Shown here piece by piece: positions 1-64,000 of a stretch of DNA of 64,000 bases. The notes beneath the pieces are model-generated. The model made no database searches, was not told the DNA's origin, and saw only the letters and a list, made by a program, of their open reading frames with translations. Source of the stretch: Quatrionicoccus australiensis. GTDB lineage: Bacteria > Pseudomonadota > Gammaproteobacteria > Burkholderiales > Rhodocyclaceae. Numbering within the stretch: position 1 is the stretch's first letter; each line of letters opens with the position of its first letter. The translations under genes and the position numbers were made by a program. The stretch lies in NCBI RefSeq assembly GCF_020510425.1, contig NZ_JAHBAH010000001.1:2337001-2401000 (forward strand), in the 5' to 3' direction.

Positions 1-2
1 GC

Positions 3-515
3 GATGTCGGCGTGATCAGCAGCGAAGGCGGCGGCAGCCTGTTCTGGCTGACTGCCCGCCAGGAAAAATGTCTGTCGCAGCCGGCCAATCTGGATGGTGC
101 TGCGGCGCAGGTGCCACTTGAGGATCAGATCACCCGGCGTCATGGTGGGCGTTGTGTCCTGCTCGTCGAGGATGAGCCGATCAATCAGGAAGTGGCTGAG
201 GAATTGCTGCTCACTGCCGGCCTGCGCGTCGAACTGGCGGCCAATGGCGCGGAAGCCGTCGAGCGTGTGCGCAGCGAGGATTTTGCGCTGGTCCTGATGG
301 ATATCCAGATGCCGGTTCTGGGCGGTCTGGACGCCACCCGGCTGATTCGCCGGATGCCGGGCCGGGCGGCTTTGCCGATCCTGGCGATGACCGCCAATGC
401 CTTTGCCGAAGACCGGCAGGCCTGTCTCGATGCCGGCATGAACGACCACATCGGCAAGCCGGTTGATCCGGATGTGCTTTACACCGCCTTGTTGAACTGG
501 CTCGACAAGAACTGA
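3..515 (+). CDS. Hybrid sensor histidine kinase, C-terminal part (5' end outside window)
   Basis: The reading frame is open from base 3 and has no credible internal start, so this is the tail of a longer gene. The first residues ([11 protein letters not shown]) match the last strand of a histidine-kinase ATPase domain. After a short linker comes a full receiver domain: the acidic pair in LLVEDEP, the phospho-acceptor Asp in LVLMDIQMP, the Thr in AMTAN and the Lys in GKPVDP are all present. The receiver is therefore predicted to be competent for phosphotransfer. The gene converges on the Crp-family gene to its right. The input domain, and so the signal, lies outside the window. Confidence 0.85.
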
Positions 516-520
516 TTTTT

Positions 521-543
521 GCCCTTTCGGGCCGGTCGACCGG
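521..543. repeat. Stem-loops between two convergent genes
   Basis: GCCC-TTTC-GGGC (521-532) is followed directly by the 12-base palindrome CCGGTCGACCGG (532-543). They fill the gap between the kinase tail and the oppositely oriented Crp-family gene. They may end transcription from both sides, but neither strand has a clear T-run after the stem. The palindrome also contains the CGGTCGACCG motif that recurs through the window. Confidence 0.4.
533..542. repeat. Recurring palindrome CGGT(C/T)(G/A)ACCG, first of 13 copies
   Basis: CGGTCGACCG occurs at 533, 5227, 16683, 26192, 27329, 35530 and 51501; CGGTCAACCG at 2628, 8762 and 18851; its complement CGGTTGACCG at 44088, 55238 and 56554 (first bases given). 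Three copies extend to ACGGTCGACCGT. Copies lie both between genes (533, 5227, 8762, 18851) and inside genes, spaced about 1-9 kb. They are not mobile-element ends and share no flanks. Confidence 0.6.
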
Positions 544-549
544 TGGGAA

Positions 550-1224
550 TCAATCGCCGAAGCTGCGCAGGCCTTCGAGGTCGAGCACGTTGATACCGCC
601 GTATTCGCTGCGTACCAGACCGGCATCTTCCAGTACCTTGAGCGCCTGATTGGCGCGCTGGCGCGAGACGCCGGCCAGGTAGCCGAGTTCCTCCTGGGAA
701 ATCTGCAGCAGGCGGTTGGTACCCGGGTAGAGCACCGGGTTGAACAAGGCGGCCAAACCGCGCGCGATGCGTGCGTCGGTATCGAGCATGCGCTCGTTTT
801 CGATCATGCCGATGAACTGGCCGAGGCGTTCGTTCAACTGGGCGATCATGTAGCGATTGAACGGAATGCTGTGATCGAGCAGCCACAGGAAAGTGCTGCG
901 GCTCATGAAGGCAACACGGGTTTCGCGAATGGCCATGACGTCGTAGCGACGTGCTTCGCTCTTGAGCAGCGAACCTTCGCCGAACCAGCCGCCACTGCTG
1001 ATGCCGGTCAGCGAAGTCGTCTTGCCGGTAGTCCAGTGGCTGGCCATCTTGCCCAGGCCGTCGACGATGCCCATCCAGTAATCGACCGGTTCGCCCTTCA
1101 TGCAGATGAAGGCGCCCGGAGCGAAGGTACGTTCGAAGGTGCCGGCAAGTGCCTTGGCCATTTCTTCCGCACTCAGCGACGGCCCCCAGACGGAGGTGCG
1201 CAGCAGTTCCTCGGCATTTTTCAA
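550..1224 (-). CDS. Crp/Fnr family transcriptional regulator
   Basis: 224 aa, the usual length for the family. Residues about 20-130 form the cyclic-nucleotide-binding-like beta-roll (APGAFICMKGEPVDYW). Residues about 150-215 form a winged helix-turn-helix (ISQEELGYLAGVSRQRANQAL). There is no N-terminal Cys cluster, so it is not an oxygen-sensing Fnr proper. The predicted start codon is TTG at 1222-1224, with GGA about ten bases upstream and a TATAAT box just beyond. No better start exists, because the next Met would remove the beginning of the roll. It is divergent from the acyl-CoA ligase operon, which makes it a candidate regulator of that operon (inference). Ligand unknown. Confidence 0.85.
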   Translation of the reverse strand: MKNAEELLRTSVWGPSLSAEEMAKALAGTFERTFAPGAFICMKGEPVDYWMGIVDGLGKMASHWTTGKTTSLTGISSGGWFGEGSLLKSEARRYDVMAIRETRVAFMSRSTFLWLLDHSIPFNRYMIAQLNERLGQFIGMIENERMLDTDARIARGLAALFNPVLYPGTNRLLQISQEELGYLAGVSRQRANQALKVLEDAGLVRSEYGGINVLDLEGLRSFGD

Positions 1225-1254
1225 TTTATTTTCCGGATTGTCCGCAGGATGACA

Positions 1255-1260
1255 ATTATA
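1255..1260 (-). promoter_or_regulatory. -10 box for the Crp/Fnr-family gene
   Basis: A perfect TATAAT on the minus strand, about 31 bases upstream of the TTG start. It would give a leader of roughly 24 bases. I see no good -35 box at the right spacing, so the promoter may need an activator or an extended -10. Confidence 0.4.
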
Positions 1261-1401
1261 CGTCGGGGGCTTGCATACACTGGCTCGCGACTATCGGAGC
1301 ACTGACCGCCTTGTTGCAAGGTCTGCGTAAGGCAGCAGTAGCCCAATGAGTCAAACGAACGTTAGACCGCGAACAATGAGTCGCGGCGGAGGAGACAAGA
1401 A

Positions 1402-3369
1402 ATGCCCAAGCAGGCGAATTTCGCCGCAGTGGACGGTTTGCATACCTTCCCGCGGCTGTTGTTTCATCATGCCCTGGTCCGTCCGCAGGCGCCGGCGATG
1501 CGCGAGAAATATCTCGGCATCTGGCAAACGTGGACCTGGCTCGACGTCGCCGAGCGCGTGCGTGCGCTGGCCTGCGGCCTGGCGGCGCTCGGCTTCAAGC
1601 GCGGCGACAACCTGGCGATCATCGGCGACAACCGGCCGCATCTCTACATGATGATGAGCGCTGCCCAGTGCCTGGGTGGCGTGCCGGTACCGCTCTACCA
1701 GGATGCAGTGGCCGGCGAGATGCTGTTCGTGCTGCAGGACGCCGGCATCCGCTTCGTCGTCGTCGAGGATCAGGAGCAGGTCGACAAGATGCTCGAAGTG
1801 CGCGACCAGGTGCCCGATCTCGCCCACATCATCTACGACGATCCGCGCGGCATGCGCCACTACAACCAGCCCTTCCTGCACGACATCCACGAACTCATGG
1901 AAATGGGCCGCGTGCATGATCGCAACCATGCCGACTTCCTCAATGCCGAAGTCGAGCAGGGCCATTACGACGACGTCTCGGTGATGCTCTACACCTCGGG
2001 CACGACCGGCAAGCCGAAGGGCGTCTGCCAGACGCACGCTGCCTTCATCGCCGCGGCGCAGGGCGGTGTCGAAGTAGACAAGCTGGGGCCGGATGGCGAC
2101 ATCCTCTCCTACCTGCCCATGGCCTGGGTCGGCGATCACCTGTTCTCCTACGCGCAGGCGATGGTTGCCGGCTTCACGATCAATTGTCCGGAGTCCGGTG
2201 ACACCGTGATGTCCGACCTGCGCGAGATCGGCCCGACCTGCTATTTCGCCCCGCCGCGCGTCTTCGAAAGCCTGCTCACCTCGGTGATGATCCGCATGGA
2301 GGATGCCGGCAAGCTGAAACAGAAAATGTTCCACCACTTCATGGCGGTGGCCAAGCGCTGCGGTTCCGACATCCTCGACGGCAAGTCGGTCGGCCTCGGT
2401 GACCGGCTGCAGTACTGGCTGGGCAATCTGCTGGTTTACGGTCCGCTGCGCAACGTGCTCGGCATGAGCCGCATCCGTGTCGCCTATACGGCCGGCGCGG
2501 CGATCGGGCCGGAGCTGTTCCGTTTCTACCGTTCGATGGGCATCAACCTGAAGCAGTTCTACGGCCAGACCGAAACCTGTGCCTATGTCTGTCTGCAGCC
2601 GGACGGTCACATCAAGTTCGACTCGGTCGGTCAACCGGCGCCCGGCGTCGAAATCAAGATTGCCGACAATGGCGAGGTGCTGGTCAAGGGGCCGATGCTG
2701 TTGAAGGAATACTACAAGCGCCCGGATGCCACCGCCGAATCGATCAACGCCGACGGCTATTTCATGACCGGCGATGCCGGCTTCCTCGACGAGGATGGTC
2801 ACCTGAAGATCATCGATCGCGCCAAGGACGTCGGCAAATTGTCGAATGGTGCGATGTTTGCGCCCAACTACATCGAGAACAAGCTGAAGTTCTTCCAGCA
2901 CATCAAGGAAGTCGTCTGTTTCGGACACGATCGCGACATGGTGACGGCCTTCGTCAATATCGACGTCGGTGCGGTTGGCAACTGGGCCGAGCGGCGCGGC
3001 ATTTCCTACGCCGGCTATGCCGATCTGGCCGGCAAGCCGGAAGTGCTCGAAATGATCCGCGAATGCGTCGAGCAGATCAACGCCGACCTGGTGCATGACA
3101 GCATGGTCGCCGATTCGCAGATCCACCGTTTCCTTGTGCTGCACAAGGAGCTCGATCCGGACGACGACGAACTGACGCGCACGCGCAAGGTGCGGCGCAA
3201 TTTCGTTGCCGAAAAATACAAGGTGCTGATCGACGCCCTCTACACGGGCAAGAGCAACCAGTTCATCGAAACCGAGGTCAAGTTCGAGGACGGCCGGCGC
3301 GGCAAGATTTCCGCCGACCTGAAGATTCTCGATGCGAAGACCTTCCCGATTGTGCAAAAGGCGGCCTGA
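1402..3369 (+). CDS. AMP-dependent acyl-CoA synthetase/ligase (long-chain type)
   Basis: 655 aa. It activates a carboxylic acid to its CoA thioester through an acyl-adenylate. The ATP-binding motif YTSGTTGKPKG lies at about residues 197-207, the adenylate-contact motif YGQTETC at about 392, GYFMTGD at about 452 and the hinge DRAKD at about 472, all in family order. A strong GGAGGAGA ribosome site precedes the ATG at 1402. It opens a run of same-strand genes that encode a complete branched-chain-type ABC importer. This suggests that the imported acid, aromatic or fatty, is trapped as a CoA ester. The substrate cannot be read from the sequence. Confidence 0.9.
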   Translation: MPKQANFAAVDGLHTFPRLLFHHALVRPQAPAMREKYLGIWQTWTWLDVAERVRALACGLAALGFKRGDNLAIIGDNRPHLYMMMSAAQCLGGVPVPLYQDAVAGEMLFVLQDAGIRFVVVEDQEQVDKMLEVRDQVPDLAHIIYDDPRGMRHYNQPFLHDIHELMEMGRVHDRNHADFLNAEVEQGHYDDVSVMLYTSGTTGKPKGVCQTHAAFIAAAQGGVEVDKLGPDGDILSYLPMAWVGDHLFSYAQAMVAGFTINCPESGDTVMSDLREIGPTCYFAPPRVFESLLTSVMIRMEDAGKLKQKMFHHFMAVAKRCGSDILDGKSVGLGDRLQYWLGNLLVYGPLRNVLGMSRIRVAYTAGAAIGPELFRFYRSMGINLKQFYGQTETCAYVCLQPDGHIKFDSVGQPAPGVEIKIADNGEVLVKGPMLLKEYYKRPDATAESINADGYFMTGDAGFLDEDGHLKIIDRAKDVGKLSNGAMFAPNYIENKLKFFQHIKEVVCFGHDRDMVTAFVNIDVGAVGNWAERRGISYAGYADLAGKPEVLEMIRECVEQINADLVHDSMVADSQIHRFLVLHKELDPDDDELTRTRKVRRNFVAEKYKVLIDALYTGKSNQFIETEVKFEDGRRGKISADLKILDAKTFPIVQKAA

Positions 3370-3370
3370 C

Positions 3371-3520
3371 ATGACAGCACGCAACAATTTCCAGGCTGGC
3401 GCCGTACAGCGGCAGAGCGAGGCCAGCCGGCGCGAGATCATTTTTTCGTTCGCCTCGGTCATCCTGGTTTCGGCGTTCATCTACGCGGTGACCTATTTCG
3501 TGGTGAGGTTGCCGGCATGA
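3371..3520 (+). CDS. Small single-span membrane protein, unknown function
   Basis: 49 aa, starting one base after the ligase stop and overlapping the next gene by ATGA, so it is very likely translated as part of the operon. The N-terminal half is polar (NNFQAGAVQRQSEASRREI). Residues about 24-45 form one hydrophobic helix (IFSFASVILVSAFIYAVTYF). The charge distribution predicts a cytoplasmic N-terminus. It resembles no family I can name. Its position between ligase and transporter suggests a docking or accessory role, but that is speculation. Confidence 0.65.
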   Translation: MTARNNFQAGAVQRQSEASRREIIFSFASVILVSAFIYAVTYFVVRLPA

Positions 3521-4299
3521 GCAAGAAAATTGGCGAGGTCATTCTCGACCTGCAGAACATTTCCCTGCGCTTCGGCGGCGTCAAGGCGCTGACCGACATT
3601 TCCTTCAACGTCCGCGAACACGAAATCCGCGCCATCATCGGTCCGAACGGTGCCGGCAAGAGCTCGATGCTCAATGTCATCAACGGCGTCTATCACCCAC
3701 AGGAAGGCAAGATTTTCTGGCACGGCCAGGAGCGCAAGCGCATGGAGCCACACATGGCGGCGCAGCAGAACATCGCGCGTACCTTCCAGAACATCGCGTT
3801 GTTCAAGGGCATGACGGTGCTCGACAACATCATGACCGGGCGCATCACCAAGATGAAAGCCAACTTCATCGAGCATGCGCTGTGGTTTGGCCGGGCCAGG
3901 AACGAAGAGCTCGAACACCGCAAGAAGGTGGAAGAGGTCATCGATTTTCTCGAGATCCAGCACATCCGCAAGACGCCGGTCGGTCGACTGCCCTACGGCC
4001 TGCAAAAGCGCGTCGAGCTCGGTCGCGCGCTGGCTGCCGAGCCGTCGATGCTGCTCCTCGACGAGCCGATGGCCGGCATGAACGTCGAAGAGAAACAGGA
4101 CATGTGCCGCTTCATCCTCGACGTCAATGACCAGTTCGGGACGACGATCGTGCTCATCGAGCACGACATGGGCGTCGTCATGGACATCTCCGACCGCGTC
4201 GTCGTGCTCGACTATGGCAAGAAGATCGGCGACGGCGTGCCGGATGAAGTCAAAAATAATGAAGATGTGATCAAGGCCTATCTGGGCGCTGGTCACTAG
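3517..4299 (+). CDS. Branched-chain-type ABC transporter ATP-binding protein (LivG-like)
   Basis: 260 aa cytoplasmic ATPase. Walker A is GPNGAGKSS (residues 42-50), the Q-loop is in ARTFQN, the signature region is LPYGLQKRVELGRAL, Walker B is LLLDEPMAGM, and the H-loop is in IEHDMG. The signature is the degenerate form normal for LivG proteins. It overlaps the small membrane-protein gene by four bases and is followed by both permeases. It would energise uptake together with the LivF-like subunit at 7810. The operon's two CoA ligases argue for an organic-acid substrate rather than leucine. Confidence 0.92.
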   Translation: MSKKIGEVILDLQNISLRFGGVKALTDISFNVREHEIRAIIGPNGAGKSSMLNVINGVYHPQEGKIFWHGQERKRMEPHMAAQQNIARTFQNIALFKGMTVLDNIMTGRITKMKANFIEHALWFGRARNEELEHRKKVEEVIDFLEIQHIRKTPVGRLPYGLQKRVELGRALAAEPSMLLLDEPMAGMNVEEKQDMCRFILDVNDQFGTTIVLIEHDMGVVMDISDRVVVLDYGKKIGDGVPDEVKNNEDVIKAYLGAGH

Positions 4300-4311
4300 G
4301 AGGCGGGCGAA

Positions 4312-5226
4312 ATGAATTTTTTCCTTGAAGTCTTGATCGGCGGTCTGCTCAGCGGTGTCATGTACGCCCTGGTCGCCCTCGGTTTCGTGATGATCTACAA
4401 GGCCTCGGGCGTCTTCAACTTTGCCCAGGGCGCGATGGTCTACATGGCGGCGCTGTCGGTCGTCGGCTGTATCGAAAAGGGCGCGCCGCTGTGGCTGGCG
4501 ATCATTCTTGCCTTCGCGATCATGACCCTGTTCGGCATTGCCACCGAAAAGTTCGTGCTGCGCAAACTGGTCAACCAGCCGCCGATTTCGCTGTTCATGG
4601 CGACCATCGGTCTCGCCTTCTTCATCGAGGGCCTGGCGCCGATGATTTTCGGCAGCGATCCGCGCGCGCTGGAACTGGGCATCGTCGACGAACCGATTCC
4701 CTGGATTCTCGACAACTGGAACATGGTGATCTCCAAGTTCGACCTCGTGGCAGCCGGTGTGGCTGCGGTGCTGGTCGCGACGCTCGCCCTGTTCTTCCAG
4801 TACACCCGCATCGGCCGGGCGCTGCGCGCGGTGGCGGATGACCATCAGGCAGCGCTGTCGATCGGCATCCCGCTGCAGCACATCTGGGCCATCGTCTGGG
4901 GCGTGGCCGGTTTCGTCGCCCTGGTTGCCGGCATGATGTGGGGCGCCCGCAATGGCGTGCAGTTTGCGCTCACTTTCACTGCACTCAAGGCGCTGCCAGT
5001 GCTGATCCTTGGCGGTTTCACCTCGGTGCCGGGCGCCATCGTTGGCGGCCTGATCATCGGCGCCTCGGAAAAGCTGGCGGAAATCTACATTCCGCCGGTC
5101 ATGCAGGATCTGTTCGGCGGCAATTTCGGCGGCATCGAAGGCTGGTTCCCGTATGTGCTGGCGCTGCTCTTCCTCCTCGTCAGGCCCGAGGGTCTGTTCG
5201 GTGAAAAACACATTGACCGGGTCTAA
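4312..5226 (+). CDS. Branched-chain-type ABC transporter permease (LivH-like)
   Basis: 304 aa inner-membrane protein with about eight hydrophobic segments. The LivH landmarks are present: the opening LLSGVMYALVALGFVMIYK, FNFAQGAMV, and the C-terminal LILGGFTSVPGAIVGGLIIG cytoplasmic loop that contacts the ATPases. AGGAGGCGGGCGAA precedes the ATG. It is the first of two permeases and would pair with the LivM-like protein at 5256. Confidence 0.92.
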   Translation: MNFFLEVLIGGLLSGVMYALVALGFVMIYKASGVFNFAQGAMVYMAALSVVGCIEKGAPLWLAIILAFAIMTLFGIATEKFVLRKLVNQPPISLFMATIGLAFFIEGLAPMIFGSDPRALELGIVDEPIPWILDNWNMVISKFDLVAAGVAAVLVATLALFFQYTRIGRALRAVADDHQAALSIGIPLQHIWAIVWGVAGFVALVAGMMWGARNGVQFALTFTALKALPVLILGGFTSVPGAIVGGLIIGASEKLAEIYIPPVMQDLFGGNFGGIEGWFPYVLALLFLLVRPEGLFGEKHIDRV

Positions 5227-5255
5227 CGGTCGACCGTCAGAAAAGAGGAAAAACC

Positions 5256-6332
5256 ATGCTTTACCGTGAAGCCGGTCAGTTCAAGACCACCTACGCCGCC
5301 GACCAGCAGCTCTTTCCGATCCGCCAGGACCGGATCGGCGTGCTCGTGCTGCTTGCCGTCGCCTTTCTCGGGGTGCCGATGTTTGCCAGCGAATACTGGT
5401 TCTCGGCCATCCTGATTCCCTTCCTGATCTTTGCGCTCGCCGCGCTCGGGCTGAATATCCTGACCGGCTATGCCGGCCAGCTGTCGCTCGGCTCGGCCGC
5501 CTTCATGGCGGTCGGCGCCTACGCTGCCTACAACTTCCAGCTACGCGTCGAAGGGATTCCCATCCTGGTTTCCTTCGCTTTGGCGGGGTTGACCGCGGCC
5601 GGCGTCGGCATCCTGTTCGGCCTGCCGTCCCTGCGCATCAAGGGCTTCTACCTGGCGGTGGCGACGCTGGCGGCGCAGTTCTTCATCGTCTGGTGCCTGA
5701 CCAAGTTCCCGTGGCTGTCGAACAACTCGTCGTCCGGCGTGATTTCGACACAGCAACTGATCATCTTCGGCCACGAACTGACCACGCCGGTCGAGAAATA
5801 CCTGCTCGTGCTCTGCATCGTCGTCGTCCTGGCGCTGGCCGCCAAGAACCTGGTGCGCTCGACCACCGGCCGGGCCTGGATGGCGGTGCGCGACATGGAC
5901 GTGGCAGCGTCGGTGATCGGTATCAAGCTGATGCCGACCAAGCTGCTCGCCTTTGCCATCAGTTCCTTCTACTGCGGCGTGGCCGGCGCGCTCTATGCCT
6001 TCTGCTACCTTGGTTCGGTCGAGCCGGACGGCTTCTCGCTCGACATGTCCTTCAAGATCCTGTTCATGATCATCATCGGCGGCGTCGGTTCGATCATGGG
6101 CAGTTTCCTCGGCGCCGCCTTCATCCTGCTGCTGCCGATCTTTCTCGACGTTGCCCTGCCGTTCTTTGCCGAACTGTTCGGCCTGCCGTTTTCCAGCGCT
6201 ACCGTGTCGCACATCCAGATTCTGGTGTTCGGGGCGCTGATCATGTTTTTCCTGATCGTCGAGCCGCACGGGTTGGCCCGCTTGTGGCAGATCGCGAAGG
6301 AGAAGTTGCGCCTGTGGCCTTTCCCCCATTGA
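5256..6332 (+). CDS. Branched-chain-type ABC transporter permease (LivM-like)
   Basis: 358 aa. An N-terminal hydrophilic stretch of about 25 residues precedes the membrane domain. LivM motifs are visible: LNILTGYAGQLSLGSAAFMAVGAY, a long central loop (GVISTQQLIIFGHELTT), and IIIGGVGSIMGSFLGAAF. A good GAGGAAAAACC ribosome site precedes the ATG. The 29-base gap from the LivH-like gene carries the palindrome ACGGTCGACCGT (5226-5237), one copy of the recurring motif described in the findings. Confidence 0.92.
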   Translation: MLYREAGQFKTTYAADQQLFPIRQDRIGVLVLLAVAFLGVPMFASEYWFSAILIPFLIFALAALGLNILTGYAGQLSLGSAAFMAVGAYAAYNFQLRVEGIPILVSFALAGLTAAGVGILFGLPSLRIKGFYLAVATLAAQFFIVWCLTKFPWLSNNSSSGVISTQQLIIFGHELTTPVEKYLLVLCIVVVLALAAKNLVRSTTGRAWMAVRDMDVAASVIGIKLMPTKLLAFAISSFYCGVAGALYAFCYLGSVEPDGFSLDMSFKILFMIIIGGVGSIMGSFLGAAFILLLPIFLDVALPFFAELFGLPFSSATVSHIQILVFGALIMFFLIVEPHGLARLWQIAKEKLRLWPFPH

Positions 6333-6374
6333 GGCGGGAAGGTCTGTAATTCAATAATTAGAGGAGACAAAACC

Positions 6375-7697
6375 ATGATCAAAAGCTTCAAACCCGCCCT
6401 GAGTGTTGTTGCGCTTTCCCTGGCCATGCTCTCGCAAGGCGCAGCCGCTGCCGAAGAGCAGTTCTTCCCGATTCCCGGCTACCGCGTCGGTCCTTACGGT
6501 GCCAACGGCCAGTCCTTTTACGGTGGTTTCATCGACTACCTGAACTACGTCAATTTGAAGGAAAAGGGCGTCAACGGCGTCCAGCTGACCTACGAGGAAT
6601 GCGAAACCGAGTACAACAACGCCAAGGGCGTCGAGTGCTATGAGCGCCTCAAGAGCAAGGCCGCCAAGTCGGCCGGGCCGATTCACACGATGTCCACCGG
6701 CATTTCCTACGCGCTGATCGACAAGTCGGCGCAGGACAAGCTACCGCTCGCCATGATGGGCTACGGTCGTACCGATGCCGTCGACGGCTCGGTCTTCCCC
6801 TATGCCTTCCCGCTGGTCACGACCTACCAGATGCAGGCCTCGGCCATCGTCAAGTTCGTCAAGGAAAAGATGGGCGGCGATCTCAAGGGCAAGAAGATCG
6901 TTTACCTCTATCACGACTCCGCCTACGGCAAGGAAGCCATCATTGCGATGGAAGCCGAAGCCGCGCTGAACAAGTTCCAGCTGGTGCAGATTCCGGTCGC
7001 CCACCCGGGCAACGAGCAGGGCGCACAGTGGTTGAAGATCCGCCAGGAAAAGCCGGATTTCGTCGTGTTCTGGGGCTGGGGCGTGATGAACCAGACGGCG
7101 TTGAAGGCCGCCCAGAAGGTGGCCTACCCGCGTGACAAGATGATCGGCTCGTGGTGGACCGGTTCCGAAGAAGACGTCGTGCCGGCCGGCGAGGCCGCCA
7201 AGGGCTACATGGCAGCGACCTGGAACGTCGCCGGCAAGCAGGTGCCGGTGATCAGTGACATCGAGAAGGTGGTCTATGGCGCCGGCAAGGGCAACCTGCA
7301 GGACAAGGCCAAGATCGGCACCATTCTCTACAACCGTGGCGTGTCGGCGGCGGTGCTGTCGGTCGAGGCGATCCGCAAGGGCCAGGAGAAATATGGCAAG
7401 GGCAAGGCGTTGACCGGTGAGCAGACGCGCTGGGCGCTGGAAAACCTCAACATCAACGACGCGCGCCTGAAAGCGCTGGGTGCCACCGACCTGCTGCCGG
7501 AAATCAAGACCTCCTGCGACAACCATGAAGGTTCGGGCAAGGTGAAGATCCAGCAGTGGGATGGCGCCAAGTGGGTGCCGATCTCCGGCTGGATCGAGGG
7601 CAACAAGGCACTGATCCACCCGCTGTTCCAGGCCTCTGCCAAGCAGTACGCCAAGGAAAAGGGCATCACGCCGCGCGATTGCTCCAAGGAGAAGTAA
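6375..7697 (+). CDS. Periplasmic substrate-binding protein of the branched-chain-type transporter
   Basis: 440 aa, with a Sec signal peptide ending near AAAAEE (about residue 26). The mature protein has the two-lobe periplasmic-binding fold; YHDSAYGKEAIIAMEAEA and IPVAHPGNEQGAQWLKIRQ mark the second lobe. It is about 60 residues longer than E. coli LivK and belongs to the family variant often found beside acyl-CoA ligases. It has Cys residues at CETEYNNAKGVEC and near the C-terminus that may form disulfides. The ribosome site is AGAGGAGACAAAACC. The ligand is probably a carboxylic acid (context only). Confidence 0.9.
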   Translation: MIKSFKPALSVVALSLAMLSQGAAAAEEQFFPIPGYRVGPYGANGQSFYGGFIDYLNYVNLKEKGVNGVQLTYEECETEYNNAKGVECYERLKSKAAKSAGPIHTMSTGISYALIDKSAQDKLPLAMMGYGRTDAVDGSVFPYAFPLVTTYQMQASAIVKFVKEKMGGDLKGKKIVYLYHDSAYGKEAIIAMEAEAALNKFQLVQIPVAHPGNEQGAQWLKIRQEKPDFVVFWGWGVMNQTALKAAQKVAYPRDKMIGSWWTGSEEDVVPAGEAAKGYMAATWNVAGKQVPVISDIEKVVYGAGKGNLQDKAKIGTILYNRGVSAAVLSVEAIRKGQEKYGKGKALTGEQTRWALENLNINDARLKALGATDLLPEIKTSCDNHEGSGKVKIQQWDGAKWVPISGWIEGNKALIHPLFQASAKQYAKEKGITPRDCSKEK

Positions 7698-7707
7698 GGA
7701 TCGAGGA

Positions 7708-7796
7708 TTCAGGATCGAGGATCGAGCCAAAGCTTGCGCGCCGCTGGCGCGCGAACCATAGCTAACAGCTCTAGCCCCTCGATCCTCGATCCTGAA
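7708..7796. repeat. Long inverted repeat with internal hairpin between binding-protein and LivF-like genes
   Basis: A 19-base arm, TTCAGGATCGAGGATCGAG (7708-7726), has its exact reverse complement at 7778-7796. A GC hairpin (GCGCGCC-GCT-GGCGCGC) sits inside the loop at about 7735-7751. The left arm is preceded by a partial direct copy (GGATCGAGGATTC). The composition differs from the neighbouring coding DNA. It looks like a dispersed palindromic repeat placed at an operon junction, where it could stabilise the upstream message or reduce read-through into the ATPase gene. Confidence 0.6.
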
Positions 7797-7809
7797 CACC
7801 GGGACTGCC

Positions 7810-8637
7810 ATGAACACACAAACCACTACCGCCGCCGATAACTACCTTGCCATCAACAACATCGAGGTCATCTACGACCACGTGATCCTGGTGCTCAAGG
7901 GCGTGTCGCTGAATGTCCCCAAGGGGAAAATCGTTGCCCTGCTCGGCGCCAATGGCGCCGGCAAGTCGACGACGCTGAAAGCCATCTCCAACCTGTTGCA
8001 TGCCGAACGCGGCGATGTGACCAAGGGCTCGGTCGAATACAAGGGCGAACGCATCGACCAGCTGACCCCGAACGAACTGGTCAAGCGCGGCGTCATCCAG
8101 GTCATGGAAGGGCGGCACTGCTTCGGCCACCTCTCGATCGAGGAAAACCTGCTGACCGGTGCCTACACGCGCTCGATCTCGCGCGCCGAACTGAAGGACA
8201 GCCTGGAGAAGGTCTATCACTACTTCCCGCGCCTGAAGACGCGGCGCACCTCGCAGGCCGGTTACACCTCGGGCGGCGAACAGCAGATGTGCGCGATCGG
8301 CCGGGCGCTGATGGCCAAGCCGGAAATGATCCTGCTCGACGAACCGTCGATGGGCCTGGCGCCGCAGATCGTCGAAGAGATTTTCGAGATTGTGAAGGAC
8401 CTGAATTCGCGCGAGAACGTCAGCTTCCTGCTCGCCGAGCAGAACACCATGGTGGCGCTGAAGTATGCGGATTTCGGCTACATCCTGGAAAACGGGCGGG
8501 TGGTGATGGAGGGCGATGCGGAAGACCTCCGGACCAATGAGGACGTTAAGGAGTTCTACTTGGGGCTCAGTTCGGCCGGGCGTAAATCCTTCAAGGACGT
8601 AAAGCACTATCGCCGCAGAAAACGCTGGCTGTCGTAA
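7810..8637 (+). CDS. Branched-chain-type ABC transporter ATP-binding protein (LivF-like)
   Basis: 275 aa. Walker A GANGAGKST, signature TSGGEQQMCAIGRALM, Walker B ILLDEPSMGLAP and the LAEQN H-loop-equivalent region are all intact. LivF proteins usually end near residue 235-240. This one has a 12-residue N-terminal lead and a basic C-terminal extension of about 20 residues (GRKSFKDVKHYRRRKRWLS). It completes the G-H-M-K-F set begun at 3517, though it is separated from the binding protein by a 112-base gap with an inverted repeat. Confidence 0.92.
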   Translation: MNTQTTTAADNYLAINNIEVIYDHVILVLKGVSLNVPKGKIVALLGANGAGKSTTLKAISNLLHAERGDVTKGSVEYKGERIDQLTPNELVKRGVIQVMEGRHCFGHLSIEENLLTGAYTRSISRAELKDSLEKVYHYFPRLKTRRTSQAGYTSGGEQQMCAIGRALMAKPEMILLDEPSMGLAPQIVEEIFEIVKDLNSRENVSFLLAEQNTMVALKYADFGYILENGRVVMEGDAEDLRTNEDVKEFYLGLSSAGRKSFKDVKHYRRRKRWLS

Positions 8638-8794
8638 TGGCAGTGCGCCGCTCATGGCGGCGTTGTCGGCCGGCTTGTTTGCAAGAGCAAACGGCGCCCG
8701 CCTCCGCCTTGCCCTGAGCAGCTATTTTGCCATTTCGGGCTGCGCCAAGGGGAAGTTCACACGGTCAACCGGGAAAAACGGGGAGATTTGAAAA

Positions 8795-10024
8795 ATGAGT
8801 TACTACGATCCGCTGGAAACCCGCGATCCGGATGAGCGCGAGGCCGATCTGATGGACAAGCTGGCGCGCCAGGTGGCGCATGCCAAGGAAACGACGCATT
8901 ATTATTTCCAGGCGTTGGCTGGGGTGAATCCCTATGAATGCACGACGCGCGAGGCGCTCGCCAGACTGCCGCTGACCCGCAAGCGCGACCTGATCGACTT
9001 GCAGAAGAAGACGCCGCCCTTCGGTGGCCTCAATTCGCTGCCGCGGCACAAGGCGAAGCGCGTCTTTGCTTCGCCCGGGCCGATCTACGAAATCCAGGGC
9101 AAGGACATCGATCCGTGGCGCATGGCACGTGTGCTGTACGCGGCCGGCTTTCGCGATGGCGACCTGATCCATAACTGCTTTTCCTATCACTTCACGCCGG
9201 GTGCCTTCATTTTCGAGGGCGGGGCGAGGAAGCTCGGTTGCGCTGTGTTTCCCGGTGGTACCGGCCAGACCGAGCAGCAGGTGCAGGCGATGCTCGACCT
9301 CAAGCCGGAAGGCTATGTCGGCACGCCGTCCTTTCTGCGCATCATCGTCGAGAAGGCTGAGGAGCTGGGCGCGGACATCAGCTTTCTGCGTAAAGCTTGT
9401 GTCTCCGGCGAAGCGCTGCCCGGGGTGACGCGCGACTGGTTGCGCCAGCGCGGCATCAGTGTGCGGCAGTGTTATGCGACGGCCGACATTGGCGCCATCG
9501 CCTACGAAACCGAAGCAGAAGAAGGGCTGGTGGTCGAGGACGAACTGCTCGTCGAGATCGTCCGGCCCGGCACCGGCGACCCGGTGGCACCGGGCGAGGT
9601 TGGTGAGGTCGTCGTGACCACCTTCAACCCCGACTATCCGCTGATCCGCTTCGCAACCGGCGATCTTTCCGCCATCCTGCCCGGTCGCTCGCCTTGCGGG
9701 CGCAGCAATATCCGCCTCAAGGGCTGGCTCGGCCGGGCCGACCAGACGACCAAGATCAAGGGCATGTTCGTGCATCCGGAGCAGGTAGCCGATCTCGCCA
9801 AACGGCATCCGGAAATCGGCCGCATGCGTCTTGTGGTGGACAATCCGGGCGGCCAGGATCGCATGGTGCTGCATTGCGAAACCGCGCTGGGCAATTCCGA
9901 ACTGGACAAGGTGCTGGTCGCCAGCCTGCGCGAAGTCACCAAGTTGCGCGGCGAAGTGGCCTTTAGTGCGCCGGGGGGCTTGCCCAATGACGGCAAGGTG
10001 ATTGAAGATAGCCGGGTCTATTGA
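8795..10024 (+). CDS. PaaK-like AMP-binding protein lacking the canonical ATP P-loop
   Basis: 409 aa, related to phenylacetate-CoA ligase. The back half of the fold is recognisable: YATADIGAIAYE (adenine-side motif), RFATGDLS and GWLGRADQTTKIKGMFVHPEQV (hinge and C-terminal domain). Where PaaK has the ATP motif SSGTTGKP, this protein reads ASPGPIYEI at about residues 91-99, so Thr/Gly phosphate contacts are missing. It may use a different nucleotide geometry, or be a regulatory or binding homologue. The ATG at 8795 follows GGGGAGATTTGAAAA. It lies in the transporter operon beside a second, canonical ligase. Confidence 0.8.
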   Translation: MSYYDPLETRDPDEREADLMDKLARQVAHAKETTHYYFQALAGVNPYECTTREALARLPLTRKRDLIDLQKKTPPFGGLNSLPRHKAKRVFASPGPIYEIQGKDIDPWRMARVLYAAGFRDGDLIHNCFSYHFTPGAFIFEGGARKLGCAVFPGGTGQTEQQVQAMLDLKPEGYVGTPSFLRIIVEKAEELGADISFLRKACVSGEALPGVTRDWLRQRGISVRQCYATADIGAIAYETEAEEGLVVEDELLVEIVRPGTGDPVAPGEVGEVVVTTFNPDYPLIRFATGDLSAILPGRSPCGRSNIRLKGWLGRADQTTKIKGMFVHPEQVADLAKRHPEIGRMRLVVDNPGGQDRMVLHCETALGNSELDKVLVASLREVTKLRGEVAFSAPGGLPNDGKVIEDSRVY

Positions 10025-10037
10025 CCGGGCTTTCCCC

Positions 10038-10538
10038 ATGAAATCATTCCTTGTTGTACTGGCCCTGCTGGCAACGCCGGCCCTGGCCGAAGAGACGGCG
10101 CTGCGGCCGTCGGCCCGCCTCCTGTTCAAGCAGCCCGAACTCCTGAAGGCTGGCAGTTGCGTCATCTACGAAGAGGGTGGCAGCGGCTGGGTGGTCACCG
10201 AGCCGCTCTATTACCTGAAGGGCAAGGTCATCGCGGCCGAGGTGCGCACCCGTCATCTCGGCGTCTGCCCCCAAGTGCCAGGCAAGACCATGAAGCAATA
10301 CAGCCGTGAGGAATTCAACCGGCACGCGCTGGCCTATCCCTGCGTCTCGCCGAATGTGCCCGAACGCGACGAGCAGATCGGTGTCGTGCGTATCCGCGTT
10401 GACAGCTGGGAGACGCCGCATGCGGTCAAGATGGCCAATGCCGGTCGTCTCTATCGCGGCAGTTTCATCGATCGCAAGCTGGAGAAGGACATGGAAATCG
10501 AACTCGAAGCCGACCTCCTCGGCGTTTGCGAGCCGTGA
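10038..10538 (+). CDS. Secreted protein of unknown function
   Basis: 166 aa. The start at 10038 was chosen because it gives a clean signal peptide (KSFLVVLALLATPALAEE, cleavage after ALA). The upstream in-frame ATG at 10002 lies inside the previous gene. The mature part is mixed alpha/beta with four Cys and has no family motif I recognise. It overlaps the next gene by GTGA. Its place between the PaaK-like gene and the CoA-transferase gene suggests a periplasmic role in the same uptake pathway. Confidence 0.6.
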   Translation: MKSFLVVLALLATPALAEETALRPSARLLFKQPELLKAGSCVIYEEGGSGWVVTEPLYYLKGKVIAAEVRTRHLGVCPQVPGKTMKQYSREEFNRHALAYPCVSPNVPERDEQIGVVRIRVDSWETPHAVKMANAGRLYRGSFIDRKLEKDMEIELEADLLGVCEP

Positions 10539-11692
10539 GCCGGCCGGCACCGCTGGCCGGTATCCGCATACTCGATCTGACCCGGCTGCTGCCTGGGCCG
10601 GTGGCAACGCTGCATCTGGCCGATCTTGGCGCTGAGGTCATCAAGATTGAGGATCCGCAGCTCGGTGATTATGCTCGCACGCTGGGTACCGGGGCCGGCG
10701 AGGACAGCGCCTACTTCCGGATGATCAACCGCAACAAGCAGGGACTGGTGCTCGACCTCAAAAAGCCCGAAGGAGTAGGGATATTCCTCAAGCTGGCGGC
10801 AACGGCCGATGTCATTGTCGAGAGTTTCCGGCCCGGTGTGGTCGACAAACTGGGTATTGGCTATGCGACCGTCGCTGCCCTGAATCCGAAGATCACTTAC
10901 TGCTCGATCAGTGGCTACGGTCAGGATGGCCCGTACAAGGATTTTGCCGGCCACGACATCAACTATCTCGGTTATGCCGGCGTACTTGATCAGATCGGTC
11001 GCGCCGGGGGCGATCCGGCCATCCCCAATTTTCAGATCGCTGACCTGCTCGGCGGTGCGCTGACCGGCGTGATGGGCATTCTCGCTGCGGTCGTCGATGC
11101 CCAGCGCACGGGGCTGGGCCGTTACGTCGATGTGGCGATGACCGATAGCGTGCTCGCCCACACCTATTTCACCATGCTGCGCCTGAACGATGCCGGGCAG
11201 TCGGCAGCACGCGGCTGCGATCTCCTTTCCGGTGGCCTGCCTTGTTACGCCACTTACCGCTGTGCTGACGGCAAGTACATGGCGGTGGGGGCGCTGGAAG
11301 GCAAGTTCTGGCAAAGCTGCTGTGCCGTGCTTGAGCGGCCGGAGTGGGTGGGGCGCCAGTGGGATGCGGCTTTGCGCGGCGAACTGGATGAGCTGTTCGC
11401 CAGCCGGAGTCGTGAAGAGTGGGCCAGTCGCTTCGCAACGGTCGACTGCTGCGTAACGCCGGTTTTGTCACCCGAAGAAGCGTTGAAAAACGAGCAGATT
11501 GCTGCGCGGGGCATGGTTGTACATGCCCACGGCCTGACCCAGTTTGCGCCGCCGCTAAAATTTTCAGAGCACGAGTTCGCGATTCGCCAGACGGCACCGA
11601 AGGCCGGCGAGCACAGCGCCAGCATTCTTGCCGCGGCCGGTTATTCTGCTGCCGAGATCGAGGCTTTGCGGGCGAGCGGTGCTCTCGGCTGA
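10535..11692 (+). CDS. CaiB/BaiF family (class III) CoA-transferase or acyl-CoA racemase
   Basis: 385 aa from the GTG at 10535, which overlaps the preceding stop as GTGA; a TTG nine bases earlier is less likely. The N-terminal LAGIRILDLTRLLPGPVATLHLADLGAEVIKIE is diagnostic of the family. The likely catalytic Asp is in VDVAMTDSV, aligned with the Asp of formyl-CoA transferase. The length fits the alpha-methylacyl-CoA racemase branch. Members move CoA between carboxylates or epimerise branched acyl-CoAs. Together with the two ligases it supports a CoA-dependent acid degradation pathway. Confidence 0.88.
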   Translation: MSRPAPLAGIRILDLTRLLPGPVATLHLADLGAEVIKIEDPQLGDYARTLGTGAGEDSAYFRMINRNKQGLVLDLKKPEGVGIFLKLAATADVIVESFRPGVVDKLGIGYATVAALNPKITYCSISGYGQDGPYKDFAGHDINYLGYAGVLDQIGRAGGDPAIPNFQIADLLGGALTGVMGILAAVVDAQRTGLGRYVDVAMTDSVLAHTYFTMLRLNDAGQSAARGCDLLSGGLPCYATYRCADGKYMAVGALEGKFWQSCCAVLERPEWVGRQWDAALRGELDELFASRSREEWASRFATVDCCVTPVLSPEEALKNEQIAARGMVVHAHGLTQFAPPLKFSEHEFAIRQTAPKAGEHSASILAAAGYSAAEIEALRASGALG

Positions 11693-11698
11693 AGGCGC

Positions 11699-11962
11699 AT
11701 GAACCGGGCGCTGCTTGCAGTTCTGCTTGGCTTGCTCAGCCTGCCAGTGTTCTGGTGGCTGCTTGGTGAGATGTTCGCACTTTGCGAGATGTGGCAGACG
11801 CAAACAACAACGCGCGCCGGACTGGCCGACGACTACGGCCTGGGTATCCTGCTGGTTTTTCTCGCCGGGCCACTCAGTGTCCTGGCCAGTGTCAGTCTGA
11901 CTATCTGGCTGCTCTTTCGCTGGCAGGAAAAAGACCCGGCTTGTCAGTCGCCGGAGCGCTGA
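11699..11962 (+). CDS. Small two-span membrane protein, unknown
   Basis: 87 aa starting seven bases after the CoA-transferase stop, with GAAGG before the ATG. Two hydrophobic helices (about residues 4-26 and 48-72) flank a polar loop with two acidic residues. The tail RWQEKDPACQSPER is cytoplasmic by the positive-inside rule. I recognise no family. It may be the last gene of the long operon that starts at 1402. Confidence 0.5.
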   Translation: MNRALLAVLLGLLSLPVFWWLLGEMFALCEMWQTQTTTRAGLADDYGLGILLVFLAGPLSVLASVSLTIWLLFRWQEKDPACQSPER

Positions 11963-12039
11963 ACAAGCTGCCGTTTTGTCCTGTTGGCTGGCGCTTGTCA
12001 GCCTGGTCTAGCAAAGCCCTTGCTTTAGACGCATCCTGG

Positions 12040-12068
12040 TTGAAAATACTTCCGCCTGCACCTAGATT
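12040..12068 (+). promoter_or_regulatory. Sigma-70-type promoter for the DUF4124 gene
   Basis: TTGAAA (12040-12045), a 17-base spacer, then TAGATT (12063-12068). The predicted start site falls about 15 bases before the ATG at 12090, with AAGAAGGAGG as ribosome site in the leader. Confidence 0.45.
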
Positions 12069-12089
12069 GAAGTGAAGAAGGAGGTGTCT

Positions 12090-12419
12090 ATGCGTTACGG
12101 TCTGGTGTTGTTGCTGGTTTGCTCAATGAGCGTTCATGCCGATGCCTACAAGTGCCAAGGGCCTGCCGGGCAGACGATTTTCTCGGATATACCTTGCGAG
12201 CGCATTGAAAAGGTGCGGCCAAGTGAGTCTGGCGCCGATCCGGCAGTTGCCAAAAGTGATCTTGATAGGCAGCGCGCCTACATCAATAGCCGCGAGGCCC
12301 AGAAGGCGACAACGCGGCAACAGACTTCCGGTGCTTCTTTCCTGCCCGACGAATCAAATCCGCCGTCGTCCTTCCCGCCGCCAAGACCTGTTTCTCCTTC
12401 GTCAACGATGACGCATTGA
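12090..12419 (+). CDS. DUF4124-type periplasmic protein
   Basis: 109 aa from the ATG at 12090, chosen for its strong AAGGAGG site; the GTG 18 bases upstream lies on that site. A signal peptide (RYGLVLLLVCSMSVHADA) is followed by YKCQGPAGQTIFSDIPC, the DUF4124 pattern of two Cys around an aromatic-rich beta motif. The rest is polar and Pro/Ser-rich, probably unstructured. Function is unknown for the family. It converges on qmcA. Confidence 0.7.
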   Translation: MRYGLVLLLVCSMSVHADAYKCQGPAGQTIFSDIPCERIEKVRPSESGADPAVAKSDLDRQRAYINSREAQKATTRQQTSGASFLPDESNPPSSFPPPRPVSPSSTMTH

Positions 12420-12448
12420 TCTGCATGTGAATGATATTTCGTGGATGT

Positions 12449-13309
12449 TCAGCTCCTGCGGCCGAACAGTCCCTTGACCGCTTCCTGCAAATCAGCCGGC
12501 AGGACAACGACCTTGGCGTTGTCCTTTTCGCCCATGCGCTCCAGTGCCTGGATGTATTTTTCACCGAGCATGTAGGACATCGGGCCGGTCTGGTCGCCGA
12601 TCGCGGCGGTGATGCGGCGGATTGCCTCGGCCGAGGCTTCGGCCAGCATGACCTGGGCGTTGGCGTCGCGCTTGGCGGATTCGAGGCGCGCTTCGGCTTC
12701 GAGAATGGCGGCCTGCTTGGCGCCTTCGGCGCGGATCACCACGGCCTTGCGTTCGCGCTCGGCGGCGGCCTGCATTTCCATGGCGCGCTGCATCGACTCC
12801 GAGGGCTTGATGTCCTGGATCTCGACGGATTTGACCGTCAAACCCCAGTCGACCGCTTCGTCGGCAATGCTTTCGCGTAGCCGGGCCTTGATCTTGTCGC
12901 GCGAGGAAAGTGCCTCGTCGAGCTCCATTTCGCCGACGATGGAGCGCAGCGTCGTCATGATCAGGTTGCGGATGGCTTCCGAGAAATCGGTAATGCCATA
13001 GACCGCCTTGACCGGGTCGGTCACCTTGATGAAGGCGATGGCATTGGTCAGGATCACCGCGTTGTCGCGGGTGATCACTTCCTGTTCCTGGACGTCGAGG
13101 ATGATGTCCTTGGTGACCAACTGGTAGGCCACCTTGTCGAGATAGGGAATGACGATGTTGAGGCCCGGTTTGAGCGTGCCGTGGTATTTCCCCAGGCGTT
13201 CGACGATCCACTCCTCGCCCTGCGGCACGATGCGCACGCCCTTGGCGATGGTGACGGCAACAAAAGCGAGGAGGGCGAGAACGACGACAAAACCGGCACT
13301 GAATTCCAT
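12449..13309 (-). CDS. qmcA: SPFH/band-7 (stomatin-like) membrane protein, QmcA type
   Basis: 286 aa. One N-terminal membrane helix (FVVVLALLAFVAVTIA) leads into a band-7 domain (VPQGEEWIVERLGKYHGTLKPG) and a long Ala/Glu/Arg coiled coil (about residues 170-230) typical of oligomerising SPFH proteins. These form microdomain cages that influence FtsH and other membrane proteases. It sits 12 bases downstream of an NfeD-family gene, the standard partner, so the pair is one operon. E. coli QmcA is about 305 aa. Confidence 0.85.
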   Translation of the reverse strand: MEFSAGFVVVLALLAFVAVTIAKGVRIVPQGEEWIVERLGKYHGTLKPGLNIVIPYLDKVAYQLVTKDIILDVQEQEVITRDNAVILTNAIAFIKVTDPVKAVYGITDFSEAIRNLIMTTLRSIVGEMELDEALSSRDKIKARLRESIADEAVDWGLTVKSVEIQDIKPSESMQRAMEMQAAAERERKAVVIRAEGAKQAAILEAEARLESAKRDANAQVMLAEASAEAIRRITAAIGDQTGPMSYMLGEKYIQALERMGEKDNAKVVVLPADLQEAVKGLFGRRS

Positions 13310-13321
13310 TTTTCCGACTCC

Positions 13322-13765
13322 TTAAGCCTTGCTGACCTTGAGAAAACTGCCTTCGACGGCAATGACACGCACCCGTTCACCCGCCGCGATGGCGGTATCT
13401 GCGATGCAAACCCATTCTTCGGAACCGAGCAGGGGGCGCTGGAAACGCACCTTGCCGCGCGCAAAGGGGGCGACCGCACCGACCAGCAGGCCGACTTCGC
13501 CAATCACTTCGCCATCGGCCGTGCCGATGCGGGTCTTCTGAAAAGTCTGCTTGAACACCTTGAACCACAGCACGACCAGGGCCAGCGAGGCGAGCGTCCA
13601 GGTGGCGACCTGGGCGGTTGCCGAGAGCTCGGGGAAAAGCAGCATGAGCAGCCCGACGAGTAGCGCACCGAGGCCGAACCAGATAACGAAAAAGGCAGGT
13701 ATCGCGAGTTCGGCGATGATCAGCGTGATGCCGCCAACAATCCACATCCACCATTCGAAAGTCAT
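13322..13765 (-). CDS. NfeD family membrane protein
   Basis: 147 aa. Two to three N-terminal hydrophobic segments (WWMWIVGGITLIIAELAIP, then FGLGALLVGLLMLLF) are followed by a C-terminal OB-like beta-barrel (about residues 80-145; GTADGEVIGEVGLLVGAV). This is the short NfeD1b form without the protease domain. The ribosome site is AGGAG seven bases from the ATG. It precedes qmcA in the same operon; the pair is thought to organise membrane lipid and protein domains. Confidence 0.85.
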   Translation of the reverse strand: MTFEWWMWIVGGITLIIAELAIPAFFVIWFGLGALLVGLLMLLFPELSATAQVATWTLASLALVVLWFKVFKQTFQKTRIGTADGEVIGEVGLLVGAVAPFARGKVRFQRPLLGSEEWVCIADTAIAAGERVRVIAVEGSFLKVSKA

Positions 13766-13862
13766 TTTTTTCTCCTGTGGCGGCGAGTATTTCGGGTTTG
13801 CCAGGGCAGGTCAAGCGGCAAAGTGTTTTGGCGCGGGGAGGGGCAAGCCATAAAATGACCGC

Positions 13863-14759
13863 ATGAACACTGCCCTGCTCCTGCTTCCCGACTTTTCGCT
13901 GATCCTGCTTGGCGCTGCCATCCGGCGCTGGATGCATCTCGGTGACCATTTCTGGAACGGGGTCGAAAAGCTGGTTTATTTCATCCTGTTTCCGGCTCTG
14001 CTGATCAACGCCATCATCAAGACCCGGCTCGATCTCGGCGCGGCGCTGCCTCTGCTGGCCACGGCTTTCATCGCGATGGCCGCGGCGATGCTGCTCGGCC
14101 TGTTGCCAAAACTGTTCTCGCGTCTGCCGCCGCTGACCTTTGCCTCGCTCTTCCAGTGCGGCTACCGCTTCAATTCCTACATCGCGCTGGCCGTCGCCGG
14201 CATGTTGTTCGGCTCGCCGGGCATCGCCACGATGGGGCTGATCGTCGGTACCGCCGTGCCGGTGGTCAATCTGGTTTCGGTGTGGATGCTGGCCCGCCAT
14301 GGCGAATCCGGCCTGTGGCGGGAGGTGGCGCGCAATCCGCTGATCTGGGGAACCTTCGCCGGCTTCCTGCTCAATCTCGCCGGCTTCGTGCCGCCGGCAC
14401 CGGTGCAGGCCTTCCTGGGTCGTCTGGCCGATGCCTCGATCGCGCTCGGCCTGATTGCCGTCGGTGCGGCGCTGCGCCTGGAGAGTTCCCCCGGCGTGCG
14501 CGGTCTTTCCTTGTGGCTGCTCGCCGTCAAGCTGCTCGCCCTGCCGCTGATTGCCGTCCTGGTCGGGCGGCAGTTCGGTTTGTCCGGGCTCAATTACCAG
14601 GTGGTGGTGTTGTTTGCCGCCTTGCCGACCGCTTCGTCGGCCTACATTCTGGCGATGCGCATGGGCGGGGACGGCAAGAGCGTTGCCTGGCTGATTTCGG
14701 CGACGACGCTCGGCTCCATGCTGACGCTGCCCCTGTGGGCAGCGTATTTGCTCGGCTGA
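13863..14759 (+). CDS. AEC family (auxin efflux carrier-like) permease
   Basis: 298 aa with about ten hydrophobic segments split by a hydrophilic middle, the AEC/BASS layout. Family motifs include LLPDFSLILLGAAIRRW at the start, FQCGYRFNSYIALAVAG and LPTASSAYILAMRMGGD near the end. Bacterial members export or import malonate, malate or other small acids. It is divergent from nfeD and abuts phaM tail to tail with no gap. Substrate unknown. Confidence 0.85.
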   Translation: MNTALLLLPDFSLILLGAAIRRWMHLGDHFWNGVEKLVYFILFPALLINAIIKTRLDLGAALPLLATAFIAMAAAMLLGLLPKLFSRLPPLTFASLFQCGYRFNSYIALAVAGMLFGSPGIATMGLIVGTAVPVVNLVSVWMLARHGESGLWREVARNPLIWGTFAGFLLNLAGFVPPAPVQAFLGRLADASIALGLIAVGAALRLESSPGVRGLSLWLLAVKLLALPLIAVLVGRQFGLSGLNYQVVVLFAALPTASSAYILAMRMGGDGKSVAWLISATTLGSMLTLPLWAAYLLG

Positions 14760-15221
14760 TCAGTCCTTCTTGCTGCGCCGGCTGGCCGGCTTTTCGGCCG
14801 GCTTGGCTTCGGCGGTGGCCTGGGCGGCGGCATCGGCCGTTTGCTGCAGTTGCTCGCGCATCTGCTGCATCATCTGCCAGGGCCACATCGCGGCTTCGGA
14901 AAAGCCGCCCTGGGCCGGGTCGACCGCTGGCGCTTCTTCCTGTGCGCCAGCACTCATCGACTTGGCAGCTTCGCTGGCCATCTGCCCCATGGCTTGTACG
15001 GTCGACACCGTGGTGCGCTGCATTTCCAGGCTCTGGATGGTCATTTGCAGCATCGACAGGTTCATGCGCAGCCAGCCTTCAACGGCCTTCATGTCCTTGA
15101 TCCGCTTGTCGAGTTCGTCGACGTCGAAAGTCGGTGCCACCATGCCGGGCAGGGAAAAGCCCATGTTGCCCCACATGTTGCGCATGAAGCCGAGCGGGTC
15201 GTTGTTTTGATCGTTTGCCAT
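14760..15221 (-). CDS. phaM: PhaM-type polyhydroxyalkanoate granule regulatory protein
   Basis: 153 aa. The N-terminal half carries the PhaM hallmark (DPLGFMRNMWGNMGFSLPGM, then an amphipathic helix with VEGWLRMNLSMLQMTIQ). The C-terminal tail is Ala/Lys-rich (AKPAEKPASRRSKKD), the part that binds DNA in Ralstonia PhaM. The protein activates PHA synthase and links granules to the nucleoid. Its presence implies storage-polymer metabolism elsewhere in the genome. Ribosome site GAGGAGAGAGAC. Confidence 0.85.
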   Translation of the reverse strand: MANDQNNDPLGFMRNMWGNMGFSLPGMVAPTFDVDELDKRIKDMKAVEGWLRMNLSMLQMTIQSLEMQRTTVSTVQAMGQMASEAAKSMSAGAQEEAPAVDPAQGGFSEAAMWPWQMMQQMREQLQQTADAAAQATAEAKPAEKPASRRSKKD

Positions 15222-15308
15222 GTCTCTCTCCTCGGGGTCGATTTCATCATCTTAAACCACTTCGTCATGCAAAATGCTAAATTAGCGCCCGTTGATAAGG
15301 GGGTCAGA

Positions 15309-15971
15309 ATGCTGAAGTTACTTGTCGTGGAAGATCATGCCCTGGTGCGCGAAGGTCTGGTGCGCCTGCTCGGGCAGATTGAAGAGGGGGCACAGGTTTT
15401 CGAGTCGGCCGATTTCGAGTCGGCGCTCAACGTGCTCGATGGCGAAGGCGAATTCGATCTTGTCCTGCTCGACCTGGCCTTGCCCGGTATCGACGGCTTT
15501 GCCGGTCTCGACATCCTGCGCCGGCGCTACCCGGCGATGCCGGTGGCCGTGGTGTCTGCCTTTGATGACACGCCGACGATCACGCGCGTGATGAATCTCG
15601 GTGCTTCCGGCTTCATTCCCAAGGCTTTTTCCGGCGAGGCCCTGCTCGCTGCGGTGCGCGAAATCCTTGCCGGCAACCTGTTCCGTCCGTGCGGGCAGGT
15701 TGCTGCCCGTCTCGACGATGCCAAGCCGGTGCCGCCGTCCAAGGTCAGCGTGCGCCCCGATGAAATCGGTCTGACCGATCGCCAGGCGCAAGTGCTTGCG
15801 CTGATGGTGCGAGGCCTGTCGAATCGCGATATCGCCGAGCAGTTGCTGTTGTCCGAAGGCACCGTGAAAATTCACGCGACCGCCGTTTTCAAGGCGCTCG
15901 GCGTGACCAGCCGGACGCAGGCGCTGGTTGCCGTGGCCCGTTACGGCGTCGATTTCGAAAGCGTCTTCTGA
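15309..15971 (+). CDS. LuxR-family (NarL-type) response regulator
   Basis: 220 aa from the ATG at 15309, preceded by AAGGGGGTC. The receiver (residues 1-120) has VVEDHALVREG, the phospho-acceptor Asp in LVLLDLALPG, the Ser of VVSAFD and the Lys of IPKAFSG. The output is a LuxR helix-turn-helix (LTDRQAQVLALMVRGLSNRDIAEQL, about residues 155-210). It is convergent with, and overlaps by 31 bases, the histidine kinase at 15941-18028, which makes that kinase the natural partner (inference). Confidence 0.9.
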   Translation: MLKLLVVEDHALVREGLVRLLGQIEEGAQVFESADFESALNVLDGEGEFDLVLLDLALPGIDGFAGLDILRRRYPAMPVAVVSAFDDTPTITRVMNLGASGFIPKAFSGEALLAAVREILAGNLFRPCGQVAARLDDAKPVPPSKVSVRPDEIGLTDRQAQVLALMVRGLSNRDIAEQLLLSEGTVKIHATAVFKALGVTSRTQALVAVARYGVDFESVF

Positions 15972-18028
15972 AGCTGGCCTAGCAGGGCCCTGAACCTGGC
16001 CGGGCGAACCGGCAGGGGCAGGGCGTGGGCGCCGGGCGGCACACTGGCCGGCGCGTCACCCGTCAAGACAATCAGTTGCGTGTCGGCGGTCAGCTCCCGG
16101 GCAACATCGTCGGCCAGTTCTGCGTCGGCGATGATCACCGAGTGGCGCGGCAGGATATCGTTGCCGCCGCCATCGGTATGCGTGATCTCGTAATCCCAGT
16201 GTTCGGCCAGGGCGATGCATTCGAGCATGGCCGGGGAGTTGCCGATGCAGAATACCTTGCCGGCGGTTTGTGGCTTGGTTTCGACCGGTACATGGGCCGG
16301 GCGGCCGCCGCGGACGCGCAGCGCGAAGGTCGTGCCACCCCCCAGGCGTGAGTTCAGGGCGATGCTGGCGTTGAGGACGCGGGCCAGTCGGTCGACGATG
16401 GACAAGCCGAGACCGAGCCCCTTGTTGTGCTCGCGCGCTGCGTTGCCGACCTGGTAAAACTCGGCAAAGATCGCCGCCTGGTGTTCCGGGGCGATCCCCA
16501 TGCCGTTGTCGCGAACCTCGATCAGCACCTCTTCGCCCCGCTGTCTGGCCGCCACCAGTACCCGGCCGCCGGGCGGGGTATAGCGCAGCGCGTTGGAGAC
16601 CAGATTGGCAATGATCCGTTCGATCATCACCGGGTCGGATTCCAGCCACAGGTGGGTCGGCCGGAAACGCAGCGTCTGCTTGCGGTCGACCGCTGCCCGC
16701 CGGCTGGAATTGGCGAGGCGTTCAAAAAGTGGCCCGAGCGGGAAAAGGCGGACTTCCGGTTTGATGCCGACGACATCAAGGCGCGAAATGTCGAGCAGCG
16801 AATCGAGCAGTTCGCCGAGCATCGCCGTCGAGGTCGAGATCTGTTCGGCCAGCCGGGGCAGCGCGTCGGTCGTGCCATTGCGGACCTGGCGCTGGAGGTC
16901 GGCGGCAAACAGCGACAGCGCGTGCAACGGTTGCCGCAAGTCGTGGCTGGCGGCAGCAAGAAAACGGCTCTTGGCCCGATTGGCGCGTTCCGCCGTGTCC
17001 TTTTGTCCGGCCAGTTCAACTGTCGCAGTGCGCACGCGCGCTTCCAGGTGTTCATGTCCGGCCGCCAGTTCGGCGGTCAGTGCAGCCATTTCGCGCAGCT
17101 GGCGCCGGACCAGCAGGCCGCCGACGAGAAGGACGGTGGCGACGAGCACGGCGAGCGTGCTCAGCTCGATCAGGCGGCTCTTCCAGCTCGCGAGCAGGGT
17201 ACTTTCCGGAATCGCGGTGAGGATGCGCAGGTCGGCAAAGCCGGGCACCGGCGAAACCGAAACCAGCAGATCATTGCCTCTGGCCTGGCCGGTTTCCGGC
17301 ACCAGGCCGCGCAGTTGGCCGTTGAACAGCGTATCGGCCGCGATCGAACCGAGGATGGGCGACAGGCGGCTCAGGTCGGTCGGACGGCAGGAGGCGATGA
17401 TCTGGCCTTTGGCATTGATCAGTACCGCCTCGAAGTCATCGGAAAGCCGGTTCGACCAGCAGAATTCCTGCAGATAGCTCGGTTCGATGGCGGCAAAGGC
17501 AATGCCGCTGAAACTGTTGTTTTCACCGGTGATGCGATGGCCGACGGCATAGATGTAGCGTCCCGAGTTGCGCCCGACGTAAGGGCCGTAGGTGGCCGAC
17601 TCGGCACCCTTGGCGATGGCCTCGAAATAAGGCCGGTCCTGGACATTGACGTGCGGCGTCGGGAAATAGGTCGAGATGAAGCGCTGGTCGCCGTTGCGAT
17701 CGAAGATGATCAGGTCGCGCAATTGCGGCATGGCGCGCGAGTGGCGCTGGGCGACATATTCCCAGCCCTGGCTGGGGTCCCATTTTTCCCAGTTGCGCCG
17801 GTTGTTCGACAGATCGACGGCCATTTCCCGCAGCAGCACATCGACGGCCTCGAAGGCGCGCGCCGTGTGTTCGGCCATCATGATGCCGAAGTGCTGCAGG
17901 CGACGTTCGCCGGCTTCGGTGTCGCGATGGCGGGCGAGCAGCAGGTCGGTGAGAAAGACGAAAAGAACGATCAGCGTGCCGATCAGGGCAACGATAAGCG
18001 CGAGGGTTTCCGGCTTTCTCTTGAGCAT
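15941..18028 (-). CDS. Membrane sensor histidine kinase with double-Cache input and degenerate receiver tail
   Basis: 695 aa. A first membrane helix (about 10-31), a periplasmic dCache-like region (about 35-285; DRPYFEAIAKGAESATYGPYV), a second helix (about 290-312), a coiled linker, HisKA with phospho-acceptor His in AAASHDLRQPLHAL, and an ATPase domain with DNGMGIAPEH and GLGLGLSIVDRL. The last ~105 residues have receiver-like hydrophobic spacing but GN replaces the acidic pair and the conserved Lys is lost (PLPVRP). It is coupled by TGATG to the upstream methyltransferase gene. Confidence 0.88.
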   Translation of the reverse strand: MLKRKPETLALIVALIGTLIVLFVFLTDLLLARHRDTEAGERRLQHFGIMMAEHTARAFEAVDVLLREMAVDLSNNRRNWEKWDPSQGWEYVAQRHSRAMPQLRDLIIFDRNGDQRFISTYFPTPHVNVQDRPYFEAIAKGAESATYGPYVGRNSGRYIYAVGHRITGENNSFSGIAFAAIEPSYLQEFCWSNRLSDDFEAVLINAKGQIIASCRPTDLSRLSPILGSIAADTLFNGQLRGLVPETGQARGNDLLVSVSPVPGFADLRILTAIPESTLLASWKSRLIELSTLAVLVATVLLVGGLLVRRQLREMAALTAELAAGHEHLEARVRTATVELAGQKDTAERANRAKSRFLAAASHDLRQPLHALSLFAADLQRQVRNGTTDALPRLAEQISTSTAMLGELLDSLLDISRLDVVGIKPEVRLFPLGPLFERLANSSRRAAVDRKQTLRFRPTHLWLESDPVMIERIIANLVSNALRYTPPGGRVLVAARQRGEEVLIEVRDNGMGIAPEHQAAIFAEFYQVGNAAREHNKGLGLGLSIVDRLARVLNASIALNSRLGGGTTFALRVRGGRPAHVPVETKPQTAGKVFCIGNSPAMLECIALAEHWDYEITHTDGGGNDILPRHSVIIADAELADDVARELTADTQLIVLTGDAPASVPPGAHALPLPVRPARFRALLGQLQKTLSKSTP

Positions 18029-18777
18029 CAGCGCTGGTAGCAGTACAGCGGCCGGGGCGGCGTGCAGTCGACTTCGATGATGCGGTCAGGCGCACGGCCG
18101 GGGACCGGGAAGGTGTTGCTGATGAACAGGCTGCCCGGCGCCATTTCGGCCTCCACCTTGTGCCACAGCTTTTCCATCGGGGCCGGCGAGAGGAAGGCGT
18201 AAACCACGTCATAGTCGCCGAGTTTCGCCTGCCAGAGGTCGTCCCAGCGCCAGCAGATGTTGGGCCGGCCGAGGCTGAGCACGCGGCCGACCAGCCAGGT
18301 CAGCGGTGCGTTTTCATAACCGGTGAAATGACTCTCCGGCAGATGGTCGGCGAGCGGCACCGTGGTGCTGCCAAGGCCGGAACCGAGATCGAGGAAGCGG
18401 CTAGTGCCGCGTTCGGCGAGCAGGTCGGCGAGCGCCTGCACAGTCTGCCGGTTGGACAGGTAGAGCGGTACCTGGCCGGACAGCGCGCCGCGGTAAACCA
18501 GCAGCAGGAGCACAAAAGCGAGCAGGAACCAGCCCGGTTCGATATTCAGCCCCTGTGTCAGCCAGATCAGCGGCATGAAGCCGGCGTGCATGGCGCGCCA
18601 CCACCAGGGCTGGCGCGACAGGGTTGCAAAGATGAAAGCCACGCCGCCGATTGCCAGACTGGTTTCGAGCCAGGGAATGGCGCCGACCTGCCAGCCGAAA
18701 TAGGGCCAGGCGAGCGACAGCACGAGGATGACAGCGGCCCCTTGCAGGGCGAATTGGCGTTGGGGTGTGGCAGACAT
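18028..18777 (-). CDS. Membrane-anchored class I SAM-dependent methyltransferase
   Basis: 249 aa. The first ~95 residues hold three to four hydrophobic helices (AAVILVLSLAWPYFGW; LAIGGVAFIFATL; FLLAFVLLLLVY). A Rossmann methyltransferase follows, with SAM motif FLDLGSGLGSTTV and acidic ribose ligand in GYENAPL. The order of membrane part then methyltransferase is unusual. Its stop overlaps the kinase start as TGATG, so the two are translationally coupled. The target (lipid, quinone or protein) is unknown. Confidence 0.75.
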   Translation of the reverse strand: MSATPQRQFALQGAAVILVLSLAWPYFGWQVGAIPWLETSLAIGGVAFIFATLSRQPWWWRAMHAGFMPLIWLTQGLNIEPGWFLLAFVLLLLVYRGALSGQVPLYLSNRQTVQALADLLAERGTSRFLDLGSGLGSTTVPLADHLPESHFTGYENAPLTWLVGRVLSLGRPNICWRWDDLWQAKLGDYDVVYAFLSPAPMEKLWHKVEAEMAPGSLFISNTFPVPGRAPDRIIEVDCTPPRPLYCYQR

Positions 18778-18874
18778 GGCGAGATTCTAAGGGAAATATG
18801 CCGAAGCAATCGGATTTGCCGCGCGGCAAGTGGTTTTTGCCAATTTTGGACGGTCAACCGTTGGCCAAATCGAT

Positions 18875-19777
18875 TTATGCGCCACCGTTCAGGACATTGC
18901 GCAGCAGGTCGATGAAAGCACTGGTCCGGGCCGGCAGCAGGCGGCGACCCGGCGTCACGCACCAGACGGTGATGCCGGGCAATTGCCATGCGGGCAGTAT
19001 TCGCTTGAGCAGGCCCTGGGCGACCAGCTTTTCGGCAAAACGCTCGGTCAGGCCGACGATGCCCATGCCGTGTGCCGCCAGGTCGCGCTGCAGGCCGGGC
19101 GAATTGGCGGCGAGCGGGCCGTTCGGCGTGCCTTCCCAGGTCTCGTTGCCGCAGGTCAGGCGCCAGGGTACGGCTTCGCCGTTGCCGCCAATCAGCCCGA
19201 GGCCGACGTGGCTGCCCAGATCGGCCGGGGTGGCCGGTTCTCCATAGCGTGCCAGGTAAGCCGGGCTGGCATAGAGGCCGTTGTGCATCTGGCAGAGCTG
19301 GCGGGCAACCAGCGCATTGTCGTCGGGCAGGCGGCTGGCGGCGCGGATCGCGATGTCGAAGCGTTCGGCCAGCAGGTCGACGCGACGCGGCGACAGATCA
19401 AGCTCCAGGCGCACTTCCGGGTAGGCCGCGGCATATTGCAGGAGTAGCCGGGTCAGATCGAGCTCGACGAAATCGGGCGGCATCGAGACGCGCAACACAC
19501 CGCGTGGCGTCGCCTGGCGATGCTGGGCGATGGCGGTGGCGGCCTCGGTCTCCTCAAGCAGGCGCTTGGCGTGGTCGAGGATGCGCTCGCCGAATTCGGT
19601 GATGCTCAGGCGACGTGTGCTGCGCGTCAGCAGGCGCTCGCCGAGCTTGGCTTCGAGCGCCGTCAAGCGGCGCGACAGCGTCGATTTCGGCAGACCGGCG
19701 CGTTCGGCGGCGCGCGCGAAGCTGCCCGTCTCCATGATCAGGGCGAACAGCAGCAGATCGTTGGCATCCAGGCTCAT
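18875..19777 (-). CDS. LysR family transcriptional regulator
   Basis: 300 aa with an N-terminal winged helix ([43 protein letters not shown]) and a periplasmic-binding-like effector domain. It is divergent from the azoreductase gene with a 133-base gap that contains a near-palindrome (19789-19804), the standard arrangement for LysR control of the neighbour plus autoregulation. The effector is unknown; quinones or electrophiles would fit an azoreductase/pirin operon (inference). Confidence 0.88.
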
Positions 19778-19788
19778 GGTGGCTCATT

Positions 19789-19804
19789 GTTTCATTAATG
19801 GAAC
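19789..19804. promoter_or_regulatory. Candidate LysR operator
   Basis: GTTTCATTAATGGAAC is a 16-base palindrome with one mismatch, 11 bases from the LysR start codon and about 107 bases upstream of azoR. It fits an interrupted-dyad recognition site for the adjacent LysR protein and would overlap that gene's own promoter. Confidence 0.4.
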
Positions 19805-19910
19805 GATGATACCCATTATGACGGCTTCTGGTGTGCCATTGTTGCCAATACCATGCACTCCATGGTGTCGGTATCCGACCCGGAAAACCAACCTCAACGG
19901 AGAAAAGATC

Positions 19911-20510
19911 ATGAAAATCCTGCAAATCAACGCCAGTGCCCGTTCCGCCGGTGCCAACTCGACCCGCCTGGCCGATGCCGTGACCGCCCGTCTGCTTGCT
20001 GCCAACCCGCAAGCCGTCGTCGAACTGCGCGACCTCGCCGCCCAGCCGCATCCGGTGCTCGACGAGCCGGCCCTCGGTGCCTTGTTCACCCCGGCCGAAC
20101 AGCGCACGCCGGAACAGGCGGCGCGCGTCGCCCTCGACGATGCGCTGATCGCCCAGGTCCAGGCCAGCGACGTCATCGTGCTCGGCGTGCCGATGTACAA
20201 CTTCGGCGTGCCGGTGCAACTGAAGACCTGGATTGACGCCATCGCCCGTGCCGGCGTCACCTTCCGCTACACCGCGAACGGTCCGGAAGGCCTGCTCAAA
20301 GGCAAGAAGGTTTACGTTGCGCTGGCGCGCGGCGGTCTCTATCGCGGCACCCCGGCCGATTCGCAGGTGCCCTACCTGCAGAGCGTGCTCGCCTTCCTCG
20401 GCCTGACCGACGTCGAATTCATCTACGCCGAAGGCCTGGCGATGGGCGCCGAATCAGCGAGCAAGGCCTTTGCCGAAGCCGACGCGCATCTCGACCAACT
20501 TTTTGCCTGA
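19911..20510 (+). CDS. azoR: FMN-dependent NADH:quinone reductase/azoreductase
   Basis: 199 aa flavodoxin-fold protein. The FMN phosphate loop is near [17 protein letters not shown], and [29 protein letters not shown] is the diagnostic AzoR segment that contacts flavin. E. coli AzoR is 201 aa. It performs two-electron reduction of quinones and azo compounds and protects against thiol stress. ACGGAGAAAAG precedes the ATG. It is followed 58 bases later by a pirin gene on the same strand. Confidence 0.92.
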
Positions 20511-20568
20511 TTTCCGGTCTGAACGGGCAGGGAAACCAGCCCGCCGGCCAACCCCAAGGAGTATCACC

Positions 20569-21447
20569 ATGACCACGCAAAATGCAGCAAGCACCTTCCG
20601 CCAGGTCGAACGTCTCGTCCATGGCAAGGCCACTTCCGATGGCGCCGGCGTGCGCCTGACCCGCGTCCTGACCCAGGACCTGCAGCGCCGGCTCGATCCC
20701 TTCCTGATGCTCGACGCCTTCCGCAACGAGAACCCGGACGACTACATCGGCGGCTTTCCCGACCACCCGCACCGCGGCTTCGAAACCATCACCTACATGC
20801 TGGCCGGGCGCATGCGCCACCACGACAGCGCCGGCAACCACGGCCTGCTCGGGCCGGGCAGCGCGCAGTGGATGGTGGCCGGCAGCGGCCTGATCCATTC
20901 CGAACTGCCGGAACAGGAGTCCGGCCTGATGGAAGGCTTCCAGCTCTGGCTCAACCTGCCGGCGGTCGACAAGATGATTGCGCCGAATTACCGCGACATC
21001 CCGGCCACGGCAATTCCGGAATACAGCGCAGCCAACGGTGTGCACGTCCGTGTCATCGCCGGCGAAAGCCAGGGCGTTGCCGGCGCCGTACAGCGGCCGG
21101 TCACCGAGCCGCTCTACCTCGACATCCATCTGCCGGCCGGCAGCCGTTTCGAGCAGGCCATCCCGGCCGGACACAACGCCTTTGCCTATGTCTATCGCGG
21201 CCGCGCCGAGATTGGCGGGACAACGGTCGACGATCGCCAAATGGCCATTTTCGCCAACGACGGTGCGGCGGGTGTGAGCTTCGCAGCGGCCGAGGACAGC
21301 CGCCTGATCCTGGTCGCCGGTCGGCCGCTCAACGAAGCGATCGCCCAGTACGGACCGTTCGTCATGAACACCGCCGAGCAGATCGAGCAGACGTTGCGTG
21401 ACTACCGCGACGGAAAGTTCGAGGCGGCCGTCGTGCAGGCCTTGTAA
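20569..21447 (+). CDS. Pirin family protein (bicupin)
   Basis: 292 aa. The N-terminal cupin holds the iron-site pattern PDHPHRGFETITYML followed by HHDSAGNHG and the Glu of SELPEQE; a second cupin fills about residues 180-280. Bacterial pirins can be quercetin 2,3-dioxygenases or metabolic regulators. CCAAGGAGTATCACC precedes the ATG. Co-transcription with azoR under the LysR regulator suggests a response to aromatic or quinone stress. Confidence 0.9.
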   Translation: MTTQNAASTFRQVERLVHGKATSDGAGVRLTRVLTQDLQRRLDPFLMLDAFRNENPDDYIGGFPDHPHRGFETITYMLAGRMRHHDSAGNHGLLGPGSAQWMVAGSGLIHSELPEQESGLMEGFQLWLNLPAVDKMIAPNYRDIPATAIPEYSAANGVHVRVIAGESQGVAGAVQRPVTEPLYLDIHLPAGSRFEQAIPAGHNAFAYVYRGRAEIGGTTVDDRQMAIFANDGAAGVSFAAAEDSRLILVAGRPLNEAIAQYGPFVMNTAEQIEQTLRDYRDGKFEAAVVQAL

Positions 21448-21454
21448 ACTGGCT

Positions 21455-21481
21455 CGCATCCGGGAATGCTTCCCGGATGCG
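21455..21481. terminator. Stem-loop after the pirin gene
   Basis: A perfect 12-base stem, CGCATCCGGGAA / TTCCCGGATGCG, with a three-base loop, starting eight bases after the pirin stop. There is no T-run, so termination would be factor-assisted, or the structure may act as a 3' RNA stabiliser. Confidence 0.5.
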
Positions 21482-21517
21482 ACAATGCCAGCCCGAAGAC
21501 AAACGGAAAACGACGCG

Positions 21518-22435
21518 ATGGACTTCTCCCAACTCAGCGAATCCCTGCAGCGCGACGCGGTCTGGGTCGTTTTTCTCAACGTGCTGGCGCAACAGGTTGG
21601 CCTGCCCGTGCCGGCGGTGCCCACCTTGCTCCTGGCCGGCAGTCTCGCCCTCGGCTCCGGGCAACTGGCCAGCATCCTCGCCGCGGCCATCCTTGCCTCA
21701 GTCCTTGCCGACTGGATGTGGTACCTGGCCGGCCGCGCCTTCGGTTACCGGGTGCTGTCCGGGCTGTGCCGCCTGTCGATCAACCCCGGCTCCTGCGTCA
21801 GCCAGACGGAAGCGCGTTTCCTGCGCTGGGGCCTGGGCTCACTGGTCGTGGCCAAGTTCATTCCCGGTTTTTCCACCGTTGCACCGCCGATTGCCGGTGC
21901 CTTGCGCATGCGACTGCCCGGCTTTTTGCTGGCGGCGGCCACCGGTGCTGCCTTGTGGGCCGGCCTGGCGCTGGCGGCGGGGTGGGTCTTGCGCGATGAG
22001 GTGCAGGCAACGATTGGCCTGCTGGACCGGAATGGCGGCAGCGCGCTGATTGCAGCAGCCGTTGTGGTCGTCGTCTGGCTCGGATGGAAGCTGTGGCAGA
22101 AATATCGCTTCCAGCAATTGTCGGTCGTGCCGCACATCACCCCTGACGAACTGCTGGCCGCCATGGCATCCGGGCAAGCTCCGCTCCTGCTCGACCTGCG
22201 TGGCCCGGCCATGGTCGCCGAGAGCGGTCCGATCAGCGGCGCCACCCTGGCCGAGCATGACCACCTGCTCGACGCCGTCGGCGGCTGGCCGAAGCATCAG
22301 CCGATTGTCACCCTGTGCAATTGCCCGGAAGACGCCGGCGCGATTCTCGCCGCGCATCACCTGCTCAAGGCCGGTTATTTGTCGGTGCGGCCCTTGCAGG
22401 GCGGTTACGCGGCGTGGCAGGCGGCGAACGGGTAA
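21518..22435 (+). CDS. DedA-family membrane protein fused to a rhodanese-like domain
   Basis: 305 aa. Residues 1-195 are a DedA/SNARE-associated membrane domain with the family motif RWGLGSLVVAKFIPGFSTVAPPIAGALRM, whose Arg/Pro residues are needed for lipid flipping. Residues about 205-305 are a rhodanese fold (LLLDLRGP, then VTLCNCPEDAG with Cys at about 267). The active loop differs from the usual CxxGxR. The start at 21518 follows GGAAAACGACGCG; an in-frame ATG 33 bases upstream is possible. Confidence 0.85.
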   Translation: MDFSQLSESLQRDAVWVVFLNVLAQQVGLPVPAVPTLLLAGSLALGSGQLASILAAAILASVLADWMWYLAGRAFGYRVLSGLCRLSINPGSCVSQTEARFLRWGLGSLVVAKFIPGFSTVAPPIAGALRMRLPGFLLAAATGAALWAGLALAAGWVLRDEVQATIGLLDRNGGSALIAAAVVVVVWLGWKLWQKYRFQQLSVVPHITPDELLAAMASGQAPLLLDLRGPAMVAESGPISGATLAEHDHLLDAVGGWPKHQPIVTLCNCPEDAGAILAAHHLLKAGYLSVRPLQGGYAAWQAANG

Positions 22436-22670
22436 GGGTGGCATCTGAACTATTCAGGTGAGCGAATGTCCGATAAGCTCCGATCGTCACAAGTGCTGCT
22501 GCGCCATATTGGTTGAGACAAGAGCGCCCGGATCGTTCTGGATGACAGCAGCATAATGGAAAAATTGCCTACAATGTGAAAGTTGCTGATTTTGGCAAAT
22601 TAATTGTTTTTGGCGCTTGTGTTCTTCGTCAATTTTCTGCTTCTTCATCTCGACAGAGGTCTGTTTGGCC

Positions 22671-24320
22671 ATGAACATCCAAATCAAACAAAAGCTCCTC
22701 GTTCTGGTTGCCGTTGCCTTGTTGGCGCTGCTCAGCGTCGGCCTGTTCTCTTTCCTGCAAGCCAGCAAACTCAATAATGCGCTGAATGAGGCCATCGTCC
22801 GTCATGCGGTGGTTGTCGATGCAATCGACAAGGCACGCGCAGCCCAGGTTCATTTCAAGACCCAGGTCCAGGAGTGGAAAAACATTCTGGTGCGGGGCAA
22901 GGATGTTGAAGCCTTCAACAAGCACCTGAAGGGGTTTGACGAAGAAGAGCATGTCGTGAAGGAACGCCTTGCCCAGGTCCGGGTCGCGGCTACGACGCTG
23001 GGCGTGGAGCGGCGCCTGAAGATCGATGAAGTGCTCTCCACCTTCGAAAAGCTCGGGCCGAGCTACCGCGATGCCCTCAAGCAATACGATCGGGGAGCCA
23101 GCGATCCGGCGGCTGCCGTTGACAAGCTGGTCAAGGGAATGGACCGCGGCCCGAGCAAGGCAATCGACGAGCTGGTGGCAGAGATGCAGAAGATTTCCAC
23201 GGAATTCAACGCCGATGAAGCGGCAAAAGCAGCGGAGACCTTTTCTGCCGTCAAGACCGGGCTTCTTGCTTCGCTATTCTGCGCGGTCGTTATCCTCTGC
23301 GCTCTCTCCATCTTTCTGGTCCGCTCGATCACGGGTCCGCTGGCGAGCCTGGAAGCGACGATGACCCGGATTGCCGACAACGGTGACCTGACCCAGCGGG
23401 CCGTCATCCAGCATCAGGACGAAATCGGCCGCATGGCTGGCGCCTTCAACATCATGATGGGCCGCTTGCAGAAGATCATTGGCGAAGTGCTTGGTGCCAG
23501 CCAGCAGGTTTCTGTCGCTTCCGAGCAATTGGCCGGGTCATCTCGCTCCCTGGCCGATGTGTCCGAACAGCAGTCGAATGCTGTGGCGAGCAGCGCGGCT
23601 GCCATCGAGCAACTCACCGTAGCCATTTCATCGGTCTCGGAAACGGCTGACGATGTGCATTCGCTCGCCCAGGAAAGTGTTGCACGCACGGATGAAGGCT
23701 CGGCCAAGGTGTCGCAACTGGTCAGCGAAGTCGATCGCATTCAACAGAACATGAACGAGATCGCCCGCACGGTCGATGCCTTCGTCAAGAGCACCGAAGC
23801 GATTACCGGCATGACCAAGGAAGTGCGCGACATTGCCGACCAGACCAACCTGCTCGCACTCAATGCCGCGATTGAGGCAGCGCGGGCCGGCGAGGCCGGG
23901 CGGGGATTTGCCGTGGTGGCCGATGAGGTACGCAAGCTGGCGGAAAAATCCGGCCTCTCGGCGAATGAGATCGATGCCGTCACGCAGACGATCATGGCGC
24001 AGTCCGGTGCCGTTCAGGCGGCGATTGATGCCGGGGAAAAATCCATACAGACCAGTAGCCAAATCGCTGCCGAAGTGGAGGGGGTCCTCAATCACTCCCG
24101 CGACTCCGTCATGCAGTCGCGGCACGGCGTCACCGAAATCAGCAATTCGGTCACCGAGCAGAAGGTCGCCTCCACCGAAATTGCGCAGAGCATGGAGCGC
24201 ATCGCCAACATGGTGGAAGAAAACAATGCGGCGGCCCAGAGCATCAGCGCCTCAACCGATGACCTGCGCTCGCTTTCGCAGCGCCTGGCATTGACGGTTG
24301 CGGAGTTTCGCGTGGCTTAG
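22671..24320 (+). CDS. Methyl-accepting chemotaxis protein
   Basis: 549 aa from the ATG at 22671; an in-frame GTG at 22617 would spoil the membrane anchor. TM1 about 10-30, a small four-helix-bundle-type periplasmic sensor (about 31-195, with [16 protein letters not shown]), TM2 about 197-218, HAMP ([23 protein letters not shown]), then the long signalling coiled coil with the invariant hairpin [17 protein letters not shown]. There is no C-terminal CheR-binding pentapeptide. The helical sensor class often binds aromatics or small acids, but the ligand is not predictable. The 235 bases upstream are AT-rich and hold no gene. Confidence 0.92.
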
Positions 24321-24326
24321 TTCGCC

Positions 24327-24348
24327 AGGATGGGGCGGTCTCCATCCT
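24327..24348. terminator. Stem-loop after the chemoreceptor gene
   Basis: AGGATGG / CCATCCT, 7 bases with an 8-base loop, six bases beyond the stop codon. No T-run follows. Confidence 0.35.
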
Positions 24349-24460
24349 TGAGCGCCGTCAGCCGGACTTCGACGTGTGACGCGGGCCGAGCAGTACACGC
24401 GCCGTCGCATCGTCCTGCGCTTTGCAAGAAGCGGCCTGCGCAGATCTTGGCGCCGGCCCG

Positions 24461-24504
24461 AAGGGGACGGAGGCATTAAGCCTTTTCAATTCAACCTGTC
24501 CCTT
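24461..24504. repeat. REP-like palindromic element
   Basis: AAGGGGACGG (24461-24470) pairs with CCTGTCCCTT (24495-24504), with two G-T wobbles. Inside lies a second stem, AGGC/GCCT (24471-24474, 24480-24483). Inward-facing AAAGGGGAC-type ends around a short AT-rich core resemble the repeats mobilised by REP-associated tyrosine transposases. No transposase gene is present here. The surrounding gap 24321-24586 contains no convincing gene. Confidence 0.45.
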
Positions 24505-24518
24505 TTGTGACTCTTGCC

Positions 24519-24565
24519 TGCCGGGTTTGGTCCGGCACGAGCCGAAGCACGCAGGCTCCGGCTCG
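24519..24565 (-). terminator. Tandem stem-loops after the lipoprotein gene
   Basis: On the minus strand, CGAGCCG/CGGCTCG (24538-24565) and TGCCGG/CCGGCA (24519-24537) follow the lipoprotein stop by about 22 bases. They are adjacent GC stems without a T-run, so this is a weak or factor-dependent terminator. Confidence 0.35.
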
Positions 24566-24586
24566 CCAGGTAGGGTCTTTTTGCCC

Positions 24587-25078
24587 TTAGATCATATAGG
24601 CCGGCATGCTGAATGCCTTGTCGATCACGCTATCTACTGCGTTGTCGATTGCATTTGTGTCTGGCGTCGTGGTGCTGTTGGCCGGCGGGGCTGGCGGTGC
24701 TTCACAGCCGCAGGAAGCCGAACAGGTGTAGGTGCAGGACTGGGTGATCACCGAGGTTTGGCCGGTTGGGCAAGAGGAAGGGCAGACCAGCGAGTCGGTC
24801 GCGAAAATCGGGTCGTTGTCCGAGTTGCGGTAGCTTGCACTGGCCACGGTGCCCGGCTTGACGACGATCTTGTTCTCGATCGGGGTGCTGAAAATATGTT
24901 TGTAGAACTTGCTGCTATGTTCGCCGCTATCGTCTGTCCAGTTAATCTGAACGGACCCGGATGCCGGCCGCGAACCGTCCGACGAAGTGGTTGATGCACA
25001 AGCGGTCAGGGTCGCGATGAGGCCGACCAGAAGGAGGTTGCGCAGGGTGGCGAATTTGCCGGATTGGATTTTTTGCAT
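24587..25078 (-). CDS. Cys-rich outer-membrane lipoprotein of unknown function
   Basis: 163 aa from the ATG at 25078; a more upstream in-frame start lacks support. The signal peptide ends in lipobox LTAC (LLLVGLIATLTACAS), so the mature protein is lipid-anchored. A small beta-rich region (SGSVQINWTDDSGEHSSKF) is followed by six Cys in 27 residues (VCPSSC ... CTYTCSASCGC), a Pro linker and an acidic tail. The Cys knot suggests a disulfide-stabilised or metal-binding module. It lies 22 bases after a beta-barrel gene, so the two are probably co-expressed. Confidence 0.65.
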   Translation of the reverse strand: MQKIQSGKFATLRNLLLVGLIATLTACASTTSSDGSRPASGSVQINWTDDSGEHSSKFYKHIFSTPIENKIVVKPGTVASASYRNSDNDPIFATDSLVCPSSCPTGQTSVITQSCTYTCSASCGCEAPPAPPANSTTTPDTNAIDNAVDSVIDKAFSMPAYMI

Positions 25079-25100
25079 GATTGTTGTCCGTTTGCCTTGA

Positions 25101-25901
25101 TTAGAACCGGAGCGTCGCATTGAGGCCCACGGTGTTTTCCTTGACGTCCTGCTTGGCGGCCACGCTGCCGTAATTTAGTGCGACTCTCAGGTTCGGATCG
25201 ACCTGGTAGCCGATACCGATGCCGTACGAAAAATAGTCCTTGTCCGTCGATTGCGGCAGGAAAGCCTTGTCGGAGCGATTCCAGGCCAGGCTCACGGTTG
25301 GTATCCATTTGTCGATACGCCAGCTCAGTTTGCCGGAAAGGGCGAGCAAGCCGCTGTCACCCTTGATGCCGGCGATGTCGGTGCCGGCGCTGGTCCGGTA
25401 ACTGTCGTTGTCACTGTGGATGTAGGTGTATTGCGCACCGAGTACCGCGGACAGGTTCGGGCTCAGTGGCAGCGTCTGGAACAGGCCAAGACCGGCGGTC
25501 AGAACGTTGCTGTTGGCACCGTAGCTCAGAAAGGCGGAATTGCTGTCCAGGTTGATATTGCCGTAGCCAAGGCTGGCGTTGAGCAGACGACCCTGTCCGA
25601 GATCGCGCATCAGGAATGCCATGCCGAACACGGCGGACGAGTCCACGCTGGTCTTGAGCGCTCCGCTCGATTCGGCATTGTCGTTGCGATAGGACAGGCT
25701 GCCACCGACGTAGGTGAAGGCGTCGACTTTCTTCATCAGCGAAGTGTTGGCACTCCAGGCTTCGTCATGGTACTTGCCGGTGGAGCGCGAAATTTTCACG
25801 TCCCGGTTTTGCAGACCGGCGGATACGGTCCAGTCTTCGGCCTGCGCCGCACAACAGGCGAAGGCGAGCGTGCTGAAGACAAGGGTTGATTTGATGTGCA
25901 T
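25101..25901 (-). CDS. Outer-membrane beta-barrel protein (autotransporter-barrel-like)
   Basis: 266 aa from the ATG at 25901, with AAGGAAAAAA just before it. Signal peptide (KSTLVFSTLAFACCAAQA). The whole mature chain alternates polar and hydrophobic residues in about 12 amphipathic strands, ending in the outer-membrane sorting signal LNATLRF with terminal Phe. Strands such as SANTSLMKKVDAFTYVGGSLSYR show typical barrel turns. There is no passenger domain, so it is a free-standing porin-like or surface barrel. Partner of the Cys-rich lipoprotein. Confidence 0.8.
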   Translation of the reverse strand: MHIKSTLVFSTLAFACCAAQAEDWTVSAGLQNRDVKISRSTGKYHDEAWSANTSLMKKVDAFTYVGGSLSYRNDNAESSGALKTSVDSSAVFGMAFLMRDLGQGRLLNASLGYGNINLDSNSAFLSYGANSNVLTAGLGLFQTLPLSPNLSAVLGAQYTYIHSDNDSYRTSAGTDIAGIKGDSGLLALSGKLSWRIDKWIPTVSLAWNRSDKAFLPQSTDKDYFSYGIGIGYQVDPNLRVALNYGSVAAKQDVKENTVGLNATLRF

Positions 25902-25936
25902 TTTTTTCCTTGGCGCTGTTGGTGAATTTGTCATTC

Positions 25937-25965
25937 AGTATCCCAAAAAGAACAAAGTTGGTAAA
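25937..25965 (-). promoter_or_regulatory. Sigma-70-like promoter for the barrel/lipoprotein operon
   Basis: Minus strand TTTACC (25965-25960), a 17-base spacer, then GATACT (25942-25937); each box matches consensus at four of six. It lies 36 bases upstream of the barrel start in an AT-rich stretch. Confidence 0.35.
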
Positions 25966-25989
25966 AAGATATTCTGCTTGTTCTGGAAT

Positions 25990-28900
25990 CTATACGGATG
26001 ACGTGCCGGAGAGGTGGGCAATTTGTTGGCGGATTTTTATCAAGTTTGGCTCGATCCGTTTCCAGCTGCTTAACCTGACCGGCCCGAAGCCGCGTACTTC
26101 GGCCGGCCAGTTGGCCAGTGCGGCAACTTCAGGATGCGTGCGATGGCCGACGATCAAGTCGAGATCGCTTTCGTAATCGGCCAGCAGTTGGCGGTCGACC
26201 GTGTTTTCCGGGTTGTTTTGCCAGGGATCGAGCCAGCTGCCGCGTAAGCGGCGGGCCTTGGCCATGACCTTGAGAATCGGCAGCAGCCAGGCGCCGAAGC
26301 GCAGTTTTTTGGGCCGGCCGTCGGGGCCGGGGCGGCTCAGGCCGGGCGGGGCGAGGTGGAAGCTGAGGCGCAGGTCGCCGTCGAAACGCTCGTTCAGGCT
26401 CTTCAGGAAGTCGGTCTGCGCGTACAGGCGGGCGACTTCCCAGGCGTCTTTGGGGGCGAGCAGGCGGGCGTACTGGGTGGCGACGGCGCGCGTCAGTTCG
26501 GCATCGCCGAGTTCGCGGATGCGTTCGACGCGGCCGGCGTAGCGCGCCGCGAGGCGGGCATCCTGGTAGGCGGTGAGGTGTTCGACGCGGCTGGCGATCA
26601 GTTCGTCCAGCGTTTGCTCTGCCGGGTTGGGGCGGGCGGTTTTGGCCCCGACGATGGCGTCGACCGCTGCGCCTTGCGCGGCAGCGCGGCGGCCCCACAG
26701 GAAGGCCAGGCGGTTGGCATCGACGGTTGTGCCGTTGAGCACGATGGCCTGGTCGAGCGCTGCGGCGGAGACCGGCACCAGACCCATCTGCCAGGCGTAG
26801 CCGAGGAGCAGCATGTTGCCGTAAAGGGCGTCGCCCATCAGCGCCGTGGCGAGCTGGTTGCTGTCGATGAAGCGGACATGCTCGTCGCCGAGCGCCGCGC
26901 GCAGTTGCTGTTGCAGGCCGGCGAGCGGAAAGTGCCAGTCGCGCTGGCGCGTGAAGTCGGCGGTTGGCGTCTCGGTGCAGCTGACCACGGCGCGCGTTCT
27001 GCCTTCAAGCATTCTGGCCATGGCTTCCGGGCTGGCGCTGACCACGAGGTCGCCACCGAGCACGGCATGCGCTTCGCCGGTGGCGATGCGTGCGGCGTGG
27101 ATATCCTCGGGGCGGTCAGCGATGCGCAGGTGCGAAAAGACGGCGCCGTATTTCTGCGCCAGGCCGGTCATGTCGAGGGTCGAGATGCCCTTGCCGTCGA
27201 GGTGGGCGGCCATGCCGACCAGCGCGCCCAGGGTGATGACGCCCATGCCGCCGACGCCGGTGATCAGCAGGTTGTAGGGACGTTCTGTGGACGGCAGTTG
27301 CGGCTCGGGCAATTCGGGCCAGTCTGTACGGTCGACCGTCTGGGAACGGCCTTTTTTCAGCGTCGCGCCTTCAACGGTGACGAAGCTCGGGCAGAAGCCC
27401 TTGAGGCAGGAGAAATCCTGGTTGCACGAAGACTGGTCGATCTGGCGCTTGGTGCCGAAGGCGGTTTCGACCGGCACCACCGACAGGCAGTTGGATTGTA
27501 CCGAGCAATCGCCGCAGCCTTCGCAGACGGCTTCGTTGATGACGACGCGTTGATTCACCGCCGGCATCTTGCCGCGCTTCCTGCGCCGGCGGGCTTCGGT
27601 GGCACAGACCTGGTCGTAGATCAGGATGGAAACGCCGGGATATTCGCGCAGCTCGCGCTGCACGGCGTCGAGCTCGTCGCGGTGGCGGACCGGCACGTTC
27701 GGGGCAAGATCCGTGATCTCGGCGTATTTCTCCGGCTCGGCGGCGACGATGACCATCCTGCCGACGCCTTCGGCTTCGAGCTGGCGCGTGATGCGGGCGA
27801 CGCTGAGCACGCCGTCCACCGGCTGGCCGCCGGTCATGGCGACGGCGTCGTTGTAGAGGATCTTGTAGGTGATAGCCACTTTCGCCGCGACCGACTGGCG
27901 GATGGCGAGCAATCCGGAGTGGAAATAGGTGCCGTCGCCGAGATTGGCGAAGATGTGCTTTTCCTCGGTGAACGGCGCCTGGCCGACCCAGGGCACGCCT
28001 TCGCCGCCCATGTGGGTGAAGGTCGAGGTTGAGCGATCCATCCAGGTCACCATGTAATGGCAGCCGATGCCGGCGACGGCGCGCGAGCCGTCCGGCACTT
28101 TCGTGGAGGTGTTGTGCGGGCAGCCGGAGCAGAAATGCGGTTTGCGCTCGGCGAGCACGACGGGCATTTTTGCGGCTTGTTGCTTGGCTTCCAGCATCTT
28201 CAGGCGGGCCGCGATGGCCGGCGAGGTGAAGAAACGGCCGATGCGTTCGGCGATGACGCGCGCGATGCTCGCCACCGGCAGTTCGCCGGCGGCCGGCAGC
28301 AGCCAGTCGCTGTGCGCCAGGTAACCGGCCTCGCCAGCGGTCCACTCGCCTTTTTCGTCGAATTTGCCGACGATGCGCGGGCGCACGTCATCGCGCCAGT
28401 TGTACAGTTCTTCCTTTAACTGGTATTCGAGCAATTGCCGTTTTTCCTCGACGACGAGGATTTCCTCCAGCCCCTCGGCGAAGTGGCGCACGCCTTCCGG
28501 TTCGAGCGGCCAGACCATGCCGACTTTGTAGAGGCGGATGCCGATCTGCGCGGCGAGCGCCGCGTCGATGCCGAGTTCATCCAAAGCCTGACGCACGTCG
28601 AGATAGCTTTTTCCCGCGGTCAGGATGCCGAGCCGTGGCGCCGGCGAATCGATGATCACGCGGTCGAGCCGGTTGGCCCGGCAGTAGGCGAGCGCGGCGT
28701 ACAGCTTGTGGTTGAGCAGGCGAGCTTCCTGGACCAGCGGCGGGTCCGGCCAGCGGATGTTGAGGCCGTCGGGCGGCAAGCTGAAATCGGCCGGAATCTT
28801 GATGTCGACCGCTGCGCCGTCGATATTCACCGAGGCCGAGGTTTCGACAGTGTCGGCCAGCGCCTTGAACGCCACCCAGCAACCGGAATAGCGGCTCATC

Positions 28901-29490
28901 GCCCAGCCGTGCAGGCCGAAGTCGAGGTATTCCTGGACGTTGGCCGGATAGAGCACCGGCATCATCACCGCCTTGAAGACATGCTCGGTCTGGTGCGGCA
29001 GGGTCGAGGACTTGGCCGCATGGTCGTCGCCGGCGATGACCAGCACCCCGCCGAACTTGGCCGAACCGGCGGCATTGGCGTGGCGGAAGACGTCGCCACA
29101 GCGGTCCACGCCCGGCCCCTTGCCGTACCACAGGCCGAACACGCCGTCGTACTTCGCGCCCGGAAACAGCCCGATCTGCTGGCTGCCCCAAACGGCGGTG
29201 GCGGCGAGGTCTTCGTTGATGCCGGGCTGGAAGCTGATGTGGTGGCTGGCGAGATGTTCCTTCGCTTTCCACAGGCCGAGATCGAGATTGCCGAGCGGGC
29301 TGCCGCGGTAGCCGGAAACGAAACCGGCGGTGTTCAACCCGGCGGCGAGATCGCGTTCGCGTTGCAGCATGGGCAGGCGGATCAGCGCCTGGGTGCCGGT
29401 CAGAAAGACGCGGCCGGTGTTGCGGCTGTATTTTTCGTCGAGCAGTGCTGACGAACCGGCGAGCGCAGCCGGTGGCAGGGGATGACCCAT
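25990..29490 (-). CDS. Fused indolepyruvate-type 2-oxoacid:ferredoxin oxidoreductase
   Basis: 1166 aa from the ATG at 29490, which has GGAGA at good spacing; an ATG 12 bases upstream is weaker. Order: pyrimidine/CoA-type alpha domain (about 20-470), thiamine-diphosphate domain with GDGTYFHSGLL and CSGCPHN (about 475-680), a ferredoxin-like domain with CEGCGDC and CLKGFC (about 690-750), a gamma-type domain with GVGGMGVITLGAL (about 770-970), and a C-terminal DUF6537-like region. It decarboxylates aryl- or alkylpyruvates to acyl-CoA while reducing ferredoxin. All parts that are separate in archaea are here in one chain. Confidence 0.9.
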   Translation of the reverse strand: MGHPLPPAALAGSSALLDEKYSRNTGRVFLTGTQALIRLPMLQRERDLAAGLNTAGFVSGYRGSPLGNLDLGLWKAKEHLASHHISFQPGINEDLAATAVWGSQQIGLFPGAKYDGVFGLWYGKGPGVDRCGDVFRHANAAGSAKFGGVLVIAGDDHAAKSSTLPHQTEHVFKAVMMPVLYPANVQEYLDFGLHGWAMSRYSGCWVAFKALADTVETSASVNIDGAAVDIKIPADFSLPPDGLNIRWPDPPLVQEARLLNHKLYAALAYCRANRLDRVIIDSPAPRLGILTAGKSYLDVRQALDELGIDAALAAQIGIRLYKVGMVWPLEPEGVRHFAEGLEEILVVEEKRQLLEYQLKEELYNWRDDVRPRIVGKFDEKGEWTAGEAGYLAHSDWLLPAAGELPVASIARVIAERIGRFFTSPAIAARLKMLEAKQQAAKMPVVLAERKPHFCSGCPHNTSTKVPDGSRAVAGIGCHYMVTWMDRSTSTFTHMGGEGVPWVGQAPFTEEKHIFANLGDGTYFHSGLLAIRQSVAAKVAITYKILYNDAVAMTGGQPVDGVLSVARITRQLEAEGVGRMVIVAAEPEKYAEITDLAPNVPVRHRDELDAVQRELREYPGVSILIYDQVCATEARRRRKRGKMPAVNQRVVINEAVCEGCGDCSVQSNCLSVVPVETAFGTKRQIDQSSCNQDFSCLKGFCPSFVTVEGATLKKGRSQTVDRTDWPELPEPQLPSTERPYNLLITGVGGMGVITLGALVGMAAHLDGKGISTLDMTGLAQKYGAVFSHLRIADRPEDIHAARIATGEAHAVLGGDLVVSASPEAMARMLEGRTRAVVSCTETPTADFTRQRDWHFPLAGLQQQLRAALGDEHVRFIDSNQLATALMGDALYGNMLLLGYAWQMGLVPVSAAALDQAIVLNGTTVDANRLAFLWGRRAAAQGAAVDAIVGAKTARPNPAEQTLDELIASRVEHLTAYQDARLAARYAGRVERIRELGDAELTRAVATQYARLLAPKDAWEVARLYAQTDFLKSLNERFDGDLRLSFHLAPPGLSRPGPDGRPKKLRFGAWLLPILKVMAKARRLRGSWLDPWQNNPENTVDRQLLADYESDLDLIVGHRTHPEVAALANWPAEVRGFGPVRLSSWKRIEPNLIKIRQQIAHLSGTSSV

Positions 29491-29530
29491 GTTTGTCTCC
29501 ATTTTTTGTCGCCTTGTGGGCGGTTGCGTT

Positions 29531-29561
29531 CAGCCCGCGCCGGGGGTGGTGGCACGGGCTG
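29531..29561 (-). terminator. Stem-loop between kinase and oxidoreductase genes
   Basis: CAGCCCG/CGGGCTG around a 17-base loop in the 121-base gap. No T-run on the minus strand. It may separate the kinase message from the oxidoreductase message. Confidence 0.3.
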
Positions 29562-29611
29562 CGTTGGAGATTGGATTGTGCCGGCCGGCGATTGTTCCGG
29601 CAAGTCAGGGT

Positions 29612-31477
29612 TTACGCCGGCAGCGCGAAGGGCAGCGTGAAGCGGAAGGTACTGCCGACGCCGACCTCGCTGTGCAGCGAAATTTCACCGCCCATCAGTT
29701 CGACCAGCTGTTTCGAGATGGTCAGGCCGAGGCCGGTGCCGCCGTATTGGCGGGTGGTCGAGCCATCGGCCTGGGCGAAGGCGTCGAAGATGGCTTTCTG
29801 GCGGTCGGCCGGAATGCCGATGCCGGTGTCGGCCACCGTGAAGGCGATGACGCAGGCCTGCTTGGCCTGGCTGAGCAGTTCCAGCGTCACATTGATGCTG
29901 CCCAGTTGCGTGAACTTGATGGCGTTGCCGATCAGGTTGAGCAGAATCTGGCGCAGGCGCAGGGCGTCGCCGAGCAATATTTCGGGGATGCTGGCCGGCA
30001 GCTCGAGGTGGTATTGCAGACCTTTTTCGCTGATGCCGGCGGCCATCAGGCCGAGGATGTCGTCGATCAGCTCGCCCGGTGTAAAGGGGATGGCGACGAT
30101 CTGCAGTTTGCCGGCTTCGATTTTCGAAACATCGAGGATGTCGTTGAGGATGCCGAGCAGGCTCGCCGCCGAGTGGTGCGCGATGCTGACCAGTTCGTGC
30201 GTCTGGTCGTCGAGCGGGTGCATCAGCGCGAGGTCGATGGTGCCGATGATGCCGTTCATCGGGGTGCGGATTTCATGGCTCATGTTGGCCAGGAACTGGC
30301 TCTTGGCGCGGTTCGCGGCTTCGGCGGCATCCTTCGCCTGCGCCAGGTTTTCCATGATGCGGGTGCGCTCGGCCTCGCTTGCGGCGAGGGCTTCTTCGGC
30401 CTGGTTGCGGGCGGCGAGAAACTCGTTGAAAGCGGCGGCCACGCTACGCACTTCGCTGCTCCCCGATTCGATGACCGGCTCGGCCGGCTGGTGCGGCTGC
30501 ATGGCGGCGGCGCGCTGGCGCATCGCCGTCGCCAGTTGCTCGAAGGGCTGGACCAGGCGGCGCGAGATCGACCAGAGCAGGGGAATGCTGAGGAGAATCA
30601 GGGACAGGGTGATCAGCGCCATGTTCTGCCGGATTCGGCTGATCGGCCGGAAGGCTTCCTCGCTCGGGATGACCGAGGCGAGAATCCAGCCGGTGCTGTG
30701 CAGGCGCTTGAATGTAAACAGGCCTTGCATGCCGTAGCTGTTAACGCCTTCCTGGGTGCCTTCGAAGCCATTCACCGCCCTGTCGAGCGCCGGGTTCTCG
30801 GTCTTGCTGGCAACTGCTTGCATGATGCGGGCGCGATCGGGGTGGGAAATCAGCAGTCGTTCGCGTGAAACCAGATAGAGGTAGCCGTTCTCGCCGATCT
30901 TGCGCTGGCTGAGTTCGCCAATCAGGTTGGGTTTGTAAAGGTTGAGCACGCCACCGACGATGGCCAGCAGCTTGCCCCTGCCGTCCAGCAGCGGCGCGGC
31001 GAGCACCACGATGGGTTGCTTGGTGGCCTTGCCGAGGATGGGTTGCGAGATGCAGCTGCGCAGGGTGCTGCGCACGCACTGGATGTAGTCTCGGCCCGAC
31101 ATGTCGAGCGTGCGCCGGCCGGGTTTGACCGGCCAGTCGACGAGCAGCACGCCCTCGGCATCGAAGATGTAGAGGTCGTCGAACAGCGTCAGCAGCGCCG
31201 TCTTGCCTTGCAGGTGCTTTTCCAGTGCCGCAAGGTCGCCGATTTTATCCGGGGGGATCGATCTGGCCGACTGGCTGAGCGCCAGCAGGCGTTCTTCGAT
31301 CTTGTCGTCGAGATGGCCGGCCAGCGTGCTGAGCAGCGTGAACTGCTCGTCCTGGATGCGCACCGTCAGCTCGCCGCGCAGCGCGTAAAACTGCACGACA
31401 GACTGGACCAGCAGCAACAGGATGCCGATCGAGATGGCGCCGAGCGTGAGTTTCAGGCGAAGGCTGAGCGGGGACAC
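29612..31477 (-). CDS. Cache-domain membrane histidine kinase
   Basis: 621 aa from GTG (31475-31477). TM1 about 8-30, periplasmic dCache (about 35-275; [16 protein letters not shown], then GRDYIQC), TM2 about 280-305, HAMP-like linker, coiled coil, HisKA with His in [16 protein letters not shown], ATPase with [17 protein letters not shown] and GTGLGLTI. There is no receiver, so it needs a separate response regulator, and none lies adjacent. It starts 21 bases after the flavoprotein stop, so the two probably share a transcript. Cache domains commonly bind small carboxylates. Confidence 0.88.
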
Positions 31478-31498
31478 GGCGGGTCTGACGCGAGCTGC

Positions 31499-32887
31499 TT
31501 AAAGTGACGGTGGCGGCAGGATCTTGCCGGGGTTGAGCAGGTTGTGCGGATCGAGCGCCATTTTCAGGCTGCGCATGACGTCGACCGCTACGGCGCCGTG
31601 TTCCTTCTCCAGGTACTTGCGCTTGCCGAGGCCGATGCCGTGTTCGCCGGTGCAGGTGCCTTCCATGGCGATGGCACGTTCGACGACGCGGCTGCTGATC
31701 CAGGCGGCTTCTTCCATTTCCTTGGCGTTGTCGGTGTCGACCAGGACGACGAGGTGGAAATTGCCGTCGCCGACATGGCCGAACAGCGCAATCGGAATCG
31801 ATACCTGGGCGATGTCTTCATAGGTCGCGGCGACGCACTCGGCGAGGCGCGAGATCGGTACGCAGACGTCGGTCGGGAAGCAGCGGCAGCCGGGCTTCAG
31901 TTGCAGGCAGGCGAAATAGGCGTCGTGACGGGCCTGCCACAGGCGCGTGCGGTCTTCCGGCCGGGTTGCCCATTCGAAGTTGGCGCCGCCGAGTTCGTCG
32001 GCGATGGCCTGCACGGTTGCCGCCTGTTCCTCGACCCCGGCCGGGCTGCCGTGGAATTCGAAGAACAGCGTCGGCGCTTCCGCCAGCGTCGTCTTGCTGA
32101 ACTTGTTGATGGCGGAGAGCGACAGCGTGTCGAGCAGCTCGATGCGCGCCACCGGCACGCCGAGCTGGATGGTCTGGATCACCGTCTGCACCGCCGACTC
32201 GATGTCCGGGAAGGTGCACACCGCGGCCGAGATGGCTTCGGGAATCGGATAGAGCTTGACGGTCAGTTCGGCCATGATGCCGAGCGTGCCTTCCGAGCCG
32301 ACCAGCAGGCGGGTCAGGTCATAGCCGGCCGAGGACTTGCGGGCGCGCCCGCCGGTGTTCATGACGCGGCCGTCGGCAAGCACGGTTTTGGTGGCCATGA
32401 CGTTGTCGCGCATCGTGCCGTAGCGCACGGCGTTGGTGCCGGAGGCGCGGGTTGCAGCCATGCCGCCCAGCGTTGCGTCGGCGCCCGGGTCGATCGGGAA
32501 GAACAGGCCGGTGCCTTTCAGCGCGTTGTTCAACTGCATGCGGGTGACGCCGGCCTGGACCGTGGCGTCACCGTCTTCGGCATGGATGGCGATGACCTGG
32601 TTCATGCCCGAGAGGTCGAGCGAGATGCCGCCTTGTGGCGCCAGGACGTGGCCTTCGACCGAGCTGCCGACACCGTAGGGGATGATCGGCACGCCGTGTT
32701 CGGCGCAGAGTTTTACGGTCAACACGATTTCATCGGTGTTTTCCACGAGCACGACGCCTTGCGGCGGTTGCGGCTGGTGTACGGACTCGTCGCGACCGTG
32801 TTGAAGGCAGGCGGATTCGCCGCGCGAGAAGCGTTGGGCAAAGTGGCGGTCGAGCGCTTCGACCAGGGGGGCAGGCAGGAAAGGCAT
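31499..32887 (-). CDS. FAD-linked D-lactate dehydrogenase/2-hydroxyacid oxidase (GlcD/Dld type)
   Basis: 462 aa from the ATG at 32887 with ACGGAG upstream. The FAD-binding PCMH domain (about 35-215) holds PYGVGSSVEGHVL, IDPGADATLGGMAATRASGTNAVRYG and LLVGSEGTLGIM. The C-terminal FAD-linked oxidase domain (about 220-460) has FGHVGDGNFH and the end motif GEHGIGLGKRKYL with the catalytic His. Family members oxidise D-lactate, glycolate or D-2-hydroxyacids and pass electrons to cytochrome or quinone. Divergent from the livK-type gene, with the Cache kinase gene downstream. Confidence 0.9.
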   Translation of the reverse strand: MPFLPAPLVEALDRHFAQRFSRGESACLQHGRDESVHQPQPPQGVVLVENTDEIVLTVKLCAEHGVPIIPYGVGSSVEGHVLAPQGGISLDLSGMNQVIAIHAEDGDATVQAGVTRMQLNNALKGTGLFFPIDPGADATLGGMAATRASGTNAVRYGTMRDNVMATKTVLADGRVMNTGGRARKSSAGYDLTRLLVGSEGTLGIMAELTVKLYPIPEAISAAVCTFPDIESAVQTVIQTIQLGVPVARIELLDTLSLSAINKFSKTTLAEAPTLFFEFHGSPAGVEEQAATVQAIADELGGANFEWATRPEDRTRLWQARHDAYFACLQLKPGCRCFPTDVCVPISRLAECVAATYEDIAQVSIPIALFGHVGDGNFHLVVLVDTDNAKEMEEAAWISSRVVERAIAMEGTCTGEHGIGLGKRKYLEKEHGAVAVDVMRSLKMALDPHNLLNPGKILPPPSL

Positions 32888-32928
32888 CAATAAACTCCGT
32901 TAATCCGTGAGACTATAGCGCAGCATGA

Positions 32929-32957
32929 TTGACGGACCGAGAGTCGATCGGGAGAAT
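32929..32957 (+). promoter_or_regulatory. Sigma-70-type promoter for the second liv operon
   Basis: TTGACG (32929-32934), 17-base spacer, GAGAAT (32952-32957); five and four of six matches. The leader would be about 45 bases, with AGGAGATCC as ribosome site before the ATG at 33009. Confidence 0.5.
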
Positions 32958-33008
32958 CATGGCGTCGCCCCCCATTCCTCGTCACCCCACCGAACAGGAG
33001 ATCCATCG

Positions 33009-34394
33009 ATGCAAGCCAAGCTTTCCGTAGTTGCCCTCTCCGTTGCCGCAGTGTTCGCCCTTGGCGCCTGTGGTGAAAAAGAAGAAGCGAAACCGGTCGC
33101 CGTACCGGCCGTCCCCGCCGCCAAGCCCGAAGTTGTCGTCAAGCTCGGCCACGTTGCGCCGATGACCGGCCCGCAGGCTCACCTCGGCAAGGACAATGAA
33201 AACGGCGCCAAGCTGGCGATCGACGAGCTGAACGCCCAGGGCATGGAAATCGGCGGTGCCAAGATCAAGTTCGAGCTGCTCGCCGAAGACGATGCAGCCG
33301 ACCCGAAACAGGGCGCCATCGTTGCCCAGAAGCTGGTCGATGCCAAGGTGAACGGCGTCATCGGCCACCTCAATTCGGGCACCACGATCCCGGCTTCCAA
33401 GCTCTATTTCGACGGCGGCATCCCGCAGGTTTCCGGTTCGGCGACCAATCCGAAATACACGCAACAAGGTTTCAATACCGCCTTCCGCGTCATGGCCAAT
33501 GACGTGCAGCAGGGCAAGGCACTCGGCGAGTTTGCCGCCAAGCAGGGCGTCAAGACGGTGGCCGTGGTCGATGACCGCACCGCCTACGGCCAGGGTCTGG
33601 CCGACGAGTTCCGCAAGGCTGCCGAGGCTTCCGGCCTCAAGGTCGTGGCCAACGAATACACCAACGACAAGGCGACCGACTTCAAGGCCATCCTGACCAA
33701 GATCAAGGGCAAGAAGGCCGACCTCGTCTTCTACGGCGGCATGGACGCCCAGGGCGGCCCGATGGCCAAGCAGATGAAGGAACTCGGCATCAAGGCCAAG
33801 TTCCTCGGCGGCGACGGCGTATGTACGCCGGAGTTCATGAAGCTGGGTGGCGATGCGGCCGAAGGCCATTTCTGCTCGTTGCCGGGCATGCCGCTGGAAA
33901 AACTGGCCAAGGGTCCGGAATTCCGCGAGAAGTTCACGAAGAAATTCGGCGCTGAAATCCAGCTCTATGCACCGTATGTCTACGACGCCGTGATGGTTGT
34001 CGCCGATTCCATGAAGCGTGCCGACTCCGTCGAACCGGCCAAGTACCTGCCGGCACTGGGTCAGACCAAGCTGGACGGCGTCACCGCCCTGATTGAGTTC
34101 GACCAGTTCGGCGACCTGAAGGGTGGCGCCATTTCCGTCTATCAGTACAAGGGCGGCAAGCTCGAATACGTCGAGACGCTGGGTGGCGGTGCTGTCGCTA
34201 CCGCGCAGGCCGAAGTCAAGGAAGCCGTGGCGGAAGTCAAGGATGCCGCCAAGGCCGTCGCCGGTGCCGCCGCCGAAGCCGGCAAGGACGCGCTGAAGGC
34301 CGGTGCCGAAGCGGGCAAGGATGCGGTCAAGGCCGGTGCAACCGCGGTCAAGAACGCGGCAGAAGCCACCAAGGCAGCAGTCGAGAAGAAATAA
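33009..34394 (+). CDS. livK: Lipoprotein substrate-binding protein (LivK type) with Ala/Lys-rich C-terminal tail
   Basis: 461 aa from the ATG at 33009, with AGGAG upstream. The signal peptide ends in lipobox LGAC, so it is tethered to the membrane. A binding-protein fold follows (about 45-395; VKLGHVAPMTGPQAHLGKDNENGAKLAIDEL matches LivJ/K). Residues about 400-461 are an extra tail of near-repeats, AGKDALKAGAEAGKDAVKAGAT, strongly helical and amphipathic, like LEA or phasin helices. Normal LivK ends where the tail begins. The permease and ATPase genes follow directly, so this is the receptor of the operon. Confidence 0.92.
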   Translation: MQAKLSVVALSVAAVFALGACGEKEEAKPVAVPAVPAAKPEVVVKLGHVAPMTGPQAHLGKDNENGAKLAIDELNAQGMEIGGAKIKFELLAEDDAADPKQGAIVAQKLVDAKVNGVIGHLNSGTTIPASKLYFDGGIPQVSGSATNPKYTQQGFNTAFRVMANDVQQGKALGEFAAKQGVKTVAVVDDRTAYGQGLADEFRKAAEASGLKVVANEYTNDKATDFKAILTKIKGKKADLVFYGGMDAQGGPMAKQMKELGIKAKFLGGDGVCTPEFMKLGGDAAEGHFCSLPGMPLEKLAKGPEFREKFTKKFGAEIQLYAPYVYDAVMVVADSMKRADSVEPAKYLPALGQTKLDGVTALIEFDQFGDLKGGAISVYQYKGGKLEYVETLGGGAVATAQAEVKEAVAEVKDAAKAVAGAAAEAGKDALKAGAEAGKDAVKAGATAVKNAAEATKAAVEKK

Positions 34395-34410
34395 GGCCAA
34401 TCCGGCCTGG

Positions 34411-34438
34411 GGAAACGGCACCGCGAGGTGCCGTTTCC
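34411..34438. terminator. Perfect hairpin between livK and livH (mRNA stabiliser/attenuator)
   Basis: GGAAACGGCACC - GCGA - GGTGCCGTTTCC: a perfect 12-base stem with a GNRA tetraloop, 17 bases after the livK stop. No T-run, so it is likely to protect the livK message or allow partial read-through, giving more binding protein than permease. It buries the in-frame GTG at 34428, which favours the livH start at 34464. Confidence 0.6.
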
Positions 34439-34463
34439 ATATGCAGCGGTCGACTTACACAAA

Positions 34464-35387
34464 ATGGATATTTTCCTCCAGCAAATCATCAACGGGCTTG
34501 TCCAGGGCAGCATCTACGCCCTGGTCGCGCTCGGCTACACGATGGTCTACGGCATCATGGGCCTGATCAATTTCGCGCATGGCGAAGTGGTGATGATCGG
34601 CACCCTGGTCACCATCACGGTATCCGGCATGTTGATCAAGGTCGGCATGCCTGTCGCCCTCGCCGGTCTGGCCGGGCTGATCGCCGCCGTCGCCGTGTGC
34701 ATGGCGCTCGGCTGGGGGCTGGAGCGCATCGCCTACCGTCCCTTGCGCAATGCGCCGCGCCTGGCGCCGCTGATCACCGCGATCGGCATGTCCATCGTGC
34801 TGCAGAACCTGGCGATGATGATCTGGGGGCGCAACTACCTCGTTTTCCCGCCCTTGCTGCCCAAGATCGACTTCGAGTTTGCCGGTGCCAATTTCACCTC
34901 GGTGCAGGTCATCATCGTGTTGGTTTCGGCACTGACCATGGGCGGCTTGCTGCTTCTCGTCTATCGCACCAAGCTCGGCATGGCGATGCGCGCCACCTCG
35001 CAAAACATGCCGGTGGCCAGCCTGATGGGCGTCAATATCAACCGCGTCATCGCCGCCGCCTTCGTCATCGGCTCAGCGCTCGGGGCACTCGCCGGCGTCA
35101 TGGTCGGCACCTATTACGAAAACGCGCATTACCAGATGGGTTTCATGCTCGGCCTGAAGGCCTTCACCGCCGCCGTGCTCGGCGGCATCGGCAACCTCGC
35201 CGGCGCGATGCTGGGCGGCGTGCTGCTCGGCATCATCGAGGCGCTCGGCGCCGGCTACATCGGCGATTTGACCGGCGGCTTCCTCGGCAGCCATTACCAG
35301 GACATCTTTGCCTTCGTCGTGCTGATCATTGTTTTGATGTTCAAGCCCTCGGGATTGTTTGGCGAGAAGACAGGGGACCGAGCATGA
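34464..35387 (+). CDS. livH: Branched-chain amino acid ABC transporter permease LivH
   Basis: 307 aa from the ATG at 34464, giving the typical N-terminus MDIFLQQIINGLVQGSIYAL. No strong ribosome site is visible; translation may follow the hairpin at 34411-34438. About eight membrane helices; motifs GYTMVYGIMGLINFAHGEV, RPLRNAPRLAPLITAIGMS and AVLGGIGNLAGAMLGGVLLG. Close in sequence feel to E. coli LivH (308 aa). The LivK-type partner and full operon favour branched-chain amino acids or related polar amino acids. Confidence 0.93.
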   Translation: MDIFLQQIINGLVQGSIYALVALGYTMVYGIMGLINFAHGEVVMIGTLVTITVSGMLIKVGMPVALAGLAGLIAAVAVCMALGWGLERIAYRPLRNAPRLAPLITAIGMSIVLQNLAMMIWGRNYLVFPPLLPKIDFEFAGANFTSVQVIIVLVSALTMGGLLLLVYRTKLGMAMRATSQNMPVASLMGVNINRVIAAAFVIGSALGALAGVMVGTYYENAHYQMGFMLGLKAFTAAVLGGIGNLAGAMLGGVLLGIIEALGAGYIGDLTGGFLGSHYQDIFAFVVLIIVLMFKPSGLFGEKTGDRA

Positions 35388-35512
35388 TGCAGCTACCCCT
35401 GCTCGCCAATACGTCGTTGGCTGCACCACTCGCCGACTCGCCGTGCGCGTGCACTGTCTCGCCGGCGGGCGGCTTGCCGCCTCGTCTTGCCTTCGCATGG
35501 GAGGCTGCATGA
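35384..35512 (+). CDS. Possible 42-aa coupling ORF between livH and livM
   Basis: An ORF that starts inside the livH stop (ATGA, 35384) and ends inside the livM start (ATGA, 35509-35512), filling the only real gap in the operon exactly. It encodes MMQLPLLANTSLAAPLADSP and a further 22 residues with two Cys, no membrane helix and no known domain. Codon choice is less biased than in its neighbours, and no ribosome site precedes it, so its role may only be to carry ribosomes across to livM. It may also be chance. Confidence 0.3.
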   Translation: MMQLPLLANTSLAAPLADSPCACTVSPAGGLPPRLAFAWEAA

Positions 35513-36566
35513 AAAACCTGTTTTCTATGCGGTCGACCGTCGGAATCGGCCTGATTTCAGTGGCTCTGCTCGCCCTGCCGTTTGCCGCCGCGCTGGCCGG
35601 TCAGGCCTGGGTACGCATTCTCGACTACGCGATCCTCTACGTCTTCCTGGCGCTCGGCCTGAACATCGTGGTCGGCCTGGCCGGCCTGCTCGATCTCGGC
35701 TACATCGCCTTCTACGCGGTCGGCGCCTACAGCTGGGCGCTGCTCGCCAGTCCGCATTTCGGGCTGCATCTGCCGTTCTGGGTGATCCTGCCGATCGGGG
35801 CGCTGGTCGCCTGTTTGTTCGGCGTGCTGCTCGGTTCGCCGACGCTCAAGCTGCGCGGCGATTACCTGGCGATCGTGACCCTGGGTTTCGGCGAGATCGT
35901 GCGCATTTTCATGAACAACCTGAATGCGCCGATCAATATCACCAACGGGCCGCAGGGCATCACCCTGATCGACCCGGTGGCGATCGGTGCTTTCAAGTTT
36001 TCGGGCACGACGCAGATTTTCGGCTTTGCGCTGAGTGGACCGCAAAAATACTATTTCCTGCTGCTGGCGCTGGTCAGCCTGGTCATCGTCGTCAACCTGC
36101 GTCTGCAGAATTCGCGCATCGGCCGCGCCTGGCAGGCCATCCGCGAGGATGAGATCGCCGCCAAGGCAGTCGGCATCAACACGCGCAACCTCAAACTGCT
36201 CGCCTTCGCGATGGGTGCCAGTTTCGGCGGCATCGCCGGCGGCGTCTTCGCGGCCATGCAGGGCTTCGTGTCGCCGGAGAGCTTCTCGCTCAACGAGTCG
36301 ATCATGATCCTGGCCATGGTCGTGCTCGGCGGCATGGGGCACATTCCCGGCGTGATCCTCGGCGCGGTGCTGCTCAGCATCCTGCCGGAAGTGCTGCGCT
36401 ACGGCGTCGGGCCGTTGCAGACGGCCCTGTTCGGCAAGCAACTGCTCGATCCGGAAAGCCTGCGCCTGCTCGTCTTCGGCCTCGCGCTGGTGCTCGTCAT
36501 GCGCTTCAAGCCGGCCGGCCTGTGGCCGTCGCCGGAGCGCAAACGCGCGCTGAAGGAGGCGACGCG

Positions 36567-36570
<4 letters not shown>
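35509..36570 (+). CDS. livM: Branched-chain amino acid ABC transporter permease LivM
   Basis: 353 aa from the ATG at 35509 (GGGAGG five bases upstream). About ten hydrophobic segments; motifs YVFLALGLNIVVGLAGLLDLGYIAFYAVGAY (split across the second and third helices), LRGDYLAIVTLGFGEIVRIFMNN and VVLGGMGHIPGVILGA. Shorter than E. coli LivM (425 aa) because the long N-terminal extension is absent, as in most betaproteobacterial homologues. Overlaps livG by ATGA. Confidence 0.93.
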
Positions 36571-38025
<1,455 letters not shown>

Positions 38026-38068
38026 TTCGCACCTCTGAGGTTTGCCGGCGCGATCCCCGGGCGTTATT

Positions 38069-38090
38069 CAGGGCGCCGTGCTGCGCCCTG
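38069..38090. terminator. Stem-loop between convergent livF and fdhE
   Basis: CAGGGCGC-CGTGCT-GCGCCCTG, an 8-base perfect stem midway in the 77-base gap. It could serve both directions; no T-run on either strand. Confidence 0.45.
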
Positions 38091-38102
38091 TAGGCAGGGC
38101 GT

Positions 38103-38993
38103 TCAGGCCGCTTCGCCCTCGCCGAGGAAGAGATTGGGCAGGGCGCGCGCATAGCCCTGCTCGCCGACCAGCACGTCGAGGGCCAGCGTCGCCAGGTCGT
38201 CGGCGAGCGGATCGACGTTGATATCCTTGTCCTGGAAGAAAGTCTTGATATAGCCGTGGCAGTGCTCGCAGGTTTCGGCCTGGACGGCGCCGCTGCTGCC
38301 TTCGAGGCCGAGATAATTGACCACGCTGCCGTCGGTGCACAGCGTGCAGCGGGCGCGCACGGCGTTCCAGCGCGTCGCGCACAGGCTGCATTCCTGATAG
38401 CGCAGGCCGGCGACGCCGTCACCGGCGCGCACGATGCTGCCGACCGCGGCGCTGCCGCAGCAGGGGCAGTTTTCCGGCTCACTCTCCAGATTGCTGGCGG
38501 TGGGCAGGCCGAGCTGGCGGGCGGCACCGCTCCAGACAACTTGCAGGGCGGCGGCGACGATCAGGTCGATCGTGTCGCGGCCGGCGGCGACGGCCTGTCC
38601 TGCAGCAAGCTCGAGGCAGGCGGCGGCGCGTTGTTCGAGACTGGCGCTGGTTTCGGCCTGCAAATCGACGTTGACCGCTGCGGCCAGACTGGCGCAGATC
38701 GCCGGCCAGGTATCACGCAGAGCCGCTTGCCCGGCATGCAGCACGGGGTGTTGCGGATCGAGCGTGGCGCTCTGGCGCAGGCCGCTGTCGGCAAGGCCTG
38801 CCAAAGCCTGTTGCTGTGCATCCGCCAGGTCAGCCAGCCACAACAGCCAGGGCGCCATGCTGTGGCCGCCGGCGAGATGACGCAGGCGGGCGGCACGGCG
38901 GGCGAAGAGATCGGCGGCCGGGGCGAGCAGGGCGGGCGGGGTGACGGTCGAAGGCAGGACTTGGGGTGGCAAATTCGGGGGCGGCAGGTTCAT
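38103..38993 (-). CDS. fdhE: Formate dehydrogenase accessory protein FdhE
   Basis: 296 aa. Four Cys pairs of a rubredoxin-like double zinc/iron site are present: CPCC, CSLC, CTLC and CEHC, in the order expected for FdhE (C-terminal half, about residues 180-275). The N-terminal half is helical and Ala-rich. FdhE binds the twin-arginine-exported catalytic subunit before export and is required for active membrane formate dehydrogenase. Last gene of the fdh cluster, 20 bases after fdhD. Confidence 0.92.
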   Translation of the reverse strand: MNLPPPNLPPQVLPSTVTPPALLAPAADLFARRAARLRHLAGGHSMAPWLLWLADLADAQQQALAGLADSGLRQSATLDPQHPVLHAGQAALRDTWPAICASLAAAVNVDLQAETSASLEQRAAACLELAAGQAVAAGRDTIDLIVAAALQVVWSGAARQLGLPTASNLESEPENCPCCGSAAVGSIVRAGDGVAGLRYQECSLCATRWNAVRARCTLCTDGSVVNYLGLEGSSGAVQAETCEHCHGYIKTFFQDKDINVDPLADDLATLALDVLVGEQGYARALPNLFLGEGEAA

Positions 38994-39013
38994 GGTGGCT
39001 GGTTGGGGAGTGC

Positions 39014-39895
39014 TTAGATGACGGGGTGGAGCAGGTTTTCGGCCTGCGTGCCGAGGCGTTCGCTGTGGCTGTAGGCCACGAGCTGGCCGGGGCGGGCGAA
39101 GCCGAGCAGCATGATACCGGCAGCTTCGGCCTGGCGAATGGCGAGCGAGGTTGGTGCGGAAATCGCAACCAGGGTGGAGATGCCGGCGGTGGCCGCTTTC
39201 TGCACCATTTCATAGGAAGCGCGGCTGGTGACCAGCGCGAAGCCGGCACCGCGTGGCGTTTGCTGGCGGGCGAGGGCGCCGACCAGTTTGTCGAGCGCAT
39301 TGTGGCGGCCGACATCCTCGCGGCAGCACTGGATGTTGCCAGCGAGATCGGCCCAGGCCGAGCCGTGCGCCGAGCCGGTCTGGCGGCGCAGGGGCTGCCA
39401 GTCGTTGAGCTGTTGCAGGCAGCGGTCGATGGCGGCGAGGCTGACTTGTTGCTCGCCCGTCGTTGCGAGCGCGGCCGGCATGCGCGCCACGTCGGCCAGG
39501 CTTTCGACGCCGCACAGGCCGCAACCGGTGCGCCCGGCCAGGTTGCGCCGGCGTTCCTTGAGTTGCAGGAAGCGCTGCGGCGCGATGTCCATTTCGATGC
39601 TGATGCCGTTGCAGGTGTTGCGCACTTCGAGGTCGTACAGTTCGCGACGATGCGCCAGGATGCCTTCGCCGAGACTGAAGCCGAGGGCGAAATCCTCGAG
39701 GTCGGCCGGCGAGGCCAGCATCACGGCCTGCGAAATGCCGTTGTAGACAAGCGCGACCGGGACTTCCTCGATCACTTCATCGTCGCTGGCTGCGGCGACG
39801 CCGCGGCAGACGCGGACGACATCGTGCAGGGCGGCGGTTGGCGGCAGAACGGCGTCGTCATCGGACAGGTCGGGGCGGATCAGGAAATCGGCCAT
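39014..39895 (-). CDS. fdhD: Formate dehydrogenase sulfurtransferase FdhD
   Basis: 293 aa from the ATG at 39895 (GAGGAAGGAC upstream); a longer open frame upstream has no supporting start. The key GRTGCGLCGVESL loop holds the two Cys that relay sulfur from IscS to the molybdenum cofactor. CREDVGRHNALDKLVGAL and TSRASYEMVQKAATAGI are further FdhD signatures. E. coli FdhD is 277 aa. Needed for sulfido-Mo maturation of the FdoG-type subunit. Confidence 0.94.
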   Translation of the reverse strand: MADFLIRPDLSDDDAVLPPTAALHDVVRVCRGVAAASDDEVIEEVPVALVYNGISQAVMLASPADLEDFALGFSLGEGILAHRRELYDLEVRNTCNGISIEMDIAPQRFLQLKERRRNLAGRTGCGLCGVESLADVARMPAALATTGEQQVSLAAIDRCLQQLNDWQPLRRQTGSAHGSAWADLAGNIQCCREDVGRHNALDKLVGALARQQTPRGAGFALVTSRASYEMVQKAATAGISTLVAISAPTSLAIRQAEAAGIMLLGFARPGQLVAYSHSERLGTQAENLLHPVI

Positions 39896-39911
39896 GCTGC
39901 GGTCCTTCCTC

Positions 39912-39950
39912 AAAAAGACGGGGGGCACGGCGTCGCCGCCATGCGCCCCC
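39912..39950 (-). terminator. Hairpin with T-run between fdoI and fdhD
   Basis: On the minus strand, GGGGGC...GCCCCC (39950-39921, with an inner GGCG/CGCC stem) is followed by CGTCTTTTTG. It fits a Rho-independent terminator or attenuator that lets only part of transcription reach fdhD and fdhE. This makes sense, because maturation factors are needed in smaller amounts. Confidence 0.55.
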
Positions 39951-39968
39951 AAAGCGCAAGGTAAAGCT

Positions 39969-40589
39969 TTACTTGCCGGTGACCTGACGGTACCAGCCGC
40001 GATGATGCTGCTTGGCCCAGGCGCGGGTGACCGTGCCGTACCACATGGCGCGCACCGTGCCCTTGACCCAGATCGCGGCATAGACGTGCACCATGATCAG
40101 GCCGATCATCACCGCGGCGGCCGCGGCATGCACCACGGCGCCGAGGCGCACGAGGTTGATGTCGAAGCCGAACCAGGCGCGCCAGATGGCCAGGCCGGAC
40201 AAGGTCATCAGCAGCATGCAGGCGGCGAGCGCCCAGAACATGACTTTCTGGCCGCCGTTGTACTTGCCCTGTTCCGGCATGTCGTGGTCGTTGCCGTCCA
40301 CCATGTTCTTGGCCTTGGCCAGCCATTCCTTGTCGGCCGGCGTCATCTTGTTGAGATGCTTGAAGCGCAGGAAGATGACCAGGAAGGCGGCGGCCATGAT
40401 CACCCCGAGGTAGGGGTGGATGATGCGTGCCCAGACCGGACCGCCGAACAGTTGCGTCAGCGGGAAGAAGGCCGGGTGGAAGAAGGCCAGACCGGAGAGG
40501 GCGAGCAGGATGAAGCTGATGCCCACCGTCCAGTGGTTGGCGCGTTCGGAAGCGTTGTAGCGCTTCAGGTCTTTCGGATCGCGAATCAT
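39969..40589 (-). CDS. fdoI: Formate dehydrogenase gamma subunit (cytochrome b556)
   Basis: 206 aa with four membrane helices. Haem-ligating His lie in [34 protein letters not shown] and in the last helix pair ([20 protein letters not shown]), as in E. coli FdnI/FdoI (about 211-217 aa). It anchors the complex and passes electrons from the beta subunit to quinone. It overlaps fdoH by four bases (ATGA). Confidence 0.92.
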
Positions 40590-41488
40590 TGTGCGTCCTC
40601 CTTTTCGCTGTCTTCTCGTTCAATTTCATCCTCGATCTCTTTCGAGACCTCGTTCGGACCCTTGGTCACGTAGTGGAACAGGCTGCCCAGCGCGACGGCA
40701 CCCAGTGCCAGCGTGGCGAGCGGCTTGGCGAAGCCCTTCCACAGGCCGACCATGGCGCTGATCGCCGGGTTGGCGGGCAGGCCGCTGTAGAGTTCCGGCT
40801 TGTCGGCATGGTGCAGCACGTACATCACGTGCGTGCCGCCGACGCCCTGCGGGTCGTAGAGGCCGGCCTGGTCGTAGCCGCGCGTCTTGAGTTCGGCGAC
40901 GCGGGTGGCGGCGACTTCCTTCATGTCTTCCTTGGAGCCGAACTGGATGGCGCCGGTCGGGCAGGTCTTGACGCAGGCCGGTTCCTGGCCGACCGCGACG
41001 CGGTCGGAACACAGCGAGCACTTGTAGGCCTTGCCGTCGTCCTTGGAAATGCGCGGCACGTTGAACGGACAGCCGGTCACGCAGTAGCCGCAGCCGATGC
41101 AGTTTTCCTCGTGGAAATCGACGATGCCGTTCTTGTACTGGATGATCGCGCCAGGTGACGGGCAGGCCTTGAGGCAGCCCGGATCGGCACAGTGCATGCA
41201 GCCGTCTTTGCGGATCAGCCATTCCAGCTTGCCGTTTTCTTCGGTTTCGGCAAAACGCATGACCGTCCAGGCGTTGGCCGCGAGGTCGGTCGGGTTGTCG
41301 TAGACGCCGATGTTCGTACCGACTTCGGCGCGGATGTCGTTCCACTCCGAGCAGGCGACCTGGCAGGCCTTGCAGCCGATGCAGGTGGTGACGTCGATGA
41401 GCTTGGCGACTTCGACCGTCTGGCGAATCTGCGTGGACGGCGTGGTGGTCGCCGAGCGGCGGAGGATGTCTAGTGATTGGAGAGCCAT
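40586..41488 (-). CDS. fdoH: Formate dehydrogenase beta subunit (iron-sulfur)
   Basis: 300 aa. Four [4Fe-4S] ferredoxin-type Cys sets: [35 protein letters not shown] and [18 protein letters not shown]-terminal membrane helix ([20 protein letters not shown]) matches the FdnH anchor. It conducts electrons from the Mo-subunit to the cytochrome b. 12 bases downstream of the catalytic subunit. E. coli FdoH is 300 aa. Confidence 0.94.
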
Positions 41489-41500
41489 GGCTTAAGCCCC

Positions 41501-44500
41501 TCAGATTTTCTCAAGGTTGACGAGGAAGGCCTTGTACTCCGGCGTCTGCGTATTGCAGTCACCGACGCCAGGCGACAGTGAGTTGGTCAGGAAGCCCTTC
41601 TTGGCGACGCTTTCCCAGCCCCAGTGCAGCGGAATGCCGATCTGGTGCACGGTCTGCTGGTTCACCGACAGTTCCTTGACGCGCTTGGTGACCACGGCCT
41701 TGGCCTTGATGTAGCCGCGCTTCGAACTGACCTTGACCCAGTCGCCCTGGACGATGCCCTTTTCCTTGGCCAGCACTTCGCCGATTTCGACGAACTGTTC
41801 CGGCTGGGCGATGGCGTTCAGGCGTACCGACTTGGTCCAGAACTGGAAGTGCTCGGTCAGACGATAGGTCGTGCCGACATACGGGTATTCCTTGTGCGTG
41901 CCGAGGCGCTCGCGGTCGCCCTTGAAAATGCGCACGGCCGGGCTGCTCACCACCTTGGGGTGAAGCGGGTTGGTGCCGAGTGGCGATTCCATCGGCTCGT
42001 AATGCTCCGGGAAGGGGCCGTCGACCAGCTTGTCCACACAGAACAGGCGACCGACGCCTTCCGGATTCATGATGAAGGGGTTCATGCCGGTCTCCGGGCC
42101 GGCATCGGCCTTGAAGTCGGGAATATCGGCCCCGCTCCAGCGTTCACCGTTCCAGCCGATCAGCTTGCGGCTCGGATCCCAGGCCTTGCCGGCCGGGTCG
42201 CAGGAGGCGCGGTTGTACAGGATGCGGCGGTTGGCCGGCCACGACCAGGCCCAGCCCGGCGTGTTGCCGAGACCGGTATCGGTGTTGTCGCGGCGGGCCA
42301 TCTGATTGCCGGCCTGCGTCCAGCAGCCGGAGAAGATCCAGCAGGCGCAACTGGTCGAGCCGTCGTCCTGGAGCAGCGCGAAGCCGGGCAGCTGTTCGCC
42401 CTTCTTGGCCAGCGTCTTGGTCTTGTCCTTGGGGTCGACGATGTCGGCCAGGGCCTTGCCGTTGAGTTCCTTGGCGAGTTCCTCGGCGCTCGGCGACTTC
42501 GGATCGCGGTAATTCCAGGCGACGTTGAAGATCGGCTCGGTGACCTTGCCGCCTTCCTTCTGGTACAGCTCGCGCAACTTGACGAACAGCTCGCCGATGA
42601 TTTCCTGGTCGGCCTTGGCTTCGCCCGGTGCATCGGCGCCCTTCCAGTGCCACTGCAGCCAGCGCGCCGAGCTGACGATGGCGCCGTCTTCTTCGGCAAA
42701 GCAGGTCGAGGGCAGGCGGAAGACTTCGGTCTGGATCTGGCTCGGATCGACGTTGTGCGATTCGCCCTGGTTCTGCCAGAAGGTCGAGGTTTCGGTGGCG
42801 ATCGGATCGATGATCACCATGTACTTGAGCTTGGAGAAGGCCTCGGTGACGCGGTTGGCATCCGGGAAGGAGGCGAGCGGGTTGAAGCCCTGCACGACGA
42901 AGCCGTTGATCTTGCCCTGGTGCATCATGTCGACCACCTGCAGGACGTCGTACATCTTGTCCCACTTGGGTAGCCAGTCGAAGCCCCAGTTGTTTTCCTT
43001 CGTGGCCTTGTCGCCCCAGAACCACTTCATCTGGCTGACGAAGAATTTCGGGGTGTTCGACCAGTAGTTGAACTGGCCTTCGCTGAGTGTCTTCGGCGTC
43101 GTCTTGGCGAGATAGTCGTCGAAAGTCGGATGCGTCTTCTCGTTGGGCAGCGTCATGTAGCCGGGCAGGGCGGTCGACAGCAGGCCGACGTCGGAAAGCC
43201 CCTGGATGTTGGAGTGGCCGCGCAAGGCGTTGACGCCGCCGCCGGGCATGCCGATGTTGCCGAGCAGCAGCTGGATCATCGCCATGGTGCGGATGTTCTG
43301 CGCGCCGACGGTGTGTTGTGTCCAGCCCAGCGCGTAGAGGATGGTGCCGACCTTGTTCGGCACAGCCGTTTCGCCAAGCATTTCGCAGACCTTGAGGAAG
43401 CCTTCCTTCGGCGTGCCGGTCAGGTTGCTGACGACATCCGGCGTATAGCGCGCGAAGTGGGCTTTCATCAGGTTCCAGACGCAACGCGGATGCTGCAGCG
43501 TCGGATCGGTCTTGATCTGGCCCTTGGCGTCGAGCTCGTAGCTCCAGCTGGATTTGTCGTACTTGCCTTTTTCCGTGTCGTAGCCGGAGAACAGGCCTTC
43601 CTCGAAGCCGAAGCCCTCGCCGATGATGGCGCTGGCATTGGTGTAGGCCTTGACGTATTCCCACTGGATCTTGTCGTTGGCGATCAGCCAGTTGATGACG
43701 CCGCCCAGGAAGGGAATGTCGGCGCCGGCGCGGATCGGCAGGTAGAGGTCGGCGACGGCGGCCGTGCGGTTGAAGCGCGGGTCGATCACGACCAGCTTGG
43801 CGCCGCGCTGCTTCTTCGCTTCGATCGCCCAGCGGAAGCCGACCGGGTGGGCTTCGGCGGCGTTGCCACCCATGACCAGGATGAAATCGGCATTCTTGAT
43901 GTCGACCCAGCTGTTGGTCATCGCGCCGCGCCCGAAGGTCGAGGCCAGCGCTGAGACGGTCGGGCCGTGACAGACACGGGCCTGCGCGTCGGTGGCGACG
44001 ATGCCGAGCGAACGGATGAATTTCTGGGTCAGGATGCCGGTTTCGTTGGAGCCGGCCGAGGCGGTCAGCATCGCCGTGGAAACCCAGCGGTTGACCGGCA
44101 CGCCGTCGGCATTTTTCTCGATCACGTTGGCGTCGCGGTCGGCCTTCATGTGCTTGGCGACGCGCTCGATGGCCTCATGCCAGCTGATGCGCTTCCATTC
44201 CTTGCTGCCGGCCTCGCGCACTTCCGGATACTTCAGGCGGTTCGGGCTGTGGATGAAGTCGAGCAGGCCGGCGCCCTTCGGGCACAGCGCACCGCGGCTG
44301 ACCGGGTGATCCGGGTCGCCTTCGATGTGGATGATCTCGGCCTTGGCGTTCTTGGCGCCATCGCCCAGGCTGTACATCAGCACGCCGCAACCGACCGAGC
44401 AGTAGGTGCAGGTGTTGCGGATTTCGCGGGCGCGGCTCAGCTTGTACTGGCGCACTTCGGCGCGTGCCGCTTCCGGTGCCATGCCGAGCACGGCGAGGCC

Positions 44501-44587
44501 GGAGCCGCCGAGACCGGCGGCGGATATCTTGAAGAACTGGCGGCGGTTAACCCGCAGGCCGGTTCCTGATTTTTCCTTGCTTTCCAT
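41501..44587 (-). CDS. fdoG: Formate dehydrogenase catalytic alpha subunit, Cys form, Tat-exported
   Basis: 1028 aa. Twin-arginine signal RRQFFKISAAG (15-25) places the active site in the periplasm. The [4Fe-4S] ligands are Cys60, 63, 67 and 102. The molybdenum ligand, Sec in E. coli FdnG/FdoG (RVUHGPTV), is Cys206 here (codon TGT, 43970-43972), so no selenocysteine machinery is needed. The C-terminal dinucleotide-binding domain is intact. Formate is oxidised to CO2 with bis-MGD and electrons go to quinone. AGAGGAGATCTGA precedes the ATG, and a sigma-54 promoter match lies about 115 bases upstream. Confidence 0.95.
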   Translation of the reverse strand: MESKEKSGTGLRVNRRQFFKISAAGLGGSGLAVLGMAPEAARAEVRQYKLSRAREIRNTCTYCSVGCGVLMYSLGDGAKNAKAEIIHIEGDPDHPVSRGALCPKGAGLLDFIHSPNRLKYPEVREAGSKEWKRISWHEAIERVAKHMKADRDANVIEKNADGVPVNRWVSTAMLTASAGSNETGILTQKFIRSLGIVATDAQARVCHGPTVSALASTFGRGAMTNSWVDIKNADFILVMGGNAAEAHPVGFRWAIEAKKQRGAKLVVIDPRFNRTAAVADLYLPIRAGADIPFLGGVINWLIANDKIQWEYVKAYTNASAIIGEGFGFEEGLFSGYDTEKGKYDKSSWSYELDAKGQIKTDPTLQHPRCVWNLMKAHFARYTPDVVSNLTGTPKEGFLKVCEMLGETAVPNKVGTILYALGWTQHTVGAQNIRTMAMIQLLLGNIGMPGGGVNALRGHSNIQGLSDVGLLSTALPGYMTLPNEKTHPTFDDYLAKTTPKTLSEGQFNYWSNTPKFFVSQMKWFWGDKATKENNWGFDWLPKWDKMYDVLQVVDMMHQGKINGFVVQGFNPLASFPDANRVTEAFSKLKYMVIIDPIATETSTFWQNQGESHNVDPSQIQTEVFRLPSTCFAEEDGAIVSSARWLQWHWKGADAPGEAKADQEIIGELFVKLRELYQKEGGKVTEPIFNVAWNYRDPKSPSAEELAKELNGKALADIVDPKDKTKTLAKKGEQLPGFALLQDDGSTSCACWIFSGCWTQAGNQMARRDNTDTGLGNTPGWAWSWPANRRILYNRASCDPAGKAWDPSRKLIGWNGERWSGADIPDFKADAGPETGMNPFIMNPEGVGRLFCVDKLVDGPFPEHYEPMESPLGTNPLHPKVVSSPAVRIFKGDRERLGTHKEYPYVGTTYRLTEHFQFWTKSVRLNAIAQPEQFVEIGEVLAKEKGIVQGDWVKVSSKRGYIKAKAVVTKRVKELSVNQQTVHQIGIPLHWGWESVAKKGFLTNSLSPGVGDCNTQTPEYKAFLVNLEKI

Positions 44588-44712
44588 TCAGATCTCCTCT
44601 TGCCCCGGCTTGCCCGCCGGGAACCCCTGTCAATGGCCGGTGTGGCGCCGGCATTTCCCCTTGTGCCGCCGGCTTGATGGACGGCGACGATGCAACTGAT
44701 GGCGGCTACATG

Positions 44713-44728
44713 TGCAAGCTGCGTGCCT
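44713..44728 (-). promoter_or_regulatory. Sigma-54 (-24/-12) promoter for the formate dehydrogenase operon
   Basis: Minus strand AGGCACGCAGCTTGCA: consensus TGGCAC-N5-TTGCA with one mismatch, GG and GC exactly ten bases apart. Predicted start near 44702, giving a leader of about 115 bases. An NtrC-type activator gene and a matching upstream dyad are adjacent, which makes the call stronger than the match alone. The 357-base gap 44588-44944 otherwise holds no gene. Confidence 0.7.
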
Positions 44729-44782
44729 GCTGCTCAATTCCTTAATAAGCAATGAGTTGAAAAAATGACCCTGCCAGCGGGT

Positions 44783-44817
44783 GGGTCAAAATGTCCCGGT
44801 GCGGGACAATTTGACCC
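44783..44817. promoter_or_regulatory. Upstream activator palindrome for the sigma-54 response regulator
   Basis: Left arm GGGTCAAAATGTCCCG (44783-44798), three-base spacer, right arm CGGGACAATTTGACCC (44802-44817): 15 of 16 bases pair. The core TGTCCCG-GTG-CGGGACA is perfect. Centred about 98 bases upstream of the predicted -12-derived start, the normal position for an NtrC-family enhancer. It lies between the fdo operon and the regulator gene, so it could also autoregulate the latter. Confidence 0.65.
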
Positions 44818-44944
44818 AGGTGGCAGAGCCGGTGCGGCTTGCCAGCGGAGCGCCAAAGCCTGTGCGGCGGACGGCCTGGCATGGACGGGGCGGGAAAGCG
44901 TGCGAGAATTGCCGCGCCCCCATTACGCACAACTTTTCACGGCA

Positions 44945-46303
44945 ATGAACGAACTCCCGGCAAGCGAAAGCAAATCTCCCTGGCAGCAATATTCCGTGCT
45001 GATCGTCGATGACGAGGTCGGCATGGTCAGCTTCCTGCAGCGGGCGCTGAGCAGCCGCTGTGGCGTGGTCGATAGTGCCGGCAGTGTCGAGGCCGCGCGC
45101 CCATTGCTCGAGCGCAGCCGTTACGACCTGATCGTGCTCGATATCGCCTTGCCCGGCTGTTCCGGCGTCGACTGGCTGCACGAATTGCGCGAGGAAGGCT
45201 ATGCCGGCGATGTCGTGCTGATGACCGCCTATGCCGATCTCGACACGGCAATCGAAGCCCTGCGTGCCGGTGCCGCCGATTTCCTGCTCAAGCCTTTTTC
45301 GCTGGCCCTGGTGCTCAATGCCATCCAGCGCTGTTTCGAGCGCTCGCGGCTGGCGCGCGAGAATTTTGTCCTGCGCCGTGAGGTCGGTCCGCGCGCTGCG
45401 GATGTCGCGGGCGTGATCGGCCAGTCCGAGGCGATATTCAAGGTTTGCGAGCGCCTGAAGAAAATCGCGCCGAGCGCAGCGACCGTGTTGCTGAGCGGCG
45501 AGTCCGGCAGCGGCAAGGAAGTCGCGGCGCGTGCCCTGCATGCGTTGAGTGCGCGCGCCGACGGGCCGTTCGTGCCGGTCAATTGCGCGGCAATTGCGGC
45601 CGAACTGATCGAGTCGGAACTGTTCGGCCACATCAAGGGCGCCTACACCGGCGCGCAGCAGCGCCGCGAGGGTCTGTTCTACTACGCGCGCGGAGGCACG
45701 CTCTTCCTCGACGAAATTTCCGAGTTGCCTTTGTCTGCGCAGGCCAAACTGCTACGCGTGCTTGAGGAAAAACGCATCCGGCCGGTCGGTTCGGAGCAGG
45801 AAATCGCCGTCGACGTGCGGGTCATCGCCGCCACCAACCGGGATTTGAAGCTCGAGGTCGGCGAGCAGCGCTTCCGGCAGGACCTCTATTACCGCCTGCA
45901 GGTCTTCGAGGTCATGCTGCCGCCCCTGCGCGAGCGTCCGGAAGATATTCCGCTGCTGTTCGATCATTTCGTCGCCCAGCTGGCGCCAAGCCTGGGGGTG
46001 CCGCCGCTGCATCTCGATGCGCGCACCCTGGCCCGTCTGGCCGATTACGACTGGCCGGGCAATGTGCGCGAATTGCGCAACCTGATCGAGCGTTCGCTGA
46101 TTCTCGGCTGGTTCGACATCGGCCATGAACCGGAGGTTGCGCCGGCTGCCTTTTCCTGTGCCGACGAAACACTCGAGGCGGTCGAGAAGTCGCACATCCT
46201 CGCGGTGCTCGCCGCCTGTGACGGCAACAAGTCGGAAGCCAGCCGGCGGCTTGGCATCTCGCGCAAGACGATGGACAGGAAGTGCCAGGCCTGGGGCGTC
46301 TGA
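44945..46303 (+). CDS. Sigma-54-dependent response regulator (NtrC family)
   Basis: 452 aa from the ATG at 44945. Receiver: VDDE (21-24), phospho-Asp66 in LIVLDIALP, Thr94, Lys116. AAA+ domain: Walker A GESGSGKE (185-192), sigma-54 contact loop GAYTGA (232-237; the Tyr variant of GAFTGA), Walker B GGTLFLDEI, R-finger region FRQDLYYRL. Fis-type helix-turn-helix at the end (GNKSEASRRLGISRKTMDRK). Coupled by TGATG to the sensor kinase. Its location next to a -24/-12 promoter and dyad points to formate dehydrogenase as target (inference). Confidence 0.93.
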   Translation: MNELPASESKSPWQQYSVLIVDDEVGMVSFLQRALSSRCGVVDSAGSVEAARPLLERSRYDLIVLDIALPGCSGVDWLHELREEGYAGDVVLMTAYADLDTAIEALRAGAADFLLKPFSLALVLNAIQRCFERSRLARENFVLRREVGPRAADVAGVIGQSEAIFKVCERLKKIAPSAATVLLSGESGSGKEVAARALHALSARADGPFVPVNCAAIAAELIESELFGHIKGAYTGAQQRREGLFYYARGGTLFLDEISELPLSAQAKLLRVLEEKRIRPVGSEQEIAVDVRVIAATNRDLKLEVGEQRFRQDLYYRLQVFEVMLPPLRERPEDIPLLFDHFVAQLAPSLGVPPLHLDARTLARLADYDWPGNVRELRNLIERSLILGWFDIGHEPEVAPAAFSCADETLEAVEKSHILAVLAACDGNKSEASRRLGISRKTMDRKCQAWGV

Positions 46304-48294
46304 TGCGCTTTGGCCGGCGCTCGATCCGCGTTCGCCTGCTGTTGCTGGCGCTGATCCCGCTCGGCTTCGTGCTGCCCCTGACCATCTCGGTGCTGGCCTA
46401 CTGGGGTGGCGACTACTTCAACCAGTTGCTGGTGACCAAGGTGCGCAGCGACCTGGCGATCGCACACGGGTATTACGAGCGGGTCAGCGAGGGGGTTGGC
46501 GGTTCGGTGGCCAGTCTGGCCGACTCGGCGCGCCTGGCGCGCGTGTTGGGAGCGCTGCCGCGACAGCATGACAAGGCGGTCGCCGGCGTGCTCAATGCCG
46601 TGCAGCAGGAGCAGAAACTTGATTTTCTCTATTTTCTCGACGTCGACCGTAGCCGGGCCGATGCGCGGGCCTGGCCGGTCGTCGCGGCGGCGCTGAATGG
46701 TCAGGCGCGCACCGCGACCGAAGTTTTTTCCGGCGCCCAGCTCTTTGCGATCAGTCCGGCGCTGGCCGAGCGGGCGCGCACGCCGGTGCTCGCTACCGCC
46801 AACGCGCGTGCCGATCAGCGCGAGGTCGAAGTGCGCGGCCTGGTCATCCACGCTGCTGCGCCGGTGCGCGATGCGAGCGGACGACTGCTCGGGGTGCTCA
46901 GCGGCGGCATCCTGCTCAACAAGAACCTGAGTTTCATCGATCGCCTGAATGCCATCGTCTATCCCGAGGGCGCCCTGCCGTTCGGCAGTGCCGGTACGGC
47001 GACCTTGTTCCTCGACAGCGTGCGGGTTGCCACCAACGTGCGCCTGTTCGGCAGTACGCGCGCCATCGGCACCCGCGTTTCGGCCGCGGTCGATGCGGCC
47101 GTGCTCGGCGAGGGGCGGACCTGGCTGGACCGCGCCTTCGTCGTCAGCGACTGGTATGTCTCGGCCTATGAGCCCCTGCTCGACAGCCGGCAGCAGCGTA
47201 TCGGCATGCTCTATGTCGGCTTCCTCGAAGGCCCTTTCGTGACCGCCCGGCAGCACGCCTTTGCCGCGATTGCCGGCGTCTTCCTGCTCGCCATGCTGAT
47301 CGCCGGGGTTTTTGCGATCTTTTGGGCGCGCAGTGTGTTCCGGCCGATCGAGCGCATGCATTCGACCATGCACGCCATCGAGCGGGGCAATGTCGATGCC
47401 CGCGTCGGGCCGCTGTCCACGCCGGATGACCTTGGCATCGTTGCTGCCCACTTCGATCGCATGCTCGATCGTCTGCAGTCGCAGGCCTCGTCGCTCAAGC
47501 GCTGGGGCGAGTCGCTCGATGCCAAGGTAGCGGAGCGCACCGCGGCGCTCGAACAGGCGGTGGCCGATCTCAAGGCGGCGCAGTCGCAACTGGTGATGAA
47601 CGAGAAATTGGCCGCCATCGGGCAGTTGACCGCTGGCGTCGCGCACGAAATCAACAATCCGATCGCCGTCATCCAGGGCAACCTCGACGTGTTGCGCGAT
47701 CTGCTCGGGCCGCAGGCCGAGCCGGTCGAGCCCGAGATCAAGTTGATCCAGGAGCAGATCCATCGCATTCGCCTGATTGTCGCCAAGCTGCTGCAATTTG
47801 CGCGGCCGCAGGACTATGTCGGTTATCTCGAGCCGGTGGCGGCCGCGCCCCTGATCCAGGACAGCCTGATCCTGGTCCGCCAGTTGCTCAAGACGAACAA
47901 GATCGCCATCGAGCAGCATGTCGATTCTCAACGCCAGATCACCTGCAACAAGAACGAGTTGCAGCAGGTCATGGTCAATCTGCTGGTCAATGCCATCCAG
48001 GCCATGCCGGACGGTGGTCTGCTGACCATTGCGGTCGAGGACTGGGACGCCGCCGACATGCCGCTCGGCATCCGCTTGATCGTCGCCGACTCCGGGCACG
48101 GGGTCAGCGAAGCCGACCGCGAGCGCCTGTTCCAGCCCTTCTACACGGCTCGCAAGCCGGGCGGCAACGGCCTTGGGCTGTGGGTCAGCAAATCGCTGGT
48201 CGAGCGCTACGGCGGGCGCATCACGATCGAGAACCAGCCCGGGCAGGGCGCCCGCTTCGTCGTCTGGCTGCGCCTCGAGCCGCAGGGGCTGTAG
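46303..48294 (+). CDS. Membrane sensor histidine kinase, partner of the sigma-54 regulator
   Basis: 663 aa from the ATG at 46303, overlapping the regulator stop (TGATG). TM1 about 12-35; a periplasmic single/double-Cache-type sensor (about 36-325; VIHAAAPVRDASGRLLGVLSGGILL); TM2 about 327-350; HAMP; a coiled coil with AERTAALEQAVADLKAAQSQL; HisKA with His in AAIGQLTAGVAHEINNPIAV; ATPase with DSGHGVSEADRERLFQPF and GNGLGLWVSKSL. NtrB/DctB-like kinase core. The Cache sensor suggests a small carboxylate such as formate as signal, not proven. Confidence 0.92.
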   Translation: MRFGRRSIRVRLLLLALIPLGFVLPLTISVLAYWGGDYFNQLLVTKVRSDLAIAHGYYERVSEGVGGSVASLADSARLARVLGALPRQHDKAVAGVLNAVQQEQKLDFLYFLDVDRSRADARAWPVVAAALNGQARTATEVFSGAQLFAISPALAERARTPVLATANARADQREVEVRGLVIHAAAPVRDASGRLLGVLSGGILLNKNLSFIDRLNAIVYPEGALPFGSAGTATLFLDSVRVATNVRLFGSTRAIGTRVSAAVDAAVLGEGRTWLDRAFVVSDWYVSAYEPLLDSRQQRIGMLYVGFLEGPFVTARQHAFAAIAGVFLLAMLIAGVFAIFWARSVFRPIERMHSTMHAIERGNVDARVGPLSTPDDLGIVAAHFDRMLDRLQSQASSLKRWGESLDAKVAERTAALEQAVADLKAAQSQLVMNEKLAAIGQLTAGVAHEINNPIAVIQGNLDVLRDLLGPQAEPVEPEIKLIQEQIHRIRLIVAKLLQFARPQDYVGYLEPVAAAPLIQDSLILVRQLLKTNKIAIEQHVDSQRQITCNKNELQQVMVNLLVNAIQAMPDGGLLTIAVEDWDAADMPLGIRLIVADSGHGVSEADRERLFQPFYTARKPGGNGLGLWVSKSLVERYGGRITIENQPGQGARFVVWLRLEPQGL

Positions 48295-48315
48295 CGCGAC
48301 GCAGCCAGTTCGCGA

Positions 48316-49332
48316 TCAGTGGGTCGCGAAGGTGAAGGCGTCGGCGAAGAACTCTTCTTCCGGCAGCGCGCACTTCTCGATGAAATCGCGCCGGGCGGCA
48401 TCGATCATGACCGGGGAGCCGCAGGCATAGACCTGATGGCCCGAGAGATCCGGGAAGTCTGCCAGCACGGCCTGATGCACGAAGCCGGTGCGACCGCTCC
48501 AGGCGTCGTCGGCCGCCGGTTCGGAGAGAACCGGCACGTACTTGATGTGCGGATGTTCGGCCGCCCATTTCTCCGGCAGGGCATGCATGTAGAGGTCGGC
48601 CCTGGCCTTGGCGCCCCAGTAGATGTGCAGCGGGCGTTCCGACTGGTCGGCGATGGCCTTTTCGACGATCGCCTTGAGCGGCGCGAAACCGGTACCGCCG
48701 GCGAGCAGGACGACCGGCTTTTTCGAGTCCTGGCGCAGGAAAAAGCCGCCCTGCGGCCCTTCGAAACGCAGGATGTCGCGTACCTTGAGGCTGTTGAATA
48801 CCTGTTCGGTGAACAGGCCGCCCGGCACCAGGCGGATGTGCAATTCGATGATGCCGTCGCTGCGCGGTGCATTGGCCAGCGAGTAGCTGCGCCGCTTGCC
48901 GTCCTTCAACAGGAAGTCGATGTACTGGCCGGCGAGGAACTGGAACTGCTCGCTGCCCGGCAGACGCAGGTGCATGTCGATGACGTCGGGGGCGAGGCGC
49001 TCGAGCTTCTCGATGCGGGCCGGCAGGATCTTGACCGGGAAGTCGTTGGCCGAACTCATCTGCTTGCATTCGATGACCAGGTCGCTCTTCGCTGTGGCGC
49101 AGCAATACAGGGTCAGGCCGGCGGCCTTGTCGGCATCGCTCAGCGCATGCGCCTGCGACTTGCCGTGGTCGACGTTGCCGTCGACGACCTTGCCCTTGCA
49201 GGCGCCGCAGGCGCCGTCCTTGCAGCCGTAGGGCATGGTCAGGCCCTGGCGCAGGGCGGCTTCGAGGATGGTTTCGTCGGTTTCGGCGGCAAACTGGCGG
49301 CCGCTCGGCTGGACGGTAATCTGGTGGCTCAT
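48316..49332 (-). CDS. 2Fe-2S ferredoxin-FAD/NAD(P)H oxidoreductase
   Basis: 338 aa from the ATG at 49332 (AAGGGGAACC upstream). Plant-type ferredoxin domain first (residues 1-95; CKDGACGACKGK plus a later CC pair), then FAD domain (RRSYSLANAP) and NAD domain (LLAGGTGFAPLKAI, YACGSPVMI). The arrangement matches phenol hydroxylase, CDP-6-deoxyglucoseen reductase (AscD) and oxygenase reductase components. No oxygenase gene lies beside it. It sends NAD(P)H electrons to an unknown acceptor. It converges on the sensor kinase with a 21-base gap. Confidence 0.88.
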   Translation of the reverse strand: MSHQITVQPSGRQFAAETDETILEAALRQGLTMPYGCKDGACGACKGKVVDGNVDHGKSQAHALSDADKAAGLTLYCCATAKSDLVIECKQMSSANDFPVKILPARIEKLERLAPDVIDMHLRLPGSEQFQFLAGQYIDFLLKDGKRRSYSLANAPRSDGIIELHIRLVPGGLFTEQVFNSLKVRDILRFEGPQGGFFLRQDSKKPVVLLAGGTGFAPLKAIVEKAIADQSERPLHIYWGAKARADLYMHALPEKWAAEHPHIKYVPVLSEPAADDAWSGRTGFVHQAVLADFPDLSGHQVYACGSPVMIDAARRDFIEKCALPEEEFFADAFTFATH

Positions 49333-49365
49333 CGGTTCCCCTTGTTGGTCGGCTACAATGCAGCC

Positions 49366-50250
49366 GTGCAAAAAATACTGATCGTCGGCAGCGGAGACAT
49401 TGCCCGCCGCATTCTTTCCCGCCTTGCCCAGCGCAGTTGCGTCCATGCCTTGTTGCGCGATCCCGGTCGTGCCGCCGAATGGCGCCTGGCCGGGGCCCGG
49501 CCGCTACTGGCCGATCTTGACCAGCCGGCCAGCCTGCAGCGCCTGGCCGGTCTGGCCGATGCCGTGCTGCATCTCGCACCACCGCCCGGCGAAGGCCTCC
49601 ACGACTCGCGCACCCGGCATTTGCTGGCTGCCTTGAGCAAGGGCAAAAGTCTACCACGCCGCCTGATCTACGTTAGTACGACCGGGGTGTACGGTGATTG
49701 CGCTGGCGAGGTCATCGACGAAACGCGTCGCCTGCAGCCGGAAAGCAGCCGTGCCGCGCGCCGGGTCGATGCCGAACGCTGCCTGCGCGCCTGGGGGCGG
49801 CACAACGGCGTGAGCGTTTCCATCCTGCGTGCTCCGGGCATCTACGCCGCCGATCGCCTGCCGTTCGAGCGCCTGAAAAAGGGCCTGCCGGCGCTGTGTA
49901 CCGCTGACGACGTGTATACCAACCACATTCATGCCGAGGATCTGGCCAGCGCCTGTGTTGCCGCGCTGCGCCACGGCCGGGCCAATCGCGCCTACAATGT
50001 CGTCGATGATTCCGACCTGAAAATGGCCGACTATTTCGATCGGGTGGCGGATGCCTTCGCGCTGTCCCGGCCGCCGCGTCTGAGTCGTGCCGAAGCCGCC
50101 CGCCAGCTCTCGCCGGTGCAGATGTCCTTCATGCGCGAATCGCGCCGGATCGGCAATCGGCGGCTCAAAAAAGAATTCAAACTGCGTCTCGCGTACCCGA
50201 CAGTCGATGCCGGGATAGCAGAGGCGCTTGCAAGGAGAAACGCATGTTGA
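49366..50250 (+). CDS. NAD-dependent epimerase/dehydratase family protein (SDR)
   Basis: 294 aa from the GTG at 49366. The Rossmann start ILIVGSGDIARRIL is followed by VSTTGVYGDCAGE with the catalytic Tyr, but the usual YxxxK Lys is not clear (RAARRVDAERCL). It resembles the YeeZ-type atypical SDR family. No good ribosome site is visible. It overlaps hemJ by seven bases and opens a short operon with hemJ and the RNA methyltransferase. Substrate unknown. Confidence 0.78.
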   Translation: MQKILIVGSGDIARRILSRLAQRSCVHALLRDPGRAAEWRLAGARPLLADLDQPASLQRLAGLADAVLHLAPPPGEGLHDSRTRHLLAALSKGKSLPRRLIYVSTTGVYGDCAGEVIDETRRLQPESSRAARRVDAERCLRAWGRHNGVSVSILRAPGIYAADRLPFERLKKGLPALCTADDVYTNHIHAEDLASACVAALRHGRANRAYNVVDDSDLKMADYFDRVADAFALSRPPRLSRAEAARQLSPVQMSFMRESRRIGNRRLKKEFKLRLAYPTVDAGIAEALARRNAC

Positions 50251-50660
50251 TCGTCAAGGCCCTGCATATATCGCTGGTCGTTGCCTGGTTTGCCGGGCTG
50301 TTCTACCTGCCGCGCATTTTCGTGAACCTGGCGATGGTGCCGGACGACAGTCCGGCCGAGCGCGACCGCCTGCTGCTGATGGCCGGTAAGCTGTTCAAGT
50401 TCATGACGCCGCTCGGCATCCTCGCCGTACTGCTCGGCCTGTGGCTGTGGTTCGCCTATAATTTTTCCGGCGGCTGGCTGCATGCCAAGACTTTCCTGGT
50501 CGCCCTGCTCGTCGTCTACCACGTGCATTGCGGCATGACGCTCAAGGCTTTCCGCCTCGGGCGCAATACCCGCAGTCACGTCTGGTTCCGCTTTTATAAC
50601 GAAATGCCCGTGCTGGTGCTGTTTGCCGTGGTCTTTCTTGCCGTCCTGAAGCCCTTCTGA
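50244..50660 (+). CDS. hemJ: Protoporphyrinogen IX oxidase HemJ
   Basis: 138 aa with four membrane helices. The family-typical first helix KALHISLVVAWFAGLFYLPRIFV contains the conserved His, and YHVHCGMTLKAF carries further conserved His and Lys. HemJ oxidises protoporphyrinogen to protoporphyrin in haem synthesis of bacteria that lack HemG/HemY. AAGGAGAAACGC precedes the ATG. Stop overlaps the next gene as TGATG. Confidence 0.88.
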   Translation: MLIVKALHISLVVAWFAGLFYLPRIFVNLAMVPDDSPAERDRLLLMAGKLFKFMTPLGILAVLLGLWLWFAYNFSGGWLHAKTFLVALLVVYHVHCGMTLKAFRLGRNTRSHVWFRFYNEMPVLVLFAVVFLAVLKPF

Positions 50661-51805
50661 TGAATAAATATTTCGCAATCTGCCCGCGCGGCCTCGAAGA
50701 ACTGCTGCTTGAAGAACTGCGCGCCGTCGGCGGCGAGGACCTGCACGCGATTCATGGCGGCGTCTTCTTCTCCGGCGAGTGGAGCGTCTGCTACCGGGCC
50801 AATCTCGAGTCGCGCCTGGCGACGCGCATCCTCAAGCATGTCGTGAAGGGACCGTACGCCAGCGAAGAGGACATCTACCGCCTCGCCGTGCGTCAGTTGT
50901 GGCCGAATCATTTCGCGGTGACCCGCACCATGCGCGTCGTCACGACGGCGATCAAGTGCCCGCTCAAGTCGCTCGATTTCGTCACCCTGCGCGTCAAGGA
51001 CGCCGTCTGCGACCGCTTCCGCGAGGACAAGGGCGAGCGGCCGAATATCGAGACGCGGCATCCCGATGTCAGCGTGCACGTCTTCCTGACCGAGAACGAA
51101 TGCACGCTGTATCTCGACACCTCCGGCCAACCGCTGTGGCAGCGCGGTTTCCGCAAGGCCAGCGTGGAAGCGCCGCTGAAGGAAAATCTCGCCGCCGGCA
51201 TCCTGAAAATGACCGGTTGGCAGCCCGGCATGGCCCTGGTCGATCCGATGTGCGGTAGCGGCACCTTCCTGCTCGAAGCCGTGCAGATGGCGCTCGATCG
51301 CGCGCCCGGCCTGGATCGCGGTTTTGCCTTTGAGCTGTTGTCGAGCTTCGAGGCGATGAACTGGGCCAACATCCGGCAGGCCGCCATGGCGCGCGTCAAG
51401 CCGGTCGAGCCGATGGACATCCGCGGTTACGATCTCGACGAAACCGCCGTGCGCGCCACCCGGCGCAATCTGCAGGAAGCCGGTTTTGCCAATGCCGTGA
51501 CGGTCGACCGTGCAGATATCCTCGAAACCCAGCCGCTCACCGAGAATGGCATCATGGTGACCAACCCGCCTTACGGCGAGCGGATCGGCGAGCAGGACGA
51601 ACTCGCCTGTTTGTACCCGCAACTCGGTTCGGCCCTGAAAAAGCACTGGGCCGGCTGGAACTGTTTCTTCTTCACCGCCGACCTGCGTTTGCCCAAGCTG
51701 GTCGGTCTGCGCCCCAGCCGCAAGACGCCGCTGTTCAACGGACCGCTCGAATGTCGCCTGTTCGAGATCCGCATGGTGGCCGGCAGCAACCGCAAGCCGG
51801 CGTGA
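50660..51805 (+). CDS. THUMP-domain class I RNA methyltransferase (RlmL N-half type)
   Basis: 381 aa. Residues about 1-155 form the ferredoxin-like plus THUMP RNA-binding module (PRGLEELLLEEL; TETR-like ETRHPDVSVHVFL). Residues 160-370 form the methyltransferase with VDPMCGSGTFLLEAV (SAM) and catalytic TNPPYGERIG. The size and motifs match the single-domain relatives of RlmL that make m2G in 23S rRNA. A stem-loop with T8 follows. Confidence 0.9.
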   Translation: MNKYFAICPRGLEELLLEELRAVGGEDLHAIHGGVFFSGEWSVCYRANLESRLATRILKHVVKGPYASEEDIYRLAVRQLWPNHFAVTRTMRVVTTAIKCPLKSLDFVTLRVKDAVCDRFREDKGERPNIETRHPDVSVHVFLTENECTLYLDTSGQPLWQRGFRKASVEAPLKENLAAGILKMTGWQPGMALVDPMCGSGTFLLEAVQMALDRAPGLDRGFAFELLSSFEAMNWANIRQAAMARVKPVEPMDIRGYDLDETAVRATRRNLQEAGFANAVTVDRADILETQPLTENGIMVTNPPYGERIGEQDELACLYPQLGSALKKHWAGWNCFFFTADLRLPKLVGLRPSRKTPLFNGPLECRLFEIRMVAGSNRKPA

Positions 51806-51810
51806 GAGGA

Positions 51811-51834
51811 ATGCCTTAGGCATCGATTTTTTTT
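51811..51834 (+). terminator. Rho-independent terminator after the RNA methyltransferase gene
   Basis: ATGCC-TTA-GGCAT, then CGA and a run of eight T (51827-51834), six bases after the stop. The short stem with strong U-tract fits an intrinsic terminator. Confidence 0.55.
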
Positions 51835-51909
51835 GATCCTGGTCAGCCTTTTGGTCCGACCAATATGCGAGCATCAGCTTTTTTAAAACAATATCCGGAG
51901 GAGAAAGCA

Positions 51910-53205
51910 ATGTCAGTTCAGGCCCAATACCAACAAAAGCGCATGTCGGCCGCCGATGCCATTCGTGTCGTCAAGAATGGCGACACCATCGTCGTCCCGA
52001 CCGCGGTCGGCGAACCGCCTTCGCTGCTGACGGCCTTGTCCGAAGCGCGCCGCGATTTTCGCGATGTCACCGTGTCGCAGATCCTGCCGGTGCGCAAGTA
52101 CGCCTATTTCGATCCGGAAACCGTTGAGAACATCCGCCACACCGCCTACTTCTTCAGCGGCGCCTCGCGTCAGGGCGGCCAGGAGGGCTGGATCGACTTC
52201 ATTCCGGCCTATTTCTCCGAGCTGCCGTCGCTGATCAACAACAACCTGAGCCCGGCCGATGTCGTGTTCACGATGGTTTCGCCGATGGACGAGCACGGCT
52301 ATTTCTCGCTGTCGCTGGCCCCGGACTACACCATGGCGGCGATCGCCAAGGCCCGTGCCGTGGTACTCGAAGTCAATCCGAACGTGCCCTTCGCCAACGG
52401 CAATTGCCACATCCACATCTCGCAGGTGGCGGCGCTGACCGAGAGCAACGATCCCATCCTCGAAGTCGGTCTGCCCAAGATCGGTCCGGTCCAGCAGGCC
52501 ATCGGCAAGTACGTTGCCGACATGATCCCGGATGGTGCAACCCTGCAGATCGGCTACGGCGGCATTCCCGATGCGGTGGTCATGCAGCTGACCCACAAGC
52601 ACGATCTCGGTATCCATACCGAAATGGTCGGCGACGGCATCATGACCCTGGTCGAAGCCGGCGTGATCACCAACAGCAAGAAGAACTACGGGCGCGGCAA
52701 GATCCTCGCCACCTTTGCCCTCGGTTCGAAGAAGCTGTACCAGTTCATGAACCGCAACCCGGCGCTCGAAATGCACCCGGTCGACTTCACCAACGACCCG
52801 TATCTGGCTGGCCAGAACGACAACCTGCACGCCATCAACGCGACCATGCAGATCGACTTCATGGGCCAGTGCGGCTCGGAAAGCCTCGGTTCGGCGCCGT
52901 ATTCCGGCACCGGCGGCCAGGCCGACTTCGTGCGCGCGGCGAATCGTTCGAACGGCGGCAAATCCTTCATCGTGCTGCCGTCGACCGCCAAGGACGACAC
53001 CATCTCGCGCATCGTGCCGACCCTGTCGGCCGGTACGCACGTGACGACCAGCAAGAACGACATCAACTACGTCGTCACCGAGTTCGGCGTCGCCCAGTTG
53101 CGCGGCAAGACCGCCAAGCAGCGCACCGAAGCCCTGATCGGCATTGCCCATCCGGACTTCCGCGGCGAACTGCGCGAAGCGGCCAAGAAGATGAAGCTGC
53201 TCTGA
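51910..53205 (+). CDS. Acetyl-CoA hydrolase/transferase family protein
   Basis: 431 aa from the ATG at 51910, with a strong GGAGGAGA site. The N-terminal half holds the CoA-transferase family I fold (SPMDEHGYFSLSLAPDYT), and the C-terminal half has GIHTEMVGDG, where the Glu forms the glutamyl-CoA intermediate, plus YSGTGGQADFVRAA. Closest in style to 4-hydroxybutyrate or acetate/succinate CoA-transferases. It moves CoA between short acids and could connect to the acid-activation genes earlier in the window. Confidence 0.9.
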   Translation: MSVQAQYQQKRMSAADAIRVVKNGDTIVVPTAVGEPPSLLTALSEARRDFRDVTVSQILPVRKYAYFDPETVENIRHTAYFFSGASRQGGQEGWIDFIPAYFSELPSLINNNLSPADVVFTMVSPMDEHGYFSLSLAPDYTMAAIAKARAVVLEVNPNVPFANGNCHIHISQVAALTESNDPILEVGLPKIGPVQQAIGKYVADMIPDGATLQIGYGGIPDAVVMQLTHKHDLGIHTEMVGDGIMTLVEAGVITNSKKNYGRGKILATFALGSKKLYQFMNRNPALEMHPVDFTNDPYLAGQNDNLHAINATMQIDFMGQCGSESLGSAPYSGTGGQADFVRAANRSNGGKSFIVLPSTAKDDTISRIVPTLSAGTHVTTSKNDINYVVTEFGVAQLRGKTAKQRTEALIGIAHPDFRGELREAAKKMKLL

Positions 53206-53221
53206 GTTCCGGGGGGCTCCA

Positions 53222-53548
53222 ATGCAATTGCAACGCCGCTTTTCCGACCAGGAACTCGAGCAGATCATCGAGGAGGCGACCATCTACATGTGCGCCTGTC
53301 CTGGTCAGGTGGCAGTGCAGTTGCGGAGCCTGCGCGAACTGTTCCGCTACCAGGGCAATTGCGAAATCGAGCCGGGCAACATCCCGGCTGTGCACCAGGC
53401 CATCGCTGCCGCAACGGCAGAGGCCTATGCGCTGATGGAGGATTGCCTTGATCAGGTGCTCGAGCTCGAGGGCTGGGACCGGACGACGCTGCAAATGCCC
53501 GAAGGCCTGCGCCGCAAGCGTGCGGAAATGCTCGATCGCGACGACTGA
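53222..53548 (+). CDS. Conserved-looking small cytoplasmic protein, unknown
   Basis: 108 aa, 16 bases after the CoA-transferase stop (GGGGGG before the ATG), so probably in the same operon. All helical by composition. A short CAC motif lies in IYMCACPGQVAVQLRSLRELF and a further Cys in FRYQGNCEI. There is no membrane helix or signal peptide. I recognise no family. The Cys trio could bind a metal or form a redox switch. Confidence 0.65.
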   Translation: MQLQRRFSDQELEQIIEEATIYMCACPGQVAVQLRSLRELFRYQGNCEIEPGNIPAVHQAIAAATAEAYALMEDCLDQVLELEGWDRTTLQMPEGLRRKRAEMLDRDD

Positions 53549-53660
53549 GCGGTCTGCCGGTGCAAGCCGCCGGCCATTACATACTGTTGCAATTGAGTCC
53601 GCCCGATCTGCCGATAATTCGCTATCTTGTAAGCGTGAGTCTGGAAGATCGGGTGTTCCC

Positions 53661-54008
53661 ATGAAATTACTGAAATCTCTGTCCTTGCTGGCATTTCTGG
53701 TCATCGCCGGAGCCGGCAGTGCCTGGGCGCATGGCAGTCGGGTCGGCGTTTATGTCGGCCCTTACTGGGGCTATCCGTCGCCCTGGTTCTATCCCCCTTA
53801 TTACCGGCAGGAAGTGATTGTCGTGCAGCCGGCGCCGCCGCCGGAGCCAACCGTCTACATCGAGAAGCAGGAAGCCGCTGCGCCCGAGCCGGCGCAGGCA
53901 CCTGCCCAGCAATACTGGCATTACTGCGCAGCCAAGAAGGGCTATTACCCCTACGTCAAGGAATGTCCGGGTGGCTGGCAGAAGGTTCTGCCGCAGCCGG
54001 AAAAGTGA
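53661..54008 (+). CDS. Exported Pro/Tyr-rich envelope protein
   Basis: 115 aa. The signal peptide ends SAWAHG (about residue 24). The mature chain has a Tyr/Pro/Trp-rich stretch (YVGPYWGYPSPWFYPPYY), a Pro/Glu/Ala linker and a C-terminal motif YWHYCAAKKGYYPYVKECPGGWQKV. That motif (Y..YC....YYP....CPGGW) occurs at the C-terminus of many small proteobacterial envelope proteins; its function is not known. Seven bases separate it from the next gene. No clear ribosome site. Confidence 0.65.
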   Translation: MKLLKSLSLLAFLVIAGAGSAWAHGSRVGVYVGPYWGYPSPWFYPPYYRQEVIVVQPAPPPEPTVYIEKQEAAAPEPAQAPAQQYWHYCAAKKGYYPYVKECPGGWQKVLPQPEK

Positions 54009-54015
54009 GCAAATC

Positions 54016-54573
54016 ATGAACATGCAGAAAAATTCCATGATGCGACTTTTGCCGCTCGCCGGTTTCCTGGCACTCGGTGCCTGTACCGTCATGCCGACCG
54101 GGCCGAGTGTGATGGCCCTGCCCGGCAGTGGTCAGTCGATCGAGCGCTTCCGTGCGGATGATGTTTATTGCCGCCAGTTTGCGCATACCCAGATCGGCGG
54201 CAAGACGGCCGAAGAGGCGGCGCAGAAGTCGGCGGTGACCAGTGCGGCGGTCGGAACGGCGGTCGGCGCGCTGGCCGGTGCGGCAATTGGCGGCGATGGG
54301 CGCGGTGCGGCGATTGGTGCCGGTGCCGGCCTGTTGCTCGGCAGTGCGGCGGGTTCCGATGCGGCGCGCGCTTCCGGCGTCGGTACCCAGCGCCAGTACG
54401 ACAATGCCTACGTGCAGTGCATGTATGCCCAGGGACATCGTGTCCCGGTGCCGGCCAGTATGGCGACGCCGCGTGCGTCAGCTTCCGCGCCATCCCCCAC
54501 GGCGGTGCGTGCCGCCGATGCCGGCATTCCTCCGCCGCCGCCGGGTTTGCCCCCGCCGCCGCCAGCCCGATAG
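54016..54573 (+). CDS. Glycine-zipper outer-membrane lipoprotein
   Basis: 185 aa. Lipobox LGAC at about residue 23. A Gly-zipper hairpin (about 80-120) alternates G and A every three to four residues (GTAVGALAGAAIGGD ... IGAGAGLLLGSAAG), the YMGG/Rick-17kDa type that inserts in membranes. A conserved QRQYDNAYVQCMYAQGH follows, then a Pro-rich tail ending in PPPPPGLPPPPP. Probably an outer-membrane structural or stress-response lipoprotein. Confidence 0.75.
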   Translation: MNMQKNSMMRLLPLAGFLALGACTVMPTGPSVMALPGSGQSIERFRADDVYCRQFAHTQIGGKTAEEAAQKSAVTSAAVGTAVGALAGAAIGGDGRGAAIGAGAGLLLGSAAGSDAARASGVGTQRQYDNAYVQCMYAQGHRVPVPASMATPRASASAPSPTAVRAADAGIPPPPPGLPPPPPAR

Positions 54574-54595
54574 GTCGGCGGCAGCCGGGCTTCGC

Positions 54596-55567
54596 TCAGG
54601 CGACGCCGGCGCTGTGTGCCTGCTGGTCCGCCCAGTAGCTGGAGCGGACCATCGGGGCGCAGGCGGCGCCGGTAAAGCCCATCTTTTTCGCTTCTTCCTC
54701 GTACATCTTGAAGGTGTCGGGATGCACGTAGCGTGACACCGGCAGATGATGCCCGGACGGCGCCAGATACTGGCCGATGGTCAGCATCTCGACATCGTGG
54801 GCGCGCAGGTCGCGCATGACTTCAAGAATTTCCTCGTCGGTTTCGCCAAGGCCGACCATCAGGCCGGACTTGGTGGACACCTTCGGGTAGCGCGCCTTGA
54901 ATTGCTTGAGGAAGTCCAGCGAGTGCTGGTAATCGGCGCCCGGGCGTGACTGCTTGTAGAGGCGGGGCACGGTTTCCATGTTGTGATTGAGCACGTCGGG
55001 CAGGGCGCCGCCGAGCACGTCGAGCGCCACGTCCATGCGGCCGCGGAAATCGGGCACCAGGGTTTCGATGGTCGTGGTCGGCGACAGTTCGCGCGTGTGA
55101 CGGATGACATCGACGAAATGCTGGGCGCCGCCGTCACGCAGGTCGTCACGGTCGACGCTGGTAATCACGACATATTTGAGTTTGAGCAGGGCGACCGATT
55201 CGGCCAGTTCGCGCGGCTCGTCCGGGTTGGGCGGCAGCGGTTGACCGTGACCGACGTCGCAAAACGGGCAGCGCCGCGTGCAGATGTCGCCGAGGATCAT
55301 GAAGGTCGCCGTGCCGCGGCCGAAGCATTCGCCGATATTCGGGCAGGTCGCTTCCTCGCAGACGGTGTGCAGCTTCTTCTCGCGCAGCATGGTCTTGATC
55401 TCGCCGAAGCGGCCGGCGCTGTTGCCGGCCTTGACGCGGATCCAGTCCGGTTTTTTGAGCGGGGTGTCGACCGGCACGATCTTGATCGGGATGCGCGCCG
55501 TCTTCAGTTCGCCCTTTTGCTTGACGCCTTTTTGCTTGGCGCCGCCCTTGATCTCGTTTTCAGCCAT
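54596..55567 (-). CDS. lipA: Lipoyl synthase LipA
   Basis: 323 aa radical-SAM enzyme that inserts two sulfurs into protein-bound octanoyl chains. The auxiliary cluster Cys are 70, 75 and 81 ([12 protein letters not shown]), the radical-SAM set CTRRCPFC is Cys 96, 100 and 103, and the C-terminal RSSY serine motif is present (VRSSYWADQ). The N-terminal ~25 residues are Lys-rich and variable. It overlaps lipB by eight bases and closes the dac-dat-ybeD-lipBA operon. Confidence 0.96.
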
Positions 55568-56177
55568 GTTGTCTTTCCAGTTGCAGCAGCAGTTGCTGCG
55601 AGAGTTGCTCGCCCGCCTCGCCGACGGTGAGCGGAATATTCAGGTCTTTGGTCTGCACGACCTGCAGGCCGGGGTAGCCGCAGGGATTGATCGCTTCGAA
55701 CGGGCTCAGGTCCATGTCCACGTTGAGCGAAACGCCGTGGTAGGAACAGCCGTTGCGGATGCGCAGGCCGAGCGCGGCGACCTTGGCGGCACCGACATAG
55801 ACGCCGGGCGCGCCGTCGCGCCGCTCGGCCGTGACGCCGTAATTGCCAAGCAGGTCGATGACCGCCTGTTCGATGGCGGTAACCAGTTCGCGCACCTTGA
55901 TTTTCAGGCGCGCCAGATCGAGCAGCAGATAAATGACGACCTGGCCGGGCCCGTGGTAGGTGACCTGGCCGCCGCGGTCGATCTGCACCAGCGGGATGCC
56001 GACATCGCGCAGGATGTGCTCCGGCTTGCCGGCCTGGCCCAGGGTATAGACCGGCGGGTGTTCGACGATCCACAGCTCGTCCGGCGTTGCGGCCGTACGG
56101 TTGGCGGTGAACGCCTGCATGGCCTGGAAGGTCGGCTCGTAGTCGACCCGGCCCAGGTGTTTGACGGTGGGTGTCAC
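55560..56177 (-). CDS. lipB: Octanoyltransferase LipB
   Basis: 205 aa from the GTG at 56177. Moves octanoyl from acyl carrier protein to lipoyl domains. The motifs [23 protein letters not shown] and [10 protein letters not shown] (with the catalytic Lys region upstream) and the active-site Cys in INPCGYPG are all present. Six bases after ybeD, eight-base overlap with lipA. Confidence 0.95.
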
Positions 56178-56183
56178 GGAGGC

Positions 56184-56453
56184 TTAGAGGACGACCTTGA
56201 TCAGCGGGTGGCCGCTCAGGTCGGTGTACAGCGCATCGAGCTGCGGCTTCGAGGTGGCGACCACGGTGCAGGTCAGGCTGATGTAGTTGCCGCCGGAGCT
56301 GGCGCGCATTTCCATGGTTGCGCCGTCGAAATCGGGGGCGTGCTGGGTGACGATGCTCAGTACCACCTGGGAAAGCTCGTCGTGCGCCTTGCCCATGATC
56401 TTGAGGGGAAAGTCGCAGGGAAATTCGAGGAGGGTGTCCTTGTACGATGCCAT
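56184..56453 (-). CDS. ybeD: YbeD/DUF493 family protein
   Basis: 89 aa ferredoxin-like fold protein: FPCDFPLKIMGKAHDELSQVV and the middle SSGGNYISLTCTVVATSKPQLDALY are family signatures. YbeD sits next to lipB in many proteobacteria, as here, and is suspected to influence lipoate metabolism allosterically. One base separates it from the dat stop. Confidence 0.88.
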   Translation of the reverse strand: MASYKDTLLEFPCDFPLKIMGKAHDELSQVVLSIVTQHAPDFDGATMEMRASSGGNYISLTCTVVATSKPQLDALYTDLSGHPLIKVVL

Positions 56454-56454
56454 G

Positions 56455-57342
56455 TCAGCCTTTACGCATTACCGTGTTCTTGAAGTCCTGGTACCACTGC
56501 CACATCTGTTCGCCGACCGGGCCGGGGCGGCCGGCATTTTTGCCATGTCCGACCGGTTGACCGTCCAGCGTCGTGATCGCCAGGATTTCCTTGGTCGATG
56601 AGGTCATCCAGACCTCATCCGCGGCGCGAAGTTCAGTTTCGCTGATTTCGCGCACTTCCAGCGCCTGCCCATGTTGGGCTGCGAGTTCGAGGATCACGTC
56701 GTAGGTGATGCCGGGCAGCATCAGCTGCGTCTTGGGCGGCGCCAGCAGCACGCCGTCCCTGACCACGAAAATGTTCGAGGCGGCGCCTTCCTTGAGCCAG
56801 CCGTCGCGCAGCAGCAATGCTTCGGCACAGCCCTGTTCGACCGCCTGCTGACGGGCCAGCACGTTGGCGAGCAGCGAGATGACCTTGAGGTCGCAGCGGC
56901 TCCAGCGCAGGTCGGGCACCGTGATCGCAGCAACGCCTCTGGCCCTGACCTCGGCTGGCGTAGTAACCAGCGGTGAGGCGAAAGCAAAGGCGGTCGGCGT
57001 GACGGTGGCCGGCGGAAAGGCGTGGTCGCGCTTGTCGTCGGCGCCGCGTGTCACCTGCAGGTAGATCGACTGGTCGTCCCAGGGCGCGCTGGCGATCAGC
57101 TTGAAAACGACCTCTTTCCAGGCGTCGACCGGCAGCGGGTTGGCCAGCTTGATGCCGTCCAGCGTCGCCTGCAGGCGCTTGAGGTGTTCATCGATGCGAA
57201 AGGCGCGCCGGGAATAGACCGGAATGACTTCATAAACCCCGTCGCCGTACAGGAAACCGCGGTCGAGCGGCGAGATGCCGGCCGCGGCGAGCGGCAGGAA
57301 CTGGCCATTCAGATAAACCGGGTCGGCGACGTAAGGGGTCAT
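56455..57342 (-). CDS. dat: D-amino-acid aminotransferase (class IV PLP)
   Basis: 295 aa from the ATG at 57342, four bases after the dacC stop. The fold-type IV motifs GDGVYEVIPVY, the PLP Lys in CDLKVISLLANVLARQQA, EGAASNIFVV and the Thr/Ser in MTSSTKEI are present. Makes D-alanine/D-glutamate from 2-oxoacids, or acts as branched-chain/aminodeoxychorismate type; the operon with a D-Ala carboxypeptidase favours D-amino acids. Longer upstream frames run into dacC and were rejected. Confidence 0.9.
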   Translation of the reverse strand: MTPYVADPVYLNGQFLPLAAAGISPLDRGFLYGDGVYEVIPVYSRRAFRIDEHLKRLQATLDGIKLANPLPVDAWKEVVFKLIASAPWDDQSIYLQVTRGADDKRDHAFPPATVTPTAFAFASPLVTTPAEVRARGVAAITVPDLRWSRCDLKVISLLANVLARQQAVEQGCAEALLLRDGWLKEGAASNIFVVRDGVLLAPPKTQLMLPGITYDVILELAAQHGQALEVREISETELRAADEVWMTSSTKEILAITTLDGQPVGHGKNAGRPGPVGEQMWQWYQDFKNTVMRKG

Positions 57343-57346
57343 GGGG

Positions 57347-58486
57347 TCAGTTGAACCAGAGGCGGATGCTGTCGAGGATACGGATGAAGATGTTGCCGAT
57401 TTCGATTTTTTCAAGAGCAACGACCGGATATTCGCCATAGGGCTTGCCGTCGACGCTGACTTTCAGCGTGCCCAGCTTCTGGCCCAGCTCGATCGGCGCG
57501 ATCAGACGCGGCTCGGCAACGAATTCGGACTTCACCGATTCGGCGTAGCCCTTGGGCACGGCAATCGCCATGTCGTTGGTGAAACCGGCCTTGACCTGGC
57601 TTTGCTGACCCTTCCAGACGCGCAGCGCGGCGACCGGCTGCTCTTTCGCGAACAGCGTCACGGCATCGTAGGAGAGGAAGCCCCAGTTGAGCAGCTTGAG
57701 CGACTCGGTGGCGCGCGCCGAATCCGAAGCCGTGCCGAGCACGACCGAGAGCAGGCGGCGCTTGTCGCGCAGGGCCGAGGAAATCAGGCAGTAGCCGGCG
57801 GCATCGGTGTGGCCGGTCTTGACGCCATCGACGCTGGGGTCGATGAAGAGCAGGCGGTTGCGGTTCGGTTGGGTGATGCCGTTGTAGGTGAATTCCTTCA
57901 TCGAGTAATACTTCTTGTATTCCTCGGGGAAGTCGCGGATCAACGCGCCGGCCAGGATGGAGAGGTCGCGCGCCGTGGTGTAGTGCTCGGGATCGGGCAG
58001 GCCGGTCGAGTTGCGGAAGCTGGAGGACTTCATGCCGAGGCGTTGTGCTTCGCGGTTCATCATCTGCGCGAAGTTGTCCTCGCTGCCGGCGATGGCTTCG
58101 GCCAGCGTGACGCAGGCATCGTTGCCGGACTGGACGATCATGCCCTTGATCAGGTCTTCAACCGGAACTTGCGTGTCGACCCGGACGAACATCTTGGAGC
58201 CGCCGGTGCGCCAGGCCTTTTCCGAAACCGGCAGAGGCTGGGTGAGGGCGATGGTTTTCTTGTGGATGGCCGAGAAGGTCAGGTAGGCCGTCATCAGCTT
58301 GGTCAGCGAAGCGGGTTCGAGACGTTCGTCGGGCTTCTCGGCGGTCAACATCTGGCCGGAGCCCATTTCCAGCAGCAGCCAGGATTTGGCGGCGAGGGCA
58401 GGGGGTACGGGTTGTTGCTGGGCGAGCGCCGAGCCGGCACAAACGAGGCTCAGGGCAAGGACAAGAATATTGCGAAACAGCGGCAT
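57347..58486 (-). CDS. dacC: D-alanyl-D-alanine carboxypeptidase (PBP5/6 family)
   Basis: 379 aa from the ATG at 58486. Signal peptide ends SALAQQ. The serine-peptidase motifs SLTK (SxxK), SGND (SxN) and KTGHTDAAGY are in order. The C-terminal domain ends in an amphipathic helix (NIFIRILDSIRLWF) that anchors it to the inner-membrane surface. It trims the fifth D-Ala from peptidoglycan stems. First gene of the dac-dat-ybeD-lipB-lipA operon. Confidence 0.94.
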   Translation of the reverse strand: MPLFRNILVLALSLVCAGSALAQQQPVPPALAAKSWLLLEMGSGQMLTAEKPDERLEPASLTKLMTAYLTFSAIHKKTIALTQPLPVSEKAWRTGGSKMFVRVDTQVPVEDLIKGMIVQSGNDACVTLAEAIAGSEDNFAQMMNREAQRLGMKSSSFRNSTGLPDPEHYTTARDLSILAGALIRDFPEEYKKYYSMKEFTYNGITQPNRNRLLFIDPSVDGVKTGHTDAAGYCLISSALRDKRRLLSVVLGTASDSARATESLKLLNWGFLSYDAVTLFAKEQPVAALRVWKGQQSQVKAGFTNDMAIAVPKGYAESVKSEFVAEPRLIAPIELGQKLGTLKVSVDGKPYGEYPVVALEKIEIGNIFIRILDSIRLWFN

Positions 58487-58520
58487 GGTTTTTTTGCTTT
58501 GTTTTACGTTGGGGGCGGAA

Positions 58521-58526
58521 ATTATA
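58521..58526 (-). promoter_or_regulatory. -10 box for the dacC-lipA operon
   Basis: A perfect TATAAT on the minus strand, 35 bases before the dacC start, flanked by GGGGG and CCCCC that could pair. No good -35 at standard spacing. Confidence 0.35.
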
Positions 58527-59424
58527 CCCCCGGCGTCGTGGCGCCCAGTGGCGAGGCAGCACAGAGAACCTCGATCGCCGGGTGGCGGATACGACGCTCG
58601 TTGGAGATCGCGTAGATCTGTTCGCTGACTGCCTCCATGGCGCCGAGCGGACGGGCATTGAACGAGGCCTCGATCTGGTCGGCGAGAACCAGCGGCGCCG
58701 GGAAAATGCCCAGGCCGCCGCGGCCGAAGGTGTTGAGCAGGGCGCTGTCCTCGAATTCGCCAACGATTTTCGGGCGGATGCCGGCACCTTCCAGCCAGCG
58801 GTCGATGCGGCCGCGCAGTGCGTTGTGGCGGGTGGGCAGGAGCATGGGCGCGCCGTTGAGGCTGTGCGGGAAGTCGGGTGCGTAGCGGTCGACCAGTTCC
58901 GGAATGGCAAAAAGCCCGGTCGCGAAATCGCCCAGCCGGGTGCTGAATACCTTCAGGTTGCCGCCGACCGGTGCGGCGCGGTCGGTTAGCACGACATCGA
59001 GGCGGTGCAGTGCGAGGTCGGCGAGCAGGGTTTCGAACTCGCCCTCGTCGCAAACCAGGCGGATATCGAGCGGCATGCTGGTGACCGAGCTGAGCAAGCG
59101 ATAGGCGAGCAGCTTGGGAATGCCGTCGGTAATGCCGGCGCGCAGGCGCAGCGTCGATTCGCTGTCGGAGTTGCGCACCGCCTCGCCCAAGGCGTCGCCC
59201 AGCTGGAAAATCTGGTCGGCGTAACCGAGCGCCAGGCGCCCCGCGTCGCTCAGGACCAGGCCGCGTCCCTGGCTGTTGAATAAGGCCTTGCCGAGCTGGC
59301 GTTCCAGTAGCGACAATTGCCCGCTGATCGTCTGGACGGCAACGCCAAGGCGTTCCGCAGCGCGCGTAATGCTGCCTTCCTGGGCAACGACCCAGAAGTA
59401 ATGAAGATGTTTGTAGTTGAGCAT
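58522..59424 (-). CDS. nhaR: LysR family regulator, NhaR type
   Basis: 300 aa from the ATG at 59424. The N-terminus MLNYKHLHYFWVVAQEGSITRAAERLGVAVQTISGQLSLLE is characteristic of NhaR, which in E. coli activates the nhaA antiporter in response to Na+. No nhaA gene is adjacent, so the target is elsewhere or different. It is divergent from htpX and ends 35 bases before dacC on the same strand. Confidence 0.88.
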   Translation of the reverse strand: MLNYKHLHYFWVVAQEGSITRAAERLGVAVQTISGQLSLLERQLGKALFNSQGRGLVLSDAGRLALGYADQIFQLGDALGEAVRNSDSESTLRLRAGITDGIPKLLAYRLLSSVTSMPLDIRLVCDEGEFETLLADLALHRLDVVLTDRAAPVGGNLKVFSTRLGDFATGLFAIPELVDRYAPDFPHSLNGAPMLLPTRHNALRGRIDRWLEGAGIRPKIVGEFEDSALLNTFGRGGLGIFPAPLVLADQIEASFNARPLGAMEAVSEQIYAISNERRIRHPAIEVLCAASPLGATTPGV

Positions 59425-59534
59425 AGAAATTCGTTCTGCAGAAAAAACCGAAGTGTCTGTCAATTTTGCTCCGGTTTTTTGGTTTTGTGCAACGCAATAG
59501 AATGCGCCCCTCAGTTTATTTTCGGGAGTTCACC

Positions 59535-60410
59535 ATGAAACGTGTTCTGCTCTTCCTTGCCACCAACTTCGCCGTGATGCTGGTGCTCAGCCTGGTCACC
59601 AGCCTGCTTGGCGTCAATCGCTTCCTGACCGCCAACGGACTCAATCTCGGCATGCTGCTTGTGTTCGCAGGTGTGATCGGCTTTGGCGGCGCCTTCATTT
59701 CGCTGCTGATGTCGAAAAGCATGGCCAAGTGGAGTACCGGTGCCCGCGTCATTGAAGCGCCGTCCTCCTCGACCGAGGTCTGGCTGGTCGACACGGTCGC
59801 GCGCCTTGCCGAACGGGCTGGTCTGCCGATGCCGGAAGTGGCCATCTATGACGGTGAGCCGAATGCCTTTGCGACTGGCGCCACGAAAAACAGTTCGCTG
59901 GTCGCCGTGTCGACCGGCCTGCTGCAGGGCATGACGCGTGAAGAAGTCGAGGCGGTGCTGGCGCATGAAGTTGCCCACATCGCCAATGGCGATATGGTGA
60001 CGCTGACCCTGATCCAGGGCGTGGTCAATACCTTCGTTGTCTTCCTGTCGCGTGTTGTCGGCTACGCGGTCGACTCCTTCCTGCGCCGCAATGACGAGGA
60101 GAGCAGCGGCCCGGGCATCGGCTACATGGTGACCAGCATGATCTGCGAAGTGGTCTTCGGTATCCTGGCCAGCATCATCGTTGCCTGGTTCTCGCGCCAG
60201 CGTGAGTTCCGCGCCGATGCCGGTGCTGCGCAGCTGCTGCGTTCGCCGCTGCCGATGCAGAACGCGCTGCGCCGTCTGGGCAGCATGCATACCGAGTCCC
60301 TGCCGCAGAACATGGCCGCTTCCGGCATTGCTGGCGGCCAGGGCTGGATGGCGCTGTTTTCCAGCCATCCGCCGCTGGAAGAACGTATTGCTGCACTGGG
60401 AGGCCGTTAA
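59535..60410 (+). CDS. htpX: Membrane zinc metalloprotease HtpX
   Basis: 291 aa. Two N-terminal helices (about 4-24 and 36-58), the zinc motif HEVAH in [13 protein letters not shown] (about residues 138-150), two more helices, and the third zinc ligand region [13 protein letters not shown]. Conserved end [11 protein letters not shown]. It degrades misfolded membrane proteins alongside FtsH. CGGGAGTTCACC precedes the ATG. Standard length (E. coli 293 aa). Confidence 0.95.
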
Positions 60411-60451
60411 GCCCTGCGCCTCGATGGCATGCGGATTGCTAAACAAAACTC

Positions 60452-61690
60452 ATGATGCAATTTAAAAAAATACTGATTCTGACTTGCGGGCTGAGTGCAA
60501 CGCTGGCTTTTGCCCAGCCCGAATATGACCTGAATCAACTCGAAGTGCTGGCTATGGAGTCCAGTCGTTCGATCATGGCGGCGCGTGACCAGGTGACGGC
60601 GGCGCGCTATGCGGTGGACAGTGCCAGTGCCTTTCCCAATCCCGAACTTGAATATCTGGGCGGGACGGCACGGGCGCGCAGTCCGGGCGGCAACACCGGC
60701 GATGCACGTAGTGTCAGCCTGACCCAGCCGCTCGACATGCCCTGGAAACGTGCCGCGCGAATCGATACCGCGCTGGCCAGTCTGGAAGTGACAACTGCCG
60801 GCAACCGGGCCTTTGAAGCCGATCTGCTGGCCCGTCTGCGCAGCCGCTATTTCGAGTTGCTGCGTCGTCAGGCTGAATTGTTGAATGCCCGTGAAGATGC
60901 CAAGCTCATGGAAGGCGTGCGCTCGCGCATTGCCAAGCGGGTCGAGGTCGGCGAAGCGCCGCGTTTCGAACTGATCAAGGCTGATGCGGAAGCGCTCAAT
61001 GCGCAAAAGACGTCGCAGGCTGCGGCATTCCGTGTGCAGCAGGCGCGTTCGCTGTTGCGCCAGATGGTTGGCGCAGCCCTGCCTGAAGACTTTGCGGTCA
61101 GCGGCAGCTTGCGCAATGTGCCGGCCTTGTTGCCGCTCGATGGTTTGCAGAAGCAATTGACGGATTCGAGCCCCGATCTGGCGCGTGCGCGCGCCGAAAT
61201 GGTGCGTGCCCAGCGCCAGCTTGATCTGGAGCGCGGGCAGCGTTGGCCAAATTTGGCACTCAAGGCCAGTTACGACGAAGACCCCGATATGCGTACCTCG
61301 AAGTTCGGTGTCGTGGTCTCCATTCCGATCTGGGACCGGCGTAGCGGTCCGGTCGGCGAAGCCGCCGCACAGTTGTCACGTGCCCGCAACGAGTTGGAGG
61401 CGCAGCAGTTTGCGCTGGGCCAGACGCTGCAGGTTGCCGTGCAGCAATACGAAATCGCCCAGACCCAGGTCACCGCGCTGGAGTCTGGCATCGTCCGCCA
61501 GGCCGAGGCGGCTCTGAAGGTAGCCGAAGCTGCTTATCGCTTCGGCGAGCGCGGCTTCATCGAAGTGCTGGACGCGCAACGTGTATTCCGTGCCGCGCGG
61601 GCCGAGTTGATTGCTGCGCGCTTTGAACTGGCTGCGGCCTGGGTGGAAATCGAAAGACTGCGGGCGCTGCCCGGGGGAAGCAAGGAATGA
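60452..61690 (+). CDS. CzcC-type outer-membrane efflux protein (TolC family)
   Basis: 412 aa. Signal peptide to about residue 22 (LSATLAFAQ). Two tandem outer-membrane-efflux repeats with long coiled helices (about 60-210 and 235-400); YPNPELEYLGG-like FPNPELEYLGGTAR is the usual first-strand motif. It forms the trimeric exit duct of a metal-type RND pump. No strong ribosome site; two Met codons start the frame. Overlaps the adaptor gene by four bases. Confidence 0.9.
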   Translation: MMQFKKILILTCGLSATLAFAQPEYDLNQLEVLAMESSRSIMAARDQVTAARYAVDSASAFPNPELEYLGGTARARSPGGNTGDARSVSLTQPLDMPWKRAARIDTALASLEVTTAGNRAFEADLLARLRSRYFELLRRQAELLNAREDAKLMEGVRSRIAKRVEVGEAPRFELIKADAEALNAQKTSQAAAFRVQQARSLLRQMVGAALPEDFAVSGSLRNVPALLPLDGLQKQLTDSSPDLARARAEMVRAQRQLDLERGQRWPNLALKASYDEDPDMRTSKFGVVVSIPIWDRRSGPVGEAAAQLSRARNELEAQQFALGQTLQVAVQQYEIAQTQVTALESGIVRQAEAALKVAEAAYRFGERGFIEVLDAQRVFRAARAELIAARFELAAAWVEIERLRALPGGSKE

Positions 61691-62826
61691 AAAAAGTACT
61701 TCTGGTGATGTTGACCGCTGCGCTGCTGGCAGGTTGTAACAAGGAAAGCGGCAAGGGCGTGGCGGCTCCGCCGGCTGATCCGGCTCTGGTTACGCCGGGC
61801 CAGGAATTGCTGGGTCAGCTCAAGCTGGCCGATGTGAGCAAGCAACCGGTCGCGGAGACCTTGCGGGTTGCCGGTCAGATCAGTTTCGACGAGCAACGCC
61901 TGGCGCGCATCGGCGCGACCATTACCGGACGCGTAACCGATATCGATGCCTTGCTTGGCCAGTCGGTCAAGAAGGGTGATGTGCTGGCCAGTCTGAACAG
62001 CAGCGAGCTGTCCAGTCAGCAACTGGCCTATCTCAAGGCGCGTGCCCAGCTTGAACTGAACCGGCGCAATGCCGAGCGGGCCAAGGCCTTGTTCGAGGCT
62101 GACGTGATCGGTGCCGCTGAATTGCAGCGCCGCGAAAGCGAACATCAGATCTCGGTCGCCGAAACGCGGGCGGCCGCCGACCAGTTGCAATTGCTCGGTG
62201 TGTCACCGGCCGCGATCGACCGCCTCGGCAAGCAGGGGGCGGTCAATTCCGTGACGCCGGTGGTGGCGACCCTGAGTGGCGTCGTCGTCGAGCGCAAGCT
62301 GGCCCAGGGCCAGGTGGTGCAGCCGGCCGATGCGCTGTTCGTGGTGGCCGATCTGTCGCGCTTGTGGGCGGTGGCCCAGGTGCCGGAACAGCAGGTCAGT
62401 CAGGTCAAGGAAGGTCAGGCGGTCAGTATCGAGGTGCCGGCCCTGGGGCATGAAAAGCTGGTCGGCAAGCTGATCTACGTCGGTCAGACCATCGATCCGG
62501 AAACCCGGACGGTACTTGTGCGTACCGAACTGGATAACCGTGCCGGTCGCCTCAAGCCGGCCATGCTGGCTTCGATGCTGATCGAGGCGAAGCCGGTCGA
62601 ACGTCTGGTGGTGCCAGCCAGTGCCGTGGTTCGCGAAAGCGACGAAGACCATGTCTTTGTGGCTGAAGGTGAGGGCGTGTTCCGACTGCTCAAGGTCAAG
62701 CTGGGTGCCGAGCAGGGTGGGCAGCGAGTGGTCATTTCCGGCCTCAAGGGGCAGGAAAAGATCGTCGTCGAAGGCGCCTTCCATCTGAATAACGAACGCA
62801 ATCGCAAGGAAATGGAGGGCTCGTGA
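61687..62826 (+). CDS. CzcB-type periplasmic adaptor (membrane fusion) lipoprotein
   Basis: 379 aa. Lipobox LAGC at residue 17. Barrel-sandwich (lipoyl-like) domain halves at about 75-105 and 185-210 flank an alpha hairpin (about 110-160; SSQQLAYLKARAQLELNRR). A beta-barrel domain and a membrane-proximal domain follow. There is no His-rich metal extension, so substrate is not predicted by motif. Overlaps the pump gene as GTGA. Confidence 0.9.
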   Translation: MKKVLLVMLTAALLAGCNKESGKGVAAPPADPALVTPGQELLGQLKLADVSKQPVAETLRVAGQISFDEQRLARIGATITGRVTDIDALLGQSVKKGDVLASLNSSELSSQQLAYLKARAQLELNRRNAERAKALFEADVIGAAELQRRESEHQISVAETRAAADQLQLLGVSPAAIDRLGKQGAVNSVTPVVATLSGVVVERKLAQGQVVQPADALFVVADLSRLWAVAQVPEQQVSQVKEGQAVSIEVPALGHEKLVGKLIYVGQTIDPETRTVLVRTELDNRAGRLKPAMLASMLIEAKPVERLVVPASAVVRESDEDHVFVAEGEGVFRLLKVKLGAEQGGQRVVISGLKGQEKIVVEGAFHLNNERNRKEMEGS

Positions 62827-64000
62827 TCGAATCACTGGTTCGTGCGGCGCTCAAGCAGCGCCTGATTGTCGCGGTGATTGCGGTCATCCTGCTGTTTTTC
62901 GGGCTGGATGCGGCGCGCAAGCTGTCCGTGGATGCCTTCCCCGATGTCACCAATATCCAGGTCCAGATTGCGACCGAGGCGCCGGGACGTCCGCCGGAAG
63001 AAGTCGAGCGTTTCGCCACCGTGCCGCTGGAAGTCGCGATGACCGGCCTGCCCGGTCTCGAGGAAATGCGCTCGCTGAACAAGCCGGGCCTGTCGCTGAT
63101 CACGCTCGTCTTCAATGACAAGACCGACGTCTATTTCGCTCGCCAATTGGTCATGGAGCGTCTGCTCGAAGTCGGCTCGCGCCTGCCGGAAGGCATCACG
63201 CCGGTGCTCGGGCCGGTGTCCACCGGTTTGGGCGAGGTCTATCAATACACGCTGGAACGCCCGGATGACGGCGACCGTACCCTGACCCAGGAAGAACTGA
63301 TGCAGCGCCGGATCGCCCAGGACTGGGTGGTGCGTCCGCTGTTGCGTTCGATCCCCGGCGTTGCCGAAATCAACTCGCAGGGCGGTTTTGCCAAGCAGTA
63401 CCAGGTGCTGGTCAATCCCGACAAGCTGCGTCACTTCGGGCTGTCGGTCGGCGACGTCTACCAGGCGGTCGGCCGCAACAACGCCAATGCCGGCGGCGGC
63501 GTGCTGCCGCAGTATGCCGAGCAGTACCTGATCCGCGGCGTCGGTCTGGTACGCGATCTGGAAGATTTGCGCGCCATCGTGCTCAAGGAAAAGGACGGCG
63601 TGCCGGTCTATGTCCGTGATGTGGCGGAGGTGAAGATCGGTCACGAGGTGCGCCAGGGCGCCGTGATCAAGAATGGCACGACGGAAGCCGTCGGCGGTGT
63701 CGTCATGATGATTGCCGGCGGCAACGCCAAGGCCGTGGTCAGCAAGATCAAGGAGCGGGTTAACGAGATCAACGCCAAGGGGATGCTGCCGGATGGCCTG
63801 AAGATTGCCGCCTATTACGATCGCTCGGAATTGGTCGATGCGGCGCTGTGGACCGTTACGAAAGTGCTGCTCGAAGGCGTCGTGCTGGTTGTCGTCGTGC
63901 TCTTCCTCTTCCTGGGCGATGTGCGTTCCTCGCTGATCGTCGTCGCGACCCTGGTCCTGACGCCGCTGCTTACCTTCACCGCGATGAACAAGCTCGGCAT
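62823..64000 (+). CDS. CzcA/CusA-type heavy-metal RND efflux pump (3' end outside window)
   Basis: An open frame from the GTG at 62823 with no stop to the window end, 392 full codons of a protein normally about 1040 aa. TM1 (RLIVAVIAVILLFFGLDAA) leads into DAFPDVTNIQVQI, the CzcA/CusA signature, and a porter domain with TEAPGRPPEEVERF and GVAEINSQGGFAKQYQV. TM2-3 begin at VTKVLLEGVVLVVVVLFLFLGD. It uses proton flow to drive metal (Co/Zn/Cd or Cu/Ag) export. The TM4 residues that would separate metal classes lie beyond the window. Confidence 0.93.
   Translation, partial: MIESLVRAALKQRLIVAVIAVILLFFGLDAARKLSVDAFPDVTNIQVQIATEAPGRPPEEVERFATVPLEVAMTGLPGLEEMRSLNKPGLSLITLVFNDKTDVYFARQLVMERLLEVGSRLPEGITPVLGPVSTGLGEVYQYTLERPDDGDRTLTQEELMQRRIAQDWVVRPLLRSIPGVAEINSQGGFAKQYQVLVNPDKLRHFGLSVGDVYQAVGRNNANAGGGVLPQYAEQYLIRGVGLVRDLEDLRAIVLKEKDGVPVYVRDVAEVKIGHEVRQGAVIKNGTTEAVGGVVMMIAGGNAKAVVSKIKERVNEINAKGMLPDGLKIAAYYDRSELVDAALWTVTKVLLEGVVLVVVVLFLFLGDVRSSLIVVATLVLTPLLTFTAMNKLG

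Follow-up and report, generated by a model that had tools for sequence, protein, structure and literature searches.

The 64,000-nucleotide stretch of Quatrionicoccus australiensis DNA analysed here (the window) probably encodes a formate-responsive, NtrC-type two-component system controlling formate dehydrogenase (FDH), with a kinase-regulator pair divergent from an fdo operon and two candidate operators ahead of a putative sigma-54 promoter. Judged from sequence, this organism is not alone in having the module, which recurs in other lineages beside several kinds of FDH. On balance we favour a widespread, so far unnamed formate-sensing system of alpha-, beta-, and gammaproteobacteria, with a chemoreceptor-type formate pocket and one 15-bp operator code, re-wired before several FDH kinds (one of them non-homologous), whilst many Rhodobacteraceae regulators appear to lack the sigma-54 loop, with their sigma-54 promoters lost too.

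Formate would be bound by the periplasmic Cache region of the kinase which, as in related families, would autophosphorylate at H448 and then phosphorylate D66 of the regulator. Regulator dimers may then bind the operators at 44783-44797 and 44803-44817, sites identified here together with their phasing and co-conservation, and assemble, with the GAYTGA loop predicted to activate sigma-54 polymerase at 44713-44728 for transcription of fdoGHI-fdhDE. The first-pass annotation had proposed that the pair senses formate or a related acid and switches on this operon, a proposal that comparison supports through operator and promoter conservation, an R/T/T triad in the sensor, and the FDH targets.

The fdo operon and the kinase-regulator pair

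The operon lies on the minus strand in the order fdoG, fdoH, fdoI, fdhD, fdhE. The formate dehydrogenase-N alpha subunit gene fdoG (41501..44587; 1028 aa) has no in-frame stop and encodes the motif ARVCHGPTV, with a TIGR01553 score of 1527.6 bits against a cut-off of 814.2. The iron-sulfur subunit gene fdoH (40586..41488; TIGR01582, 478.9 bits against 334.7) and the cytochrome b subunit gene fdoI (39969..40589; TIGR01583, 172.9 bits against 115.85) follow, placing the alpha, beta, and gamma subunits all above the curated cut-offs for formate dehydrogenase-N/O membership. The true start of the sulfurtransferase gene fdhD (39014..40081; TIGR00129) is probably further in, because the listed reading frame overlaps fdoI, and fdhE (38103..38993) carries three FdhE Pfam domains, with a TIGR01562 score of 186.5 bits, slightly below the cut-off of 187.65.

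On the plus strand, as recognised previously, are a divergent NtrC-type response regulator (44945..46303) and a Cache sensor histidine kinase (46303..48294), coupled by a TGATG in which the kinase ATG overlaps the regulator stop codon. The regulator has the features of the NtrC family, namely a receiver with the phospho-aspartate D66, an AAA+ sigma-54 activator domain, and a Fis-type HTH, and the GAYTGA put forward as a GAFTGA-type loop is found at residues 232-237. The kinase comprises a periplasmic Cache region, HAMP, HisKA with H448, and HATPase_c. The best-scoring NCBIfam models are AtoC for the regulator (390 bits, curated cut-off 714) and AtoS for the kinase (183 bits, cut-off 646), with the regulator also below the cut-offs of the NtrC (383 bits, 559) and ZraR (354 bits, 760) equivalogs.

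Candidate operators and sigma-54 promoter

The -24/-12 match reported to face the fdo operon, AGGCACGCAGCTTGCA (44713..44728, minus strand), is present and scores 11 of 12, although alone it is no more than suggestive, because when the 357-base gap was shuffled 2000 times with dinucleotides preserved, 20 shuffles reached 11 on either strand. Upstream of it, the first-pass annotation described a 35-base dyad at 44783-44817, the symmetry of which was equalled by none of 2000 shuffles. The symmetry stands, but the element is not one unit, consisting rather of two 15-bp palindromes, the promoter-proximal candidate operator GGGTCAAAATGTCCC (44783..44797) and the distal candidate operator GGGACAATTTGACCC (44803..44817). 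Both copies fit the 15-bp pattern GGGWCA-N3-TGWCCC and lie 20 bp apart; measured from the GG of the fdoG-facing match, their centres are 63 and 83 bp upstream. A single 35-bp site is ruled out by relatives that keep the 15-bp units 20, 29 or 30 bp apart, and the operator pair is therefore the conserved unit. Tandem candidate sites, with their pairing and phasing, are present ahead of the -24/-12 match, and the regulator may bind them.

Another pattern, TGTCCC-N4..6-GGGACA, with a looser form, matched in the window alone among relatives because the wrong register of the repeat was used, and was superseded by the operator pattern. Across the window's whole genome, the loose operator pattern occurs at 5 places, two of them the operators described above, against 4 for the reversed pattern, and is not enriched.

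Conservation across the genus

The genus comparison covered 76 genomes, 51 of good quality, with a kinase orthologue in 65 of the 76. Tallied against FDH (counting FdoG together with a distant type that we call FDH3), 62 genomes have both, 10 neither, 3 the kinase only, and 1 the dehydrogenase only, with corresponding counts of 44, 6, 0, and 1 among the good-quality genomes; Fisher values overstate the independence of such counts, because the genomes are related. The kinase-only genomes G023, G073, and G098, in which no FDH was found, have completeness of 74, 81, and 88%. FdoG (47 genomes) and FDH3 (16) never occur together at the thresholds used, and each tracks the kinase.

In the 47 testable fdoG upstream regions of kinase-bearing genomes, at least one operator is present in 46, a pair in 43, and a sigma-54 site in 44, compared with operators and a sigma-54 site in 0/7 fdoG genes without the kinase (0/1 in the congener G094, 0/6 in outgroups). 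Absence of the dyad beside orthologous pairs, named beforehand as an outcome that would refute the circuit, is thus not what the comparison shows. Pair spacing is 29 bp in 35 of the 43, 20 bp in 4, and 30 bp in 4, with the sigma-54 GG 62-66 bp from the proximal operator centre in 41 of 44 cases and 75-76 bp in 3. G099, which has both kinase and fdoG, shows no operator in the 193 upstream bases examined, a second fdoG in G071 has one operator without a sigma-54 site, and in G006 operators are present with no sigma-54 site found. The leaders of FDH3 operons carry an operator and a sigma-54 site in 16/16 cases, 10 of these scored with a looser sigma-54 threshold.

A strict form of the operator pattern occurs in 29/60 genomes, against 2/60 for the reversed pattern, and is absent from 31/60, the window's own among these. 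Of the 29 best strict-pattern places, FdoG accounts for 21 and FDH3 operons for 6, one lies between a regulator and a transporter gene, and one looks like chance. The circuit had been termed self-contained and, in the window, regulator, kinase, operators, promoter, and fdo do lie together, but the circuit extends beyond this one locus, with unlinked fdoG genes in several congeners retaining the operators.

Sensor domain and predicted ligand

The Cache domain of the kinase is confirmed, with the correction that the secondary structure of the sensor model appears to form two alpha/beta modules. The sensor, which spans residues ~28-345, matches PF17202 at 91.9 bits, and its sole significant PDB relatives are the chemoreceptor domains 8py0 and 8py1, which we take to belong to the study of PacF. 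As in PacF and the sCache_3_3 formate chemoreceptors, which share the PF17202 match, the Cache module shows R-x2-T-x12-T spacing. The residues R241, T244, and T257 (47023..47073, plus strand) have the spacing of PacF R142/T145/T158, which reportedly affect formate binding, and their equivalence rests on spacing and alignment to 8py0, with PacF compared by spacing. The triad is invariant in 80/80 named kinases and 30/30 of L001-L030 (the window's own included), and is found in a paralogous kinase of the window's genome too.

In our model the triad would sit in the second, membrane-proximal module with a kinase output, whereas for PacF a chemotaxis output and formate bound in the distal module are described (PMC12501870). 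The Atu0526 R115A protein retained formate binding, according to the accessible text of PMC8698456, and formate may therefore be bound even without the arginine.

Relation to known regulators

The AtoSC, ZraSR, and NtrBC systems likewise combine a receiver-AAA+-Fis regulator and GAFTGA-type loop with paired inverted-repeat sites and a sigma-54 promoter. However, their sensors and targets differ, the AtoC and AtoS scores here are far under the curated cut-offs, and the operator sequences of these systems are presumably different from that in the window. FhlA is not a two-component regulator, lacks a receiver domain, and senses formate itself. In contrast, the input here is a membrane kinase, and the regulator, in which a receiver is present, scores 279.6 bits against the FhlA model (cut-off 830). 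What the two would share is the role of a sigma-54 activator serving formate metabolism, FhlA being described as the Escherichia coli formate activator in the available part of PMC8743547.

In the portions available of PMC12316311 and PMC8743547, cited jointly, 32% of 176 COG3383 members assigned to predicted sigma-54 control are formate dehydrogenases, and the in vitro targets listed for the E. coli RpoN holoenzyme include fdoGHI-fdhE; these portions name neither the present kinase-regulator pair nor its candidate operator. A Cupriavidus necator rpoN mutant showed slightly lower fitness on formate, as given in the accessible part of PMC11540253. The literature searched, which took in few subscription journals, yielded no account of a two-component system regulating formate dehydrogenase, and formate sensing for respiration outside FhlA seems little described. 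If correct, our reading would provide one sensor-operator code marking several FDH kinds, allowing formate regulons to be annotated, new formate genes (transporters, stress genes) to be found, and a formate biosensor to be built, and it offers a directly testable ligand, pocket, and operator.

Recurrence in other lineages and alternative readings

In the wider set of 80 named kinase loci, a regulator relative adjoins 75 of the kinases, with D66 kept in 75/75 and the GAFTGA-type loop intact (at most one change) in 57 and degenerate or gapped in the alignment in 18. Dechloromonas hortensis, a culturable relative, carries the kinase on contig L125. Operator-promoter units number 51, in 41/80 loci, with seven scrambled palindromes giving 0, 1, 2, 1, 0, 2, and 4. 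The genes behind these units include FdoG, FDH3 operons, a metal-free FDH, and an OFA-like transporter; 15/51 units precede genes without assignment to formate, and 15/80 loci lack both an FDH and an OFA-like gene within the flank examined. The module itself stands with FdoGHI, FDH3-type (subunit score 472 bits, below the curated cut-off of 666), NAD-dependent Fds-type or metal-free formate dehydrogenases, and OFA-like transporters. The metal-free enzyme of L175 (NF005750, 655 bits against 329) belongs to another superfamily, with a short ORF between promoter and gene. In the first set of loci, fdo adjoins the pair in just 6/30, other neighbours including housekeeping genes and an ABC transporter, and this low adjacency looked contrary to formate control until the operator search reversed the impression.

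It is unlikely, if conceivable, that a correctly inferred wiring responds not to formate but to a different small carboxylate (oxalate, lactate, acetate) or some other cue, with FDH one response. The commonest assigned downstream gene, the OFA-like MFS transporter, has an L-lactate transporter as its best NCBIfam match (306.7 bits, below the cut-off of 320), and operators in the related loci L178, L183, and L175 precede a stress-like group of genes (Hsp70, Hsp20, bestrophin, DUF308). However, formate is the substrate common to targets across lineages, the metal-free FDH of L175 included, and the triad does not vary. The invariant triad, the chemoreceptor-domain relatives, and FDH targets of several kinds lend independent support to formate as the predicted ligand.

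Autoregulation, with the dyad acting on the divergent regulator gene and lying near fdoG by coincidence, is very improbable. The window gap is common to both genes, and in G005, G018, and G072 an operator lies in the gap directly upstream of the regulator gene, but the window's sigma-54 match is oriented toward fdoG, and G006, G007, G016, G018, and G030 keep operators at fdoG even though that gene and the pair are on different contigs or separated by ~20 kb or more. Ownership of these putative operators by another regulator, with the pair a bystander, is scarcely credible even in a genome whose 20 sigma-54 activator domain matches include 14 strong ones besides this regulator, given that the operators track the pair across the genus, are missing from the kinase-free G094, and form sigma-54 units in 39/57 loci with an intact GAFTGA-like loop compared with 2/18 with a degenerate one.

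In some congeners an ABC transporter is divergent from the regulator, matching TIGR04553 (‘putative selenate’) at 387.6 bits against a cut-off of 250. The idea that it serves a selenocysteine FDH is weak, because the transporter coincides with SelB in 28/41 genomes (p 0.01), shows no association with FdoG (29/41, p 0.10), and occurs in 10/16 FDH3 genomes.

Organisation of the locus and its predicted operators

The first-pass annotation had proposed a formate-responsive circuit at this locus, and the most likely reading remains that the kinase-regulator pair senses formate and, by phosphorelay and binding of the regulator to its operators, would activate fdoGHI-fdhDE via sigma-54. To one side of the intergenic gap (44588-44944), with fdoG (41501-44587) on the minus strand, family searches find formate dehydrogenase-N alpha, beta and gamma together with FdhD and FdhE. 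To the other side, on the plus strand, they find an NtrC-type regulator (44945-46303) and a Cache/HAMP/HisKA/HATPase kinase (46303-48294), the regulator stop being overlapped by the kinase start as TGATG. The gap holds a -24/-12 match (44713-44728) scoring 11/12, which 20 of 2000 shuffles equal, and a dyad (44783-44817) whose symmetry is equalled by none of 2000.

In DNA 5' of congener fdoG genes a 15-bp palindrome, GGGACA-N3-TGTCCC, is read, mostly in pairs. The window carries GGGTCAAAATGTCCC and GGGACAATTTGACCC, and its dyad is predicted to be such an operator pair, appearing long because the two are packed closely. These are two of the five places matching a loose operator pattern in the window's own genome, compared with four for the reversed pattern; since the reversed pattern yields similar numbers, a further palindrome in the window, GGGACATCGTGTCCC at 54432-54446, is probably due to chance.

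Predicted operators and promoters across the genus

Fdo upstream regions were examined for 49 fdoG genes with the N-terminus on the contig, later fragments (as in genomes G009 and G001) being left out, with 47 testable after removal of a masked upstream (G029) and a kinase-free genome (G094). At thresholds of at least 10/12 matches for the operator and at least 9/12 for the sigma-54 site, 46/47 have at least one operator, 43/47 a pair, and 44/47 a sigma-54 site in place. Pairs are spaced by 29 (35 cases), 20 (4) or 30 bp (4), and the distance between the proximal operator centre and the GG of the sigma-54 site is 62–66 bp (41) or 75–76 bp (3). Neither element occurs in the 193 upstream bases available for G099; a second fdoG copy in G071 has a single operator without a promoter, G070 and one copy of G031 have single rather than paired operators, and G006 has operators with no promoter found, 35 bases there being masked. 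No operator or sigma-54 site is present at fdoG of kinase-free G094. The same holds for six outgroup fdoG genes, belonging to other families within the order (two with short upstreams of 456 and 264 bases); any kinase match in their genomes is at E 1e-27 or weaker.

Operons of a distant formate dehydrogenase type, here called FDH3, have an operator and a sigma-54 site in their leaders in 16/16 genomes (6 and 10 in separate scans, the 10 with a sigma-54 threshold of 9). Linkage is not the explanation of the operator pattern, because fdoG and the pair lie on different contigs or ~20 kb or more apart in several genomes. A strict operator pattern is found in 29/60 genomes and missing from 31, the window's own included, with its reversed control found in 2/60; the 29 best places comprise 21 at FdoG, 6 at FDH3 operons, one in a regulator-transporter gap (locus L099) and one at locus L108. 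The last (G034:C128:1080) lies on a short contig whose genes, judged by eye, seem foreign to the genus; the contig is probably a contaminant and the match due to chance.

Co-occurrence of kinase and formate dehydrogenase

Kinase orthologues were found in 28/35 congeners of a first sample, and 76 genus genomes were then searched for the kinase, FdoG and the FDH3 catalytic subunit (query from locus L055), whose best NCBIfam match, formate dehydrogenase alpha, scores 472 bits, under the cut-off of 666. The kinase is present in 65, FdoG in 47 and FDH3 in 16, with FdoG and FDH3 together in none of the 76. Kinase and formate dehydrogenase co-occur in 62 genomes and both are missing from 10, with dehydrogenase alone in one (G094) and kinase alone in three (G023, G073 and G098, of 74, 81 and 88% completeness), a Fisher value of 3e-9 that ignores relatedness among genomes.

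The sensor region

Pfam assigns sCache_3_3 to kinase residues 205-315. Among all solved structures the matches are, by their labels, the chemoreceptor ligand domain 8py0 and the methyl-accepting chemotaxis protein 8py1, at 6e-5 and 0.0065 with a single sequence. In a profile search they reach 2.5e-5 and 4.5e-5, and DcuS follows at 0.14. In the formate receptor PacF, changes at R142, T145 and T158 are reported to alter formate binding (PMC12501870, citing a PNAS study); kinase residues R241, T244 and T257 have identical spacing and align to R, T and T of 8py0. Two other papers assign formate as the ligand of an sCache_3_3 domain with the reported residues (PMC12415202), and describe an Atu0526 R115A protein that still binds formic acid and has lost chemotaxis (PMC8698456). 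The R241/T244/T257 triad is invariant in 30/30 of loci L001-L030 and in 80/80 named relatives (the best 80 of 592), and is not singled out by invariance alone, as the whole surrounding strand is conserved. An AlphaFold2 model of the sensor is confident (pLDDT 91.7, pTM 0.87); it can be interpreted as a two-module fold in which R241 and T244 share a strand of the second module. The window's genome also encodes a paralogous kinase (L203; G000:C1:941030-943018), 35% identical, with the same R-x2-T-x12-T triad, which is absent from two other sCache_3_3 proteins of that genome.

The pair beyond the genus

Named genomes were scanned with kinase alignment A1, and the best 80 of 592 loci span Rhodocyclales, Hydrogenophaga, Bradyrhizobium, Rhizobium, Methylobacterium, Roseovarius, Azospirillum, Pseudoxanthomonas and others. 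Counting as a unit an operator followed at 20–180 bp by a sigma-54 site (at least 10/12), 51 units occur in 41 of these 80 loci, with seven scrambled palindromes giving 0, 1, 2, 1, 0, 2 and 4. Behind the 51 units lie an OFA-like transporter (26; scoring below curated cut-offs), FdoG (7), an FDH3 operon (2), a metal-free NAD-dependent formate dehydrogenase (1) and 15 unassigned genes, 11 of them belonging to loci L178 and L183. Flanks examined in the same 80 contain a formate dehydrogenase in 40 (FdoG 8, FDH3 18, FdsA-type 11, metal-free 3), this or an OFA-like gene in 65, and neither in 15.

Some unassigned targets are Hsp70, bestrophin and DUF308 genes, or an Hsp20 gene in L175; L178, L183 and L175 form a subgroup of the pair with operators and sigma-54 sites before these genes, a predicted stress-type regulon under the same operator.

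In its mode of action the pair resembles NtrC-type systems, the broad family of which it is a member, but by curated scores the regulator is none of AtoC, ZraR, NtrC or FhlA; a literature search found no description of this pair. A related regulator accompanies 75 of the best 80 kinases. Its GAFTGA-like loop is intact in 57 cases, and the operator-promoter unit is present in 39 of these; in the other 18 the loop is degenerate or gapped, and 2 of them have the unit. The unit is thus mostly coupled to an intact loop, as predicted for a direct sigma-54 activator. Degenerate or gapped loops are seen beside FDH3-type operons, mostly in Rhodobacteraceae (L153, L171, L177, L185, L186, L187, L189, L190, L192, L198, L199 and L202), and these regulators have perhaps switched to another sigma factor.

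Possible history of fdoG, and a neighbouring transporter

The window's fdoG is a cysteine-type copy with no in-frame stop, 78% identical to an Azospirillum TSH64 gene, 81% to one G071 copy and 58–69% to other congener matches, mostly with one in-frame TGA, presumably selenocysteine; no SelB over the cut-off is present in the window's genome. The gene looks like a replacement of a resident selenoprotein gene. Operators spaced by 20 bp occur at four copies (the window, G063, G016:C4 and G064:C12), none of which has an in-frame stop; other stop-free copies (G070, G031, G071 and G075) carry a single operator or a spacing of 30 bp. This suggests that the cysteine-type operon came with its own operators and was then adopted by the resident regulator.

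Across the genus, an ABC transporter whose binding protein is of the TIGR04553 'putative selenate' type shows only a weak association with SelB and none with FdoG. In some congeners it is divergent from the regulator (L036:6966-7880, L042, L099, L123 and L191), with an operator in the intervening gap in L036, L042 and L099.
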